Positions 1-64,000 of a DNA stretch of 64,000 bases are shown here, in pieces (within the stretch, counting starts at the first letter, position 1; each line of letters starts with the position of its first letter). The stretch spans positions 1 through 64,000 of the forward strand of contig WRGR01000039.1 of assembly GCA_009787085.1 (NCBI GenBank), read 5' to 3'. The stretch comes from Actinomycetes bacterium (GTDB taxonomy: Bacteria; Actinomycetota; Coriobacteriia; Coriobacteriales; UBA8131). The notes beneath the pieces are model-generated. The model saw nothing but the letters and a program-made list of their open reading frames with translations. It searched no databases and was not told the DNA's origin. The position numbers and the translations under genes were made by a program.

Positions 1-74
1 TTTCTTTCGGGTATCTCTTTCCTCTTTGCTTTTCCATAATGGCTCCAGTTTCTCAAACTTGGAGCCTCCGGTAA

Positions 75-437
75 AGTCGGGGCGGTTCAATCAATGGTTT
101 CTCAGCACTAGAACAATTGCGATCTGGCAAAGAGATATCCTGTGTTTTTAGTTTTGAAGACGATAAGTATCCAATAGTTGCCTATCTGGACGAGAGCTTT
201 TTTCGCTGCAAGCAAGATAACTTTGTTGGTCAATCATATATGCTATGTAAAATAATCCGAAAGATCCCAAAGGGAGAAAGTATTAAGCTGGATGAAGTAT
301 TTGACGACATAAAAAAGCTACCACTTAATCGGGAACAGCGAAGGAAAATAACGAAAAGTACTGACAATCCTGAGGTCATGCGCGATGTCATAAAGGGTCC
401 TGCACTTGTTGCACTGCCAATAGCTGTTTATCAATAA
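75..437 (+). CDS. Hypothetical protein, possible C-terminal remnant (weakly DUF6414-like)
   Basis: Open frame extends upstream of the listed TTG start to a stop at 72-74; no good start or RBS seen; ends ...ALVALPIAVYQ. Confidence 0.3.
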   Translation, partial: SRGGSINGFSALEQLRSGKEISCVFSFEDDKYPIVAYLDESFFRCKQDNFVGQSYMLCKIIRKIPKGESIKLDEVFDDIKKLPLNREQRRKITKSTDNPEVMRDVIKGPALVALPIAVYQ

Positions 438-586
438 GTAATGATGAAGTTGTGATTATGGCAACGTAGTCAGTTTGTAGTGGAGGTAAAGTAGGTGATA
501 GCAATGCGCTGATAGCATTTTGATAGCAAAAAATCAGCGAAAGAGAAATAATGGAGAGAAACAGTAGGTAAAACAGAGGAAACACC

Positions 587-620
587 ATCATATACTAAAC
601 AAAATAGCTTAGTATATGAT
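587..620. repeat. 12-bp perfect inverted repeat ATCATATACTAA-N10-TTAGTATATGAT
   Basis: Arms 587-598 and 609-620 are exact reverse complements; lies upstream of the first ABC operon. Confidence 0.8.
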
Positions 621-766
621 TGAATCAGGTGAGTGGGAGTAATCAGGGGGGCATCTCCGGCCATTTCCTTTATAATAGCGAATAGATCGTAGGTACCGCA
701 CATCAATCAACGGCATGTGATATGTTGATTGCCAGAGTAAGGGAAGTATCCTAACAGACGGAAAGC

Positions 767-1738
767 ATGGCAAGTTATATGGAAACAACGGGGGCGGCAG
801 CGGAGATCCTGCAGACCCATCAACTGACCAAGAAATACGGCGACTTTGCCGCTTTGGACCGGGTATCTCTGACGCTTCGGCAAGGGGACATCTATGGCTT
901 GGTAGGGCGCAACGGCGCCGGCAAGACCACCTTCTTCAAATGCGTGATGGGTTTGGCCAAGCCTACGGCTGGGACAATCGCCATCAACGGCAAGACCACG
1001 GGGCTTAATGTTGCCCGGCAACAGATGGGTTTTATGATCAACCCGTCTTTTTTCCCCTATTTGGGACCCAAGGAGAGCTTGGAGTATCTCTGTCGGGTAA
1101 AGGGGATAAGGGATAAGGGTGAGGTGGGGCGGCTGCTGAAAACTGTTGGCTTGGACGGCGTGAAGAAGCCCTTCAAGGCCTTCTCACTGGGCATGAGGCA
1201 ACGCTTGGGCATTGCTGGCGCACTGCTGGGGTCGCCGACGGTGATAGTCCTAGACGAGCCGATTAACGGCCTCGACCCGCAGGGCATTATCGATATGCGA
1301 GAAGTGATCAAAGAGGCTCATTCTCAGACTGGCGCGACTTTCATTATCTCATCCCATATCTTAGCTGAGCTGGACTTGGTGGCCACCCAGTTCGGCTTTA
1401 TCGAGCAAGGGGTGCTGATCAAAGAGATATCCCATACAGAATTACATGAGCATACCAGGAAGTCCTTGGTTATCGAAGTGGACGATGTGTTGCTGGCGCA
1501 GGCAGTGCTGAAGCCTCTGGGGGCCAGCGTGGCTGCAGTCAACGGCAACCGGATGACGCTGGCCAGCCATCTTGACCAATCGAACTATCTGGCCAGGGCC
1601 TTGTTGGATGGCGGCGTAGAGCTTTATGACCTGCACCGGCAGGAAACCACCTTGGAAGAATACTTCATGCGCTTGATAGGGGGTGGCAAACGGGATGCGG
1701 AAAATGATCCAAGGCGAGATATATCGCTTGCTTCATAA
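767..1738 (+). CDS. ABC transporter ATP-binding protein, BcrA-like
   Basis: Walker A GRNGAGKTT, signature LGMRQRLGIAGALLG, Walker B VIVLDEPINGLDP. Confidence 0.9.
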   Translation: MASYMETTGAAAEILQTHQLTKKYGDFAALDRVSLTLRQGDIYGLVGRNGAGKTTFFKCVMGLAKPTAGTIAINGKTTGLNVARQQMGFMINPSFFPYLGPKESLEYLCRVKGIRDKGEVGRLLKTVGLDGVKKPFKAFSLGMRQRLGIAGALLGSPTVIVLDEPINGLDPQGIIDMREVIKEAHSQTGATFIISSHILAELDLVATQFGFIEQGVLIKEISHTELHEHTRKSLVIEVDDVLLAQAVLKPLGASVAAVNGNRMTLASHLDQSNYLARALLDGGVELYDLHRQETTLEEYFMRLIGGGKRDAENDPRRDISLAS

Positions 1739-2423
1739 AAAAAGCATATACATTTATTTTGCTATCATGGCCGCCGCCTATCTTCTTTTTGTGTTCGTCC
1801 GTTCAGGTGGCTTTGGCGGGCAGTCGGTTATCGATGATGCGTCGAGCGTGTTTTACTTTCTGCCCGCGCTGGCCGGCGGCTTTTTGTTTGCGGCTATTTA
1901 CACGGACGACCTGAACTCAAAGAACCTGATTACGCTGGTTGGCTATGGGTTGAGCAAAACAAAGATCGTGATCACCAAGATCATTCTGGCCGCGCTGCTA
2001 AACTTGGTCTTTTTCGCCATCTTGCCGCTTTTTCACTATGCTTTATACAGTCTGTTCGGCTGCCCGGTGGCGACTGGCCAAGTGGCTCAGCTCTATGCGA
2101 TCGCCAGTAAATACTTGCTGATGACCCTAGCTTATTCAGTAATTTCCAGCATCGTAGCCTACGGTCTGCAGCGTTCCACTTTTGCCATTGTCACTTATAT
2201 CCTATTTGCATTTGGCGTCGTCGGTACTTTGATAAATGTGCTTATAAATCTTCTCAACTTGAATATCCGTGATTATCTCTTGTCCGGCCTTACAGACAAG
2301 ATAATGATCGGCTTGATCGGCGGTGACCCTTTGGTTTTGCCCATCATCGGCTACGCTGCCTACGTCGTTGTTGCGGCGGTACTCTCAACAGTAGCGTTCA
2401 GTAAGAAGGAAATGGAGTTTTAG
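1683..2423 (+). CDS. ABC-2 type permease partner of the BcrA-like ATPase
   Basis: Multi-TM protein, overlaps the ATPase gene, same strand. Confidence 0.75.
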   Translation: MANGMRKMIQGEIYRLLHKKSIYIYFAIMAAAYLLFVFVRSGGFGGQSVIDDASSVFYFLPALAGGFLFAAIYTDDLNSKNLITLVGYGLSKTKIVITKIILAALLNLVFFAILPLFHYALYSLFGCPVATGQVAQLYAIASKYLLMTLAYSVISSIVAYGLQRSTFAIVTYILFAFGVVGTLINVLINLLNLNIRDYLLSGLTDKIMIGLIGGDPLVLPIIGYAAYVVVAAVLSTVAFSKKEMEF

Positions 2424-2425
2424 AG

Positions 2426-2821
2426 ATGACCAAGAAGCCCGGGTTCTGGATCGTTGTTGGTGTGGTCGTCGTCCTAGTCGTGGCGGCGGCAGTTTGGGGC
2501 AAGCAGTACTACGAGAACCGTTATGTGGGGCGAGACTATTACGCGATGGTGCCTCTGAGCTACGATATCACGCCACAAATGATGCATGATTCTGGCGGTG
2601 CAGAAGTCGGCCTAGGCAAGACCTTTGACTTGAAGGCCTATAATGAGCATGGGGAAGAAAAGGACATCAGCTTCATCGTCGTTGGTGACGATGTTGCAAG
2701 ATATCCCCAACAAGGTGCGTTTTTGCTGGTAAATGCCAGTAACCAGATAGTGTTAAACTGGAGTTTGATAGACAAGGGCAGCATACCGGCAGCTGCGCTG
2801 GCAAAGATCGAGGCAAAGTAG
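2426..2821 (+). CDS. YxeA-like small secreted/membrane protein
   Basis: N-terminal TM helix followed by NRYVGRDYYAMV...YDITPQM...KTFDLKAYNEHGEEKDISF, a YxeA/DUF1093-like pattern; directly downstream of the permease. Confidence 0.6.
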   Translation: MTKKPGFWIVVGVVVVLVVAAAVWGKQYYENRYVGRDYYAMVPLSYDITPQMMHDSGGAEVGLGKTFDLKAYNEHGEEKDISFIVVGDDVARYPQQGAFLLVNASNQIVLNWSLIDKGSIPAAALAKIEAK

Positions 2822-2960
2822 CCAAAGTAACCGAGAGCCGGGCAATTATTAAATGATGAGGGGAACAAAGACGAACCCCCATAATCAAAAAGGGTGACAG
2901 TAGCTCACTCTCTTTTGGGGAAGCACAACGACTGGGTTCGTAGGAAGGTGAAGGACACGG

Positions 2961-3899
2961 GTGTCGGAGGCAATTAGGGTATTGGGGCTGCGCAAGTCCT
3001 TCAAGACACAGACGGTTCTCGATGACGTGTGCTTCACCGTTGCTGACGGCGAGGTATTTGCCCTGCTAGGCTCCAACGGAGCCGGAAAAACAACGCTGAT
3101 AAAAATACTCACCACCTTGCTCCGTGCTGATGGCGGCAGCGCTGCGGTGTGCGGTTACGATGTCGCAAAACAAGGCCGGCGTGTTCGCGAGTCCATCAGC
3201 CTGACCGGGCAATCCACGGCAGTGGACGACATCCTCAGCGGCCGTGAGAACCTCATCATGATGGCCAAGCTGCGTCATCTTAGCGACCCGAAGTCCGAAG
3301 CCGAAAGGCAACTGGCACAGTTCGGGCTGACCGATGCCGCGAACAAGCCGCTCTCAGCCTACTCCGGCGGCATGCGGCGGCGCTTGGACTTGGCGATGAG
3401 CATGATTGGCAGCCCACAGGTCGTCTTCCTCGATGAGCCGACGACAGGGCTTGACCCGCAGGGGCGGCTTGCGGTTTGGGAAACCATCCGTGCCATGGGC
3501 AAATCCGGCGTGACGGTTTTTCTCACCACGCAATATCTTGAAGAGGCGGACAGCCTTGCCGATAGAATTGCCATTCTGCACAACGGTAGCATTGTTGCGC
3601 AAGGCTTGGCGGCAGAGCTGAAGCGCCTTGCGCCGCCGCCCAAACTGGTGTTCAGCTTTTTGGAGGAAGGTGACATGGCGCAGGCCAGCGGTGTTCTTGC
3701 GGCCTACGATGTAAAGAGCGAGGCGTTGACACTGACAGTCACCACAGATGGCAGTGTAGGCCAAACTACGGAGATTCTAAGTCAATTGGAGGGTGCAGGC
3801 ATTGTAGCGACCTTCGCCCAAAAGCCGCCGACGCTCGAAGAGGCGTTCCTGACGATCATCAGGGAGGGGCAGCATGAGCCTCAAGTATGCGTTAAGTGA
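2961..3899 (+). CDS. ABC transporter ATP-binding protein, DrrA-like
   Basis: GSNGAGKTTLIKILTTLL, YSGGMRRRLDLAMSMIG, VVFLDEPTTGLDP. Confidence 0.92.
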   Translation: MSEAIRVLGLRKSFKTQTVLDDVCFTVADGEVFALLGSNGAGKTTLIKILTTLLRADGGSAAVCGYDVAKQGRRVRESISLTGQSTAVDDILSGRENLIMMAKLRHLSDPKSEAERQLAQFGLTDAANKPLSAYSGGMRRRLDLAMSMIGSPQVVFLDEPTTGLDPQGRLAVWETIRAMGKSGVTVFLTTQYLEEADSLADRIAILHNGSIVAQGLAAELKRLAPPPKLVFSFLEEGDMAQASGVLAAYDVKSEALTLTVTTDGSVGQTTEILSQLEGAGIVATFAQKPPTLEEAFLTIIREGQHEPQVCVK

Positions 3900-4638
3900 C
3901 ACATTGGTGATGACCGGTCGGGTGATGAGGCAGGTGGTCCGCAGCCTCGACACGGTGATCACCGTCTTGCTGATGCCGGTTGCCATGCTGTTGGCCATGA
4001 ACTATGTGCTTGGCGGTGCGATGGACTTGGGCGGCATCAAAACGGCTGACTATATGCTGTCTGGAATTATAATGATCTGCGTCTTGTCGGGCGTGTCCTA
4101 TACCGCCTACCGGCTTCATGTGGATGTGCAGAAAGGGATATTCGAGCGGTTTCATTCTCTGCCCGTCGCCAAGTCGAGCATCCTTGGCGGCCATGTTCTG
4201 ACATCCGTCGCCAGCAATGCCGTATCCGTTGTTGCCATCGTCCTCGTCGGCCTGCTCATCGGCTTTCGTCCGGAAGCAGGGCTGTTTGGATGGCTCTTGG
4301 TGATTCTGGTGATTTTGTTGTTCATCGTGGCCATGACATGGATAAGCGTGTTTTTCGGGCTTGTTGCAAAATCGGTGGAGACGGTCGGCGTTTTCGCTTA
4401 CCTTTTGCTGGGACTGACGTTTACGAGTTCAGCGTTTGCCCCGCCCGATACCATGCCAGCTGCGTTGGCAGCCTTTGCCAAGTATCAGCCGATGACACCG
4501 ATTGCCGACAGCATGAGGCTTTTGCTGCTTGGCGGACCAGCGGGCAACAGCCTAGTGATCGCCTTGGCTTGGTGCTTCGTTATTGCCGCTGTGTTTTGGC
4601 TGCTGTCCGTCAAGGCCTACGGTCGTCGGCAACGGTAA
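3874..4638 (+). CDS. ABC-2 permease, DrrB-like
   Basis: Multi-TM, overlaps the end of the DrrA-like gene. Confidence 0.85.
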   Translation: MSLKYALSDTLVMTGRVMRQVVRSLDTVITVLLMPVAMLLAMNYVLGGAMDLGGIKTADYMLSGIIMICVLSGVSYTAYRLHVDVQKGIFERFHSLPVAKSSILGGHVLTSVASNAVSVVAIVLVGLLIGFRPEAGLFGWLLVILVILLFIVAMTWISVFFGLVAKSVETVGVFAYLLLGLTFTSSAFAPPDTMPAALAAFAKYQPMTPIADSMRLLLLGGPAGNSLVIALAWCFVIAAVFWLLSVKAYGRRQR

Positions 4639-4715
4639 CCAGCGGCAAAGTCCGGAAAAGCTGCAGGGAATGCCCGCCTCCCTGAATGCTACCGTCGTGG
4701 CGAAGTCGATATATC

Positions 4716-5119
4716 TCAGCAAGCAGTCTTGACGTTATCGGGCGCAGATGGCCGCTTATGCTCGGCAAGCCATTTCTTTCGATATTCGTTCAAACTCAGA
4801 TGATTTGCGCCTCCGGAATATTCCGGATCATCATTTTGAACCCCGTCATCCTGCCAGCTGCAAAGCGGGCAGATCTCAGAGATGCTGCCTTCTGGAAGCG
4901 TGGTGAACCCGCAGCATGCACATGTTTTATTTTTGTCCCATACTTCTCAACCTGATCCTCCCAATAATCCAAAGCTCCTTTCAGTTTACGGAGGTATCCA
5001 CATAGTAGTTTATATGCTGGTATGTATGAATAATCTGCAAAATAGTTGTAAATAAATTGAGATGAATCTATTGCAATGATGACATTTGCATGGTAGCCTC
5101 GGAGTGGCTTGAACTCAAT
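4716..5119 (-). pseudogene. CPCC-type cysteine-rich protein gene with a probable 1-bp frameshift
   Basis: Manual minus-strand translation: ...KLKGALDYWEDQVEKYGTK / NKTCACCGFTTLPEGSISEICPLCSWQDDGVQNDDPEYSGGANHLSLNEYRKKWLAEHK...TAC*. The halves join only if the A5 run (plus-strand T5, 4930-4934) were A6. Missed by the ORF track. Confidence 0.6.
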
Positions 5120-5126
5120 GGGGTTT

Positions 5127-5133
5127 GGGGGGG
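5127..5133 (+). repeat. G7 homopolymer
   Basis: Seven consecutive G in the 5' part of ORF 5109-5618. Confidence 0.9.
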
Positions 5134-5247
5134 TGGCCGCAAGGGATCCAAGGGGGAACCGTGTGCAGTCGGCTATGGCTGCCTTGAGAAAGGAGAACTT
5201 GAGGGTGCATTGGCGGACAAAAACAGGGGATCAGAATCCGCTGCGGT

Positions 5248-5256
5248 GGGGGGGGG
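5248..5256 (+). repeat. G9 homopolymer
   Basis: Nine consecutive G just upstream of the signal-peptide coding region. Confidence 0.9.
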
Positions 5257-5624
5257 TTGGTAAGAGGGGCATCCTAGCCCGGGCGGCAGCGGCGTTGCTG
5301 GCTGTCGCGTTGGCGGTGGGCCTTCTGCCCGCCGTGCCGTTCTTTGCGGCAGGGGTAGTGCGCATCGTCACCCCCGACGGAGTGGGGGTCGGGCACCGTA
5401 CGCTTGTGCCGGGCGGCAGCGCCGGCCCGTTCAACATCGTGCTCAATAATGTAGACGATAGCCAGTCCACTGTCAGGTGGGCTACTGTGACTGCCAAGGC
5501 CGCCGACGGCTCGAACAAGTCCGCCGCCTGCAAGGTGACGGTGACCCGGCCGGTCACCGGGGTCACGCTGGACAAGGCATCGTCGACGCTCACGGTCGGG
5601 TTTAGGCCGGGACATTAAGGAGGC

Positions 5625-6128
5625 ATGATGAGACGCTTGATGAAGAAGGCACTGATATCATTGGCCATGGCACTGGCTGCGGCAGCGGCCATCGCCCCGT
5701 CCGCCGCCTACGCGGCCACGGCAGCGCCCGCTCCCGCACCCCCAGCCGCACTCTACGCCGGGCGTGTGGATTCCGACACCCTGAAGCTCACTTGGAAGGC
5801 TGCCGAGGGCATCGACGGCTACGTGGTCTTGCGCTACGATGCGGCCAAGAAGTCCTACAGGAAGGCCGCTGTGGTGGGCAAGAGGGCGACCAGCTGGACG
5901 GACAAGGCCACCCTGGCCAACAAGACCTACAGCTACAAGATGCGCTCCTACAAGGCGGCCGGCGGCAAGAGGACCTACAGCGCCCTGACCTACGCGGTGT
6001 CGTCCAAGACGCACAGCCCCGTCGCCAAGAAGACCAACGTCCAGAGGGTCACGGCGCCCAAGGCGCTGACTTTGGGCATTAGGCAGGCCGTGCCGCTGAG
6101 GGCCAAGATTCTCCACGGATCATCCTGA
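5625..6128 (+). pseudogene. Truncated secreted protein, Fn3-like domain
   Basis: Signal peptide MRRLMKKALISLAMALAAAAAIAPSAAYA; Fn3-like LKLTWKAAEGIDGYVVLRYD...KTYSYKMRSYK; ends abruptly at a junction with an opposite-strand helicase remnant. Confidence 0.55.
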
Positions 6129-6520
6129 AGAGCCACAGTTCTGGAAGACCATATAGCGTTGTTCGAACCCATCAAGAATCCTGTAGTTCTTCTTCAGCCG
6201 AGTGCGCTCAAGGTTGTTTTTGATCAGTCCCAAGCAGATCGAGTGAAACGTGCCGACATACATTTCGTTGATGTTAGCGACGATGTCCCGTTCGGCCAGC
6301 TCGTTCGTTATTCTCGTGACCAGCTCTTTGGCAGCTTTTCCGTAAACGTAGCTACCAGAATCTCTTCAGACCTGACACCCTTCTCTTGGATGAGGCACAC
6401 TGCGCGCTGAGCCAAGGTAAAGGTTTTCCCGGTGCCGGGGCCAGCAGTGATCAGCACTGGGCCATCCGTGGCCGTAATGGCCATTATCTGGTTGTCGTTG
6501 GCACCCTTGAAATCGAACAC
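6120..6520 (-). pseudogene. UvrD/SF1 helicase N-terminal remnant with a 1-bp frameshift
   Basis: MFDFKGANDNQIMAITATDGPVLITAGPGTGKTFTLAQRAVCL...ILVATFTEK, then in +1 frame AAKELVTRITNELAERDIVANINEMYVGTFHSICLGLIKNNLERTRLKKNYRILDGFEQRYMVFQNCGSSG*. Frame restored if plus-strand T4 (6336-6339) were T5. Confidence 0.75.
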
Positions 6521-6591
6521 TTGCCCTCCTGCCTAAGCCGCTGGGTGCTAGCTCGTCCAGCTCATAACCCGGCATAGCAGCATCAATCAGC

Positions 6592-6656
6592 ATCTCCCTA
6601 ACGAATCTCCCTAACGAATCTCCCTAACGAATCTCCCCAACGAATCTCCCTAACGA
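6592..6656. repeat. 13-bp tandem repeat (ATCTCCCTAACGA)x5
   Basis: Five contiguous copies with one substitution in copy 4. Confidence 0.9.
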
Positions 6657-7276
6657 ATAAAGTTCGTCCAAGCCCGGTCTGTTAGCTGCGGGTGTGTTAG
6701 GCCGGCGGCGGATCCGGCTTGGATGGACTTGATCAGCCAAGCCATGTTGGCGCCTAGGTAATAGGCGGTCTGCATGCCTTCAAGGTCTTGTTTTACCTCT
6801 TCAGCCTGCGATCCGTGCACCATTGGCCAGTAAAACGAGCTGACCAGCGGCATTTGGGCATAAAGCGGATACTTCTGGATCTGCTCCAAGGCAGCAGTGG
6901 TGCCCGCCCGTCGGGCAGAGACCACGCAGGCCGCCGGTTTGGCGGCATAAAGCGAGCCGCCGGCAAAAAACATCCTGTCCAAGCAGCTCTTCAAGGCACC
7001 GTTGACCCCGGCAAAATATACCGGTGAGCCAATGACCAGGCCATCGGCTGCGACTAGCTGGTCGATTAGGGCGTTGATGCCGTCGTCGGCACCGAAAGCG
7101 CAGCGCCGGGTCTTACGGCAGCCACCGCAGCCGATGCAGGGCTTCAGGGCCTCCTTGCCGATCCAGACAATAGAGGTATCGATGCCGCCGTCTCCAAGGC
7201 CGCGTGCCACCTCTTGGAGGGCGGTGAAAGTGCAGCGTTTTTCGTGGGCGCTGCCGTTGAGCAGTAATACTGACAT
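6650..7276 (-). CDS. Flavodoxin-fold NADPH-dependent FMN reductase / iron-sulfur flavoprotein family
   Basis: VLLLNGSAHEKRCTFTALQEV, CIGCGGCRKTRRC, GLVIGSPVYFAGVNGALKSCLDR. Confidence 0.85.
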   Translation of the reverse strand: MSVLLLNGSAHEKRCTFTALQEVARGLGDGGIDTSIVWIGKEALKPCIGCGGCRKTRRCAFGADDGINALIDQLVAADGLVIGSPVYFAGVNGALKSCLDRMFFAGGSLYAAKPAACVVSARRAGTTAALEQIQKYPLYAQMPLVSSFYWPMVHGSQAEEVKQDLEGMQTAYYLGANMAWLIKSIQAGSAAGLTHPQLTDRAWTNFIR

Positions 7277-7439
7277 GTTTTTCTCCTTCTCTCTTTTTTT
7301 GCTAGACGCATTACAGATGTCTCTTGGTGATTATAGACCTAACAAGGCATGGAAATAAAGGTTATAATGTTCCTGCGTACAGATAGATTTCCTGCAGACA
7401 GGCAATTGATTATGGGGGAAGAGAGGCAAGCTCTGCTCA

Positions 7440-9533
7440 ATGACTGCGTTCATTGAAAGGATCGCAATCCGGCTCTCTGAGAACCGGATGGCGCGGATTA
7501 TCAACAAAGGCCTGATCAACCTGATCCCATTTATTCTGATCGGGGCGATCTGTTTGGCTACGTTGGAAATTCCCATCCCGGCCTACCAGCATTTCATAAG
7601 CACCGTGCTGGGCGGGAGTTTCTTGATGGTGCTGAACGATGCGACGTTCGAGGTCATTGCCTTGGCGGCGTTGCTCTCGGTGTCCCATGCCAGTGCCAGG
7701 GAGCACCGTTCGACCCGCAATAGCTCGGTTCATGTGGTTATCCCGATGTTCGTCAGCTTTGCCGCCTTCACGATTCTTTTTGCCAGTTGGGATCGGGTGG
7801 ATAAGATATTCTATTTCACCGACCTCGGCGCTTCGGGCATGTTCCGCGCCTTTCTGGTAGGCCTGGTGGCCACCGAGCTTTTCTTCTACTTCGCCCGCTT
7901 TGGCGACTGGCTGCTTCCCGACCGTATCGGTTTTGACGCCTACTTGCAAATCCGCTCGGCCTTCCGTTCCATCATCCCCATCATCCTCACCCTTTTGGTC
8001 TGTACCGGGCTGCGTTTTGGCTTAGATCAGTTGGTCGTCCTGACTGGCATCGATAGCGAGTTCGGGAAGCTGATCAAGGCCAACTTGGTCAACGACTCGC
8101 TGCCCGCAGTCATCCAAACCGTGCTCTATTCGCAGGTTCTGGGCTTTTTTGGTGTTCACTATTTGTCGTCGTTTTCCTTCTTTCCCTTTGTCCGCGACAT
8201 TGCCGCCTCCGGATCCACCCCCGTAATGTTTGCCAGCCAAGACTTTTACTTGCAGTTTGTGGCCATTGGCGGTGCCGGGGCAACGCTGGGGCTGATCGTC
8301 GCCCTCTTTGCTGTGGGTTCCCGGGGGAAGAACCGCAGTTTTGCCAGGGCGGCTATTTTCCCAGCTGTCTTCAATTTGAACGAACCGTTGCTCTACGGCT
8401 TCCCAATTGTCTTGAACCCCTTTATGTTCATACCGTTCTTGCTGGCACCGATGGTGGCGGCGATACTCGGTTTCATCTGCTTCAGCACCGGCATCGTGCC
8501 GCCGATCATCAATGATGTCAGTTGGACATGTCCGCCTCTGATCTCCGGTTACCTCTCGACCGGGTCGCTGGCCGGCACGGCCTTGCAATGCGTGAGCATC
8601 GCTGCCTCCATCGGCCTTTACATACCTTTCGTCACTGCTCAGAAGGGCTTTGAGCGCAAGCAGTACGAACAGAACTTCAACCTGCTGCAAAAAACCGCCG
8701 AATCGGCCATCAAAAGCGAGTATCTGACGATCATCGACCGTGACGACGCCGTGGGCGAGATCGCCCGGGATTTCTCCATCAAACTGCGGGAATATGCCCT
8801 AGACGGCCAGCTGCCTTTCACTATGGCCTATCAGCCGAAGGTGGACAAGCACAACAAGCTGGTCGGCTGCGAGGCGTTGTTGCGCTGGCATGGCACCGAG
8901 ACCAAGAACATCTCGCCGCTGCTGCTGGTGGAGCTGATGGACGAGTCCGGCCTCTCCTCGGTGCTGGGGCGCTGGGTCACCGAGACTTGCATTCGGGAGT
9001 TCGCGGAACTGAAGGCCGGCGGTATCGAGGATTTGCGGATGTCACTGAACCTGAACCCCCGCCACTTGGCTGTTGATGACGGCTTCCTGAAATTCTTAAA
9101 GGAGCTGCGCGACCATTACCGCCTACAGCCCGGCGAGGTGGAGCTGGAGATCACCGAACACGCGATGGTGCGCCACAACATGGAGATGCGTAGGCTGTTT
9201 CGGAGCATGCGCGACCTAGGCTATAGCTTGGCCATCGACGACATGGGGGTAGGCTACAGCTCGCTCAGCTATATCAGCGACTTCGAGGTGCGCACGGTGA
9301 AGATCGATGCCTCGATGATCGACCGTGTCGAGGACGACTACCAGCAGCAAGAGATCGTCCGCTCCATCACCAACCTGGCCAAGCCGCTGGCCTTGACGGT
9401 GGTGGCGGAGGGCGTGGAGAAAGAGGGCCAGGTGGAGAGCTTGATCCAACTGGGCGTGGAGGTCTTCCAAGGCTATTACTTCAGCCGCCCGCTGACCAAG
9501 CAGGACTTCATCGAGTTCGCCAAGTCGCACTGA
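7440..9533 (+). CDS. PTS EIIC-like membrane domain fused to an EAL c-di-GMP phosphodiesterase domain
   Basis: EIIC core GFFGVHYLSSFSFFPF...AAIFPAVFNLNEPLLYGFPIVLNPFMFIPF; EAL motifs CEALLRW, LEITEHAM, AIDDMGVGYSSLSYI, VKIDASMI, VVAEGVE, FQGYYFSRPL. Confidence 0.92.
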   Translation: MTAFIERIAIRLSENRMARIINKGLINLIPFILIGAICLATLEIPIPAYQHFISTVLGGSFLMVLNDATFEVIALAALLSVSHASAREHRSTRNSSVHVVIPMFVSFAAFTILFASWDRVDKIFYFTDLGASGMFRAFLVGLVATELFFYFARFGDWLLPDRIGFDAYLQIRSAFRSIIPIILTLLVCTGLRFGLDQLVVLTGIDSEFGKLIKANLVNDSLPAVIQTVLYSQVLGFFGVHYLSSFSFFPFVRDIAASGSTPVMFASQDFYLQFVAIGGAGATLGLIVALFAVGSRGKNRSFARAAIFPAVFNLNEPLLYGFPIVLNPFMFIPFLLAPMVAAILGFICFSTGIVPPIINDVSWTCPPLISGYLSTGSLAGTALQCVSIAASIGLYIPFVTAQKGFERKQYEQNFNLLQKTAESAIKSEYLTIIDRDDAVGEIARDFSIKLREYALDGQLPFTMAYQPKVDKHNKLVGCEALLRWHGTETKNISPLLLVELMDESGLSSVLGRWVTETCIREFAELKAGGIEDLRMSLNLNPRHLAVDDGFLKFLKELRDHYRLQPGEVELEITEHAMVRHNMEMRRLFRSMRDLGYSLAIDDMGVGYSSLSYISDFEVRTVKIDASMIDRVEDDYQQQEIVRSITNLAKPLALTVVAEGVEKEGQVESLIQLGVEVFQGYYFSRPLTKQDFIEFAKSH

Positions 9534-9629
9534 CACTGTGCCCGGGCATGTCATAGTTATTGTGCTACAATACTGAAGTTTGTCCATCTGTCATCCCTGA
9601 TTGGAAACCAGGGCAAAGGAGATAGAGCA

Positions 9630-10169
9630 ATGAGAAAGAATATCCATCCTGAATATGTGGAGTGCCAAGTGCGTTGTTCCTGCGGCAACACCTTCACCAC
9701 TCGGGCGACCAAGCCCAGCTTGCACGTCGAGTTGTGCAACGAATGCCATCCGTTCTATACTGGCCAACAGAAGTTCGTCGATACCGGCGGACGTGTCCAA
9801 CGCTTCTCGGACAAGTACGGTTCGGCTTCGGCTGCTGTTGCCGAGCGTGAAGCTGCCCGGCGCGAGGCCAAGGCCAAGGCCGCCGCTGAAGCCGAAGCGG
9901 TTGCCCGCGCCGCCCGTGAGCAGAAGGCGGCTGAGAAGGCTGCCAAGGCTGCCCAGTATGCCGAGAAGGCCCCGACTGCCAAAGCGGCTGCCGATACTGC
10001 TGCTACTGCCGATGAGGCTGCTGATGCGGCGGCACCTGCGACCGATAGAGCTGAAGTTGAAGCTGAGGTTGCCGAGGCCAGCGAAGCCGCTGAGGCTTCG
10101 TCTGCCACCGAGGCCGAGACAGCACCTGCCGAAGATGCTGGCACTGATGCCGAGGTAGAACAGGCTTGA
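9630..10169 (+). CDS. rpmE: 50S ribosomal protein L31 with long Ala/Glu-rich C-terminal extension
   Basis: [27 protein letters not shown]...[27 protein letters not shown], then about 105 residues rich in A/E/K. Confidence 0.93.
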
Positions 10170-10236
10170 GTTGGCGGTTTCGTTAGGTGTACGGCATCTA
10201 GGCACGGTGTGCAGACGGTTACTGTCAGCAAACAGC

Positions 10237-10267
10237 GGGAGGGTCGGCCAATGAGGCCGGCTCTCCC
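10237..10267 (+). terminator. Stem-loop, possible rpmE terminator
   Basis: GGGAGGGTCGGCC-AATGA-GGCCGGCTCTCCC, 13-bp stem with two G-U pairs; no strong U tract. Confidence 0.45.
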
Positions 10268-10346
10268 TGCGTTATACTGCTTCAACGAGGCTCTTATTTA
10301 GGCCGTCAACCTGAGGCCGTAATCGGAAACTGATAGAAAGGCGACC

Positions 10347-11027
10347 ATGGAAGTCCAACTGCTCTACCACACACCGAAACCAGAACGGGCGGTGGCCACC
10401 GCTGCCCGGCTTTGCTATGCGCCAGTGGGAGCAGCTGAGCTGATGGAGCAGATGAGCGAGGCAGACACAGCCAAGGTGCTGGCCACTATTATGAAAAGCG
10501 GTCATCATTCGGCTTTGGAGCACGCCAGCTACACGTTTGCGGTCGATGGGGTAAGCCGGGCGTTGACACACCAGTTGGTTCGCCATCGGCTGGCCAGCTA
10601 TAACCAGCAAAGTCAGCGCTACGTGACCTACGAGGGTCACTTCGAGCCGGTGTGTCCGCCAGCAGTAGCCGCTGAATCTGAGACAGCGGCAATTTTCCAA
10701 GAGGCGATGGCTGCTGCTTGGGCGAGCTACGGGCGCTTGATTGAGGCTGGCGTTGCAGCTGAAGATGCCCGCTATGTGCTGCCTAACGCGACGGTCACCA
10801 AGATCGTGGTGACCATGAATATCCGTGAGTTGCTGCATTTCTTCACCGTCCGCCTCTGCCATCGGGCACAATGGGAAATTCAAGATTTAGCAGCGAGAAT
10901 GCTTGATCTGGTTAGGCCGACCGCTGCTTACATATTCGTGGATGCTGGTGCGCCCTGTCGGCGCAGCTGCTGCCCAGAAGGGGCGATGAGCTGTGGCCAG
11001 CCCTTTGAGAGGATCGAGCGCCGATGA
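10347..11027 (+). CDS. thyX: Flavin-dependent thymidylate synthase ThyX
   Basis: ThyX motif RHRLASYNQQSQR; SGHHSALEHASYTF. Confidence 0.95.
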   Translation: MEVQLLYHTPKPERAVATAARLCYAPVGAAELMEQMSEADTAKVLATIMKSGHHSALEHASYTFAVDGVSRALTHQLVRHRLASYNQQSQRYVTYEGHFEPVCPPAVAAESETAAIFQEAMAAAWASYGRLIEAGVAAEDARYVLPNATVTKIVVTMNIRELLHFFTVRLCHRAQWEIQDLAARMLDLVRPTAAYIFVDAGAPCRRSCCPEGAMSCGQPFERIERR

Positions 11028-12424
11028 GCGAGCGTATTGATGGTGCTGCGGCATCAGCCGGTGAAGGGGTTTTAGGGAAACGCCAGTTGGCACCGTCCCG
11101 TGAGAGTGCGGCCCGCCGTGCCCACGACACAGAGGGGGTGCTCTGCCAAACGCACATCGGTGGCCAAGCCTTGCTGGAAGGCATCATGATGCGCGGGCGT
11201 TACAATTGGGCGGTGGCTGTGCGCGAGGCCAACGGCAGCATCTACACTGAGCAACACGACCTGATCAGCGGCCGGGACAAGAACTCATGGATGTACAAGC
11301 CAGTGGTGCGCGGCTGCACGGCTCTGGTGGAGTCCATGGCGCTGAGCTATCGGGCGCTGACCATTGCCTCCGAGCATGCCTTTGCCGGCATTGACGAAAG
11401 TGATTCCGAGGCAGGGGAGGAGGTCGTGGCTGCGGTGCCTGACGACAGTGCGACACCTGCGGATGGTGCCGCTCCGACCGACAACGCGGCATCAGCCGAC
11501 AATGTAGCGGCATCCGGCAACGCCGCTCCGGCCGGCAGTGCCGCTCCGGCCGACAACGCCGCTCCGGCCGGCAGCGTGGCAGCGGCCGGCAGCGTGGCCT
11601 TGGACAGCGGCTCCCAGGCCACAGCCGTACCGCCATCTGCCGACAGTGTTCCAAGCAGCCCCCCGGCCAGTGGCACCCCGGCCGACGCTGTCGCCGACCC
11701 CGACAAAAGCGGCTCCGAGATCCCCAAGCCACTGATGACTGCGAGCATGATCATTGGTCTGCTGCTGGGTATCGGCATCTTTATCGCCTTGCCGGCCCTG
11801 ATCACCAACCTGATCGTCGGCGACTACGGCGACAAGACCCTGCTTTGGAACATCGTTGACGGCGTGCTGCGCATTGTCATCTTCATCGTCTATATTTGGC
11901 TGATCGGTCGAATGCCGGATATCCAGAGGATGTTCGGCTATCACGGTGCTGAGCACAAAACCATCCATTGCTATGAGCATGGCCTAGAGCTGACCCCGGC
12001 TAATGCCCAGACCTTCCCGACCCTGCACGTTCGTTGTGGGACGGCCTTCATGCTGATGACGATGATCATCGCCATCTTGGTGTTCACCATTGTGCCGGTG
12101 GCACCGTTGATAGATCTAATGGGTGTCACCAACCCGGTGTTGCGTCTGCTTTTGGTTATTCTGGTGCGCATTATCTTACTGCCCTTGGTTGCCGGCTTTT
12201 CCTATGAGGTTACCGTGAAATGGGCGGGCAGCCGTCCGGAGAACCCAATTGTCCGGGTTGTCCTCTGGCCGGGCATGCAGATGCAGCGGCTGACCACTAG
12301 GCAGCCTGACGAGGGGCAGCTGCAATGTGCGATTGCCGCCATGCAGCTGGTGTTGGAGCGGGAGGATGCTGAGTCCAAGCCTGCCCAGACGAGCGGTGGC
12401 GACCCTGCTCACAATCTGGCATAG
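11024..12424 (+). CDS. DUF1385 family membrane protein with Ala/Pro-rich repeat insertion
   Basis: IGGQALLEGIMMRGRYNWAVAVR, MFGYHGAEHKTIHCYEHG, FPTLHVRCGTAFMLMTMIIA. Confidence 0.9.
   Translation: MSERIDGAAASAGEGVLGKRQLAPSRESAARRAHDTEGVLCQTHIGGQALLEGIMMRGRYNWAVAVREANGSIYTEQHDLISGRDKNSWMYKPVVRGCTALVESMALSYRALTIASEHAFAGIDESDSEAGEEVVAAVPDDSATPADGAAPTDNAASADNVAASGNAAPAGSAAPADNAAPAGSVAAAGSVALDSGSQATAVPPSADSVPSSPPASGTPADAVADPDKSGSEIPKPLMTASMIIGLLLGIGIFIALPALITNLIVGDYGDKTLLWNIVDGVLRIVIFIVYIWLIGRMPDIQRMFGYHGAEHKTIHCYEHGLELTPANAQTFPTLHVRCGTAFMLMTMIIAILVFTIVPVAPLIDLMGVTNPVLRLLLVILVRIILLPLVAGFSYEVTVKWAGSRPENPIVRVVLWPGMQMQRLTTRQPDEGQLQCAIAAMQLVLEREDAESKPAQTSGGDPAHNLA
11511..11580 (+). repeat. In-frame 18-bp tandem repeats (GCCGCTCCGGCCGGCAGT-like) in the DUF1385 gene
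   Basis: Encodes AAPAGS-AAPADN-AAPAGS units. Confidence 0.75.
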
Positions 12425-12522
12425 CAGCATTAGTCGGCGCCCCTCTTGCCGCATTAATTCGGCGCTTCTCCAAAAGCGCTATACTGAAAGCGTAGGAAAA
12501 TCGACACGAAAGGTATTGCTCG

Positions 12523-13281
12523 ATGTCCGGACATTCCAAGTGGGCAACCACCAAGCACCGTAAAGCTGCGCAAGATGCCAAGCGCTCAGCGCTTTTCTCC
12601 AAGCTCTCTCGCAATATCACAGTTGCCGCCAAAGAGGGCGGTGACCCCAACCCTGAGAACAACGCCACCCTAGCGGCGGCGGTGGCTAAGGCCAAAAGCT
12701 ATTCTTTGCCGAAGGATAAGATCGACACGGCCATCAAGAAGGCCTTCAGCAGCGGCTCAGACGCTGCGCACTTCGAGACGGTGGTCTACGAAGGCTACGG
12801 CCCGGCCGGGGTGGCGGTTCTCGTGGAGGCGCTGACCGACAACCGTAACCGCACCGCTGCCGATGTCCGTTCGGCTTTCTCCCACTCTGGCGGTAATTTG
12901 GGCACCACTGGCTCTGTGGCCTTCCAGTTCGAGCGGATGGGGCAGTTGACGCTGGACAAGGCGCAGATGGCTGATGAAGACGAGTTCATGTTGGCTGTGG
13001 CCGAAGCCGGTGGCGAGGATTACGAAGATGCCGACGAAGAGTGGGTGGTGACTACTGCTCCCACTGATCTTGCGCAGGTTAAACAGGGTTTGGAAGCCCA
13101 GGGTCTAGAAGTTAGGGGCTACGAGCTGATCATGCAGGCCACTACGCCGACTAAAGTCGATGTGGCGGATGCCAAGAAAGTGATGCGCCTTGTTGATCGG
13201 CTAGAGGAGCTGGAGGACTTGCAAAACGTCTACCACACCATGGAGATCACCGACGAGATTGCTCAGGCTTTAGAGGAATAG
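12523..13281 (+). CDS. YebC/PmpR family protein
   Basis: MSGHSKWATTKHRKAAQDAKRSALFSKLSRNITVAAKEGG. Confidence 0.96.
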   Translation: MSGHSKWATTKHRKAAQDAKRSALFSKLSRNITVAAKEGGDPNPENNATLAAAVAKAKSYSLPKDKIDTAIKKAFSSGSDAAHFETVVYEGYGPAGVAVLVEALTDNRNRTAADVRSAFSHSGGNLGTTGSVAFQFERMGQLTLDKAQMADEDEFMLAVAEAGGEDYEDADEEWVVTTAPTDLAQVKQGLEAQGLEVRGYELIMQATTPTKVDVADAKKVMRLVDRLEELEDLQNVYHTMEITDEIAQALEE

Positions 13282-13335
13282 GTAGGCAGGTAGTGTGGCA
13301 TGACTAATCGCTGCTTCTCGAGGCAAGGATGATCC

Positions 13336-14496
13336 ATGCGGATGCAATGGGCGCGGATTATCGAGGTCGGCAGAGTGATCGGCAGCGTCCAAGAGCTGTC
13401 CTGTGAGACTGTCGAGGCCGAGGGTACGGGTCGGGTTTTGAAGGCCCTGCACTACTTGGATTTCGGGTTGCCGGTCGCCAGCGGCCAGATGGTGATGCTC
13501 AATGTCACCGCGATCGATTTGGGCTTGGGCACTGGCGGTGTGGCTTTTGTGGTTCCCGCTCAGAGCTTTGCAGACTATCGAGGTGATGGCGGGCATATCG
13601 TTAAGTTACGCTATACGCCGCTGCAACGCGAATTGCTGAGCGTTGAGGAACAAGCCTCCCCATACCATGACCTATTAAGCGATGCCAGCTCCCTTGACGG
13701 CTTGCCAGTGGTTTGCTGCTTGCTGCACTCACAAATGCCGCTGGTGGCAGCAGCGATCAAGTATTTGGACGCAACTGCCCGGGTAGTTTACTGTATGACC
13801 GACCAAGGGGCGTTGATGATGTCCTTCTCCGATGTCGTGCGGGCGTGCAAGGGCTCCGGCCTGATCGATGCCACCATTAGCTGCGGCCAGGCGATGGGTG
13901 GCGACATGGAGGCCGTGAACCTTTATTCGGGGTTGCTGGCGGCACGTCTGGTGCTTCAGGCCGACTACGCAATAGTGGCTATTGGCCCGGGCGTAGTGGG
14001 AACTGCCACTGCCTTTGGCCATGGCGGCCTTGCCCAAGCCGATGCCTTGAACGCCGCGTACGCCCTCGGCGGCTGTCCGGTGGCCTGTCTGCGTATCTCT
14101 GAGGCTGATCCTCGGCCACGGCATCGGGGCCTGAGCCATCATAGTACCAGTGCGCTGGGGCGTGCTTGCTTGGCACCATGCTATGTTGCGCTGCCTACCG
14201 ACCTTGAGCCGGAGGTGTTAGACGAGTTACGGGAAGGGATACATAGCAGTGGCATCGGCCTACGCCATCAGGTAGTCAGGGATCAAAGCCACCTCTCCGA
14301 GATTGACCTGCGCGGCATCAAGCCGTCTAGCATGGGGCGCGGCTTGGCCGACGATCCGGCATTCTTCAAGGCTGCCAGTTGTGCCGGGATAGTGGCAGCT
14401 GGGCTGAAGGCCCGCGAGCGCGGCCAAGCATCGATGGTCGAGACAGGCGATCAGTCTGGGAGCAGCAATAAGCCGAAAAACTGGCTTGACGAGTAA
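13336..14496 (+). CDS. DUF3866 family protein
   Basis: Location between yebC and xer; GHVVKLRYTPLQ-like segment, VAAAIKYLDATARVVYCMTDQGALM, ALNAAYALGGCPVACLRISEADPRPRHRGLSHHS. Confidence 0.75.
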   Translation: MRMQWARIIEVGRVIGSVQELSCETVEAEGTGRVLKALHYLDFGLPVASGQMVMLNVTAIDLGLGTGGVAFVVPAQSFADYRGDGGHIVKLRYTPLQRELLSVEEQASPYHDLLSDASSLDGLPVVCCLLHSQMPLVAAAIKYLDATARVVYCMTDQGALMMSFSDVVRACKGSGLIDATISCGQAMGGDMEAVNLYSGLLAARLVLQADYAIVAIGPGVVGTATAFGHGGLAQADALNAAYALGGCPVACLRISEADPRPRHRGLSHHSTSALGRACLAPCYVALPTDLEPEVLDELREGIHSSGIGLRHQVVRDQSHLSEIDLRGIKPSSMGRGLADDPAFFKAASCAGIVAAGLKARERGQASMVETGDQSGSSNKPKNWLDE

Positions 14497-14537
14497 GGAG
14501 CCGCTCATCTCAGCGCTTCTCCATTTGAAGGTATCCG

Positions 14538-15488
14538 ATGGACTGCCTACGAGCCTTGTCTGAGTATCTAGCTTGGCTTTCTGTGGAGAAAGGCGCAGCC
14601 GAGAAGACTCAGGAAGCTTATCGGCGCGATCTGCGAAGCTACTTGCTTTGGTTGCAGCAGGTCTTTGCGCTTGGCGACCTTGAGGCTATCGATGCAGAGT
14701 TGCTCTCCGCTTACCTGCAGGATTTGGCAGCCTTGGGTTATGCACCGGCCTCACAGGAACGGGCGGCAGCCGCCCTGCGCAGCTTCCACCGCTTCTGTGT
14801 GCGTGAGGGATTGGCCATCCATGACCCCTCTGCCCATGTCCGTCTGCCGAAAAAACCCCGGATCCTGCCCCAGACCTTGAGCATCGGGCAAGTGAACAAC
14901 CTGCTTGATCAAAGCTTTCCGAACACTCCCAGCGGCATCAGAGACAAAGCCATCTTAGAGTTGCTTTATGGCTCGGGTCTACGGGTCAGCGAGCTTTGCG
15001 GCCAAGACCGCTCCCAGTTGTTCTTGGATGAGGGGCAGTTGCGGGTGCTGGGCAAGGGTAGCAAGGAACGCCTTGTACCCTGTGGTGGTACGGCGGCGGC
15101 CGCACTCCAGCAGTACCTGCAGCAAGCGCGCAGCCAGCTGCATTGCGCCCGTCAAAGCCAGCCCGAAGAAGGAGCGGCGGTGTTTTTGAGCCAACGCGGT
15201 CGCCGCCTCAGCCGACAAGCGGTCTTCGACATCGTTCGTCAGTATGGGGAACAGGCCGGGATATCTGGCTTGCACCCACATACGTTGCGCCATTCCTTCG
15301 CCACCCATCTCTTAGAGGGTGGTGCCGACCTGTTGAGCATCCAGCAGTTGCTCGGCCACGCCTCAGTGGCCACCACCCAAATCTACATCCACGTAGATAT
15401 GGGCCACATCCGGGCGGAATACCTAGCCGCCCATCCTCGCGCCGACCGCGTGGCGAACGCCGAGAGCCATAGGAAGGGGGGGCATTGA
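14538..15488 (+). CDS. Tyrosine recombinase XerC/XerD
   Basis: GSGLRVSEL, HPHTLRHSFATHLLEGGADLLSIQQLLGHASVATTQIYIHV. Confidence 0.93.
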   Translation: MDCLRALSEYLAWLSVEKGAAEKTQEAYRRDLRSYLLWLQQVFALGDLEAIDAELLSAYLQDLAALGYAPASQERAAAALRSFHRFCVREGLAIHDPSAHVRLPKKPRILPQTLSIGQVNNLLDQSFPNTPSGIRDKAILELLYGSGLRVSELCGQDRSQLFLDEGQLRVLGKGSKERLVPCGGTAAAALQQYLQQARSQLHCARQSQPEEGAAVFLSQRGRRLSRQAVFDIVRQYGEQAGISGLHPHTLRHSFATHLLEGGADLLSIQQLLGHASVATTQIYIHVDMGHIRAEYLAAHPRADRVANAESHRKGGH

Positions 15489-16459
15489 CGGTCGAACACT
15501 ATCACACTCCAGTTATGGTGGCAGAAGTCAAGAGGCTGTTGGCCTTGGCTCCCGGGGAGGTGTTCTGTGACGCTACGCTGGGTGCTGCCGGGCATAGCTT
15601 GGCATTGGCATCGGCCTTAGCACCCGATGGGCTGTTGGTTGGCATTGACCAAGATGCCGAGGCACGTACCACCGCTGCCGAGCGACTGCAAGCCGCGTTC
15701 CCTGATCTTACCTATCGCATCCTAGATGGCAATTTCGCCCAGCTGGATGACTTGCTGCTAAGCGTGGATATTCCCAAGGTGGACAAGTTCCTCTTCGACT
15801 TGGGAGTCTCATCACACCAGTTGGACGCAGCGGCGCGAGGCTTTTCCTATGCTCGGGAAGCGCCGCTGGATATGAGGATGGATCCCAATAACCAAAGCCT
15901 CACCGCCGCCGAGATCGTCAACAGCTCAAGCCAAGCTGAGCTGATCCGGATTCTCCAAGACTTCGGTGAGGAGCGTTTTGCGGTGCGCATTGCCAAACGT
16001 ATTCTCCAGCAGCGTCAATGGCAGACATACGTCAACACCACGCAGTTGGCAGAAACAGTTCGCGAGGCCATTCCAGCTGCGGCCAGACGTAGCGGTGGGC
16101 ATCCTGCCAAACGCAGCTTTCAGGCTCTGCGCATCGCCGTGAACGGCGAGCTAGATGCCCTGCGCCAAGGGTTAGAGGCTGCCCTGCGCTGGCTTCCGCC
16201 CGGTGGCCGCTTGGCAGTGATCAGCTACCATTCCTTGGAGGACCGCATCGTCAAGCAGTGCTTTGCCACCGCTTGTGGCGACGACGATGTGCCGCCCGAG
16301 CTGGCAGTGGCCAGTCCCAACCAAGCTCGGCAGCCGGCCTTTGAGCTGTTGTGCAAAAAGGCAGTGCTGCCCGGTGGCGAGGAGCTGGCACTGAACTCGC
16401 GTTCAGCGTCGGCCAAGCTGCGGGCGATTGTCAAACGCCGTGAGGCTGTGGAGCTGTAA
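15485..16459 (+). CDS. rsmH: 16S rRNA m4C1402 methyltransferase RsmH (MraW)
   Basis: HYHTPVMVAEVKRLL, DATLGAAGHS, DLGVSSHQLDAAARGFSY, VISYHSLEDRIVKQ. Confidence 0.96.
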   Translation: MTVEHYHTPVMVAEVKRLLALAPGEVFCDATLGAAGHSLALASALAPDGLLVGIDQDAEARTTAAERLQAAFPDLTYRILDGNFAQLDDLLLSVDIPKVDKFLFDLGVSSHQLDAAARGFSYAREAPLDMRMDPNNQSLTAAEIVNSSSQAELIRILQDFGEERFAVRIAKRILQQRQWQTYVNTTQLAETVREAIPAAARRSGGHPAKRSFQALRIAVNGELDALRQGLEAALRWLPPGGRLAVISYHSLEDRIVKQCFATACGDDDVPPELAVASPNQARQPAFELLCKKAVLPGGEELALNSRSASAKLRAIVKRREAVEL

Positions 16460-16749
16460 GATTGCCGTTTACCGTCCACTTGCTCCCCCTCGGCGGCGGC
16501 CTGAACAAACTGCCTTGATAGGGCAATCTGCGAGGTAGCCGCCTGCTGTGCTCTCTTGCGGCCAGCACAGCTTGCTGTTTAACTGCCTATGTAGTTGCAT
16601 TTGATGGCAGAGCCGCAACATCTGGTATTAACTTGGGATTAGGAATTTGTAAAGCTTTGACTTCCAAGGTTGGCATACGCTATAACCCTATGGGTCAAAA
16701 ATGGTAAGCCACACCAAAATTCTTAAAATTAAAAAATTTCTGCTTCCAT

Positions 16750-16770
16750 TTTAGGGAACTTTAGGGTAAT
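16750..16770 (+). promoter_or_regulatory. Candidate MraZ-type direct repeats (TTTAGGG x2, 10-bp period) upstream of mraZ
   Basis: TTTAGGGAAC TTTAGGGTAA, spacing of one helical turn, about 45 bp upstream of the ATG. Confidence 0.35.
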
Positions 16771-16810
16771 CTTGTAATCCCACGGAAAGCCCTACTGAAC
16801 GGAGGTGAAA

Positions 16811-17353
16811 ATGTCGGACAAGGAGCGCTTGGTCGAAGAAGCGCCAGGCGAAGTTGACGCAAACTCAATAGACAGCCCTAACGTTGCTGCGACTGACGGC
16901 TTGTTCGACGAAGAGCACTACTTGGATGGCAACTTTGTAAAGAAGATCGACGGACAAGGCCGCGTTTTGATGCCACCAGAGTTTCGGAAATTCTTTGAGG
17001 GCAAACCACTCGAGATGGTGCGCTGCTCTTATGACAATTGCCGGTTCTTGAAGTTGATGACCAAACAGAGCTATTTGGCGTGGGAGGAAAGCTTCTTTCA
17101 AGAGGTTGGCGGCTTCAAGCAGTCCGACCCGGCAATGTTTGCCAAGAAGGCGCAGTTGCGCTTGATGAAGGAGCCAGTTGCGGTGGACGGTTTTAACCGT
17201 TTGCGGATTCCGACGGCACTCCGGGATTATCTGGCGTTGAAAGACGATGTGACCTTTATCGGTCTCGGCGACTGTGTGATGGTCATGACCCCCAACAGTG
17301 CCGATGCACTGCTCAATGGTCCTGAGATCCGAATTGAGGCCTCCGCTGCCTGA
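16811..17353 (+). CDS. mraZ: Transcriptional regulator MraZ with N-terminal extension
   Basis: FVKKIDGQGRVLMPPEFRKFF, GFNRLRIPTALRDYLAL; about 40 extra acidic residues at the N-terminus. ATG at 16811; the ORF track start is 16805. Confidence 0.85.
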   Translation: MSDKERLVEEAPGEVDANSIDSPNVAATDGLFDEEHYLDGNFVKKIDGQGRVLMPPEFRKFFEGKPLEMVRCSYDNCRFLKLMTKQSYLAWEESFFQEVGGFKQSDPAMFAKKAQLRLMKEPVAVDGFNRLRIPTALRDYLALKDDVTFIGLGDCVMVMTPNSADALLNGPEIRIEASAA

Positions 17354-17485
17354 AGCTGGGCAGTGCGGGTTTAAGGAGGCGGCAGGTTTTTGACGGCGTG
17401 AATCGGCAAGGCCGAGACCGGCAAGTCATGGGGAGGCTATTGCAATAGGTTCTGGGGAGGTTTTGACATCTGTATTCTCAGGCAC

Positions 17486-17595
17486 GAGGCCCGCTTCGGG
17501 GCTTCGATGCAAAAAACGGGGAGTCTGGGGAATCGCATCCCAAACACTGTTGAGGCAAAATACCACAAAAACAGCAAGCCTCACCCAGACTCTTC
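17486..17595 (+). ncRNA. Candidate structured leader RNA between mraZ and the ftsL-like gene
   Basis: Hairpin GAGGCCC-loop-GGGCTTC (17486-17505); nested helices GAGTCTGGG (17521-17529)/CCCAGACTC (17584-17592) and TGAGGC (17551-17556)/GCCTCA (17578-17583). Confidence 0.35.
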
Positions 17596-17730
17596 AAAAA
17601 AATGACTGAGAATCAGCAATGTTCAAGCCGAGGCGGCAGCCAAGGCGGGTGTTGGTGAAGAAATGGCGGTCAGCTGCTGGGGTATGAGTCCAAGGCGAGC
17701 AGGGGCAATCAAGGAAGTTAAGGTGTGGAA

Positions 17731-18189
17731 ATGGCAGAATCAGTACGTCAACTAGGTGATTATTCACAATATCGCCAAGGGGCCGCCCGCCAAGGCGCCG
17801 CCCGCCAATGGCCAGCGCCTTCATATACGCCCGAGCCACAATGGCAAACGCCCCCGAACATCAAGGAGATACCGGGCGGCAAACTGCGGTCGGCGAGTGA
17901 GTCCCAGAGGGTTCCTTTGGCGATCAAGGCTGCCCTTGTTATGGCCTTCATGATTTTGTTAGCTGCCATGATTACGACGGTCGGCATGTGGGACCTCAGC
18001 TCCAAAGCCCGGTACAGTCAAAAAGCGGCCAGTGCTCGGATCTCGGCGCTGAATTCAAGTGGCAGCATTTTGGAGGCTGAATATTCAAAATTAACCAACC
18101 CCCAAAACATCCAGCAGCAGGCAGCTGAAAAACTCGGCATGTCAGAAGACACCGACCCGGAGTACTTGCAGGCCGAGGTTAGCCGATGA
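17731..18189 (+). CDS. FtsL/FtsB-like small bitopic division protein
   Basis: Short N-terminal tail, single TM AALVMAFMILLAAMITTVGMW, then a coiled segment; position before ftsI. Confidence 0.6.
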   Translation: MAESVRQLGDYSQYRQGAARQGAARQWPAPSYTPEPQWQTPPNIKEIPGGKLRSASESQRVPLAIKAALVMAFMILLAAMITTVGMWDLSSKARYSQKAASARISALNSSGSILEAEYSKLTNPQNIQQQAAEKLGMSEDTDPEYLQAEVSR

Positions 18190-20219
18190 ATAAGAAAAAT
18201 ACCAAAGCTCTCAGGCTCGACCGCTATCAGATCATCTTCGGGGTGACGATAGTGGTGGCTTTCTTGCTTCTGATCCGCTTGGTTCAAATACAGATATTTG
18301 CTGCTGACAGCCTAGCGCAAGATGCCCAGAATCAGCGCACGGCCATAGCGAGTTCTAAAGCCAAACGCGGCACCATCTATGACCGTAACGGAGTTGCCCT
18401 GGCCACCTCGGTAGATAAAGTCTCAATCTATGTCAACAAAAATCAGATGAAAAACCAGCGGGAAACGGCGACTGCTATAGCTCAGGTCTTAGGTGGCAAG
18501 GTCGTTGACTGGGAACAGAAGATCAGCAACAGCGGGGTCAACAGCGACGGTCAAGGGGTTGTCAATGTCTGTTTGTTGCGTTTCGGCAGTGCCGATTTAG
18601 AGAAGAAGTTCGATAATTATCGGCAGCAGTTAAAAAAGCAGTCACAGGATGCCTCAAACTCAGTCAACAACCTCTCTACTAGCCTCTATAACACCTTCGC
18701 CATTAGCAGTGACGGTCATGACTATGTGGTGCAGCGTGCTGAGGCTTTGGACTGCATCAATTTCGATCACGAGTACCAGCGGGAGTATCCTTATAAATCG
18801 ATCGGCGCACAGGTTATCGGTCGTGTGGACCCCGAAAGCGGACACGGATTGAGCGGCTTGGAGAAAGAGTACGACAGTATCCTCAGCGGTCAAGACGGGG
18901 TGGTGTACGAGGAGGTCAGTGGCGACGGTGTGCCACTTCCTAACGGTGAGCAGAATGTCAAACAGGTTGGCCGGGACGGGGACAGTATCACTGTATCTCT
19001 GGACATCGAGGTGCAACAGAGTGTGGAGAGTCTCTTGGCCAAGTATGGCAAACTCGGAAAAGCCAAAGCTGGCAATGTGGTGTTGATAGATGGCGGCAGC
19101 GGCGAAATATACGCCGCCGCTTCCCTGCCCTTGCTGGACCGGGACAACATCACTGCAGAAGACGTCCAAGCTGGTGCCATCAACCTGCAAGGTATTACGC
19201 GTGGCTATGAGCCGGGGTCAACAATGAAGTCTGTGGCCACTGCTGCCCTTTTAGAAAACGGGGCCGTGAAGCTGAGCAAGCGGATACTCGTTCCGGACAA
19301 CCGGTTTATCGACGGCTATCCGGTCGGGGACTGGTATGACCATCCTGCCCAGATGATGGATCTGCGGGCGATACTTGAGCACTCATCCAATGTTGGCATC
19401 TCCATGCTCTGCGAAAGCCTGAGCAAAGAGCAGCTGTACGACTATTACTGTAAAGCTGGTTTCTATAGTCCTACAGGTGTAGACTATGTAGGTGATGGTC
19501 TGAAAGAGCCTGATGTTTATGATTATGTGCCGCTGGAACAGTGGTCGGCTGTCAGGCTCGCCAATGTCACCTTTGGTCAAGGGTTGTATGTTACCAGTTT
19601 GCAAATGGCCAGTTTCTACGGGGCGATTGCTAACGATGGGGTTCGCTGTCAACCGCATTTCCTGATCAGCAGCACCTCTGCCAACGCACCGGTTCTTACC
19701 AGCTCCAAACGCATCATGTCTTCGGCCACTGCCAGCACTATGACTGACTTGCTGAAAAGTGTAGTAACGGATGGCACGGGTAAACCAGCCGCTGTGCACG
19801 GCTACAGTGTAGCCGGCAAAACTGGCACTGCTGAGGTCGCCAACCCCAACGGCGGCGGTTACAGTGGCAACATAATAGGTTCGATGGTCGGCTATTTTGC
19901 CAACTCGGACTGCAAGCTGGTTTGCATGACATCTATGGATGACCCAGAGATAGTCGGGGTCGCTGTGGCCCCCAAGCCGCTGTTTGCTGCAATCATGGGC
20001 TATGTGGCCAACCGCTATATGGTGGCACCTGACCCCGCAGCAGCTAAGTCCGGGGGCAAGGTTGCCAACGGCGGCGCTACGGGTGGCGCCGCCAGTTCCA
20101 GCGCTACGACGGTTGGCGGCAGCGCTAGCAGCCAAGCTGCTAGCAGTACCGCTGCTGGCAGCACCACTGCCGCCAATGCCACAGCCAGCAGCACCCCGGC
20201 AACAGACAGTGCCGAGTAG
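18186..20219 (+). CDS. ftsI: Division transpeptidase FtsI/PBP2 family
   Basis: KRGTIYDRNGVALA, EPGSTMKS (SxxK), EHSSNVG, GKTGTAEV; Ala/Ser/Thr-rich C-terminal tail. Confidence 0.93.
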   Translation: MNKKNTKALRLDRYQIIFGVTIVVAFLLLIRLVQIQIFAADSLAQDAQNQRTAIASSKAKRGTIYDRNGVALATSVDKVSIYVNKNQMKNQRETATAIAQVLGGKVVDWEQKISNSGVNSDGQGVVNVCLLRFGSADLEKKFDNYRQQLKKQSQDASNSVNNLSTSLYNTFAISSDGHDYVVQRAEALDCINFDHEYQREYPYKSIGAQVIGRVDPESGHGLSGLEKEYDSILSGQDGVVYEEVSGDGVPLPNGEQNVKQVGRDGDSITVSLDIEVQQSVESLLAKYGKLGKAKAGNVVLIDGGSGEIYAAASLPLLDRDNITAEDVQAGAINLQGITRGYEPGSTMKSVATAALLENGAVKLSKRILVPDNRFIDGYPVGDWYDHPAQMMDLRAILEHSSNVGISMLCESLSKEQLYDYYCKAGFYSPTGVDYVGDGLKEPDVYDYVPLEQWSAVRLANVTFGQGLYVTSLQMASFYGAIANDGVRCQPHFLISSTSANAPVLTSSKRIMSSATASTMTDLLKSVVTDGTGKPAAVHGYSVAGKTGTAEVANPNGGGYSGNIIGSMVGYFANSDCKLVCMTSMDDPEIVGVAVAPKPLFAAIMGYVANRYMVAPDPAAAKSGGKVANGGATGGAASSSATTVGGSASSQAASSTAAGSTTAANATASSTPATDSAE

Positions 20220-20231
20220 TAGGGATCACCG

Positions 20232-21281
20232 ATGGCTGCTCTTGTCCAGTATCCGACCTTCCTGCTCTTTTTAGCAATCTTCGTAGCAATGGCCTTAGCC
20301 ATGGTGCTGCTGCCGATTTGGATCCGCATTCTTCGTTTTAAACAGATTGGACAGCAGGTTCGTGCTGATGGGCCACAAAGACATCTAGTTAAACAGGGGA
20401 CACCTACCATGGGCGGCGTGGTTATCCTCTTGGCCATGTTGCTGACGGTGCTGGTCTTGGCACAGCCTACCAACCAAGTGGATCTAGTACGCTTGTTGCT
20501 GATCAGCGGTGCCACGCTGATAGCCGGTGTTATCGGCTTGATAGACGACCTTTCGAAGGTCTTCAAAGAGCGCTCCTTAGGGCTGCGTCCGAATGCCAAG
20601 ATGCTGACAATGACAGTCGTTTCCGTTACGTTTTGTTTGACAGCGGTAAATTTGGGAGATATCGCCCCTACCGTAAGTATTCCCCTTGGGCCGACTTTCG
20701 ACTTAGGTGTTTTGACCAGCTCCATTCCCTTGGCTGGTGGAGTTTTGAAAATACCCTGGCTTTACTTGGTGTTCGTCTTTTTGCTGATGGCTGGGTTGAC
20801 CAATGCCGTGAACTTGACGGATGGTTTAGACGGCTTGGCCGGCGGTACAGTGATGATCGTGATGGTGGCGATAGCGGCCATAGCTTTTCGAGCTGACCTT
20901 ATAAATGTTGCTATATTCGCTGCTGCGGCTACTGGTGCCTGCGTTGGTTTCTTATGGTTTAACAGCTACCCTGCCGGCATCTTCATGGGCGACACAGGCT
21001 CTTTCGCGTTGGGAGCGGCCTTCGCGGCCATTGCCGTGATTACCAAGACCGAGGTCATCTCGTTGGTGGTGGGCGGTATCTTCATCATCGAGGCGTTGTC
21101 TGTGATTATCCAAGTGGCGTATTTCAAATTGACGCGCAAGCGGGTTTTCCTGATGGCACCACTGCATCATCACTTTGAGCAAAAAGGCTGGAGCGAAGTG
21201 AAAGTAGTGATCCGGTTTTGGATTATCACGGCTCTTTTTGCCAGCATCGGCTTTGCAATGTATTTTGGGCAGAGTTTGTAG
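20232..21281 (+). CDS. mraY: Phospho-MurNAc-pentapeptide transferase MraY
   Basis: GTPTMGGVVIL, LTDGLDGLAGG, FMGDTGSFALG, LMAPLHHHFEQKGWSEVKVVIRFW. Confidence 0.96.
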   Translation: MAALVQYPTFLLFLAIFVAMALAMVLLPIWIRILRFKQIGQQVRADGPQRHLVKQGTPTMGGVVILLAMLLTVLVLAQPTNQVDLVRLLLISGATLIAGVIGLIDDLSKVFKERSLGLRPNAKMLTMTVVSVTFCLTAVNLGDIAPTVSIPLGPTFDLGVLTSSIPLAGGVLKIPWLYLVFVFLLMAGLTNAVNLTDGLDGLAGGTVMIVMVAIAAIAFRADLINVAIFAAAATGACVGFLWFNSYPAGIFMGDTGSFALGAAFAAIAVITKTEVISLVVGGIFIIEALSVIIQVAYFKLTRKRVFLMAPLHHHFEQKGWSEVKVVIRFWIITALFASIGFAMYFGQSL

Positions 21282-21313
21282 GGAAGGTGCATTACGGAAA
21301 GGAGAAGTGTGCT

Positions 21314-23218
21314 ATGAAGCAGACGGTTTTGGGCGAGGCATGTTCCAGTGCCCGGTGGCAGGGCTTTGTAGCCCGGATACTGGGACACTACAAGCCGGCG
21401 CAAATGCTCATCGTAGTGGTCGCGGTGTTGGTTGCCTTTGGTCTGGTAATGGGCTTCTCTGCTTCCTTCGTACAAAACAGTGACGGTACCAAGTTCTTGG
21501 TCAGCCAGGCAATCTACATGGCTGCCGGTTTGTTGGCTATGTTCCTGATAATCCTTGTCGGCGGCTGGGTTTTTCGTAACCACCGCCTAGCTTGGCTGGT
21601 CGTTGTCGCCGGGCTATGGCTTGGCAGCCTTGTCTTGATGGTCTTAGTGCAAACATCGCTGGGGGTTGAGGTAAACGGAGCCCAGCGGTGGCTCGATTTG
21701 CCCGGTCTGCCCCTTTTCCAACCTTCGGAATTTGCCAAGATAGCCGTGATCCTGTTCTCGGCGGCTCTGATGGAACGCATCCGCGACAACGATGAGTGTT
21801 GGGCGATCTGGGCGCTGTTCATCAGTAACGCGGCAATACTGTTGTTGGCTATTATGCAAAACGATATGGGATCGACCCTTTTGATATACATCGGTTTGCT
21901 GGCGGTGCTCTGGTTCGGGGATCTGCAGATTTTTGCCACTGGCTGGCGTTTCTTTGCTTCTATTAGTTGCTATGTTCTGTTGGCGGTGCTAGCCTGTTTG
22001 GCATCACTTTTGCTGCCAGGTTTTCGGCAAGCCCGCTGGGCGGCATTCTGGGCACCGATGAGCCAAGTGTCGGATCTTCCCTACCAGATCAAAAACGGTT
22101 TTTATGCCCTTGGCGACGGCGGCTTGACAGGCTTGGGGCTAGGACTTTCCAAACAAAAGTATTTTTATCTGCCATTTGCCTCTAGCGATTCGATTTTCCC
22201 CGTTGTTGGCGAGGAGCTAGGATTGATTGGTGCTGTTGCCGTAATACTGTTGTTTCTCCTGTTGGCCTTCTATGGCTTACGGGTCGCCAAGCAGGCCGGC
22301 AGCACTGGTGGCCAGATGTTGGCTGGTGCGGCCACAACTTTGATAGTCATGCAAGCTTTGATCAACATTGCCTCAGTGACCGGCGCAGGCCCGATGACCG
22401 GCAAGACACTGCCTTTCTTCAGTACTGGCGGTTCGTCGATGATCGTCACTTTGATCTTAGTCGGATGCATGCTCCTAGTTGCCTTCTTTGACCCGGAAGA
22501 GCAAAGGCATATTGCCCGTCGGGATGCCTTGCGCTTGGTGCCGGGCGGCTCTGGGGGCGGCGTGTCGCCATCGCTGGCAGCAAGGCCGCGTGCCGGCAAG
22601 GCAGTGCCGACGTCAGCCCTGGCGAATGCCCCGCGACCCGCAGCCCCTCGTTTGCGGGTGGTCAGGGGAAGCAGGCAAGTTGTTGGTGCTGGAGTTTCGA
22701 TAGTATCATCCAGAGAGATGCCAGCCATGAAGAAGAAGGGAAAACCGACTGCTGCTACTGCGGCCTCGACGACCGCACACTCCCGTAACGCATCTGAAAA
22801 GGGTTTCTGGCCGCTGCCGGGCCGGAAAAGCTTTCCGGTTGCTGAGGATCGCACGGCCAGTGCCGCTGCCAACCGCCGTCTCGCCCGCGCCGTCGCGGAA
22901 TCCGGGCCACGCCCCCCTCGCCCTGCTGCCAGTCACATTGCTAGCCGCCCTGGCGGCTCTAGGTGCCAGGTGAATGGCCGATCTGTCTCTGCTCGCTCCC
23001 ACGGCACATCGAACAGGCACCAGCCTGTATCCTATGCCGCTACGTCGCGCACCCATGCCTCCACAGGCCGGCTTCAGCCTGCCAGTGTCTGCCGTCCGTT
23101 GTCTGCCGGCTCTTGGCGCACTGGCTCCGGGGCATCGCCTCGCTTGCGGGCCGCCACTTCCAGCTACATGCGCTCTGGTCAGTCAGCATCTAACGGGCAA
23201 CGGCTGCGGGACTATTAG
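21314..23218 (+). CDS. ftsW: Division protein FtsW with long basic C-terminal tail
   Basis: FLVSQAIYMAAGLL, GAQRWLDLPGLPLFQPSEFAKIA, FPVVGEELGLIGA, LPFFSTGGSSMIVTLILVG; about 240-residue R/S/A-rich tail. Start set to ATG 21314. Confidence 0.93.
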   Translation: MKQTVLGEACSSARWQGFVARILGHYKPAQMLIVVVAVLVAFGLVMGFSASFVQNSDGTKFLVSQAIYMAAGLLAMFLIILVGGWVFRNHRLAWLVVVAGLWLGSLVLMVLVQTSLGVEVNGAQRWLDLPGLPLFQPSEFAKIAVILFSAALMERIRDNDECWAIWALFISNAAILLLAIMQNDMGSTLLIYIGLLAVLWFGDLQIFATGWRFFASISCYVLLAVLACLASLLLPGFRQARWAAFWAPMSQVSDLPYQIKNGFYALGDGGLTGLGLGLSKQKYFYLPFASSDSIFPVVGEELGLIGAVAVILLFLLLAFYGLRVAKQAGSTGGQMLAGAATTLIVMQALINIASVTGAGPMTGKTLPFFSTGGSSMIVTLILVGCMLLVAFFDPEEQRHIARRDALRLVPGGSGGGVSPSLAARPRAGKAVPTSALANAPRPAAPRLRVVRGSRQVVGAGVSIVSSREMPAMKKKGKPTAATAASTTAHSRNASEKGFWPLPGRKSFPVAEDRTASAAANRRLARAVAESGPRPPRPAASHIASRPGGSRCQVNGRSVSARSHGTSNRHQPVSYAATSRTHASTGRLQPASVCRPLSAGSWRTGSGASPRLRAATSSYMRSGQSASNGQRLRDY

Positions 23219-23226
23219 GGCAATCG

Positions 23227-24651
23227 ATGGATCTGAGCTTGGCGGATGTCGTTACGGCCAGTGGTGGCACCACGGTGCTCGCCGCCCCGGACGGCTGCCG
23301 TCGGATTCGTAACCTCAGTTGGGATTCGCGGCGGTTGGATGCCCAGACGGCCTTCCTTGCCCTGCCTGGAGAGCATTTTGACGGCAATGATTTTTTGAGT
23401 GAGGCGGCGGAGCTGTCACCGCTGCTGCTGGCCAGCCGCCCGACCACAGTTGCCGAGCGTCAGCGGGCCTCGGAGTTGGGTGCCGCTCTGGTGGAGCTGC
23501 AAGACCCCGAGTGGGCATTGGGGCAGATTGCCCGCTGCTGGCGCGGCAAGCTGGCAGCCAAGGTCATTGGCATTACCGGCTCCAGCGGCAAGACATCGAC
23601 CAAGGAACTGTTGCGGGTGGTTTTGGCCACGGCCTATCGGGTTTCAGCCAGTCCCGGCAACTTCAACAACCTGCTGGGGCTGCCAGCGGCGCTGTTGGCT
23701 ACGGATGCAGACGCTGAGGTGCTGGTATTGGAGATGGGCATGCAGCACTTTGGCGAGATCGCCCGTTATGCTGAGATTGCCGGACCACAAGTGGCTGTGC
23801 TGACGAATATTGGCTCAGCGCATCTGGAGATGCTCGGCAGCCGGGAGGCGATCGCTAGGGCGAAGGCTGAACTGCCGGGTGCTTTGCCAGACGGCGAAGG
23901 GCTAGTGGTGGTGAATGGCGACGACCCTTACACCCCTTATGTGTTGGCTGTCAGCGGTGCTGAGGCGCGGCAGTTGACGGTGCTGCGCTACGGGTTGGCT
24001 GAGGCTAACCAGGTTCGGGCGACTAATATTGTCTATGACGGAGATGGTCGGCCATGCTTCGATATTTGCTTCCCGGACACACTGGTCAAACAGCTGCAGT
24101 TGCAGCTGCAAGGCGAGCACAGTGTGCTGAATGCTTTGGCCGCCGCCGCCGTAGCCTGGAAACTGGGGGTGCCAGTGGACGTATTGCGGTCTGCCTTGGA
24201 GCAAAGTCGGCCGCCGACGCAGCGTCAAGAAGTGATCGAGCTGTCATCGGGTACGCTGATAATCAACGATTGCTATAACGCCAACCCAGAATCGATGCGC
24301 GCCGCCTTGACGACCCTGCAGCGCACCCGTCCGGAAAGCCCGCATATTGCGGTACTTGGCGACATGGGGGAACTGGGGCCTAGCGAACAGCAGCTGCACA
24401 CTGATCTGGGTGCCGAGGCGGCGGATTTGGGGCTGGCGCTGCTGGTTTGTGTGGGCCAGAAGGCTGCGTGGATCGCTGCAGGGGCTCGCCAAGGCGGCAT
24501 GCCCCCAAGCTCGGTGTTGTACTTTTCCGACTGGCAGGAAGCTGTTGATCGCTTGCTATCGATACTTGCCAGCAGAGCGGTTATACTGGTAAAGGCTTCG
24601 CGCTCAATGGCTTTGGAGCGTATTACCCAGGCACTTATCGATAGCTATTAA
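23227..24651 (+). CDS. murF: UDP-MurNAc-tripeptide:D-Ala-D-Ala ligase MurF
   Basis: GITGSSGKTSTKELL, INDCYNANPESMRAAL. Confidence 0.95.
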   Translation: MDLSLADVVTASGGTTVLAAPDGCRRIRNLSWDSRRLDAQTAFLALPGEHFDGNDFLSEAAELSPLLLASRPTTVAERQRASELGAALVELQDPEWALGQIARCWRGKLAAKVIGITGSSGKTSTKELLRVVLATAYRVSASPGNFNNLLGLPAALLATDADAEVLVLEMGMQHFGEIARYAEIAGPQVAVLTNIGSAHLEMLGSREAIARAKAELPGALPDGEGLVVVNGDDPYTPYVLAVSGAEARQLTVLRYGLAEANQVRATNIVYDGDGRPCFDICFPDTLVKQLQLQLQGEHSVLNALAAAAVAWKLGVPVDVLRSALEQSRPPTQRQEVIELSSGTLIINDCYNANPESMRAALTTLQRTRPESPHIAVLGDMGELGPSEQQLHTDLGAEAADLGLALLVCVGQKAAWIAAGARQGGMPPSSVLYFSDWQEAVDRLLSILASRAVILVKASRSMALERITQALIDSY

Positions 24652-24678
24652 GCACCCTCAGAGGGAGAACACGGTAAC

Positions 24679-25908
24679 ATGGCACAGACGGGGAACGCAG
24701 ATTTTGTCCCTCTGATTTTTGCTTCAGATATCAATGTTTACAGTGTCGCCCGGGCTTTTCACGAACAGTACGGTATTGTCAGTGCTGCCATTGGCAAAGT
24801 CGTCTCGGGTCCCGTGCGCTATAGCTCTATCGTCGACTACCGGCCTCACCCCCAAGCCGATTCAGCGGCTGTATTGCCCAGGCTGGTTCGGGATTTCGCT
24901 GCCGCCCACTCCGAGCAGCGGGTTATTGTCTTAGGCTGTGGCGACAACTACGTGCGTCAGATCAGCATTGCCAAGCCAGACTTTCCGGAGAATGTTGTTG
25001 CCCCCTACTTGGACATCGATGAGCTTGACCGCTTGGCCAACAAAGAGCATTTCTACCGACTCTGTGAGCAGGCTGGGGTGGTCTACCCGCGAAGCTTTAT
25101 CTGCTCTGGGCCTCTGGACGATCATTTACAACTAGAGTTTGACGCTCCGTATGTAGTTAAGCCAGCCAACAGTGTTTCTTGGTGGCAACACCCCTTCAAA
25201 GGTCAACGCAAAGTGCATCTGGTGCAGATGCCCGATGACTTGAAAGCCTTGCTCTCGGCAATTTACGCTGCCGGTTATCCGGACACCATGATCATCCAGG
25301 AGTATATTGGCGGCGGTGATGCTGCCCTGCGGGTGCTGACCCAGTACTTTGACCAAAATGGGGTGTTAAGGCTGTCTTGTGCCGGGCAGGTGCTGTTAGA
25401 AGAGCACACAGCTCATGGCATCGGCAACAGTACAGTGATCTTGAGCGAGCCTCATCCGGCGCTTGCCCAGCAGTTAGCAGCGCTGCTCCAGAATGTCGGC
25501 TATCGTGGCTTTGCCGCTTTTGATGTCAAGTTCGACCACCGCGACCAGTGCTTCAAGGTGCTGGAAGTGAACACCAGGCAGGGTCGCGGCAACTATTATG
25601 TCACCGCTGCCGGCATCAACATTGCCCGTCACTTGGCTGAGGACGTGGTATATGGGAAGGGGCTTGACCCAGAACTTGAGGGCCGCCGTGCCTGTTGGTC
25701 GCTGCTGCCGCACCGGGTACTTTTAGAGGCTGCCGCCACCGCTGGGCTAAAGGACGATGTCCAAGCTCTGAAAGATGCGGGGCAGGTGATAAGCCCGCTG
25801 GTCTATGCCGCCGACAAAAACCTGATGCGCTCTTTTTGGATATGGAAGTACACCAAGCGCCTGACCCGTAACTATGACGAATGGCAGCGTGAACTGGCCG
25901 ATGCCTGA
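24679..25908 (+). CDS. ATP-grasp ligase, COG3919-like; candidate D-aspartate ligase or carboxylate-amine ligase
   Basis: VPLIFASDINVYSVARAFHEQYGIVSAAIGK; ATP-grasp core PYVVKPANS, MIIQEYIGGGD, FKVLEVNTRQGRGNYYVTAAGIN; embedded between murF and murE. Confidence 0.75.
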   Translation: MAQTGNADFVPLIFASDINVYSVARAFHEQYGIVSAAIGKVVSGPVRYSSIVDYRPHPQADSAAVLPRLVRDFAAAHSEQRVIVLGCGDNYVRQISIAKPDFPENVVAPYLDIDELDRLANKEHFYRLCEQAGVVYPRSFICSGPLDDHLQLEFDAPYVVKPANSVSWWQHPFKGQRKVHLVQMPDDLKALLSAIYAAGYPDTMIIQEYIGGGDAALRVLTQYFDQNGVLRLSCAGQVLLEEHTAHGIGNSTVILSEPHPALAQQLAALLQNVGYRGFAAFDVKFDHRDQCFKVLEVNTRQGRGNYYVTAAGINIARHLAEDVVYGKGLDPELEGRRACWSLLPHRVLLEAAATAGLKDDVQALKDAGQVISPLVYAADKNLMRSFWIWKYTKRLTRNYDEWQRELADA

Positions 25909-27508
25909 CATTGCGGACAGATTTATAAAACGGCTGGCACTTTCGGAGTTCTGCCGCCGTCTGGATGTTGCCGGCCAGCTGCAGGCTGTGGTGCCCGCTG
26001 CTGCTTTGGCCGCAGAGAATGCGGCACTGGCGGCCGCGGGTGGCTTGGGAGCCGCCGTCTTACCGGCCACTGGGGACGGGCTGTTGTTGGGCGATGCTTT
26101 TCCCGGTCATCTCAGCTACGACTCCCGTGACGTGGTGCCCGGCAGTTTGTTTTTTTGTAAGGGGGCGCGTTTCGACTCGGCATTCTTGGTAGCGGCGCTG
26201 GAACTAGGAGCTTTGGCCTATGTCAGCGAGACTGCCTACCCGGTAGGCGGCATCGGTATCATCGTTCGTGACGTGCGCAAGGCAATGGCCATGGCCGCCG
26301 CTTGGTATTACGAGGGCCTATTGGACCGGCTGAAGTTGATCGGAGTTACCGGCACCAAGGGCAAGTCGACCACGGTCTATTTTATCCGCGCCGTCCTCGA
26401 TGCCTGGATGGCCGAGCTCGGCCAGCCGAACACCGCCTTCCTTTCCAGTATCGACAACTATGACGGCGTAAAAAGCGATGAGTCCCACCTCACTACCCAA
26501 GAAAGCTTCGAGCTCTACCGGCGCTTCGCCCATGCCGTCTCCCAAGGCATCGGCTATTTATCGATGGAGGTGTCCAGTCAAGCTTTGAAGTACGACCGCA
26601 CCTACGGCATCGATTTCGATGTCAGTTGCTTTTTGAACTTCGGCCGTGACCATATCTCCGATATCGAACACCCCAGCTTGGATGACTATTTGGCTTCCAA
26701 GCTGCGTATCTTTGCCCAAAGCCGCACGGCTTGCGTTAATCTTGGCAGTGCTGAGCTGCCACAGGTGCTGAAGGCTGCTGCCGCTGCCGACCAAGTAGTC
26801 AGTTTTGGCCTCGGTGCCGACTGTCGAGCCGATGTTTGGGCCAGCGAGGTGCGGCCGCAGGGCTTGGGCACCGCCTTTGTGGCTTCGGTCTTCGGTAGCG
26901 TTATCGAGCTGCAACTGGGCTTGATCGGCAGGTTCAACGTCGAGGACGCCTTGGCGGCAGTCGCCGTTACCAGCGTGTTAGGGGTACCGGCCAGCGCCAT
27001 TCAGAGCGGTTTGGCCACAGCTCGTGTGCCGGGGCGGATGGAGCTGTTCCGGGCACCCGGCAACAAGACGGTGATCGTCGACTACGCCCATAACCAGATG
27101 AGTTTTGAGGCACTGTTCAGCGCCGTGCAGCAAGAGTTTCCGGAAAGCAGCATTTCCGTGGTCTTCGGCTGCCCGGGGCTCAAGGCCCATGACCGCCGTT
27201 CAGACCTTGGCCGCATTGCCGCCGTTCAGGCCACTGATATCGTGTTGACTGAGGAAGACCCCGGAGAAGAGCCTCCCGAGGCGATATGTTTAGATATTGC
27301 CCGCCACGTGGTTCGGGCCGGCGGCCGGCCACGGATTATCATCGATCGAGAGGAAGCCATTATCAGCAGTATCCAAAACGCACCGGAGAAGGCCGTAGTG
27401 CTTGTTACCGGCAAGGGCAGGGAGACCCGGCAAAAGCGGGGCAGAGAGTATGTTGAAGTCTTATCTGACGTGGATATTGTCCAGCGCTACATCGGGGCAG
27501 GGCAATGA
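25901..27508 (+). CDS. murE: MurE-type UDP-MurNAc-tripeptide synthetase (probably not a meso-DAP enzyme)
   Basis: GVTGTKGKSTTVYFI, YLSMEVSSQALKYDRTYGIDFD, VIVDYAHNQMSFE; EEDPGEEPP where DAP enzymes carry DNPR. Confidence 0.88.
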   Translation: MPDIADRFIKRLALSEFCRRLDVAGQLQAVVPAAALAAENAALAAAGGLGAAVLPATGDGLLLGDAFPGHLSYDSRDVVPGSLFFCKGARFDSAFLVAALELGALAYVSETAYPVGGIGIIVRDVRKAMAMAAAWYYEGLLDRLKLIGVTGTKGKSTTVYFIRAVLDAWMAELGQPNTAFLSSIDNYDGVKSDESHLTTQESFELYRRFAHAVSQGIGYLSMEVSSQALKYDRTYGIDFDVSCFLNFGRDHISDIEHPSLDDYLASKLRIFAQSRTACVNLGSAELPQVLKAAAAADQVVSFGLGADCRADVWASEVRPQGLGTAFVASVFGSVIELQLGLIGRFNVEDALAAVAVTSVLGVPASAIQSGLATARVPGRMELFRAPGNKTVIVDYAHNQMSFEALFSAVQQEFPESSISVVFGCPGLKAHDRRSDLGRIAAVQATDIVLTEEDPGEEPPEAICLDIARHVVRAGGRPRIIIDREEAIISSIQNAPEKAVVLVTGKGRETRQKRGREYVEVLSDVDIVQRYIGAGQ

Positions 27509-29124
27509 GCGGCCTCCGGCCACAACAGCCGCCGCCCAGTCAGGAAGCCCCGGGTGCACGACCGCTGCCACACCTGATCAGCATCCTGCTTGGCTCCGAG
27601 GTCTGCATCCTCGGCCTTGGTGTTACTGGCTTGGCAGTCGCCCGCTACTTCCTGCGTCTGCCGTCGCCGCCGAACCTTTCCATTTATGTCGAAGACCTGA
27701 CTCCGAAAAATGAACGAGCCATCATCGGCTTGGCCGACGAGTTCTTCAGCGACCAAAGCACGATGTTGACCAATGAGATGCGTCGCCACGAGACTCTGCT
27801 CCTGGTGGCAGGCAGCGGTGAGGATCTGCATTACCTGCATATTCATACTGCCGCTAAAGAGGTCAGGGAGGATTATCGGCTGGGGGTTATTAGCCCGGGC
27901 ATCAAGCCGACCGCCAAGCTCTTTCAAAGCGCCCATGCCCATTGCGATGAGCTGATCGGTGAGCCGGAGCTGGCCTTCCGCGTTTCTCCACAACGTTGGC
28001 TGGCAGTGACTGGCACCAATGGCAAGACCACCACCACCTGGCTTTTGAGCCATCTTTTGAATGTGGCGGGCATTCCTGCCCGGGTAGCGGGCAACATTGG
28101 CCCAACACTGATCGATGCCGTTCAGGAGCGTGCAGATGATGAGTATATCGTTGCTGAGCTTTCCTCCTTCCAGTTGGCAAACTCGCCATCCATTGCTCCT
28201 GAGGCGGCGATACTCCTGAATATCACCACCGACCATATCAGTTGGCATGGCAGCTTTGATGCCTACTACGAAGCCAAATTGCGGGTTTTTAGCTGCATGC
28301 GGCCAAATGACATAGTGGTGATCGACGCAGTGTCCCGAACTGGCCAAGGCGTCATTGCCCGGGCCGAAGCCGCCGGCCATCGGGTGGTTCGCCTAGGCAG
28401 GCCACCAGCCGGGGGTGATGCGGTCGAAGCTGGGCTGGAAGCAGCTTGGGTAGACTCTGCTGGGCGCTTGGCACTGGCTTTGGACGGTCGCACGGAGTCG
28501 GTCATTGCTGCCTCCAAACTGAGGATAAAAGGGGAGCACAACCAGATGAACGCACTGGCTGGGGCAGCGGTTGCCCTGCACGTTGGTGCCAGCGTGGCAG
28601 CGCTTGAGCGGGGGCTGGCTACTTTCGCCCCCATCGAGCACCGTATTGAGCCAGCGGGCAGGGTCGGCGGAGTCGAATTTTTCAACGACTCCAAGGCCAC
28701 CAATCCAGAGGCCACCCTGATGGCCCTTTCGGCCTTTGACGACAGGCCTTTGATCTTGCTGCTCGGCGGCGAGGACAAGCACACCCCTTTGGATGAGCTG
28801 GTGGACAGAACCCTCCAGCGCTGTCGGCTGGTGCTCTGCTATGGCCAAGCAGCCCAACGCTTTTTCGATGCCTTCACTGTCGAGCTGCGCAAACAGGAGC
28901 GGGAAGAGGGTGTGGCCACCAGCCACTGCCAAGTTCTGCTCAGCAACACGATGCGCGAAGCATTCCAAGTTGCGGCCAGCCAGGCCCGTCCGGGCGATGT
29001 GGTGTTGCTCTCGCCGGCCTCGGCCTCCTTTGACGAGTTCAGTTGCTTTGAGGAGCGCGGTGCGACCTTCAAGCAGTATGTGGCCGAGATGGTCGGCTGG
29101 CACGCTCCACAGGCGGAGTTATGA
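27505..29124 (+). CDS. murD: UDP-MurNAc-L-Ala:D-Glu ligase MurD
   Basis: AVTGTNGKTTTTWLL, EFFNDSKATNPEATLMAL, LLLGGEDKHTPLDEL; 4-nt overlap with murE. Confidence 0.95.
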   Translation: MSGLRPQQPPPSQEAPGARPLPHLISILLGSEVCILGLGVTGLAVARYFLRLPSPPNLSIYVEDLTPKNERAIIGLADEFFSDQSTMLTNEMRRHETLLLVAGSGEDLHYLHIHTAAKEVREDYRLGVISPGIKPTAKLFQSAHAHCDELIGEPELAFRVSPQRWLAVTGTNGKTTTTWLLSHLLNVAGIPARVAGNIGPTLIDAVQERADDEYIVAELSSFQLANSPSIAPEAAILLNITTDHISWHGSFDAYYEAKLRVFSCMRPNDIVVIDAVSRTGQGVIARAEAAGHRVVRLGRPPAGGDAVEAGLEAAWVDSAGRLALALDGRTESVIAASKLRIKGEHNQMNALAGAAVALHVGASVAALERGLATFAPIEHRIEPAGRVGGVEFFNDSKATNPEATLMALSAFDDRPLILLLGGEDKHTPLDELVDRTLQRCRLVLCYGQAAQRFFDAFTVELRKQEREEGVATSHCQVLLSNTMREAFQVAASQARPGDVVLLSPASASFDEFSCFEERGATFKQYVAEMVGWHAPQAEL

Positions 29125-30230
29125 GAGTCGTAGTATCGGCCGGCGGCACGGCTGGGCACGTCAACCCAGCCTTGGCGGTTGCCCAAGAGCTGCGCGGCCT
29201 CGGCTGCTCTGTACTCTGGGTTGGTACGCCGAACAGCTTCGAGCAGTCACTGGTGGACCGGGAGGGTTTCGAGTTCGTCGGCTTTGCCGCACATGGCTTC
29301 AACCGCCGTCGTCCTTGGACACTCCTAAGCGCCGCCAGCCGCCAACTGGCTGCTCGTAGTGCCTGCCGTCGCTGGCTTCGGGATCGCGGCGTTCAGGCCG
29401 TGGCCTGTTTTGGCGGCTACGCCACGCTGGCGGTCGGCATGGCCGCCATAGCCTTGAAGCTGCCGCTGTTGGTGCACGAGCAAAACGCCCGCATCGGCCT
29501 AGCTAACCGGCTGCTGGCCAAAAACGCCGACGTGCTGGCTATAAGCTATGCTCAAGCCGCCGCTGACAGCAGGTGCCGGGGACGGGTGGAGTTGACTGGC
29601 AATCCACTGCGGGCATCCCTGTTCTCCCAAGACAAGGCCCAGTCCCGGGCGCACTTCGGCTTTGATCCGGAAGCATTGGTGCTCTTGGCCTTTGGTGGCA
29701 GCCTGGGTGCCAAGCACTTGAACCATGCCTTGCTGGGCCTAGCTGCCGACCTGCTCTCCAGTTTTCCTCAGCTGCAGGTCTTGCAGGTTACCGGTCAACT
29801 TGACCACCGGGCGGTGCAGGATGCGGCCTTGGGGCTTGGCCTGGATGAGCGACGCTGGCGGCTTTTACCCTATTGCGACACGATGGGCGCGGCTTATGCC
29901 GCTGCTGACTTGGTTTTGTGCCGGGCTGGCGCTTCCACTTTAGCCGAGCTTGGGGCTTTGGCAAAACCGTCACTGTTGGTGCCTTACCCGTATGCTGCCG
30001 CCGATGAACAGAGCGCCAATGCTGCCCGGATGGCTGCGGCTGGTGCCGCGCTGGTGGTGGCCGATGCCGAGTTGGACAGCCCCAGTTTTGCAGAGAAGCT
30101 CGATGCCCTGCTCGCTGATGGCGCCTTACGGCAGCGGATGGCGGCAGCGGCCAGAGATTGTGCGATTCACCATGCCCGCGAACGGGTTGCAGGGATTATA
30201 ATGGAACTCGCAAAAGATAGGGCCACGTAA
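29121..30230 (+). CDS. murG: MurG glycosyltransferase
   Basis: VVSAGGTAGHVNPALAVAQEL, LLVHEQNARIGLANRLLA, LTGNPLRASLF, LVPYPYAAADEQSANA. Confidence 0.96.
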   Translation: MRVVVSAGGTAGHVNPALAVAQELRGLGCSVLWVGTPNSFEQSLVDREGFEFVGFAAHGFNRRRPWTLLSAASRQLAARSACRRWLRDRGVQAVACFGGYATLAVGMAAIALKLPLLVHEQNARIGLANRLLAKNADVLAISYAQAAADSRCRGRVELTGNPLRASLFSQDKAQSRAHFGFDPEALVLLAFGGSLGAKHLNHALLGLAADLLSSFPQLQVLQVTGQLDHRAVQDAALGLGLDERRWRLLPYCDTMGAAYAAADLVLCRAGASTLAELGALAKPSLLVPYPYAAADEQSANAARMAAAGAALVVADAELDSPSFAEKLDALLADGALRQRMAAAARDCAIHHARERVAGIIMELAKDRAT

Positions 30231-30272
30231 ACAAGGCATGTACACAAAACACTGACCCTGAGGAGCGATTCT

Positions 30273-32795
30273 GTGTCTGATTTCAAACATGTGCACTTTA
30301 TCGGCGCGGGCGGATCCGGCATGAGCGGCTTGGTGCTGCTTGCCCATGCCCAAGGGCTGAAGGTTTCGGGTTCTGATCAGAAGCCGACGAAATACTTGGA
30401 GGCCGTGCTGGCAGCTGGTATTCCCGTGAGCTTTGAGCAGCAAGCTGCCAATGTTGCCGACAGCAGCATAGACTTGGTTGTGGTTTCCACCGCTGTGCCC
30501 GATGACAACCCGGAGCTGGCGGCCGCCCGGCAACGTGGCTTGACCATCTGGAAGCGGGCGCAGATGCTGGATTGGCTGGGACGCGGCAAACGCTGCTTGG
30601 CTGTAGCCGGCACCCATGGCAAGACCACCACCTCCTCGATGCTGGCCTCGACTTTGGACGGCCTGTTCCTTGACCCGAGCTTTCTAATCGGTGGTGTGTT
30701 GGCGGGCTTCGGTGCCACCGCCCGCAGTGGCCGAGGTGAGGACTACGTAATCGAGGCCGACGAATCCGACGAGTCCTTCGTCTACCTGCATCCTAAGCTG
30801 GCGATCATCACTAACATCGAGTGGGATCACATTGACCACTATGCGTCGTTGCAAGAGGTAGAGGCGGCCTTCAGCCGTTTTATCCAGACCATTGACCCTG
30901 ACGGCTGCCTGGTCTGTTGTGCCGATGACCCGGTCTTATTGGCGGTAGCCAGGTCATCCGGACGGAGTTTTGTGACCTATGGCGAAATGGCAGGTGCTGA
31001 CTACCGCTGTCTGCCCGAAGCGGCCTCCTGCTTCACTGTCTGCTATCCGGACGGGCAGAGGCTCAGCGTCAGGATCGACACCTCGCCCGGCATACATAAC
31101 ATGCTCAATGCCAGCGCTGTACTGGCGGCCTTGGACCTGTTGGGTCTAGATCGCAGCGCCACTGCCGCCGCCTTATCTGGGTTTGCTGGTGCCAAACGGC
31201 GTTTTGAGCTTGTCGGCGAGGTGCGGCAAGTACAGGTAGTCGATGACTATGGGCACCATCCAACAGAGTTCAAGGCCACGTTGGCCGCCGCGCAGAGCTT
31301 GGGTTATCGGCGTGTCCACCTGCTTTTTCAGCCACATCGCTTCACCCGTCTGCAGGGTCTATTCAATGACTTCGTCGAATCCTTCGACCTTGCCGATAGC
31401 ATCAGCCTACTTGAGGTCTATCCGGCTGGGGAGCAACCCATCGAGGGCATTGACTCGCATGCTTTGGCCAGTGCTCTTCAAGAACGGCATCCGAAGAAGT
31501 TGGTAGAGGTTTTCCCCGACCCCAGTCAAGCCGTTCGGGCGCTAGCTGAGCTGGCCGGCCCCGACGACCTGGTCTTGACTATGGGGGCAGGGGACATCAC
31601 CCAGTTGGCACCAAAGATTGTCGAGGCTTTGGCCAGCCAGGACGGCAGCGACAGCGCTGGCCTGGGTCATCTGGCTGAGGTCGAAAACGATGTCTCCGCG
31701 CATGATACGAGCGGCCATTTAGCAGTGCGTCAGGAAAATCCCGAGGCGAGCCCGCCTATTGCCAAGGGCGGCGACCTGTCGGCTTCGATATTCGAAGCCT
31801 ATTGTGAGCTGGAAGGCAACATCCAAGGGAGCTTGATGCTCAATGAGCCGATGAACCGGCACACCAGCTTTCACATCGGCGGCCCAGTGGCCTTGCTTGT
31901 GGAGTGTGCCTCGATTGGCGATATGAATGAAAGCCTAAGTGTTATCCATAAATACCAACTGCCTTGGACGGTCATCGGCAAGGGCAGCAATCTTTTGGTC
32001 GCCGATGCGGGTTTCATGGGGGCGGTGCTCATCTTAGGGCGGGAGTTCAAGACATTCCATCTGCCCCATGACCATCCGGGTGAGACCTTGTCGGCCATGG
32101 CCAGCAGCCATGGCCAGCGGCGGCCACCCGCCCCGGATGTTCGTAGCGGCGGCGGTGCCGATGGGTCAAGTGACGGTAAGCTGGTGTGTGGTGCCGGAGT
32201 GTTGCTTGGCAATCTGGTACAAGCGGCCTTCAAATGTGGCTATTCCGGCCTAGAGTTTGCTGTTGGCATTCCTGGCACCCTCGGAGGCGCGGTGTTTATG
32301 AATGCCGGCAGTGCCAACGAATGGATCAGTTCGACGCTCAACGCGGTCACGGTGCTCAGGCCGGGCTGCGGCCTTGTTCGCTACCATGCCTGTGAGCTGC
32401 CTTGGAGTTACCGCTTTAGCGGCCTGCCGCCAGGAGAGGTGGTGGTAGAGGCCGAGCTGTTGGTGCGCAAGGGCAACCTTGAGCATATCCGGGGCAAAAT
32501 GGAGGCATTGTTGAGAAAACGCCAGAAGTCCCAGCCCCTTAGCCTCCCCAGTGCCGGCAGCGTATTCAGAAACCCTCCGGACGCTTCGGCCGGTCAGCTT
32601 ATTGACTCTTTAGGAATGAAAGGCTTCGCCATTGGCGATGCCAGCATCTCTGAGATGCATGCCAACTTTATTGTCAACCGTGGTCAGGCCAAGGCTGTTG
32701 ACGTGCTGGCGTTGATCCAAGAAGTGCGAAGGCGGGTGAAGGAGAGCTATGGTAAGGAACTCAGCACCGAAATCCGGTTCATCGGCTTCTCCTGA
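30273..32795 (+). CDS. MurC-MurB fusion (UDP-MurNAc:L-Ala ligase / UDP-MurNAc dehydrogenase)
   Basis: MurC half: HFIGAGGSGMSGLVLL, VAGTHGKTTTSSML, VDDYGHHPTEFKATL. MurB half: NRHTSFHIGGPVALLVEC, IGKGSNLLVADAGF, GIPGTLGGAVFMNAGS, SAGSVFRNP. One continuous 840-codon frame. Confidence 0.94.
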   Translation: MSDFKHVHFIGAGGSGMSGLVLLAHAQGLKVSGSDQKPTKYLEAVLAAGIPVSFEQQAANVADSSIDLVVVSTAVPDDNPELAAARQRGLTIWKRAQMLDWLGRGKRCLAVAGTHGKTTTSSMLASTLDGLFLDPSFLIGGVLAGFGATARSGRGEDYVIEADESDESFVYLHPKLAIITNIEWDHIDHYASLQEVEAAFSRFIQTIDPDGCLVCCADDPVLLAVARSSGRSFVTYGEMAGADYRCLPEAASCFTVCYPDGQRLSVRIDTSPGIHNMLNASAVLAALDLLGLDRSATAAALSGFAGAKRRFELVGEVRQVQVVDDYGHHPTEFKATLAAAQSLGYRRVHLLFQPHRFTRLQGLFNDFVESFDLADSISLLEVYPAGEQPIEGIDSHALASALQERHPKKLVEVFPDPSQAVRALAELAGPDDLVLTMGAGDITQLAPKIVEALASQDGSDSAGLGHLAEVENDVSAHDTSGHLAVRQENPEASPPIAKGGDLSASIFEAYCELEGNIQGSLMLNEPMNRHTSFHIGGPVALLVECASIGDMNESLSVIHKYQLPWTVIGKGSNLLVADAGFMGAVLILGREFKTFHLPHDHPGETLSAMASSHGQRRPPAPDVRSGGGADGSSDGKLVCGAGVLLGNLVQAAFKCGYSGLEFAVGIPGTLGGAVFMNAGSANEWISSTLNAVTVLRPGCGLVRYHACELPWSYRFSGLPPGEVVVEAELLVRKGNLEHIRGKMEALLRKRQKSQPLSLPSAGSVFRNPPDASAGQLIDSLGMKGFAIGDASISEMHANFIVNRGQAKAVDVLALIQEVRRRVKESYGKELSTEIRFIGFS

Positions 32796-34353
32796 TAAAC
32801 GCCGACGGGCGAGTGGCACAGGCCAGGCCAGTGGCCCGACCGCTGCTGGCTCTGGCCGTCGCCAGAGCCAGCAGCGCGGATCCGCTTCGCCCAGTGGCAG
32901 CCGCCGCCAAGGTTTGGCAGGCGATGCCGGGTGGGTTTCAGGAGCCAATGCCAACAATGTTTTGCCCCGGCAGCGACACCCGAAGAGCGCTGTATCTAGG
33001 CTACGGTCGGATTCGCCCCCAGCACCGTCATCGGTTTCTGGGCAGCCTTTCTCACAGGGGCGCGGCCATCATCCGGCACCGTTGTCCGGGCAGCGGCCAG
33101 CACAGCGCCAGCCAGCACAGCGGCGTCCAGCACAGCGCCAGCCAGCACAGCGCCAGCCAGCACAGCGGCGTCCAGTGCAGCGGCATCCGGAGTCATTCAC
33201 CGCAAGCGTATCGGAGGACTGCCAACGTCGTCAGCGTCCCGAGTATCGGGAGAACAGCAGCCACCATCTTTACTCTGACCAGTTTGAGCACCGCCTGAGA
33301 ACCCCCCGAGCTCGGGCGCAGGCTTCGACGCGTGTCTTGACATCCCTTGGCAAACAGGGCAAACAGCAGAATAGTGGTGGCAGTCGATCACCGAGTCGCC
33401 GTGGCGACGAGGTCACAGGGCGGAGCACCCGCCAACGCCAAGAGCGACAAGAGCGCGCTGCCCGCCGCGACACTGCCGGTCGCGAAACGGTAGGCGGTGG
33501 TCGTCTCCACGTCCATTTGGCGGTGAAGATAGCCGCAGTGCTGGCGGTGCTGGCCATCGCCGTCTTCGTGGTTTATATGGCTCCCAGCTTTACCATTACC
33601 AACGTTCAGGTGGAGGGCGCGAATTATTTACAGGCGAGCTACATCAAAGACAAGGTGGCTGGTTCCATAAAAGACAATACCTTGCTGCGCATCGACACAA
33701 GCGAAGTGGCCGCCCGGGTGCTGACAGAGCCTTGGGTGGCTTCGGTTCAGGTCAAACGGCATTTCCCTTCTACCTTGGTGCTGCAGGTCAGCGAACGTCA
33801 GCCGATAGCGGCGGTGGCGCTTTCCGGTGCTGAGACGAAAAGCAACAAGGTCGTATGGGCGCTTTCCAACGACGGGGTATGGCTGGGCGAGGTGAAAGCC
33901 ATCGGCCAACATGTACAAGGTTTGGATCCGGCAAAGCTGATCCAGATCGTGGATGTATCGCCAGTTTTGCAGCCCAGTATCGGTGGCTCAGTGGCAGAGG
34001 GCAGCAGCATCTATGCCATGATGACCAAGACGGCCTCGATGCTGGACTCCAAATTGGGAACAACGGTCGATGCTGGTGTGGCTAACGCCTTGAGGATAAT
34101 CGACGGTTTCAGTGTAGATATGCGCACTCAGGTGACATCGATTTCGGCACCAGATACAGTGCGCACCATGCTCTACCTGAACAACAAGACCATGGTAGCC
34201 ATAGGCTCTGCCGATGACGTCACGGCCAAGGAAGCGGCGATCAAAACGATCATCAGAGATCATGGGGCAGATATCAGCTATATCAATGTTCGAGTGCCTG
34301 ACCGGGCATCATACCGGCTAACCGATAGTTCACCGGAGGTTTTAGCGGGCTGA
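32749..34353 (+). CDS. ftsQ: FtsQ/DivIB with long repetitive basic N-terminal tail
   Basis: Single TM followed by POTRA-like FTITNVQVEGANYLQASYIKDKVAGSIKDNTLLRIDTSEVAARVLTEPWVASVQVKRHFPSTLVLQVSERQPIA. Confidence 0.85.
   Translation: MVRNSAPKSGSSASPDKRRRASGTGQASGPTAAGSGRRQSQQRGSASPSGSRRQGLAGDAGWVSGANANNVLPRQRHPKSAVSRLRSDSPPAPSSVSGQPFSQGRGHHPAPLSGQRPAQRQPAQRRPAQRQPAQRQPAQRRPVQRHPESFTASVSEDCQRRQRPEYRENSSHHLYSDQFEHRLRTPRARAQASTRVLTSLGKQGKQQNSGGSRSPSRRGDEVTGRSTRQRQERQERAARRDTAGRETVGGGRLHVHLAVKIAAVLAVLAIAVFVVYMAPSFTITNVQVEGANYLQASYIKDKVAGSIKDNTLLRIDTSEVAARVLTEPWVASVQVKRHFPSTLVLQVSERQPIAAVALSGAETKSNKVVWALSNDGVWLGEVKAIGQHVQGLDPAKLIQIVDVSPVLQPSIGGSVAEGSSIYAMMTKTASMLDSKLGTTVDAGVANALRIIDGFSVDMRTQVTSISAPDTVRTMLYLNNKTMVAIGSADDVTAKEAAIKTIIRDHGADISYINVRVPDRASYRLTDSSPEVLAG
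33091..33195 (+). repeat. In-frame 15-bp tandem repeats encoding (PAQRQ/R)n
   Basis: About 7 copies within ftsQ. Confidence 0.88.
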
Positions 34354-34412
34354 GTGGGCGTTGCGTGGTACCATATGGTGGTTCGCAATTGCCGATATCG
34401 AAGGAGACCAGC

Positions 34413-36440
34413 ATGTCACGGGGAACCCTAACTTACAAGATACTCCAGCAGCACCTAGTTGCCGGCCAGTTGTTGCCGGGCGAGAGAGCCACGGTGCGTA
34501 TCGACCAAACATTGACTCAGGACAGCACGGGTACGATGGTTTACCTGCAGCTGGAGGCAATGGATGTCGGTGCGGTGCAGACCGAGCTCTCCGTGGCCTA
34601 CATCGACCACAACACCTTGCAGAGCGGTTTTGAGAACGCCGACGACCATGCTTTTATCCAAAGCGTTGCCGCCCGCCACAACGTGGTGTTCTCCAAGCCG
34701 GGCGGCGGCATCTGCCACCAGCTGCATTTGGAGAATTATGGCTGCCCCGGCAAAACCCTGCTGGGCAGCGACTCGCATACTCCGACTGGTGGCGGCTTGG
34801 GGATGATCGCCATCGGCGCTGGCGGCCTAGACGTGGCCATTGCCATGGCCGAAGGTAACTACACGCTGACTGTGCCGCAGGTCGTTGGCATCGAGTTGCG
34901 GGGGGTACTGCGGTCATGGGTGTCAGCCAAAGACGTGATTTTGGAAGTGCTGCGGCAGCTCTCAGTGAAGGGTGGTGTTGGCCGGATCGTCGAGTACTAT
35001 GGCGACGGCCTGCTCGGCCTTTCGGTCACCGACCGTGCCACTATCGCCAACATGGGTGCCGAGCTGGGTGCCACCACCTCCGTGTTCCCTTCCGATGAGA
35101 ACACCCGCCGCTTCTTGGAACAACAAGGACGGGGAGGGGATTGGCGGCCGTTGGCCGCCGACCCTGATGCTCTTTACGACCAGTCATTGAGCATTGACTT
35201 GGCGGCACTTGCGCCGGCGGCAGCTTGTCCGCATAGTCCGGACAACATCCGCAGTGTCAGCGACATCGGCGAGATCAAAGTCGACCAAGTAGCCATTGGC
35301 AGTTGCACCAATGCCTCTTATAGCGACCTGATGAAAGTGGCGGCGATACTTGCCGGCCGCCGCGTGCATCCCCAGGTCAGCCTAGTGATCGCGCCGGGGT
35401 CGGCATCTATATTGGCCGTGCTGGCTGCCAACGGCGCCTTGGCCGGGATGATCAAGGCCGGCGCCCGGATCATCGAGTGCGCCTGCGGCCCTTGCATCGG
35501 CATGGGGCAAAGCCCGCGTAGCGGTGCCGTGTCGCTGCGCACCTTCAACCGCAACTTCAAAGGCCGTAGCGGCACCAACGATGCCGATGTCTACCTAGTT
35601 AGTCCGGAGACGGCGGCGATCAGCGCAATCACCGGCGTGCTGACCGATGGCTTGGCCTCTCACCACCGGCTGGGCATCGAGCTGCCGAACATTGCCGAGC
35701 CGTCGGCCGGCAGTTTTCAGGGGGCAGGTGCCTTTACGGTGGCTCCGCCCGCCCTTGCTGCCGCTGGCATTGATGCCGCCGCAGCACCCGGCCAGGCGGC
35801 GGGGCTTCCCGAGGTGGTGATGGGACCAAACATCAAGCCCTTCCCCCGAGGCGTGGCCGTACCGCCCGGCAGTGCCATCAGCGGTAGCGTGGTGCTGGTC
35901 TGCGGCGACAACATCACTACCGACGACATCATGCCCTCTGACAGCCGGCTGCTGCCCTTCCGCTCCAACATACCGCATTTGGCGGAGTACTGCTTTGAGA
36001 AGATCGACCCGGGATTCCCAGCCCGGGCCGCCGCTGCCCGCGACGGCGAGGTTGCCGGCGGTGTGATCGTCGGCGGTGACAACTACGGCCAGGGGTCAAG
36101 CCGGGAGCATGCCGCCCTGGTGCCGCTTTATCTGGGCATTCGGATGGTGTTGGCCAAGAGCTTTGCCCGTATCCATCGGGCGAATCTAATTAACAGTGGT
36201 ATTCTGCCCCTAGTGTTTGCCGAGCCCCGCGATGCCGAGGCTGTCCGCGAAGGTGACATCTTGATGCTGGATGACGCTGCGGCGCAGTTGGGCGGCGGCG
36301 ATGAGGCCGACCTACGCCTCCACAACCAGACCCAAGGGACGGAATACCGGCTTTGCGGCCAGCTCTCTTTTGAGGAGCGCCAGATGATCTTGGCTGGCGG
36401 CCGCATCAACATGATCCAGCAGGCGGCGAAGAGCCGATAG
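34413..36440 (+). CDS. Aconitate hydratase (aconitase family)
   Basis: LGSDSHTPTGGGLGMIAIGAGGLDVA, GSCTNASYSDL, IIECACGPCIGMGQSP, DNYGQGSSREHAALVPLYLGIRMVLAKSFARIHRANLINSGILPL; RBS AAGGAGACC before ATG 34413. Confidence 0.94.
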   Translation: MSRGTLTYKILQQHLVAGQLLPGERATVRIDQTLTQDSTGTMVYLQLEAMDVGAVQTELSVAYIDHNTLQSGFENADDHAFIQSVAARHNVVFSKPGGGICHQLHLENYGCPGKTLLGSDSHTPTGGGLGMIAIGAGGLDVAIAMAEGNYTLTVPQVVGIELRGVLRSWVSAKDVILEVLRQLSVKGGVGRIVEYYGDGLLGLSVTDRATIANMGAELGATTSVFPSDENTRRFLEQQGRGGDWRPLAADPDALYDQSLSIDLAALAPAAACPHSPDNIRSVSDIGEIKVDQVAIGSCTNASYSDLMKVAAILAGRRVHPQVSLVIAPGSASILAVLAANGALAGMIKAGARIIECACGPCIGMGQSPRSGAVSLRTFNRNFKGRSGTNDADVYLVSPETAAISAITGVLTDGLASHHRLGIELPNIAEPSAGSFQGAGAFTVAPPALAAAGIDAAAAPGQAAGLPEVVMGPNIKPFPRGVAVPPGSAISGSVVLVCGDNITTDDIMPSDSRLLPFRSNIPHLAEYCFEKIDPGFPARAAAARDGEVAGGVIVGGDNYGQGSSREHAALVPLYLGIRMVLAKSFARIHRANLINSGILPLVFAEPRDAEAVREGDILMLDDAAAQLGGGDEADLRLHNQTQGTEYRLCGQLSFEERQMILAGGRINMIQQAAKSR

Positions 36441-36465
36441 CGCCGTTGTCTTTGGGGATAAGGTT

Positions 36466-37005
36466 TTGGTAGTTGCCTTGCGTATCGGCATCATCAGCGA
36501 CACGCACGGAAGCCTACCGGCGAGCGTGCACCAAGCGTTCGACGGCTGTGGGCATATCTTACATGCCGGCGATATCGGCTCCCAGGCCGTCCTTGATGAG
36601 TTGGAGGCGATTGCGCCGCTCACCGCAGTGCTCGGCAACTGTGACCGGTCGGGCTATCGTACGTTGGCCGGAAGCGTTAAGGGCATGGAGCGCTTCGATC
36701 TGGACGGGCTGCGCTTCTTGATGATGCACCGCCCCGAGGACCTTGCTGCCCACTATCGCGGCCTGCTTATGGCGCGGCAGATGCCAAGGGCGAAGGCGCC
36801 AGTGCCGCTGCCGCAGGTCTGTGTCCATGGCCATACGCACGTCCGCGCCAGCAGGACCGAGAACTCCTGCCTAATAATCTGCCCCGGCTCAGCGACCCGT
36901 CCCCGAGACAGGCTGGCCGCCGCAGTGGCAATACTAACGGTCGAGAATGCCAAAGTAAGTGACCTGCAGTTTGTGGAATTGGGGAAGTTTTGCCAGATTG
37001 TTTAG
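36466..37005 (+). CDS. YfcE/MJ0936-type metallophosphoesterase
   Basis: IGIISDTHGSLP, ILHAGDIGSQ, VLGNCD, CVHGHTHVRAS. Confidence 0.88.
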   Translation: MVVALRIGIISDTHGSLPASVHQAFDGCGHILHAGDIGSQAVLDELEAIAPLTAVLGNCDRSGYRTLAGSVKGMERFDLDGLRFLMMHRPEDLAAHYRGLLMARQMPRAKAPVPLPQVCVHGHTHVRASRTENSCLIICPGSATRPRDRLAAAVAILTVENAKVSDLQFVELGKFCQIV

Positions 37006-37235
37006 TGCTGCGGACTCGGCATCCGGCCCACCTGCTGCGGTGGCAGTGAGCCTGAGCCTGTCTTTGACGAGCAGCTTCCCCATGGAGCCGCCGAATCCTT
37101 CTAACCTGATCCCGGCAGTGCCGAAGTTTGCGTTTCTCTGCTGGCGCCCATCGCGCATGGCTTGAGGAATATCCTCGATACGGGTACTGTCAAGCGGCCT
37201 TTTAGCTGACTGCTTGCTGTCGGCTTGGCAGTCGA

Positions 37236-37734
37236 CTAAGACATTGGGCCATCATCACAATCCAACTTGTGGCCGAACATCACACTCCCAGACGGATCAG
37301 GACGATAGGCCGGACTCAGCAGCGTCGCTGTTCGTAGGCAAAGCACGCCGCTTTTGGAACCCACTGCCGGATCAACGGTCAGGGTTACGGTTGAGTGCTC
37401 GCGGCTGATTCCTTGGGCAAGCGGAAGGGTCTGGCTGAATATGCCGGTAAGCAGAAACAAAAGATTGTGAGTCGGACTGGTGTGGGACAGGGTTTGTGCC
37501 TGGCTCGAGATGTACCGGTAGAGGTCTTGGTAAGAGCCGATGAAACCGTTCGCAGGATCCTCGAAGTTGACCGACACTATCTGCCCTGCTGCAACGCCGG
37601 CGCTCGGCAACCGTTGTTTGAGCAGATCGAGCAGGGTGGACTTCCCGGATCGGCGTAGGCCGGTGAGGACCTTTATCAAGTTTTTGTCTTTGTAGAAAAG
37701 CAAGGTGTCGATACATGAGGGACGAGGCATCATC
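37236..37734 (-). pseudogene. Truncated AAA-family ATPase (DUF4143-type) remnant
   Basis: MMPRPSCIDTLLFYKDKNLIKVLTGLRRSGKSTLLDLLKQRL...IVSVNFEDP; sequence degenerates and stops after about 165 residues, well short of the usual length. Confidence 0.65.
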
Positions 37735-37810
37735 TCAGCCCCCTCCTTCTTTGGGCTGGGCAGTGCGGTATGGCCGACAAGGCCAGTTGTAGCTCTTGTG
37801 TTTGATTTTG

Positions 37811-37863
37811 TAAAACATACTTTAAAAACTTCAAGAATTCTAATGTTTTTAAAGTATGTTTTA
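37811..37863. repeat. 19-bp perfect inverted repeat TAAAACATACTTTAAAAAC-N15-GTTTTTAAAGTATGTTTTA
   Basis: Arms 37811-37829 and 37845-37863 are exact reverse complements; lies 5' of the truncated ATPase gene. Confidence 0.95.
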
Positions 37864-37940
37864 TCTGCTTTTAAGTTGCTGGTGGGGGGATACGGCAGTA
37901 TCAAGGCTTCGACGATTGGGCGAAAGATGCAGAAAACTGC

Positions 37941-37967
37941 AAAAGAAGCCCTGATTCCAAGGCTTCT
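37941..37967 (-). terminator. Probable rho-independent terminator downstream of the tRNA pair
   Basis: Minus strand AGAAGCC-TTGGAATCAG-GGCTTCT followed by TTT. Confidence 0.55.
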
Positions 37968-37974
37968 CGGGTTT

Positions 37975-37997
37975 AGTGGAATTCTATCAATTCCACT
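37975..37997. repeat. Perfect inverted repeat AGTGGAATT-CTATC-AATTCCACT next to the tRNA-Glu 3' end
   Basis: Read directly; 9-bp arms, 5-nt loop. Confidence 0.85.
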
Positions 37998-38007
37998 GTG
38001 TTGTTTT

Positions 38008-38084
38008 TGGTAGCCCGTACGGGATTCGAACCCGTGATCTCCGCCTTGAGAGGGCGGTGTCCTCAACCGCTAGACGAACGGGCC
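38008..38084 (-). tRNA. tRNA-Glu (anticodon CTC), CCA encoded
   Basis: GGCCCGTTCGTCTAGCGGTTGAGGACACCGCCCTCTCAAGGCGGAGATCACGGGTTCGAATCCCGTACGGGCTACCA folds as a cloverleaf. Confidence 0.95.
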
Positions 38085-38140
38085 TTTCAGCTCGTCTCTC
38101 CTGTTCGTTTGGCTTTGGCAGCCTGTCTGTCGGTCGTCTC

Positions 38141-38214
38141 TGGCTGGGGTGGAAGGAGTCGAACCCTCACTGACGGAACCAGAATCCGCTGTCCTACCAT
38201 TAGACGACACCCCA
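38141..38214 (-). tRNA. tRNA-Gln (anticodon CTG), CCA encoded
   Basis: TGGGGTGTCGTCTAATGGTAGGACAGCGGATTCTGGTTCCGTCAGTGAGGGTTCGACTCCTTCCACCCCAGCCA. Confidence 0.95.
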
Positions 38215-38500
38215 ACATCAAGCAATGTGCCAAAGCACGATCTAGGAGCGCAAGGAGATAGGTTACCAAACAATCGCTCGCCGCGCAACCGACACGGCCA
38301 ATTTTAAGCAGTATCGAAAGAATGTGCGAAAATGCCCGATGCATCGGATTGACAAACAGCCCCCGCTAATTGTCATAATAGAACAGTAGAGGCTCTGTGT
38401 AACTGGAGCAGGAAGGGTCGGGCTGTCTTGGGTAACTATCTCGAATGGCCGAGGCAAGAGGCGGCAGTAGGCCCACGGGTTCAAAAAGGAGGACGTTTCA

Positions 38501-39199
38501 ATGAGTTTAGCAAGGAAGATGATCGCAGAGTTCGTAGGTACGCTGGTCTTGGTCTTCATGGGTTGCGGCAGCGCGGTGTTGCTGGGCTGTGATGTGCCCG
38601 GCGGACATTTGGCGGTGGCGCTATGCTTCGGGTTGGCTATCGTGGCCATGGCCTATGCGATCGGCAATGTCTCCGGTTGTCATGTTAACCCGGCAGTCTC
38701 TTTGGCGCTGCTGCTAGACAAGCGCATCAGCATTGTCGATTTTGTCGGCTATGTTGTCGCCCAAGTCGTGGGAGCCATCGCCGGGGCCGGGCTGTTGAAG
38801 ATGGTGGTCGGTTTCGGTGTGAAGGACCTCACCGGCGGGCTTGGCTCCAACGGTGTGGCGAGCGTTGGCGGTGCCGGCGGTGCCTTTGTGGTCGAGATCA
38901 TCTTGACCTTTATCTTTGTCTTGACTATTTTGGCCGTGACATCTGATGAGAAAAAGAGCAGCGTGGCCGGCCTAGTCATCGGTTTGACCTTGGCTTTTGT
39001 GCATATCGTTGGTATCCCCCTGACTGGAACATCGGTCAATCCGGCAAGGAGCATCGGCCCAGCTTTGCTTTCCGGCAACGCGGCGGCGCTTTCTGACCTC
39101 TGGGTGTTCATTGTCGCCCCCTTGGTAGGGGCAGCGGTGGCTTTTGCGGTTTTCATGGTCTTCAAGCCGTTGATTGTCAAGAAGGAAGCCACCGAATAA
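38501..39199 (+). CDS. MIP family aquaporin / glycerol channel
   Basis: Two NPA boxes: CHVNPAV and SVNPAR; six-TM pattern; RBS AAAGGAGGA. Confidence 0.95.
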   Translation: MSLARKMIAEFVGTLVLVFMGCGSAVLLGCDVPGGHLAVALCFGLAIVAMAYAIGNVSGCHVNPAVSLALLLDKRISIVDFVGYVVAQVVGAIAGAGLLKMVVGFGVKDLTGGLGSNGVASVGGAGGAFVVEIILTFIFVLTILAVTSDEKKSSVAGLVIGLTLAFVHIVGIPLTGTSVNPARSIGPALLSGNAAALSDLWVFIVAPLVGAAVAFAVFMVFKPLIVKKEATE

Positions 39200-39262
39200 C
39201 AAAGGCTGTCGAGTAACAAAGGCCATACAGAATAGGGCTATACTGAATAAGGCTACATTGAG

Positions 39263-39292
39263 GCCGGACTCCTGGGCCAGCGGGAGTCCGGC
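39263..39292 (+). terminator. Stem-loop after the aquaporin gene
   Basis: GCCGGACTCC-TGGGCCAGCG-GGAGTCCGGC, perfect 10-bp stem; weak U tract. Confidence 0.55.
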
Positions 39293-39370
39293 TGTTGCCA
39301 AGCTAAAACGTCGGTTCATGATCGGCGTTGGGCGTTGAGGAAATACTAGTCATTAGGAGGTATAGCAGCT

Positions 39371-40723
39371 GTGGTCAATTCGACGGGGAAGGTGATCGGA
39401 GAAGAGCGTTATTTTCAACCGGAGATCGAGCAGATCGGCCGGTCGGAGCTGGAGGCCATGCAGTTGGAACGCCTACAGCGGACGGTGTGGGACTGTTGCC
39501 AAAACGTTGCCTTCTACAAGCAGACTTTCAGTCAAGCCGGCATCAATCCCCGCTCCATAACGTCGTTGGCCGACTTGGCCAGTCTGCCATTCACCACCAA
39601 GCAGGACATGCGCGAGGCTTACCCCTTCAAGCTCTTTGCGATCGATCCTAAAAACGAGCGGGTGCAGCGCCTGCATGCCTCATCTGGTACTACTGGCAAT
39701 GCTACCGTAGTCGGTTATACGCAAAAAGACATCGATATCTGGGGGGACACTTTTGCCAGGGCAATTGCCATGGCCGGAGGTGGTCCAGATAGCATTCTTC
39801 AGGTGTCTTACGGCTACGGGTTGTTCACCGGTGGCTTGGGAGCACATGAGGGGGGCATTCGTATGCACTCCACCATCCTGCCGATGAGCTCGGGCAACAC
39901 CAAGCGCCAAGTGCAGATGATGAAGGATTTCGATGTGGACATCTTGGCCTGTACGCCATCCTATGCCCTACTGATTGCCGATACAGCCATCGAGATGGGC
40001 TATGATCCGGCCAACGACTTCAATGTCAGCGGTGCCATCTTGGGCGCTGAGCCCTGCTCTGAGGGCATGCGCCAAGACATCGAGCGCAAATTGGGCGTGA
40101 AAATGGTCGACATCTACGGCCTTTCCGAGGTCATGGGGCCTGGCGTGTCCTGTGAGTGCCGCCATCAGACCGGGCTGCATGTGGCCGAAGACCACTTCAT
40201 CATCGAAATCATCGACCCCAATACCTTGCAGCCGCTGCCGGACGGCGAGTGGGGCGAGGTGGTGTTCACCACGCTCTCCAAGGAATGCTCGCCGTTGATC
40301 CGTTACCGCACCCGTGACATCTCGCGTATCGTACCCGGGGAGTGCCCCTGCGGGCGCACCATGCGCCGGATGGACCGCATCGCTGGCCGCACCGATGACA
40401 TGCTGATTATCCGGGGCGTGAATGTCTTCCCCAGTCAGTTCCAGGAAGTGCTTGCCGGTTTTGAAGAACTGACAAGTTATTATCAGATCGTCTTGACCCG
40501 TGAAGGGCCGATGGACAACGTGACTTTGAAGGTAGAGACTGTCCCGGAGTTCCCCTTCGACCAAGTGCGCCTGATCGAGCAGTTGGAGCAGCGTCTGAAA
40601 GGCGAGCTGCGCAGCAATCTGCAGGTCAGTGTAGGTATTCGTGTGGTTGAGCCGAAATCCATCGAACGTTCGGAGGGCAAGGCCAAGCGGGTCTTAGACC
40701 TGCGTGACGAGCAAGGAGCCTGA
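39371..40723 (+). CDS. Phenylacetate-CoA ligase (PaaK family), copy 1
   Basis: LHASSGTTGNATVVGYT, VDIYGLSEVMGPGVSCEC, RYRTRDISRIVPGECPCGRTMRRMDRIAGRTDDMLIIRGVNVFPSQ. Confidence 0.93.
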   Translation: MVNSTGKVIGEERYFQPEIEQIGRSELEAMQLERLQRTVWDCCQNVAFYKQTFSQAGINPRSITSLADLASLPFTTKQDMREAYPFKLFAIDPKNERVQRLHASSGTTGNATVVGYTQKDIDIWGDTFARAIAMAGGGPDSILQVSYGYGLFTGGLGAHEGGIRMHSTILPMSSGNTKRQVQMMKDFDVDILACTPSYALLIADTAIEMGYDPANDFNVSGAILGAEPCSEGMRQDIERKLGVKMVDIYGLSEVMGPGVSCECRHQTGLHVAEDHFIIEIIDPNTLQPLPDGEWGEVVFTTLSKECSPLIRYRTRDISRIVPGECPCGRTMRRMDRIAGRTDDMLIIRGVNVFPSQFQEVLAGFEELTSYYQIVLTREGPMDNVTLKVETVPEFPFDQVRLIEQLEQRLKGELRSNLQVSVGIRVVEPKSIERSEGKAKRVLDLRDEQGA

Positions 40724-40724
40724 G

Positions 40725-41147
40725 ATGATCGATCAAGTGACTGTTTTTTTGGAGAACTCTACAGGCCATTTGGCAGCGCTCTGCAAGGCGCTAGGCGATG
40801 CCGGTGTATCGATGCACGCCCTGACTGTGGCCGATACAGCCAGTTACGGCGTGGTCAGGATCATTGCCGATGAGCCGGCGCGAGCGTATGAGGTACTCAA
40901 CGCCCAAGGTTTTAGGGCATCGCTGACCAAGGTCTATGCTGTGGAGGTGGCCGATGAGCCTGGCGGGCTGGCGAGGCTTTTGGAGTCGCTGGACACGGCA
41001 GACATTAATGTAGAGTACGCCTATTGTTTTTCCACAAACGCCAACAAAGCCGTCGACGTTCTGCGCCTTAGTGCTGCTGAAGGGGCAGAAGAGGCTATTG
41101 CTGCTGCTGGATGTCGTCTGCTTACGCCTGATGAGCTTTATAGCTGA
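40725..41147 (+). CDS. ACT-domain amino-acid-binding protein, copy 1
   Basis: IDQVTVFLENSTGHLAALCKALGDAGVSMHALTVADTASYGVVRIIAD; second ACT-like half; start set to ATG 40725. Confidence 0.85.
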   Translation: MIDQVTVFLENSTGHLAALCKALGDAGVSMHALTVADTASYGVVRIIADEPARAYEVLNAQGFRASLTKVYAVEVADEPGGLARLLESLDTADINVEYAYCFSTNANKAVDVLRLSAAEGAEEAIAAAGCRLLTPDELYS

Positions 41148-41220
41148 GCTTCGTTGCTGCCTGCTGGCCGGTCTGTTGTCGTTGTCGGCCACCTTGCCGG
41201 TTACCGTATGATGGCGCAAG

Positions 41221-42552
41221 ATGGGCATCTGGTCTAAGGCTGTTAACATGATTCTTATGGCAATGAATCACAACAACAATCGCAAATGCCAGTGGCATCG
41301 CCCTCTGGCCCTGCTTTTAACTCTGCTTTTAGCGGTTTTCAGCTGCTTTGCCACTTCTGGCACCGTAACTTCTACTTCAGTTTTTGCCAAGGTATACTCC
41401 ACTGACCAAGTTGCTGGAGTGCCACTGGCTGACCGCCCGATCGACAAGACCCCGGACATTGAGGCGGAGTATGCTGCCGTCGCTACAGAGGACGGTCGAA
41501 TACTCTGGGAGCGCGGCGGTACTGTCGAGGTACCGATGGCTTCCACTACCAAGATCATGACAGCCGTGGTGGCTTTGGAGCATGCCAATCTGGATAAGGA
41601 ATGCCTAGTGACCCGAGGGGCATCGCAGATGCAGCCGACATCGGCACGCCTCAGACAGGGCGATGTGCTGACGCTGCACGACTTGTTGGTGGCGCTGCTT
41701 TTGCCTTCTGGCAACGATGCCGCCGTGGCTGTTGCCCAAAACATTGCCAGCACTGAAGCTGACTTCGTGGCGATGATGAACCAGAAGGCGGCAGAGCTGG
41801 GCATGAAGCAGACCCATTTCCTAGATTCTTCCGGCCTGAAGGAGGAAAACCACTACACAACGGTTGAGGACTACCTGGTGCTGGCGCGTTATGCCATGCG
41901 CAACCCCACTTTTGCAGCTATCGTCGGCACCAAACAGGCAACTCTGACTATCAATGGCCGTCAAGAAACCTATGTGAATACCAATCAGCTGTATAACATG
42001 ACAGACGGGGTGCTGGGGATCAAAACCGGCACCAACATCGATTCGGGTGCCTGTCTGGTGGCTTGCACCAAGCACAACAATACGGTCTACTATACGGTGC
42101 TCTTAGGATCGACCGAAGTGGCGCGCTATACCGATACGATGAGCCTGTTGAACTGGGCATATCAGCATTACCGGCCAGTTCAGCTGGTTACTCCGGACAC
42201 CCAGGTCGCCGACCTCGGCCTGGCCAGCTGGATCGACCGCAGTGTTCCGGTGGCTGCCGCGGCCCCGGTGACTGTTAACGTTTTTGACTACGATGGTGCA
42301 ATAACCCAAGAGGTGGAGCTGCCGACTTGGATCGGCGGCATTGACCAAGGCCAGAGAGTGGGGCGAATCATTTGGAGCCAGAATAACAGCGTACTGGCAA
42401 CCGTCGATCTGGTGGCCAAAGAGACCGTGCCTGCCCCCAACTTTTGGGAGGGCTGGCAGATTCGTTGGAGCCGCTTCCTAGGCATCTTCAGCGGTGCCCA
42501 AGACCATGTTGGTAACCAAGTGCACCTGTCCGCGAATTTTGCTATGCCCTGA
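41221..42552 (+). CDS. D-alanyl-D-alanine carboxypeptidase (PBP5/DacA family)
   Basis: VPMASTTKIMTAVVALEH (SxxK), LLLPSGNDAAVAVA (SGN), GIKTGTNIDSGACLVA (KTG). Confidence 0.93.
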   Translation: MGIWSKAVNMILMAMNHNNNRKCQWHRPLALLLTLLLAVFSCFATSGTVTSTSVFAKVYSTDQVAGVPLADRPIDKTPDIEAEYAAVATEDGRILWERGGTVEVPMASTTKIMTAVVALEHANLDKECLVTRGASQMQPTSARLRQGDVLTLHDLLVALLLPSGNDAAVAVAQNIASTEADFVAMMNQKAAELGMKQTHFLDSSGLKEENHYTTVEDYLVLARYAMRNPTFAAIVGTKQATLTINGRQETYVNTNQLYNMTDGVLGIKTGTNIDSGACLVACTKHNNTVYYTVLLGSTEVARYTDTMSLLNWAYQHYRPVQLVTPDTQVADLGLASWIDRSVPVAAAAPVTVNVFDYDGAITQEVELPTWIGGIDQGQRVGRIIWSQNNSVLATVDLVAKETVPAPNFWEGWQIRWSRFLGIFSGAQDHVGNQVHLSANFAMP

Positions 42553-42619
42553 GCTTCTGGTATCATGGGCATATAGATTGAGGGATCAAAAAAAACATCG
42601 AAGGTAAGGCTGTAACTGT

Positions 42620-43066
42620 ATGGATGAAACAAAGAAATGTCCCGTTTGCAAGGCCGATGTGGCGGCTGAGAGCCAAGTCTGTGAGCGCTGTGGCTTTCGT
42701 CTGATTGGCATCACTGAGCCGCTCGGGCCGCTGGAGATCGCTGCAGGTGAAGAGGCTGACGCCGAACAGGTCTGCGGATCTCCGCATTTGACATTGATCA
42801 AAGGCCCGCTGAAGGGCGAGGTTTTCTATTTGGAGGTGTTCCCGGTGACCATTGGTCGGGATCCTAGCTGCGATATTTTCTTGAACAATATGACGGTTTC
42901 ACGTCAACATGCCATTATGGAGCGACAGGCCGGGCAGGTAGTGGTGCGTGACAACCAGTCTTTGAACGGGACATGGGTGAATGGCAAGGTTGCTGACGAG
43001 GCCGTGTTGGCCGACGGCAGCTTGTTGCAGATCGGCACATTCGCAATGCGCTTTAACTGCAATTAG
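42620..43066 (+). CDS. Zinc-ribbon plus FHA domain protein
   Basis: CPVCKADVAAESQVCERCGFRL; FHA core TIGRDPSCDIFLNNMTVSRQHAIM...SLNGTWVNGK. Confidence 0.92.
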   Translation: MDETKKCPVCKADVAAESQVCERCGFRLIGITEPLGPLEIAAGEEADAEQVCGSPHLTLIKGPLKGEVFYLEVFPVTIGRDPSCDIFLNNMTVSRQHAIMERQAGQVVVRDNQSLNGTWVNGKVADEAVLADGSLLQIGTFAMRFNCN

Positions 43067-43213
43067 AGATGCGTCGTTCACTGTCCATCTAAGCATCGTG
43101 GGGGGTGCTTTGCGGAGCTTGTCAGCACCGCACCTTGGGGTTATGAGAAATAGCGGCTTCGGCAGATGTCCGGCAGCCAAGGGCTATTTTGACCACGAAT
43201 AGAATGGAGTGCC

Positions 43214-43624
43214 ATGAGTGTCAGTCAACTGAGTGTCTTCGCTGAGAACCAACCGGGTCGCCTGTCTCGCCTGACCGCCTTGTTGGAACGTGAGGCTATC
43301 AGCATCAGGGGCTTTGCTGTGGCTGATACCGGCGATTTCGGTATCGTTCGACTCATCGTCGATGAACCAAAGAAAGCGCAGAGCTGTTTGCAGGCTGCCG
43401 GCTTTTTAGTTCAGGCCAACGATTTGCTTTGCTTGGAGCTGCCTGATGCCCCTGGATTTTTGAACCTGGTGGTCAGCGCGATGGCTGATGCCGAGATCAG
43501 CGTGGAGTATGGCTACTCGCTGGTTTCTACCTATGTGGTTTTTAAAGTCTTAGACGTGGCTTTTGCCGAACAACAACTGCTCAAGCAGGATATCCGGATC
43601 ATCAACCAAAGCGATTTGGTTTGA
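43214..43624 (+). CDS. ACT-domain amino-acid-binding protein, copy 2
   Basis: SQLSVFAENQPGRLSRLTALLEREAISIRGFAVADTGDFGIVRLIVDEPKKA. Confidence 0.87.
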   Translation: MSVSQLSVFAENQPGRLSRLTALLEREAISIRGFAVADTGDFGIVRLIVDEPKKAQSCLQAAGFLVQANDLLCLELPDAPGFLNLVVSAMADAEISVEYGYSLVSTYVVFKVLDVAFAEQQLLKQDIRIINQSDLV

Positions 43625-43645
43625 TGCATATTAAAGGTAAACACT

Positions 43646-44974
43646 ATGAACATCCAACAACGTGCCGCCCAACCGATATTCAACCCGAAATTTGAATGTG
43701 CCTCACGCGACGAGATCCGCTGTTTTCAGCTTCAGGAGCTAAGAAAGCAGGTAGCTTGGGCCTATGAGAAAGTGGACTACTACCGCCAAAACCTTGATGC
43801 GGCGGGTATTGAGCCTGGCGACATCAAGGGTTTCGAGGACTTTAGCAAACTGCCGTTGACCGATAAGACGGCGTTGCGTGATAACTACCCTTATGGCCTG
43901 TTCGCGGTACCTCTAGATCAAATTATCCGCATCCATGCCAGCTCCGGTACCACTGGCAAGCCGATCGTTGTTGGCTATACCCGCCAAGATGTCGAAGAAT
44001 GGCGTTACTGCATCATGGCTATGATTCAACAGGCTGGCGTGGTGCCGGGCGACCGTGCCCAGATGGCCTTCGGCTACGGCATGTTCACCGGCGGCTTCGG
44101 CCTGCATTACGGGCTGGAGGGGCTAGGCTGCATGATGATCCCGGCCAGCGCTGGCAACACCGAGCGCCACCTGATGATGATCGAGGACTACGGCACGACC
44201 GTGCTGGTGGCCACCCCCTCCTACGCCATGCATATCTGTGAGGTGGGGGAGGAGCTGGGCTTTGATTGGCAGAAGTCCACACTGCGGGTGGGGCTGTTCG
44301 GCGGTGAGCCCTGTCCACCGAAGCTGAAGTCGGAGATCGAGAAACGGATGTATATCACCTGCACCGATAATTACGGCCTGACTGAGGTGATGGGCCCTGG
44401 GGTTTCCGGCGAGTGCTTGACCAGCCGCGACCAACAGCACATCATGGAGGATCATTTTTATTGGGAGGTTATCGACCCGGAAAGCGGCGCGGTGCTGCCG
44501 GAAGGTGCCGAAGGCGAGCTGGTGTTGACGCCGCTGCAAAAACAGGGTGTGCCGCTGCTGCGCTACCGCACCCATGACTTGACCAGCGTCACCACGGTAC
44601 CTTGCGGCTGCGGCCGGACGACGGCGCGGATGAACAAAGTGCGTCACCGCTCCGATGACATGCTGATCATCCGGGGTACTAATGTCTACCCGTCTCAGAT
44701 CGAGGACGTGCTGGCCGACGTGGAAGGCGCCAGCGCCCATTACCGTCTGCTGGTGGACGATGAAACCGGCTTGGATCGCCTGACGGTGATGCTGGAGCTT
44801 CTGCCCTTTGCCTTCACGGATTCCTTTGCGGAAATGGAATCGTTCCGAGTGCAGGTGGCCGACAAGCTGAAGGGTGTGCTGCAGGTCAGCGTGGAGGTCA
44901 AGTTGGTGGAGCCGGGAAGCATCGAGCGGACAATGGGCAAGACCCAGCATCTAGAGGACAAGCGCAAGCGGTAG
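43646..44974 (+). CDS. Phenylacetate-CoA ligase (PaaK family), copy 2
   Basis: IHASSGTTGKPIVVGYT, DNYGLTEVMGPGVSGEC, HRSDDMLIIRGTNVYPSQIEDVLA. Confidence 0.93.
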   Translation: MNIQQRAAQPIFNPKFECASRDEIRCFQLQELRKQVAWAYEKVDYYRQNLDAAGIEPGDIKGFEDFSKLPLTDKTALRDNYPYGLFAVPLDQIIRIHASSGTTGKPIVVGYTRQDVEEWRYCIMAMIQQAGVVPGDRAQMAFGYGMFTGGFGLHYGLEGLGCMMIPASAGNTERHLMMIEDYGTTVLVATPSYAMHICEVGEELGFDWQKSTLRVGLFGGEPCPPKLKSEIEKRMYITCTDNYGLTEVMGPGVSGECLTSRDQQHIMEDHFYWEVIDPESGAVLPEGAEGELVLTPLQKQGVPLLRYRTHDLTSVTTVPCGCGRTTARMNKVRHRSDDMLIIRGTNVYPSQIEDVLADVEGASAHYRLLVDDETGLDRLTVMLELLPFAFTDSFAEMESFRVQVADKLKGVLQVSVEVKLVEPGSIERTMGKTQHLEDKRKR

Positions 44975-45064
44975 CTTTGGCCGGGGTCGGCCATGGTTTT
45001 GGAAAAGTAACTAAAATTAAACGAATAATTACAATAACAAAACATAGGTTGATGCCCTCCCCCA

Positions 45065-45559
45065 TGTAAAATACAGGTCAAGGAGCTGTCGCGGGGGATG
45101 ACGGTTAAGCTGCAGCTCGCAGTGGCTTTGTCCCACGCCGCCAGGATGCTAATGATTGACGAGCCGACCAGCGGCCTGGACCCGGTAGCCAGAGACGAGG
45201 TCTGCTATCTGCTGCCGGAGTTCGCCTCCGGCAAGGGCAAGGCTGTCATGTTCTCCACCCATATCACGTCGGACTTGGAGAAGGTCGCCGACCGCGTCGT
45301 CTTCATCCTGAACGGCGGCATCGTCTGCGCCGGCGACAAGGACGCCCTGCTGGGCGGCTACGTGCTCGTCACAGGCAGCCCGGATGACGTCGATGCGGAA
45401 TGCTCGAGGATGATCATCGGCTACCGTTGCCAAGGCCCCGCGTTCGAGGGCGTGGCCAGCGCCGCAGACGCCGGCAGGCCGGCCAAACCCGTTCAGGGAG
45501 TGCCCGCTCAAGAGGTGCTGGCACTAGCGGCTTTCTGGTCACCCTCGGAGGCACCGTAG
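45065..45559 (+). pseudogene. 5'-truncated ABC ATPase (YtrB-like) remnant
   Basis: Begins inside the signature region VKELSRGMTVKLQLAVALSH...LMIDEPTSGLDPVARDE...FSTHITSDLEKVADRVVFI; no Walker A. Confidence 0.75.
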
Positions 45560-47388
45560 AAATCCCATGTGCCTAGGCGCAGCTTGATCAAGACAGCGGT
45601 GTTGGGCAGTTTGCGGGTGTCGGCTCCATGGTAGTAAGACCCGAAGGGGCAACCTAAGACGCGCCAGTAGAGGGTCTTTTTTCCCTGAACGGAACGACCT
45701 TCGATGTAGTGGTTGCCGAAGCTGTCGGTGCCTTGGCCGGTGATGGCGCCGCCTTTGCCCGGCAGCCCTTGTTGCTCCAAGAGCCAACTCAGCTCGTCGT
45801 CCAACCCGGACGATGCCATATTCACGTACTTCAGCTGCAAGTACGCGCCTTTGTTGCCGCTGGAGATGTCCAGCATCCAAGACCCCAACAACCTGTTCTG
45901 TAAGTCGTCGAAGCTGAAGCCGTTGAATTCGCTGCCGGTGTAGGTGGCCAAGTCGGCTTCCGTGCTGCCCTCCGGCAGGTGGACTATCTCCTTGCCAGTG
46001 GCGGTGGCATCGGGGTTGTCTGAGGTCTTACGGTTGTTCAAGGCCACTTTGACCTTTTCGCCTTGCAAGGCCCTGTAAGCTTTGTTGGCGTTGCTGGAAC
46101 TGTAGGACAGCAATTTCGGAAGGCTTTGCAGGGCCGTACGGCTCTGCTCGCTGGTGATGGTCACGGGGCTTGAGACGAAGCCGCCATGGGCCAAGAAATT
46201 GATCATCTGATAGCTGCCGAAAGCTCCACCCACTAAGGCCAAGGCGATGATCACAGCGATGATCAATGTGCCTAGGGGGTTGCGTAGGCGGGCGAAGCCG
46301 CCGCCGCGGATATGGTAGTCGGTGTCATGCATGGTGGCACGGCGGAAGCTGTTCGGGTCAGCATCTGACAAAGCGTTGGCTCTCCGCACCTTTCTGGTCT
46401 GTTTTTGTTGGCCACGAGCCTGCTTGCGAGCTTGGTTATACGAGGCATCGCGCTGCTTCTGACCCGTATCTGCCTGTCTCTTTCCAGACTTCGGCTTGTT
46501 TTGCCTAGCCTCTGGAGCTTTGGTTTCCACAGGATCTGCGGACTGGTTTTTATCAGCTACTTTTGGTTTGGCTGTCTGGGGCGCTACGGCTTCGGAGTCA
46601 CTGCCTCGAGTCTCGGACACCTTGGTTTCTGCTGGCTCAGACGCGCTCGCGGCTAATTTGGCTGCCCGGCGCCTGGCCGCCCTAGACACGTTTGCTTCGG
46701 GGTGGCCAGGTGCCGGCTTGGTTGTCTGCGGCTTGGTCATCTCAGGAATGTCTGCTTCCGGGCTAGCTGCGCCAATCTCATCCGCTTCGTCTTTCCGAAC
46801 TTCGGGTTTGGGCCTTGCCTTTCGCTTTCTGGCAGTCTCTGTTGCCAGAGGCCTGTCGGCATCCTTATCTGGCTGCGCTGGTGGCTGGTGGCGCTTTCCG
46901 TCGGCTTCCCCGAGCCAGTCGATGCCAGTGTTCTCATCCGGCTGTGTCGGCGGCTGGCGGTGCTGCCTCCTGCTGGCTTGCTCGGCTCCATCAGCCTCAA
47001 TTCGCACCGCCTTTCGTGAACTGCGTTTGCTCATAGCGGCTTCGGCGGCGGCGGCGGCGCGTTGTACCCGTTCGTTGTTTGCGACTCGAGGTTCTTGTTG
47101 CCATGTTCGTTCACCAATGCTCACCGTTGGCTCTTCAGGCTCGGAGGTCGGTTTGGTGTCTGTGGTAACCCGTTGTTTAGCGCTGTCCCGGGAGTCGGTT
47201 TCCCCTTCTAGAGCATGGACGGTGCCGGTTTCGGAGATAAAGTCGTTGTCGCGCAAAAAGTGATCTAGGTCAAAGCCATTGCTGGAGCTTTCAGCCAGAT
47301 CAGCTTGGCCTGACATCGACACTGACTTGCGGTCTTGGTTTTTCGAGTCGTTCGGATCCGCGCCCTGGTTCATTGCTTCAAGTCTCAT
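45508..47388 (-). CDS. Large single-pass membrane protein with long disordered cytoplasmic region
   Basis: About 360 charged low-complexity residues, one TM GTLIIAVIIALALVGGAFGSYQMINFLA, then an extracytoplasmic domain. Confidence 0.7.
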   Translation of the reverse strand: MRLEAMNQGADPNDSKNQDRKSVSMSGQADLAESSSNGFDLDHFLRDNDFISETGTVHALEGETDSRDSAKQRVTTDTKPTSEPEEPTVSIGERTWQQEPRVANNERVQRAAAAAEAAMSKRSSRKAVRIEADGAEQASRRQHRQPPTQPDENTGIDWLGEADGKRHQPPAQPDKDADRPLATETARKRKARPKPEVRKDEADEIGAASPEADIPEMTKPQTTKPAPGHPEANVSRAARRRAAKLAASASEPAETKVSETRGSDSEAVAPQTAKPKVADKNQSADPVETKAPEARQNKPKSGKRQADTGQKQRDASYNQARKQARGQQKQTRKVRRANALSDADPNSFRRATMHDTDYHIRGGGFARLRNPLGTLIIAVIIALALVGGAFGSYQMINFLAHGGFVSSPVTITSEQSRTALQSLPKLLSYSSSNANKAYRALQGEKVKVALNNRKTSDNPDATATGKEIVHLPEGSTEADLATYTGSEFNGFSFDDLQNRLLGSWMLDISSGNKGAYLQLKYVNMASSGLDDELSWLLEQQGLPGKGGAITGQGTDSFGNHYIEGRSVQGKKTLYWRVLGCPFGSYYHGADTRKLPNTAVLIKLRLGTWDFYGASEGDQKAASASTS

Positions 47389-47649
47389 CCTTTTGAATCA
47401 TCGTACAAAAAACATCCAGCCTGTTTGTTGGAGCCGACAGTGTTGGTTCATCCTGAAAACGGTGGATATCCGACCCTGTCGTAGCACCGTTTGTCGCAAA
47501 ATACGGTGTAGCACTTCGATAATGTACATTGTAACGCAAGGGGAGCCATAAATAATGCGACCGTAGCGTATTGGGAGCCAAAAAAATGATCCGAGAAGCA
47601 AGTCAGATTGATGCCGCTATGGCTTGATCATTCCTCTCGCTAACTGCTG

Positions 47650-48561
47650 TCACATCACTGAAAGGTCATATGGCGTCTCCTGGTATACGTAATGGTTCAG
47701 CCAGTTGGCGAAGAACTGGTGGGCGTAGGTGCTCCAACGCAACATTATAGGCGCAGTGGCATCGTCGTTTTGGTAATAGCCGATCGGCATATTAGTATCC
47801 AGGCCGTTGGCAAGGTCGCGGCGGTATTCCGCATCCAGGGTGTCGGTTTCGTATTCCAAGTGGCCGGTGATGAACACCTTGCGGTGCTCAGGGCTGGCCA
47901 TGATCACAGCGCCTGCAGTGTCGGACCCGGCCAAGACCTTCAGGCCGGAGGTTTTCAAGTCGCTAGGCAGCACTGTCGCGTAACGGGACTGCGGCATCCA
48001 GAAGGGGTCGTCGATGCCGATCAACAGGCGGCTGCTCTTGTCGAAGTGCTCCATGGGGTAAATGCCGAAGAGCTTCTCTTCTGCTAGCCTCGGTTCAATG
48101 CCGAAGAAGTGGTGCAGTGCCGCCGTCGCGCCCCAGCAGATGAACAGGCTGCGGTAGACGTGGTGGCGCGACCACTCGAATATCCGACACAGCTCGTCCC
48201 AGTAGTCGACCTGCTCAAAGGGCAGGGTTTCCAATGGGGCGCCAGTAACGATCAGGCCATCGAAGCGCTCGTCGACGATGCTGCGGGAGTCGGTATAAAA
48301 AGCTTCTAAGTGCTCAGCCGAGGTGTTGCGCGATACGTGTCCGCCGATTTTCACCAAACTGGCATTGACTTGCAACGGCGTGTTGGAGAGCAGTCTCAGC
48401 AGTTGGGTTTCAGTGGCTATCTTGGTCGGCATCAAGTTGACAATAGCGATGCGCAAAGGTCGGATATCCTGGCTGGCCGAACGTTGTTCGGTCATCAAAA
48501 AGACATTCTCTTGGCGCAAGATGTCGATTGCTGGCAGTCCGTCGGGAACATTTACAGGCAT
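47650..48561 (-). CDS. metA: Homoserine O-acyltransferase, MetA family (predicted acetyl-CoA-specific)
   Basis: IAIVNLMPTKIATETQLLRLL, VTGAPLETLPFEQVDYWDEL, LFICWGATAALHHFFGI, FITGHLEYETDTLDAEY. Confidence 0.93.
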   Translation of the reverse strand: MPVNVPDGLPAIDILRQENVFLMTEQRSASQDIRPLRIAIVNLMPTKIATETQLLRLLSNTPLQVNASLVKIGGHVSRNTSAEHLEAFYTDSRSIVDERFDGLIVTGAPLETLPFEQVDYWDELCRIFEWSRHHVYRSLFICWGATAALHHFFGIEPRLAEEKLFGIYPMEHFDKSSRLLIGIDDPFWMPQSRYATVLPSDLKTSGLKVLAGSDTAGAVIMASPEHRKVFITGHLEYETDTLDAEYRRDLANGLDTNMPIGYYQNDDATAPIMLRWSTYAHQFFANWLNHYVYQETPYDLSVM

Positions 48562-48728
48562 AAGGACTCCCTCTTCCGAGGTTTCAGGGCGAAAAGTGTA
48601 GGCTTATGATTATCCCATAATGCAATGAGCTTGCAACGAAATTTTAGATCGGGCCAGGCTTCCTATATAATCAAGTGGTGGGCAGTTGTTTAGCGTTTAA
48701 CCATTTTGTTGAAGGGTGTGAGTCTGCT

Positions 48729-50012
48729 ATGCCTGAGAATCTTCAAGTTGTCTTTGCGGTGTCGGTATTCTTTATTACTTATGCCATCATAGTCTCGGAG
48801 AAGATCCATCGCAGCATCATTGCGCTGAGCGGCGCCTTCTTGATGGTTGTCTTCGGCATCCTGAGTCACGAGAAGGCTATTGCGGCGATCGACTTCAACG
48901 TTATCGGCCTTCTGGTGGGGATGATGCTGATTGTCGGCATCATCAAAGATACCGGCATCTTCGAATATTTGGCCGTAAGCATTGCCAAGGCTGCCAAGGG
49001 GCGGCCAGTGGTCATTTTGGCGGCGCTGGCAATGCTTGGTGCCTTGCTGTCTGGAATCTTGGACAACGTGACATTGATACTGCTGATCGTGCCGGTTACT
49101 ATCTCGATTGCCCGTTTGCTGGGCATCAGCCCCATCCCTTTGGTCATCTCTGAGGTGCTGTTGAGCAACATCGGCGGCGCGGCCACCTTGATCGGTGACC
49201 CCCCGAACATCATAATCGGCTCGGCTGCTGAGCTGGGCTTCATGGATTTCGTGATCAACCTTGGCCCGGTGCTGCTGGTCATCGCTGTGGTCACCACTGC
49301 CCTGTTGGCCGTGGCCTATCGCCGAAAACTGAAGGTCGATGACGAGCATCGGCAGCGTCTGATGGAAATCGATGCCGCCAAGCAGATCAAGAGCAAGCCG
49401 CTGGCTATTAAGTCGCTGGCAGTGATGGGGCTGGTGATTGTCGGCTTTATCACCCATCAGCTTCTGCATTTGGAGTCGGCAACGATTGCTATGGCCGGTG
49501 CCTCCTTGTTGTTGCTGCTCGTTCGGCCGAATGTGGATAAGACCTTCCGTCATGTTGAATGGCCGGTGATCTTCTTTTTTGTCGGCCTCTTCATTTTGGT
49601 CGGCGGCTTGCAGGCTGTCGGGGCTATCAAGTGGCTGGCTCAACAAGTGGTCGGGCTGACCGGTGGCGAGCTGTTGCCTTCTGGGTTGGCCATCCTTTGG
49701 TTCGCCGGCTTTGCGTCGGGTTTTGTGGATAACATCCCCTTTACCGCAACTATGGTTCCCATTATTCAGGAGATGGGGGGGTTGACCGCAATGCAGGATC
49801 TTGCCCCGCTGTGGTGGAGCTTGGCGCTGGGTGCCTGTTTGGGCGGAAACGCCACCATCGTCGGCGCATCGGCGAACGTGGTGGCCATCGGCATGTTGGA
49901 CGAGAAAGGCATGCGGGTCAGTTTCCTGCAATTCATGGCCATCGGCCTACCGTTGACACTGCTGGCACTGCTCATCTCGTCAATCTACCTATACGTTTTC
50001 TACCTGACCTAG
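48729..50012 (+). CDS. ArsB/NhaD-like ion transporter superfamily permease
   Basis: LLVGMMLIVGIIKDTGIFEYLA, GILDNVTLILLIVPVTI, NIGGAATLIGDPPNIIIGSAA, GFVDNIPFTATMVPII, GGNATIVGASANVVAIGML. Start set to ATG 48729. Confidence 0.88.
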   Translation: MPENLQVVFAVSVFFITYAIIVSEKIHRSIIALSGAFLMVVFGILSHEKAIAAIDFNVIGLLVGMMLIVGIIKDTGIFEYLAVSIAKAAKGRPVVILAALAMLGALLSGILDNVTLILLIVPVTISIARLLGISPIPLVISEVLLSNIGGAATLIGDPPNIIIGSAAELGFMDFVINLGPVLLVIAVVTTALLAVAYRRKLKVDDEHRQRLMEIDAAKQIKSKPLAIKSLAVMGLVIVGFITHQLLHLESATIAMAGASLLLLLVRPNVDKTFRHVEWPVIFFFVGLFILVGGLQAVGAIKWLAQQVVGLTGGELLPSGLAILWFAGFASGFVDNIPFTATMVPIIQEMGGLTAMQDLAPLWWSLALGACLGGNATIVGASANVVAIGMLDEKGMRVSFLQFMAIGLPLTLLALLISSIYLYVFYLT

Positions 50013-50369
50013 GGAAGCATCGACTCAGTCATGCTGGGCCTGAAGAGTACGGCCTGGAGGAGCAGAAAGTGCATGGCATGACTAAAAATCGTCGATGGTT
50101 AAACCCTTAGTGGTCCAAGCAATGCGTTGCAGCCCCGTGTGACCAGTAACGTTTCTGGCATTTCTGCGGGAAACGGAGTCTGCAACTTGCAATGCAGTGG
50201 CGTTGTATGGTATAAATACTATCACCAGTTAGTTGGTCGCTTTACCACGCCGATGGCTGGTTGCGTGGAAACAGTGCTGTCCGTCCGAGAAAGTGGGCCT
50301 TGTCCCGCTTTCTTTTGTTGACGGGCGCTTGTTGTTGTGTTCGGATTCGAGAGGTAAAGGAAGCTTTGC

Positions 50370-50963
50370 GTGGCGCTACGCTGCAGGAAACACAGGTTGA
50401 TTGCCAGTTTGGAGACGGCAGCGCTGCAGCATGGTCTGGAACTGGTGGATCTGGAGCTGACAAGCTATCACGGTCAGAGGATTGTGCGGGTTTACCTTGA
50501 GGCTACGGCAGTGGACGGTCAACGACACCCCCTTGACCTCGACGAACTGGCAGCAGCCAACAGTTGGGTTGATGCCATACTTGAGGTTGATCCGCCCTAT
50601 AACGGGGCGTATCTGCTGGAAGTGTCGTCAGCCGGCCTTGACCGTCCCTTGCGGACGTTGGAGCATTTCCGGCGTTTTTGTGGTGAGCGGGTCAAGCTGT
50701 CCAGTGAGGCCGTTGATGGCCGTCGCAATTGGACAGGGGAGCTGGCGGGTGTTCTGGACGGCGTTGCAGACAGCGCTATCGGCAGCACTACGGGCACCAC
50801 GAGCAGTGCCGTCGGCCAGTCGGAAGTTGAGGCTGGGCAGCCGGGTGCGCTCGTTTTGGTTAAGCTTGATGGATTAGAAGAGCCGGCGCGTATCCCGTTC
50901 GCCATGATAAGAAAGGCGCACGTGCAGGCTAAATTACAGTTCAATAACGGAAAGGGTCAATGA
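50370..50963 (+). CDS. rimP: Ribosome maturation factor RimP
   Basis: HGLELVDLELTSYHGQRIVRVYLE, YLLEVSSAGLDRPLRTLEHFRRFCGERVKL; immediately 5' of nusA. Confidence 0.9.
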   Translation: MALRCRKHRLIASLETAALQHGLELVDLELTSYHGQRIVRVYLEATAVDGQRHPLDLDELAAANSWVDAILEVDPPYNGAYLLEVSSAGLDRPLRTLEHFRRFCGERVKLSSEAVDGRRNWTGELAGVLDGVADSAIGSTTGTTSSAVGQSEVEAGQPGALVLVKLDGLEEPARIPFAMIRKAHVQAKLQFNNGKGQ

Positions 50964-52279
50964 TGTCTTCGGAGTTAATGTCGGCACTGGAAGCTCTGGC
51001 TACGGAAAAGAATATCGACGAGATGTACCTTTTAGAGCGCTTGGAGCGTTCTTTGGCCGAGAGTTATGAGCGGATCCTAGGGTTGCCCGAAAAGCGCACT
51101 AGGGTCACCATCAACCGGGAAAATGGCGAGATCTACGTTTTTGAACTGGTTCCAGTGGGTGATCCTGATCCGGAGAGCGGCGAATACGAGAAATTCGATG
51201 AGCGTGATGTGACGCCCAAAGATGTCAGCCGCATCGCTGCCCAAAACGCCAAGAACGTGATCATGACCATTGTCCGTGAGGCCGGGCGGCAGCAGATCTA
51301 TGCTGAGTTCTCCGACCGTATCGGCGAGCTGGTGAACGGCACGGTGCTGCAGTCCACAGCGGATTTCACGATCATCAAGATCAGAGACGGTGTGGAGGCC
51401 GAACTGCCGCATTTCGATACCAAGCGTTATCCCGATGAGCGCAACGAGAAGCCGGCTGGCGAGTACTACCACCATAACATGCGACTACGTTCGCTGATCA
51501 TCGCAGTGCGTGACCCGAGCCGCAAAGACACCAATGTCCGCAATGAGAATACCCGACCGGGGATAGTCGTCTCCCGGACGCACCCCGATTTGATCCGGCG
51601 GCTTTTCGAGATGGAGGTGCCGGAGATCTACGACGGTTTGGTGGAGATCAAAAACATCGCCCGTGAGTCCGGGGCTCGCTCCAAGGTGGCTGTTGCATCC
51701 CGTGACGCCCACTTGGATCCGGTTGGCGCCTGCGTTGGCCCGAAGGGTTCACGGGTACGGATGGTGGTCGAAGAGCTGAAAAGCGAGCGCGTTGATGTTA
51801 TCCAGTGGGACGAGAAGCCTGAGATTTACGTGAAGAACGCCCTTTCGCCGGCCAAGGCCGACAGAGTGATAATCTCTATGGACAAGCCTAACTACGCCAC
51901 GGTGATCGTCCCAGATGACCAGCTCTCTTTGGCTATCGGCAAGGAAGGGCAAAACGCCCGGTTGGCCGCCAAGCTGACTGGCTGGCATATCGATATCAAG
52001 TCTACCGCCCTGATGGGCGGTGTTGTCGGGCAAGCTATGGAGACGCTGCTAGACGAGGAAGAGGCACCAACCAAAAGCGAGGATGGGCGTTGCGAGTATA
52101 TTGCTGCCAATGGTTTGCGTTGCCCGAACCACGCCCTCTCTGACAGCCGTTTTTGCCGCATACATGGCCAGGCCGTGGCCGATGGCCAGGCCGTGGCCGA
52201 TGAGCAGGCCGTGGCCGATGAGCAGGCCGATGCCGATGAGCAGGCCGTGGCCGATGAGCAGGCCAAGGGGGAGAGCTAA
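50960..52279 (+). CDS. nusA: Transcription termination/antitermination factor NusA with C-terminal Cys/His motif and repeats
   Basis: [43 protein letters not shown], [44 protein letters not shown]; tail [26 protein letters not shown](QAVADE)n. Confidence 0.94.
52169..52264 (+). repeat. In-frame 18-bp tandem repeat CAGGCCGTGGCCGATGAG x5 in nusA
   Basis: Five contiguous units plus a partial; encodes QAVADE. Confidence 0.93.
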
Positions 52280-52286
52280 GCGCTGT

Positions 52287-52601
52287 ATGGCTGTTCGCAA
52301 AGCAACAACACATGAGGCTTGGCGGAGCTGCATCGCCTGTCGACGACAGGCGCCGAAGCCTGCCTTGGTGCGTATCGTCTGCGATGCGGAGCATACTGTA
52401 CGCATTGACCCCGGCGGTCGCGTTGCTGGCCGTGGTGCCTATTTGTGTAAGTGTTCGGAGTGCTTTGCCAACGCTCGCCGCAAACGGCGCTTGGAGCAGG
52501 CATTACGGCTGAGCATTGCCGATAACGTATACGAGCGCTTGGGTCGGGAGTTTTCCGATCTTTGCTGCCTGAACATGGAAGAGGACAGAATTGATGGCTA
52601 G
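52287..52601 (+). CDS. ylxR: YlxR family RNA-binding protein
   Basis: RSCIACRRQAPKPALVRIV...GRVAGRGAYLCKCSECFANARRKRRLEQAL; between nusA and infB; ATG at 52287. Confidence 0.9.
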   Translation: MAVRKATTHEAWRSCIACRRQAPKPALVRIVCDAEHTVRIDPGGRVAGRGAYLCKCSECFANARRKRRLEQALRLSIADNVYERLGREFSDLCCLNMEEDRIDG

Positions 52602-55600
52602 CATGCGTGTACATGAGCTGGCGAAGGAATTGAACCTGGACTCCAAGGATCTCTTATCTCGCTTGGAGGAAATGAAGATTCCCGTCAAAAGCCATTCATC
52701 TACCTTAAACGATGCTTTTGTGGCGCGTATCCGTAAGCAGTTGGGTGCGGAGACGGCTGCTGCTGCAGCGGCAGCAGATGCCAAACGGCTAGCTGAAGAG
52801 CAGCTACAGGCACAAGCTGAGCGGAAAGAGCGTGAAGCTGCCGAGGTTCATCGGCGGCGCGCCGCAGAACAGGAGCGTGCCCGGCGTCGCAAGGAGCGTG
52901 CCCAAAACGACGATCTTGGTGAGCCGACAGCCCAGGATGGTGCCACAGAAACATCGGAAGGCACCAACAAGGCAACTCAATCCAATGTCGCAACGGAGCC
53001 AGGCGAGGACAAAGGGCCAAAGAAGCCGATTCCGCGCTTCAGCGGGTTACTCTCTCAAATTGAGGCCGAGAACCGTCGTTTGGCAGACGAGAAGAAGCGG
53101 GCGGCCAAAAACCAAGCTGAATCCGAGGCCAAGGCCAAGGCATCCAAGCAAGCCGCTACCGGCGGCGCGGCTTCGGCAAAGAGCCGGGTCACAGGCGGCG
53201 GCGGCGCGGCAGCGGCCAGAGCCACTGGCCAATCTGCCACCAAGGCAGCTCTGGGCGTACCGGGCGACGGTGCGGCTGGCGCACAGCGTTTGCCCCAAGG
53301 CCAAAGTACAAAAGCAAGTCAAGCTGCCGCTGTCTTGGCGGCCTCACAATCTGCTGGCCGGCCGGCAGCGGATGGCGCTGCCCCGCTCTCGTCTGCCGAT
53401 GCCGCCCAAACCAAGGTTTCACAGTTTGGCCACCCGGCCGGTGATGCTCCGATCACGGTTGATAACGTTGGCAGTCAAGCCTTGGATCAGGCCACAGTTG
53501 TCTCAGCGGCCGCAGATCCAGCAGCCTCGGGAAGCACTGGCCAGCCCGTTGGCCAGACTGGCCCAGAGGCTGCCCAAGATGCCGCCAAGGATCACGGGTC
53601 CGGCAAGGTCGGCAATACCGCCGGAGGCTCTGGAGGTAGCACTGATCAGAATGTTGTCGATAAGCCTGGCAAGGCTGGTCGTAAAAAGGATACGGCCAAG
53701 CGTTCCCAAGGCCACGCTCTGGACGATTATGCCAACTACAACAGCGGCACAGACGAGTTTGATGACGACCGCTATCGTCAGATGGCCTTGGCGGCCGAGA
53801 AGTTCCAGCGAGAGCGGGTGCTGGCCGAGGCGCGGGCAGCTGTCGAGGCCGCCAGCAGCGAAGGCGAGGGCCGTCGCCGTAAACGCCGGGAGCGGCGCGA
53901 GGCGGAGGCCAAAGAGCGAATTGAGCTGGAGGCCATTGAGAAGGGTGTTGATCCAGAGCTTTTGCTCGGCGACGATGTGATTCAGGTGACCAGCGGTGCC
54001 AGTGTCAGCGAGCTGGCAGATGCGATGCAGATCCCGGCCAACGACATCGTCAAGAGGCTCTTCATGCTAGGAACGATGATGACTGTCACCCAATCGATGA
54101 GCGATGAGCTGGTTGAACTGATAGCCGAGGATATGGGCTATAAGGTACACGTCGTTTCTCCGGAAGAAGAGTACGCTGTTTCCATCTATGACTCTGAGGC
54201 CGATCTTCAGCCCCGCCCACCGGTAGTGACCGTCATGGGCCATGTCGACCATGGCAAAACCTCGCTTTTGGACGCGATCCGCGAGACTAGTGTAGTGTCC
54301 GGTGAGGCCGGCGGCATCACCCAGCATATCGGTGCCTCGGTGGTGGACATCAACAACCGCCAGATCACCTTTATCGACACGCCGGGGCACGAGGCGTTCA
54401 CGGCCATGCGGGCTCGGGGTGCTAAGGTCACCGATGTCGTGGTGTTGGTGGTGGCCGCCGATGACGGCGTCATGCCGCAGACTGTTGAGGCTATCCATCA
54501 TGCTGAAGCCGCCGGTGTGCCGATTGTTGTGGCCATCAACAAGATAGACAAGCCCGGGGCGAATCTCGACCGGGTGCGCAACGAGCTTTCCGAACAGGGC
54601 ATCATCTCTGAGGAGTGGGGTGGCCAGAACATGTTCGTAGAGGTTTCGGCGCGGATGAAGGTAGGCATCGACGACCTCTTGGAGACCATTTTGCTGCAAG
54701 CCGATGTGCTGGAGCTGAGGGCCAACCCCAATGCCGCCGCCTCCGGCTTCGTGATCGAAGCCAAGCTGGATAAGGGCCGAGGTCCTGTGGCCACCGTGCT
54801 GGTCCAGCGCGGCTGCCTGCATGGCGGCGACACCGTGGTGGCCGGGACCTCCTTTGGCCACGTGCGTGCCCTGATCAACCCAAAGGGCGAGATGGTGGCG
54901 GCGGCCTATCCCGCCGACCCAGTGGAGATACTCGGCCTGAGCAGCGTTCCCGAGGCCGGCGACGAGTTCCGGGTCTTTGCCGAAGAGCGCGATGCTCGCA
55001 ACTTGGCCGTTGACCGGGCGCTGCGCAAGCGTCAAGCCGAGCAACAAGAGCGCGGCCATGCATCCTTGGAAGACCTTTTCGCCCGTATCGAAGAGGGTGC
55101 CGAAGAGCTGAACTTGGTGGTTAAGGCCGATGTGCAAGGTTCCATTGAGGCATTGAAGGATGCCTTGGCCAAGATGGATCAAGATGAGGTGCGGCTCAAC
55201 GTCATCCATTCGGCAGTCGGCGGCATCACCGAGACCGATGTCACCTTGGCAGCGGCCTCCGATGCTGTTATCATCGGCTTTAACGTTCGTCCCCAGCCCA
55301 AGGCGCGCTTGGCTGCCGAGCGCGAGAAAGTTGAGATCAAGACCTACCGGGTCATCTATCAGGCCATCGAAGACATCAACCAGGCTCGTATCGGCCTGCT
55401 GAAGCCAGATGTCGTGGAGGAAGAGACCGGTGCCGCCGAGGTCTTGCAGCTCTTCCGGGTGCCGAAGCAGGGTACCATTGCCGGCTGTTTGGTGTCTGAG
55501 GGCGAGATCGAGTCCAGCAACAACCTGCGGGTGGTGCGGGACGGTGCCGTGGTCTTTGAGGGCAAGATTGCCTCGCTACGTCACTACCGTGACGAGGTGA

Positions 55601-55713
55601 AGTCGGTGCGTGGCGGCTCGGAATGCGGTATTGGCGTCGAAGGCTTCCAAGACCTGAAAGAGGGCGATATCCTTGAAGCCTATCGGATGAAGGAAGTCGC
55701 CCGTGACTCATGA
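52594..55713 (+). CDS. infB: Translation initiation factor IF-2
   Basis: [82 protein letters not shown]. Confidence 0.97.
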
Positions 55714-55726
55714 TAGGGGCTGAGTA

Positions 55727-56128
55727 ATAAAGCAAAGCGCACATACCCGTAAGGCCAACGAAGCGGTCAAGGAAGCCTTGGCCAAGGTCTTATTGGTAGG
55801 TGTCTCCGACCCGCGTTTGGGCAATGTGACAGTTGGCGGCGTCGAGGTCAGCCCTGACCGCCGGGTGGCCAAGGCCTTCATGATCGTCGATGATGCCCAC
55901 GCTGACGAGGTGCTGGCCGGCCTACAAAGCGCCAAGGGCCGTATCCGCAGCTTGCTCAGCCAAGAGCTGGGCTGGCGCTACACGCCGGAACTGCGCTTTG
56001 GGATGGACACCACTTTGGATGAGGCCGATAATATTCGCAAGGCTTTGAAGCATGTGCCGCCGACGCTGGCGATAGCCAAGGACGATCACGGCTACCCGTT
56101 GCCCGAGGCTGGCACCTGTAAAGAATAG
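55727..56128 (+). CDS. rbfA: Ribosome-binding factor A, apparent AUA start
   Basis: Frame from 55727 reads (I)KQSAHTRKANEAVKEALAKVLLVGVSDPRLGNVTVGGVEVSPDRRVAKAFMIV; in-frame stop at 55721; no ATG/GTG/TTG until 55778. Confidence 0.85.
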   Translation: MKQSAHTRKANEAVKEALAKVLLVGVSDPRLGNVTVGGVEVSPDRRVAKAFMIVDDAHADEVLAGLQSAKGRIRSLLSQELGWRYTPELRFGMDTTLDEADNIRKALKHVPPTLAIAKDDHGYPLPEAGTCKE

Positions 56129-56140
56129 GGGGATAAAGCG

Positions 56141-57199
56141 ATGCTTCCCGACGGGGCATTCTCAAGAACTGCCGAGCTGTTCAGGCCCGGCATGAAGGTG
56201 GCGCTTTGCGGCCATCGCAACCCTGATGGCGATGCCTTGGGGTCGTCGGTGGCGATGACACTTTGGCTGGAAGGCATAGGCTGTGATGTGGTGCAGCTTT
56301 TAGCTGACGGCCCCGATGCCCCTGAGCTTTACTCCTTCTTGGCGGGCTATGACTTCACTGCTGCTGCCGACTACCATGGCACCCCCGACCTCTTTGTGGC
56401 GCTCGACCTCTCCACCCCCTCTAGGCTGGGGGCGGCCGAGGCGGTGCTGAAACGCTCACCGCGCTCTTTGGTCATCGACCATCACCGCGGCTATGACGGT
56501 TTTGCCGACCAAGCGTTGAGCAGCCCGGAGGCGGCAGCCTGTGGCTTGATCGTCTGGCAGTTGATCGGGCATGCTGGGTACCTCCGCAGCCGCCAGATGG
56601 CTGAGGCCTGTTATGTTGCCCTGATCACTGACACCGGGCGTTTTGCCTTCCAAAACACCGATGAAGAGGCCTTGTTGGCAGCGGCGGAGATGGTTGCGGC
56701 GGGCGCTCACCCGGCCTTGATCTCGAGTTTGATCTATGACCAGCGCTCGCCGGGGGCGATGGCACTGGAGGCCAAGGTGATCGAGCGGATGCGCCTGTTG
56801 TTTGACGGTAAGGTGGTTTGCTCTTGGCTGGACGACCACGATCTCGCCGCATTTTTGGTGGAGAAAGACGAGACGGAAGGCCTGCCGACGTTGCTCCGCT
56901 CACTGAAGGGTGTCGAGGTGGCGATATTGCTGCGCAAAGAAGGCGGCAAGGTGCGGGCCAACCTGCGCGCTAAGGGCGGCTTTGACGTGGCGGCGATCGC
57001 CAAGGGCTTTGGCGGCGGCGGCCATACCGCAGCCGCCGGCTTCACTTTTGCGGGCAGCTTGGAGGCGGTAATCGAGGCTGTCAGTGAGAAGTTGGCGGCC
57101 ACCGCGATAGGCACGACCAGCCAGCAACCGTTGTCTGTTTCGGACTCGGTCGTATCTTCGGGGCCTGCCCTGGCAGCCAACTGCACAGAGGCACAGTAA
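56141..57199 (+). CDS. DHH/DHHA1 phosphoesterase (NrnA/RecJ-like)
   Basis: LCGHRNPDGDALGSSVAM, VIDHHRGYDGF, GFGGGGHTAAAGFTF. Confidence 0.93.
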   Translation: MLPDGAFSRTAELFRPGMKVALCGHRNPDGDALGSSVAMTLWLEGIGCDVVQLLADGPDAPELYSFLAGYDFTAAADYHGTPDLFVALDLSTPSRLGAAEAVLKRSPRSLVIDHHRGYDGFADQALSSPEAAACGLIVWQLIGHAGYLRSRQMAEACYVALITDTGRFAFQNTDEEALLAAAEMVAAGAHPALISSLIYDQRSPGAMALEAKVIERMRLLFDGKVVCSWLDDHDLAAFLVEKDETEGLPTLLRSLKGVEVAILLRKEGGKVRANLRAKGGFDVAAIAKGFGGGGHTAAAGFTFAGSLEAVIEAVSEKLAATAIGTTSQQPLSVSDSVVSSGPALAANCTEAQ

Positions 57200-57210
57200 G
57201 GGCAGCCACG

Positions 57211-57939
57211 ATGGGCCGCGCTCGCCGTGGGGCTACCGATTTGAACGGGGTGCTGTTGGTGGACAAGCCGACTGGCATCACCTCCCACGATGTGGTGGAC
57301 TGTTTGCGTCGGGCTTCTGGTGAAGGCCGCATCGGCCATGCCGGCACACTTGACCCAATGGCCACTGGACTGCTGGTGGTCTGTGTGGGGCCAGCCACCA
57401 AGCTGGCAGAGCACCTGACGGCTGCGGATAAAAGCTATCTCGCCCGCATCATCTTCGGCACCTCGACCGCCACCGATGATAGGGAAGGCGAGGTGCTGGA
57501 GCAGGCCACGCCGCCAGCCTGTCTTGCAGATCCCGAGTACGTGCAGTCGATACTGGCCGCTTTCGTCGGCGAGATATCCCAGATGCCGCCACAGTTCTCG
57601 GCCATCAAGCTGGACGGCGTGCCCGCCTATCGTCTGGCCCGTCAGGGCCGGCAAGCCGAGCTCAAAGCCCGGCAGGTGCGGATATCGAGCCTTGAGTTGT
57701 TGGCTGCTACTGCCGATAGCTGGGATATCAGTGCCGATGTCTCCAAAGGCACCTATATTCGCTCCTTGGCCAGAGATATCGGCCAAGCGGTGGGCTGTCC
57801 CGCCCATCTGGGGGAGCTGCGGCGCTCGGCCGTTGGCCAGTGGCGTGTTTCCCAGGCGCAGCCGCTGGCCGAGCTGGAGGCGGCCGCCCGGGCCGGGAGC
57901 CTGACGGAGCATTTCTTGGAGCTGGCGGTCGGTCAGTGA
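57211..57939 (+). CDS. truB: tRNA pseudouridine-55 synthase TruB
   Basis: GVLLVDKPTGITSHDVVD, GRIGHAGTLDPMATGLLVVCVG, KGTYIRSLARDIG. Confidence 0.95.
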   Translation: MGRARRGATDLNGVLLVDKPTGITSHDVVDCLRRASGEGRIGHAGTLDPMATGLLVVCVGPATKLAEHLTAADKSYLARIIFGTSTATDDREGEVLEQATPPACLADPEYVQSILAAFVGEISQMPPQFSAIKLDGVPAYRLARQGRQAELKARQVRISSLELLAATADSWDISADVSKGTYIRSLARDIGQAVGCPAHLGELRRSAVGQWRVSQAQPLAELEAAARAGSLTEHFLELAVGQ

Positions 57940-58922
57940 GTGGGGGCAAGCTGGAGGCAGTCTGTACCATCGGCGTTTTCGACGGTCTGCACATTGGCCA
58001 TCGCTACCTGCTTGACCAAGCTATTGGCGATGCCCGCAGCTTGGGTCTGCCCTGCGTGGCACTGAGCTTTGACCATGACCCGGAAGAGGCGTTCTTGCCA
58101 CCGGAGAAGGTGCAACACCTGCTCTCCAATACCGAAAGGCTAGAGCTGCTGGCTAAAAGTGGTGTAGATCAGGTCATCGTCTTGCATTTTGACCACGCTC
58201 TGGCTGCGCTCACGGCTACGGAATTCTTAGATCAGGTGCTGGGACGCTTGCTGGCACCCAAGAGCATCCATGTTGGTGCGGACTTCCGTTTCGGCGCTGC
58301 AGCTCAAGGCGACGTGGCCTGCTTAAAGCAGTGGGCGGACAGCCGGGAGGTGGCGGTATTCGGTCACCAACTGCTGGGTGACGGCGGCCAGGCAGTGAGC
58401 GCCAGCCGCATTCGCGCCTGCTTGGCCGACGGTCGATTGGATGAGGCCAACCAACTGCTCGGCCGGCCACACCACCTTAAAGGCCGGGTTGTGCGTGGCC
58501 GCGGTGTCGGCAATTCGCTGGGCTTTCCGACCGCCAATATTGCCAGTGATGATGGGGTCGTCCTTCCCGCCGATGGGGTCTACGCCGGCCTCGTCCAGTT
58601 CGGGGAAGTGCGGCAAACAGAATCAGTTTCGGAGAATGGCCGCGCTGCGCCGTCGGATGCCCCGCCGCTGCCCCAGGCAGAGTTGCATGCTGCCGCCATC
58701 TCGGTCGGTGTGCCCCTGAGTTTTGATGGCGTTGCCGCCAGTTTAGAGGCTTTCTTGCTGGACTACCAAGGCGACCTCTACGACCAGGAACTGAGGTTGC
58801 ACTTTCTTAAATACCTACGGCCAATGCAGGTTTTCGGCGATGCCCGCGCCCTCTCCCAACAGATATCCGATGATGTGCGGCAAACCAGAAAACTGGCCGC
58901 ACAATATGAGTGCGAGCAGTAA
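57936..58922 (+). CDS. ribF: Bifunctional riboflavin kinase/FAD synthetase RibF
   Basis: TIGVFDGLHIGHRYLLDQAI, VGADFRFGAAAQGDVA, VRGRGVGNSLGFPTANIA; GTG start overlaps the truB stop. Confidence 0.93.
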   Translation: MSGGKLEAVCTIGVFDGLHIGHRYLLDQAIGDARSLGLPCVALSFDHDPEEAFLPPEKVQHLLSNTERLELLAKSGVDQVIVLHFDHALAALTATEFLDQVLGRLLAPKSIHVGADFRFGAAAQGDVACLKQWADSREVAVFGHQLLGDGGQAVSASRIRACLADGRLDEANQLLGRPHHLKGRVVRGRGVGNSLGFPTANIASDDGVVLPADGVYAGLVQFGEVRQTESVSENGRAAPSDAPPLPQAELHAAAISVGVPLSFDGVAASLEAFLLDYQGDLYDQELRLHFLKYLRPMQVFGDARALSQQISDDVRQTRKLAAQYECEQ

Positions 58923-59070
58923 CACCCAATTTTTCCGAAGGTGAGGATCTCTTCTGCGATCGTCCATCCCAAAACCGGAGATTTCCTTTAAAATGGATGA
59001 GGCTTTCTATCGTTAGCCATTTGTATGCCCCTTATTGTTTGTTCCGAATTCTCAGAGGAGGACTGTCTGG

Positions 59071-61254
59071 ATGTCTGATATTGTCCAAACTACAGGAATG
59101 TTGGCCTGGATCGCGCCTGCTGCCGCTGTCATCGGCTTGGCCTTTGCGGCCTATTTGGCTATCTGGGTGCTGAAGCAGGATGCTGGCAACGAGCGAATGC
59201 AGTACCTGTCCGGTTTGATCCAAAAAGGCGCTAAGGCCTTTCTGATCGCCGAGTACAAGAGCCTGATCATCTTCGCGCTGGTCGTGGCCATCGTCTTGGG
59301 GGCGGCCATCAGCCCCTTCACCGCCTTGGCCTTCTTGACCGGCGGCATCTTGTCTGTTATTGCTGGTTATATTGGCATGTACGTGGCTACCCGGGCCAAT
59401 GCCCGTACCACTCATGCTGCCCAAACGGGTATTGCCGCCGCACTCAAAGTGGCCTATCGCTCCGGTCTGACCATGGGCCTGGTCGTGGCCTCGCTCGGCC
59501 TTTTCGGCCTCGCCCTCTGGGCGATCTTCTTTTTGGTCAACGCCGCGCACCCGGAGCCGGAGATCGTTGATGGCTTTGTGATGGGTGCCTCATCGATAGC
59601 GCTCTTTGCCCGTGTTGGCGGCGGCATCTACACCAAGGCGGCCGATGTCGGCGCTGATTTGGTGGGCAAAGTCGAGGCTGGCATTCCCGAAGACGACCCG
59701 CGCAATCCCGGTGTCATCGCTGATAACGTCGGCGACAACGTCGGCGATGTGGCCGGTATGGGTGCCGACCTCTATGAGAGCTATGCCGGTGCCCTTCTGG
59801 CACCAATGGTGCTGGCGGTGGCAATGGCCTTCACCGTCGGCTCGCCGCTGGGTGGCGGTTTGATCGAAGAGGGCAATCACAGCATTTTTGCCGGCTTCAC
59901 CCTAGACGGCATCTTAGCCCTGATCATGCCGCTGTTGTTCGCTGCAGGCGGCATCATTGCTGCCATCGTCGGCTTGCTGGCTGTGAACACCCAGGATCCC
60001 AACAAGATCCACAAAGCTTTGAACCGCGGCACCTACCTGACCTCTGGTTTGGAGCTGGTGATCATTCTCGTCCTCTGCCTGATTTGGCAAAGTGTCGGCA
60101 ATATTCCCGCGGTTTGGTTCTTCGGTTGCACGGCTGCCGGCTTGGCTGCCGGTCTGGCCATCGGCAAGCTTACCGAGTATTACACTTCCTATCACCATAA
60201 ACCGGTGAAGAAAATCGCCCAAGCTTCAGAGACCAGCACGGCGACCAATATCATCGAAGGCCTCGCCACTGGTATGTTCTCCACTGTGTTTCCGGCTCTT
60301 GTACTGGTGGCCGCAGTGGCTGTGGCCTATATCTGTGGTATGCAGGTGGGTGGCAAGGAATGGGCCTTGCAGTTCGGTGTTTACGGCATTGGCCTTTCGG
60401 CCTTGGGCATGCTCTCCACCACAGCGGTTACCGTCGGTGTGGACGCTTATGGGCCGGTGGCCGACAATGCCGGTGGCATTGCCGAGATGGCCGGTCTGCC
60501 ACCGGAGATCCGGGAGCGCACTGATGCTTTGGATACTGTGGGCAACACCACCGCTGCTGTGGCCAAAGGCTTCGCAGTTTCCTCGGCTGCTTTGACGGCC
60601 CTAGCCCTCTTCGTCGCCTTCAAAACCAATTTGGAGCATCATCTTGGCAAGGATGCCATGCTTGTTCAGCTGGACAATCCGTATGTGATCATCGGTGTCC
60701 TCATTGGGGCAACTATGCCGTTCTTCTTCGCCGCCATGACCATGGGGGCGGTGAGCCGGGCGGCCAATGCTATGATCGTTGAGATACGGCGTCAGTTCCG
60801 GGAGATCAAGGGGCTTTTAGCTGGCGATCCGGGAGTCGAGCCGGACACTGAGGCTTGCGTGACCATCTCCACCAAGGCCGCCTTGCGAGAGATGCTGTTG
60901 CCGGGAATTCTGGCCGTAGTGATCCCGGTGGTCTTGGGCATCCTAGATGTCAAGATATTGTCGGGAATGTTGATCGGCACCCTGTGCTGCGGTTTTTTGA
61001 TGAGCGTCTACATGGCCAACACCGGTGGTGCTTGGGATAATGCCAAGAAGTACATCGAGACCGGTGTCCACGGTGGCAAGGGTTCAGATGCGCATAAGGC
61101 CGCTGTGGTCGGCGACACTGTTGGCGACCCGTTCAAAGACACTTCCGGCCCCTCCATCAACATTCTGATCAAGGTGGTCACCGTGGTGTCGTTGGTCTTC
61201 GTGCCGCTCTTTGCCAATTTGGGCGGTGGAGTGTTGCACGGCATCATTGGCTAA
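59071..61254 (+). CDS. hppA: Membrane-bound ion-translocating pyrophosphatase
   Basis: GGGIYTKAADVGADLVGKVEAGIPEDDPRNPGVIADNVGDNVGDVAGMGADLYESY; DTVGNTTAAVAKGFA; VVGDTVGDPFKDTSGPSINILIK. Start set to ATG 59071. Confidence 0.96.
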   Translation: MSDIVQTTGMLAWIAPAAAVIGLAFAAYLAIWVLKQDAGNERMQYLSGLIQKGAKAFLIAEYKSLIIFALVVAIVLGAAISPFTALAFLTGGILSVIAGYIGMYVATRANARTTHAAQTGIAAALKVAYRSGLTMGLVVASLGLFGLALWAIFFLVNAAHPEPEIVDGFVMGASSIALFARVGGGIYTKAADVGADLVGKVEAGIPEDDPRNPGVIADNVGDNVGDVAGMGADLYESYAGALLAPMVLAVAMAFTVGSPLGGGLIEEGNHSIFAGFTLDGILALIMPLLFAAGGIIAAIVGLLAVNTQDPNKIHKALNRGTYLTSGLELVIILVLCLIWQSVGNIPAVWFFGCTAAGLAAGLAIGKLTEYYTSYHHKPVKKIAQASETSTATNIIEGLATGMFSTVFPALVLVAAVAVAYICGMQVGGKEWALQFGVYGIGLSALGMLSTTAVTVGVDAYGPVADNAGGIAEMAGLPPEIRERTDALDTVGNTTAAVAKGFAVSSAALTALALFVAFKTNLEHHLGKDAMLVQLDNPYVIIGVLIGATMPFFFAAMTMGAVSRAANAMIVEIRRQFREIKGLLAGDPGVEPDTEACVTISTKAALREMLLPGILAVVIPVVLGILDVKILSGMLIGTLCCGFLMSVYMANTGGAWDNAKKYIETGVHGGKGSDAHKAAVVGDTVGDPFKDTSGPSINILIKVVTVVSLVFVPLFANLGGGVLHGIIG

Positions 61255-64000
61255 ACGGCCTGACTTGGCACCGGCTGCCGCCCCGGTGCCCAACGAGCAA
61301 CAACTGGCGGCCATCGAGGCCGTTGACGGGCCGGTGCTGGTGGTGGCCGGCCCCGGTACTGGCAAGACCCAACTGCTCAGTCTGCGGGTGGCCAATATCT
61401 TGGCCACCCGGGATGTCAGCCCAGAAAATATCCTCTGCCTGACTTTCACCGATGCCGGTGCCGAGGCGATGTCCAAACGCTTGGCGCAGATGATCGGCAA
61501 AGCGGCCTACGAGGTGCGCATCAACACCTTCCATGCCTTTTCGGAGTTTCTCCGTTCCCGTTATATCGAGTACTACGACCGCTCGCCCTTCGATGCCAAA
61601 ATCACCGATCTGCAAGCGCTGCGGGTTTTGAGAGCTCTGCTGGAGGGGCTTTCTGTCAGCGACCCACTCTACCAGAGGTCGCAGAAGGGGGGTGTACCCG
61701 GTCAGCTTAGCCAGATGCAGTCGCTGATCAGCAAGATCAAGCGTTCTGGCCTGAGTACCGACGAGCTGCGGTTGGCGGCGCGGCAAAGTTTGGAAACTAT
61801 CGATTACCTAGAGCAGCAGACTGACTTGGTAGAGGCGATGTGTGCGCCAATGCCTAAAAAGGCCGAGGCCAAGTCGGCTTTTTGCGATGAGCTGAAGACT
61901 AGGGCGGCTTTGATCCTCAGCAGTCTGCCCGCTGCCCTCACAGAGCGGCGGCTGGCACTGCCGGGAAGCTACGACCCCTATGGCCTTTATCTGGCTGCTC
62001 GCCTAGAGCAGACCGAATGGTATGAGGGTACCAAGACCACAGGTTTACAGGCGCTGAAAAAAGAACTCTTCGACACCAAGGCCATGAGCTTCAACCCTGT
62101 CGAGAAGAGGCGCCATCAAAAGATGCTCAGTGCCTTGGATGTTTTCGACCGTTATCAGGAATTTTTGGTGACCCACGGTCTTTATGACTATGATGATATG
62201 ATACTGGACACGGTGGCGGCAATCGAGACACATGCCGAGTTCCAAAGACTGCTTGAAGCCCAGTACCGCTATCTTCTGGTCGATGAATTCCAAGACACCA
62301 ATGGCTCACAGATGCGCCTTGTCGAGTTGCTTTCCGCAGGTCAGGATAGCCCGAACATCATGGCAGTGGGCGATGACGATCAGGCTATCATGCGCTTCCA
62401 GGGTGCTAGTGTGGCCTTCCTCAAACAGTTCGAAGAGAAATACCTAGGTACCCGGCGTATCGTTTTGCAAGAGAACTTCCGCTCAACTCCATCCCTAGTT
62501 GGGCTGGGAGGGGCTATTGCCCGTCAGATCGTCGGTCGCTCCGAGGCCAGTGCCGAGGACAAACGGCTCTTCGCCCATCGCCGCGAAGAACGGCCGACGC
62601 AGTTCAGTGTCAACAAGTATTTGAGCTGCGAGCTGCAATACTATGATATCGCCCGCTCGATTAAAGAACGCATCGATGCCGGATTCATCGAGGCTGCTGC
62701 CGACCCTGCCGAGGCCATCGCGGTCATCGCTTGGAAGCGCAGCAGCCTGGAAGCCCTGATCCCTTATCTCAAGGTGTTCGGCATTGACTACCGCTATGAC
62801 GTGACCGCCACGGTGGGCAAATCTGAGCCTTTGCAGGGCTTTTTGGCTTGCTTGCACTATGTGGCACACTTGGCTAACGGCAACGTTAGCCGCGCTGACC
62901 CCTGGTTGCCACAAGTCGTCGCTGCACCGGAGCTGGGGGTGGCGGCCGAAGAGTATGTACGCTTTGCGCTTCAGGCCGGTCGCGCCAGCAAGGGCTGGAG
63001 TAGCGAGTTGCTGCGGCTTGGACATGATGATGACGGTGCTGATGACAGCTTTCCCCAGTTGGCAGTGCTTAGGGAGTGGCTGGCCAAAGCGGTCAAGGCC
63101 GCTGCTGCCAGCTCTGCCCAGCGGGTCATCCATATCTTGGCTAAGCCTTTTATTGACTACTACCAAGGCCGCATCGAGTCCGACCCCTTTACGGTGATGG
63201 AGCTGAACTATGGCATTGCGGCCTTGCTCGGTTTCGTTATCGGCGAAGCCGAGGCAGAGCACCAACAGCAAGGCGGCGGCCGTGGTCGCTCGCTGCGGCT
63301 GGCCCAAGTGGTTGAGCTTTTGGAAGAGACCGACACCTACGGCCTGAACATCAACATCCCGGTGCCTGTGAGTCGGCCGTCGGCCATCTCTCTGAAGAGC
63401 GCACACGGCTCCAAAGGCTTGGAATATGACTTGGTATACCTGCTGGATGCTGATGAGAAGAGCTGGCACAGCAAGCATCGGCGGCCAGACATTGCCTGTC
63501 CCAATATATACTTAAGCGAAAGCCCGGACGATGACGACATGCGACGGCTGCTGTTCGTGGCGTGTACCCGGGCAAAGTACGAACTGCAGATGAGCATCGG
63601 CCGGGCAGGCGTGGCGGCCGAGCTCTTAGAAGTCGCTCCAGAGGTAGCCGTGGAACTCTCTGAACATGAGGTTGCAGAGCAGTCTATGGTAACTTGGGAG
63701 GACAGCTACTTCCCCGACAATCCCCAGATGCTGGACTTGGTGTACTCGGAATTGGCTAAAAAGAAGCTTTCAGCTACCATGCTGAACAACTTTGTGCACT
63801 TTGGCTGGGAGGGGGATGGCAGCACTAGGGGGTTCGTTTTCGACCAAGTGTTCCGCTTCCCGCGACCGCCGATCTCCTATTTCGAGTTCGGCAATCTAGC
63901 ACACCGCTACTTGGAGCTGTACCTGCGCCACGTGGTGCAGGCAGCGAGCATAAGCCCCACCGAGCTGCTGGCTGCGATGCATCGGGAGATCGAGCAGCTC
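61247..64000 (+). CDS. UvrD/PcrA-like SF1 DNA helicase, partial (runs off window)
   Basis: Manual translation from TTG 61247: LAKRPDLAPAAAPVPNEQQLAAIEAVDGPVLVVAGPGTGKTQLLSLRVANILATR...YRYLLVDEFQDTNGSQMRL...VGDDDQAIMRFQGA...SAHGSKGLEYDLVYLLDAD...LLFVACTRAKYELQ. Not in the ORF track. Confidence 0.9.
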   Translation, partial: MAKRPDLAPAAAPVPNEQQLAAIEAVDGPVLVVAGPGTGKTQLLSLRVANILATRDVSPENILCLTFTDAGAEAMSKRLAQMIGKAAYEVRINTFHAFSEFLRSRYIEYYDRSPFDAKITDLQALRVLRALLEGLSVSDPLYQRSQKGGVPGQLSQMQSLISKIKRSGLSTDELRLAARQSLETIDYLEQQTDLVEAMCAPMPKKAEAKSAFCDELKTRAALILSSLPAALTERRLALPGSYDPYGLYLAARLEQTEWYEGTKTTGLQALKKELFDTKAMSFNPVEKRRHQKMLSALDVFDRYQEFLVTHGLYDYDDMILDTVAAIETHAEFQRLLEAQYRYLLVDEFQDTNGSQMRLVELLSAGQDSPNIMAVGDDDQAIMRFQGASVAFLKQFEEKYLGTRRIVLQENFRSTPSLVGLGGAIARQIVGRSEASAEDKRLFAHRREERPTQFSVNKYLSCELQYYDIARSIKERIDAGFIEAAADPAEAIAVIAWKRSSLEALIPYLKVFGIDYRYDVTATVGKSEPLQGFLACLHYVAHLANGNVSRADPWLPQVVAAPELGVAAEEYVRFALQAGRASKGWSSELLRLGHDDDGADDSFPQLAVLREWLAKAVKAAAASSAQRVIHILAKPFIDYYQGRIESDPFTVMELNYGIAALLGFVIGEAEAEHQQQGGGRGRSLRLAQVVELLEETDTYGLNINIPVPVSRPSAISLKSAHGSKGLEYDLVYLLDADEKSWHSKHRRPDIACPNIYLSESPDDDDMRRLLFVACTRAKYELQMSIGRAGVAAELLEVAPEVAVELSEHEVAEQSMVTWEDSYFPDNPQMLDLVYSELAKKKLSATMLNNFVHFGWEGDGSTRGFVFDQVFRFPRPPISYFEFGNLAHRYLELYLRHVVQAASISPTELLAAMHREIEQL

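Follow-up and report, generated by a model that had tools for sequence, protein, structure and literature searches.

A putative acidic D-amino acid bridge ligase encoded between murF and murE in an uncultured Coriobacteriia-like bacterium

AslA of Lactococcus and lactobacilli and Aslfm of Enterococcus faecium are ATP-grasp ligases that act on the amine of the third residue of peptidoglycan precursors. In L. lactis, the gene set of the D-Asp bridge comprises AslA (the ATP-grasp enzyme), RacD and AsnH, and D-Asp is found in the walls of most lactobacilli, a statement that is not specific to the homologue strains compared below (PMC4155827). D-Asp and D-Glu cross-links are attributed to ATP-grasp ligases, those of Gly and L-amino acids to Fem ligases. 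The latter (FemAB/FemX) fill an equal biological slot, but are GNAT-fold, tRNA-dependent enzymes that add L-amino acids or Gly (PMC2922099).

The third residue itself is added by MurE. In DAP-type MurE, the Asn and Arg of a DNPR motif bind the free carboxylate of DAP; in the Lys-type enzyme of S. aureus, Ala replaces the Arg, and Asp-406 and Glu-460 hold the lysine amine. Mutation of the S. aureus motif did not switch specificity, to which features other than the motif also contribute (PMC3829189). The synthesis of A4-type bridges by an ATP-grasp ligase is already known; new here are a ligase embedded in the dcw cluster without an aspartate racemase and a putative change of donor.

The ligase-murE locus

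The window analysed here is a stretch of 64,000 nt (contig WRGR01000039.1 of GCA_009787085.1, positions 1 to 64,000, forward strand) from an uncultured Coriobacteriia-like bacterium (GTDB Actinomycetota; Coriobacteriia; Coriobacteriales; UBA8131), for which Coriobacteriia MAGs were the nearest named matches in a homologue search. The assembly (G000) comprises 1.83 Mb, is 93.6% complete and carries the ligase in single copy.

An earlier note had described an ATP-grasp gene coupled to murE inside the dcw cluster, and the ORF coordinates confirm it, with murF on its other side (Table 1). The start that it gave (‘VPLIF...’) is residue 10 of a frame that opens at ATG 24679 with MAQTGNADFVPLIFASDINVYSVARAFHEQYG; this ATG is preceded by AGAGGGAGA about 10 nt upstream. 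The reported 8-nt overlap with murE is present, with the ligase stop TGA at 25906-25908 and the in-frame murE ATG at 25901-25903, and suggests translational coupling; it would extend to 35 nt if the alternative murE start at ATG 25874 were used. Together, murF, the ligase gene, murE, murD and murG form a single tightly packed unit within the cluster. A promoter and terminator scan yielded hits at about chance level.

Table 1 Features of the ligase-murE locus, in window coordinates
Feature	Position	Strand	Basis
murF, 27 nt upstream of the ligase gene	23227..24651	+	ORF, NCBIfam, conserved murF-ligase-murE block
ATP-grasp ligase, 409 aa, predicted peptidoglycan side-chain (cross-bridge) ligase	24679..25908	+	ORF, conserved residues, model/fold, context
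Overlap of ligase stop and murE start, 8 nt, ATGCCTGA	25901..25908	+	Sequence
murE, predicted L-Lys/L-Orn-adding	25901..27508	+	ORF, NCBIfam, motif, nearest relatives, alignment
E452-D453-P454-G455, site of DNPR in DAP-adding MurE	27254..27265	+	Alignment
E508 in GKGRE, site of E. coli Glu-468 / S. aureus Glu-460	27422..27424	+	E. coli alignment; S. aureus counterpart inferred
murD, 4-nt overlap with murE	27505..29124	+	Synteny with relatives L031 and L032, sequence reading

Downstream, 30273-32795 (+) reads as an apparent MurC-MurB fusion in one 840-aa ORF, and one relative (L031) gives a MurC-B match of similar length. Elsewhere in the window, a 697-aa ORF at 7440-9533 (+) carries an EAL c-di-GMP phosphodiesterase domain (residues 460-694) fused behind a PTS EIIC-like membrane domain of the cellobiose/lactose type (8-402), and 59035-61254 (+) encodes a membrane-bound sodium/proton-translocating pyrophosphatase.

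Assignment of the ligase and of MurE

The window ligase alone gave no match in Pfam, and its sequence none in the PDB. NCBIfam returned weak matches to carbamoyl-phosphate-synthase-like, Ddl-like and L-Asp-L-Met ligase models, and no match to a D-Asp ligase model; Pfam ATP-grasp domains were detected in relatives of the ligase. An AlphaFold model of the enzyme (mean pLDDT 94.1) matches ATP-grasp ligases, its best fold matches being an L-amino acid ligase, PylC, purine enzymes and other ATP-grasp enzymes. Given the weak NCBIfam matches, the Pfam domains of the relatives and the confident model, we accept the ATP-grasp identity. In an alignment of 49 relatives, K122, K161, D286 and N298 are invariant and E296 and R300 nearly so; as modelled, the ligase has the ATP-grasp fold together with its ATP/Mg residues.

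Among these top PDB fold matches, PylC is about 15% identical to the ligase, and its complex with L-lysine-Ne-D-ornithine ranked fourteenth. It offers a helpful parallel, since PylC couples a D-amino acid to lysine through the epsilon-amine, although its acceptor is free lysine and its pathway a different one.

Homologues from L. crispatus, L. fermentum and L. curvatus, which stand here as proxies for authenticated AslA/Aslfm, align over 96-97% of the ligase at 31-33% identity, in keeping with the previously noted likeness to D-aspartate-ligase-type enzymes. The L. curvatus homologue adjoins an amino acid racemase and the L. crispatus homologue adjoins asnB. The window ligase differs from the AslA/Aslfm enzymes in its place between murF and murE, in core positions 213, 217, 245, 280 and 304 (judged against racemase-linked relatives), and in that its genome has no dedicated aspartate-type racemase, for which reason we do not file it under the aslA-racD system for D-Asp.

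The window MurE scores 298 bits against an NCBIfam murE cut-off of 257. At the position of DNPR it carries EDPG (TEEDPGEEPP, against TDDNPRTEEP in E. coli), confirming the replacement read earlier as EEDPGEEPP. The E. faecalis enzyme, annotated as an L-lysine ligase, has DDPA here, L. curvatus DDPG and Collinsella EDPA, whereas the MurEs of Listeria, Bacillus and E. coli have DNPR. The window MurE therefore lacks both the Asn and the Arg of DAP-carboxylate binding that mark a meso-DAP-adding enzyme. The acidic residue E508, at the place of E. coli Glu-468, which contacts the side-chain amine, is kept, GKGRE aligning to GKGHE of E. coli. The nearest named MurEs are those of Collinsella, E. faecalis and L. 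curvatus, ranked above the DAP-type ones. In the L-Lys-adding enzymes of E. faecalis and Lactobacillus, [DE]-D-P-[AG] likewise replaces DNPR; the window MurE is 34-35% identical to them, with Glu instead of Asp as first motif residue.

These features support the view that the enzyme is not DAP-type. They are strong but not decisive evidence that it adds L-Lys or L-Orn, since the motif does not separate these two residues and since mutating it in S. aureus left specificity unswitched. A DAP wall with direct cross-links was judged unlikely on the motif and the nearest MurE relatives. DapF and LysA are both encoded in the genome, so that DAP would be available, though both also serve lysine synthesis; DapF was dropped as a separator of wall types, as with LysA present DAP may serve lysine synthesis only.

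Conserved linkage and co-occurrence across the order

The order murF-ligase-murE is repeated in six related genomes (42-57% identity; two of the six blocks are cut by a contig end), and ligase-murE linkage extends to Clostridia and Bifidobacterium, which argues that the neighbourhood does not reflect chance. In Clostridia and Family XIII the order is ligase-racemase-murE; these ligases form a sister clade (42-48% identity) linked to a murE with the same TEED motif, but have an aspartate-type racemase between ligase and murE that the window lacks. Other arrangements are murE-ligase-racemase in Bifidobacterium, ligase-FemX-racemase in Sporosarcina, asnB-ligase-racemase in Aerococcus, asnB-ligase-murE in Oscillospiraceae-type MAGs and ligase-racemase-murC in other members of the window's family; Brachybacterium carries the ligase in two copies. 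In Firmicutes and Actinobacteria alike, these neighbours of the ligase relatives (murE, racemase, FemX or asnB) correspond to the gene set of D-Asp bridges.

Published wall types, which come from other strains than the loci, fit the ligase loci in the cases checked. A Sporosarcina species has an L-Lys-L-Ala-D-Asp wall (PMC10628120), the family of Brachybacterium has A4-gamma walls with mDAP (PMC6090031), and Olsenella uli, of the same class as the window organism, has an L-Orn-D-Asp wall (PMC3035265).

Some relatives are of interest in their own right. Genome G031 has two ligases (L008 and L029), one in a murF-ligase-murE block and the other, nearer the Sporosarcina enzymes, beside an aspartate-type racemase. 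In Arthrobacter beigongshangensis (L045), the ligase shares 71-83% identity with its Sporosarcina counterpart, as do FemX and the racemase with theirs, suggesting recent transfer or assembly contamination. Relatives also occur in phage-labelled records (LT985590.1 2712-3875; MT835538.1 29401-30612; the short ‘Listeria phage’ records OR848680 and OR847535), and represent either bacterial contamination or phages with a cell-wall bridge ligase.

To relate the ligase to the MurE type, we compared 57 genomes of the order in which the MurE motif could be read. Ligase or FemAB was found in 29 of the 31 non-DNPR genomes and in 4 of the 26 DNPR genomes (Fisher p=1.3e-9, genomes treated as independent). 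Kinship was handled by genus-level and single-family tables, not by tree correction: the counts were 16/18 non-DNPR against 3/21 DNPR genera (p=3e-6) and, within the window's family only, 9/10 against 0/8 genera (p=4e-4), genera being treated as independent in both. Linkage across phyla and this co-occurrence support the proposal of a dedicated side-chain or cross-bridge ligase made in one operon; on comparative evidence, both halves of the earlier reading, the non-DAP MurE and the dedicated ligase, are supported.

Among the non-DNPR genomes, ligase and FemAB are nearly exclusive, both occurring only in G036 and G040, and in five FemAB genomes FemAB lies ≤2 kb from murE. FemAB/FemX is found in sister genomes that share the MurE motif of the window; a search for FemAB domain proteins in the window genome gave no match, and a FemAB-type bridge in this organism was dropped.

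Four genomes (G038, G042, G050 and G057) pair the ligase with a DNPR MurE, so that the ligase alone is no proof of a Lys/Orn wall. In all four the ligase lies beside asnB (L027, L021, L020 and L023, respectively), and our guess is an A4-gamma-like wall with branched DAP. In the tree, the G038 ligase clusters with those of Brachybacterium and a sister genome, and the f2 ligases cluster with those from other families of this order. In two further genomes, G010 (L114) and G058 (L108), with assemblies 90-99% complete, a non-DNPR MurE was found with neither ligase nor FemAB; these possibly have a direct Lys/Orn cross-link or a novel bridge enzyme.

The donor amino acid and alternative readings

From the anatomy of the locus, homology, conserved linkage and co-occurrence we infer an activity, an order of steps, a donor and an acceptor. 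The pair probably comprises an acidic D-amino acid bridge ligase and a Lys/Orn-adding MurE that together give an A4-type wall. With ATP, the ligase, co-encoded with murE, would convert a carboxylate of an acidic D-amino acid into an acyl phosphate and would then link this amino acid to the free side-chain amine of the third residue, on a soluble or lipid-linked precursor. The product would be the branch residue of an A4-type cross-bridge, the ligase taking the slot that FemAB occupies in sister lineages.

Phylogenetic analysis bears on the donor. The six dcw-embedded ligases fall into a single clade (100/100) that is sister to a racemase-linked group (85/88); ligase-racemase-murE was probably the ancestral order, with the racemase lost later. 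No aspartate-type racemase (TIGR00035 above cut-off) was found in G000, G011, G014, G024, G025 or G029. A single draft assembly, 93.6% complete in the case of G000, could miss such a gene, but the completeness values give a probability of about 1.5e-4 that it was missed in every one of the six clade genomes. In G031 a racemase is present, but it adjoins the second, Sporosarcina-like ligase copy. The clade also differs at positions that are near-invariant in racemase-linked enzymes (D213, M217, P245, N280 and S304); of these, S304 follows the metal-binding E-x-N-x-R segment, near the substrate-holding site of Ddl. In the window genome, MurI, the D-Glu enzyme, is the only gene of the Asp/Glu-racemase superfamily, and a search for AsnB amidotransferase gave only partial or sub-threshold matches. 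With no aspartate-type racemase and MurI as the only such gene, we rank D-Glu, tentatively, as the first candidate donor.

That the same ligase adds D-Asp, as AslA does, is a somewhat less probable but serious alternative. An unrecognised source would then supply the D-Asp: a transaminase, another racemase, a gene missing from the assembly, or uptake in the gut. The genes of sister enzymes are linked to one for an aspartate-type racemase, and Olsenella uli offers L-Orn-D-Asp within the class. A class IV aminotransferase is encoded too, although it scores below the D-amino-acid-transaminase cut-off, and a transaminase source was set aside on this ground. Set against D-Asp are the rarity with which incompleteness alone would hide the racemase in six genomes and the alteration of conserved core residues in precisely this clade. 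These altered residues, lying near the catalytic segment, could also mean a changed donor site that accepts a neutral or L-amino acid such as Gly, L-Glu or L-Asp, and the fold matches L-amino acid ligases as well; we regard this as unlikely, since tRNA-dependent Fem enzymes are the usual route for adding Gly and L-amino acids (PMC2922099) and every linked partner in relatives points to a D-amino acid.

A further reading concerns the acceptor: MurE might still add meso-DAP through its altered motif, with the ligase branching the DAP amine to give an A4-gamma wall. DapF, the two ligase copies of Brachybacterium (from a family with A4-gamma walls and mDAP) and the four relatives that combine ligase and DNPR MurE would agree with this. 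Those relatives retain DNPR, however, whereas the window MurE has lost both residues that bind the DAP carboxylate and is most similar to Lys/Orn-type enzymes, making this improbable. Least probable of all is a non-peptidoglycan substrate with an incidental dcw location, as the generic nature of the best fold matches (L-amino acid ligase, PylC, purine enzymes) might allow, for linkage to peptidoglycan genes is kept across phyla and ligase presence tracks MurE type.

Returning to D-Glu, the racemase-less dcw clade may, and we put this forward with reserve, represent a dedicated UDP-MurNAc-peptide:D-glutamate ligase that evolved from D-Asp ligases. If so, the ligase would take its donor from the D-Glu that MurI already provides for MurD, and both the dropped aspartate racemase and the retained linkage to murE would be accounted for. 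Chemistry of this kind is familiar from lactic acid bacteria, but as the clade lacks the usual D-aspartate-making partner, the switch to D-Glu is a testable prediction. The clade provides a clear test case for the origin of D-Glu versus D-Asp specificity in bridge ligases. More broadly, the chemistry of the bridge has a say in which hydrolases, lysins, antibiotics and immune sensors can target a Gram-positive wall, yet is rarely readable from a genome. From the way in which the MurE motif (DNPR versus [ED]-D-[PA]-[GA]) covaries with the presence of the ATP-grasp ligase or FemAB, a simple means of predicting wall type from the genomes of uncultured Coriobacteriia suggests itself.
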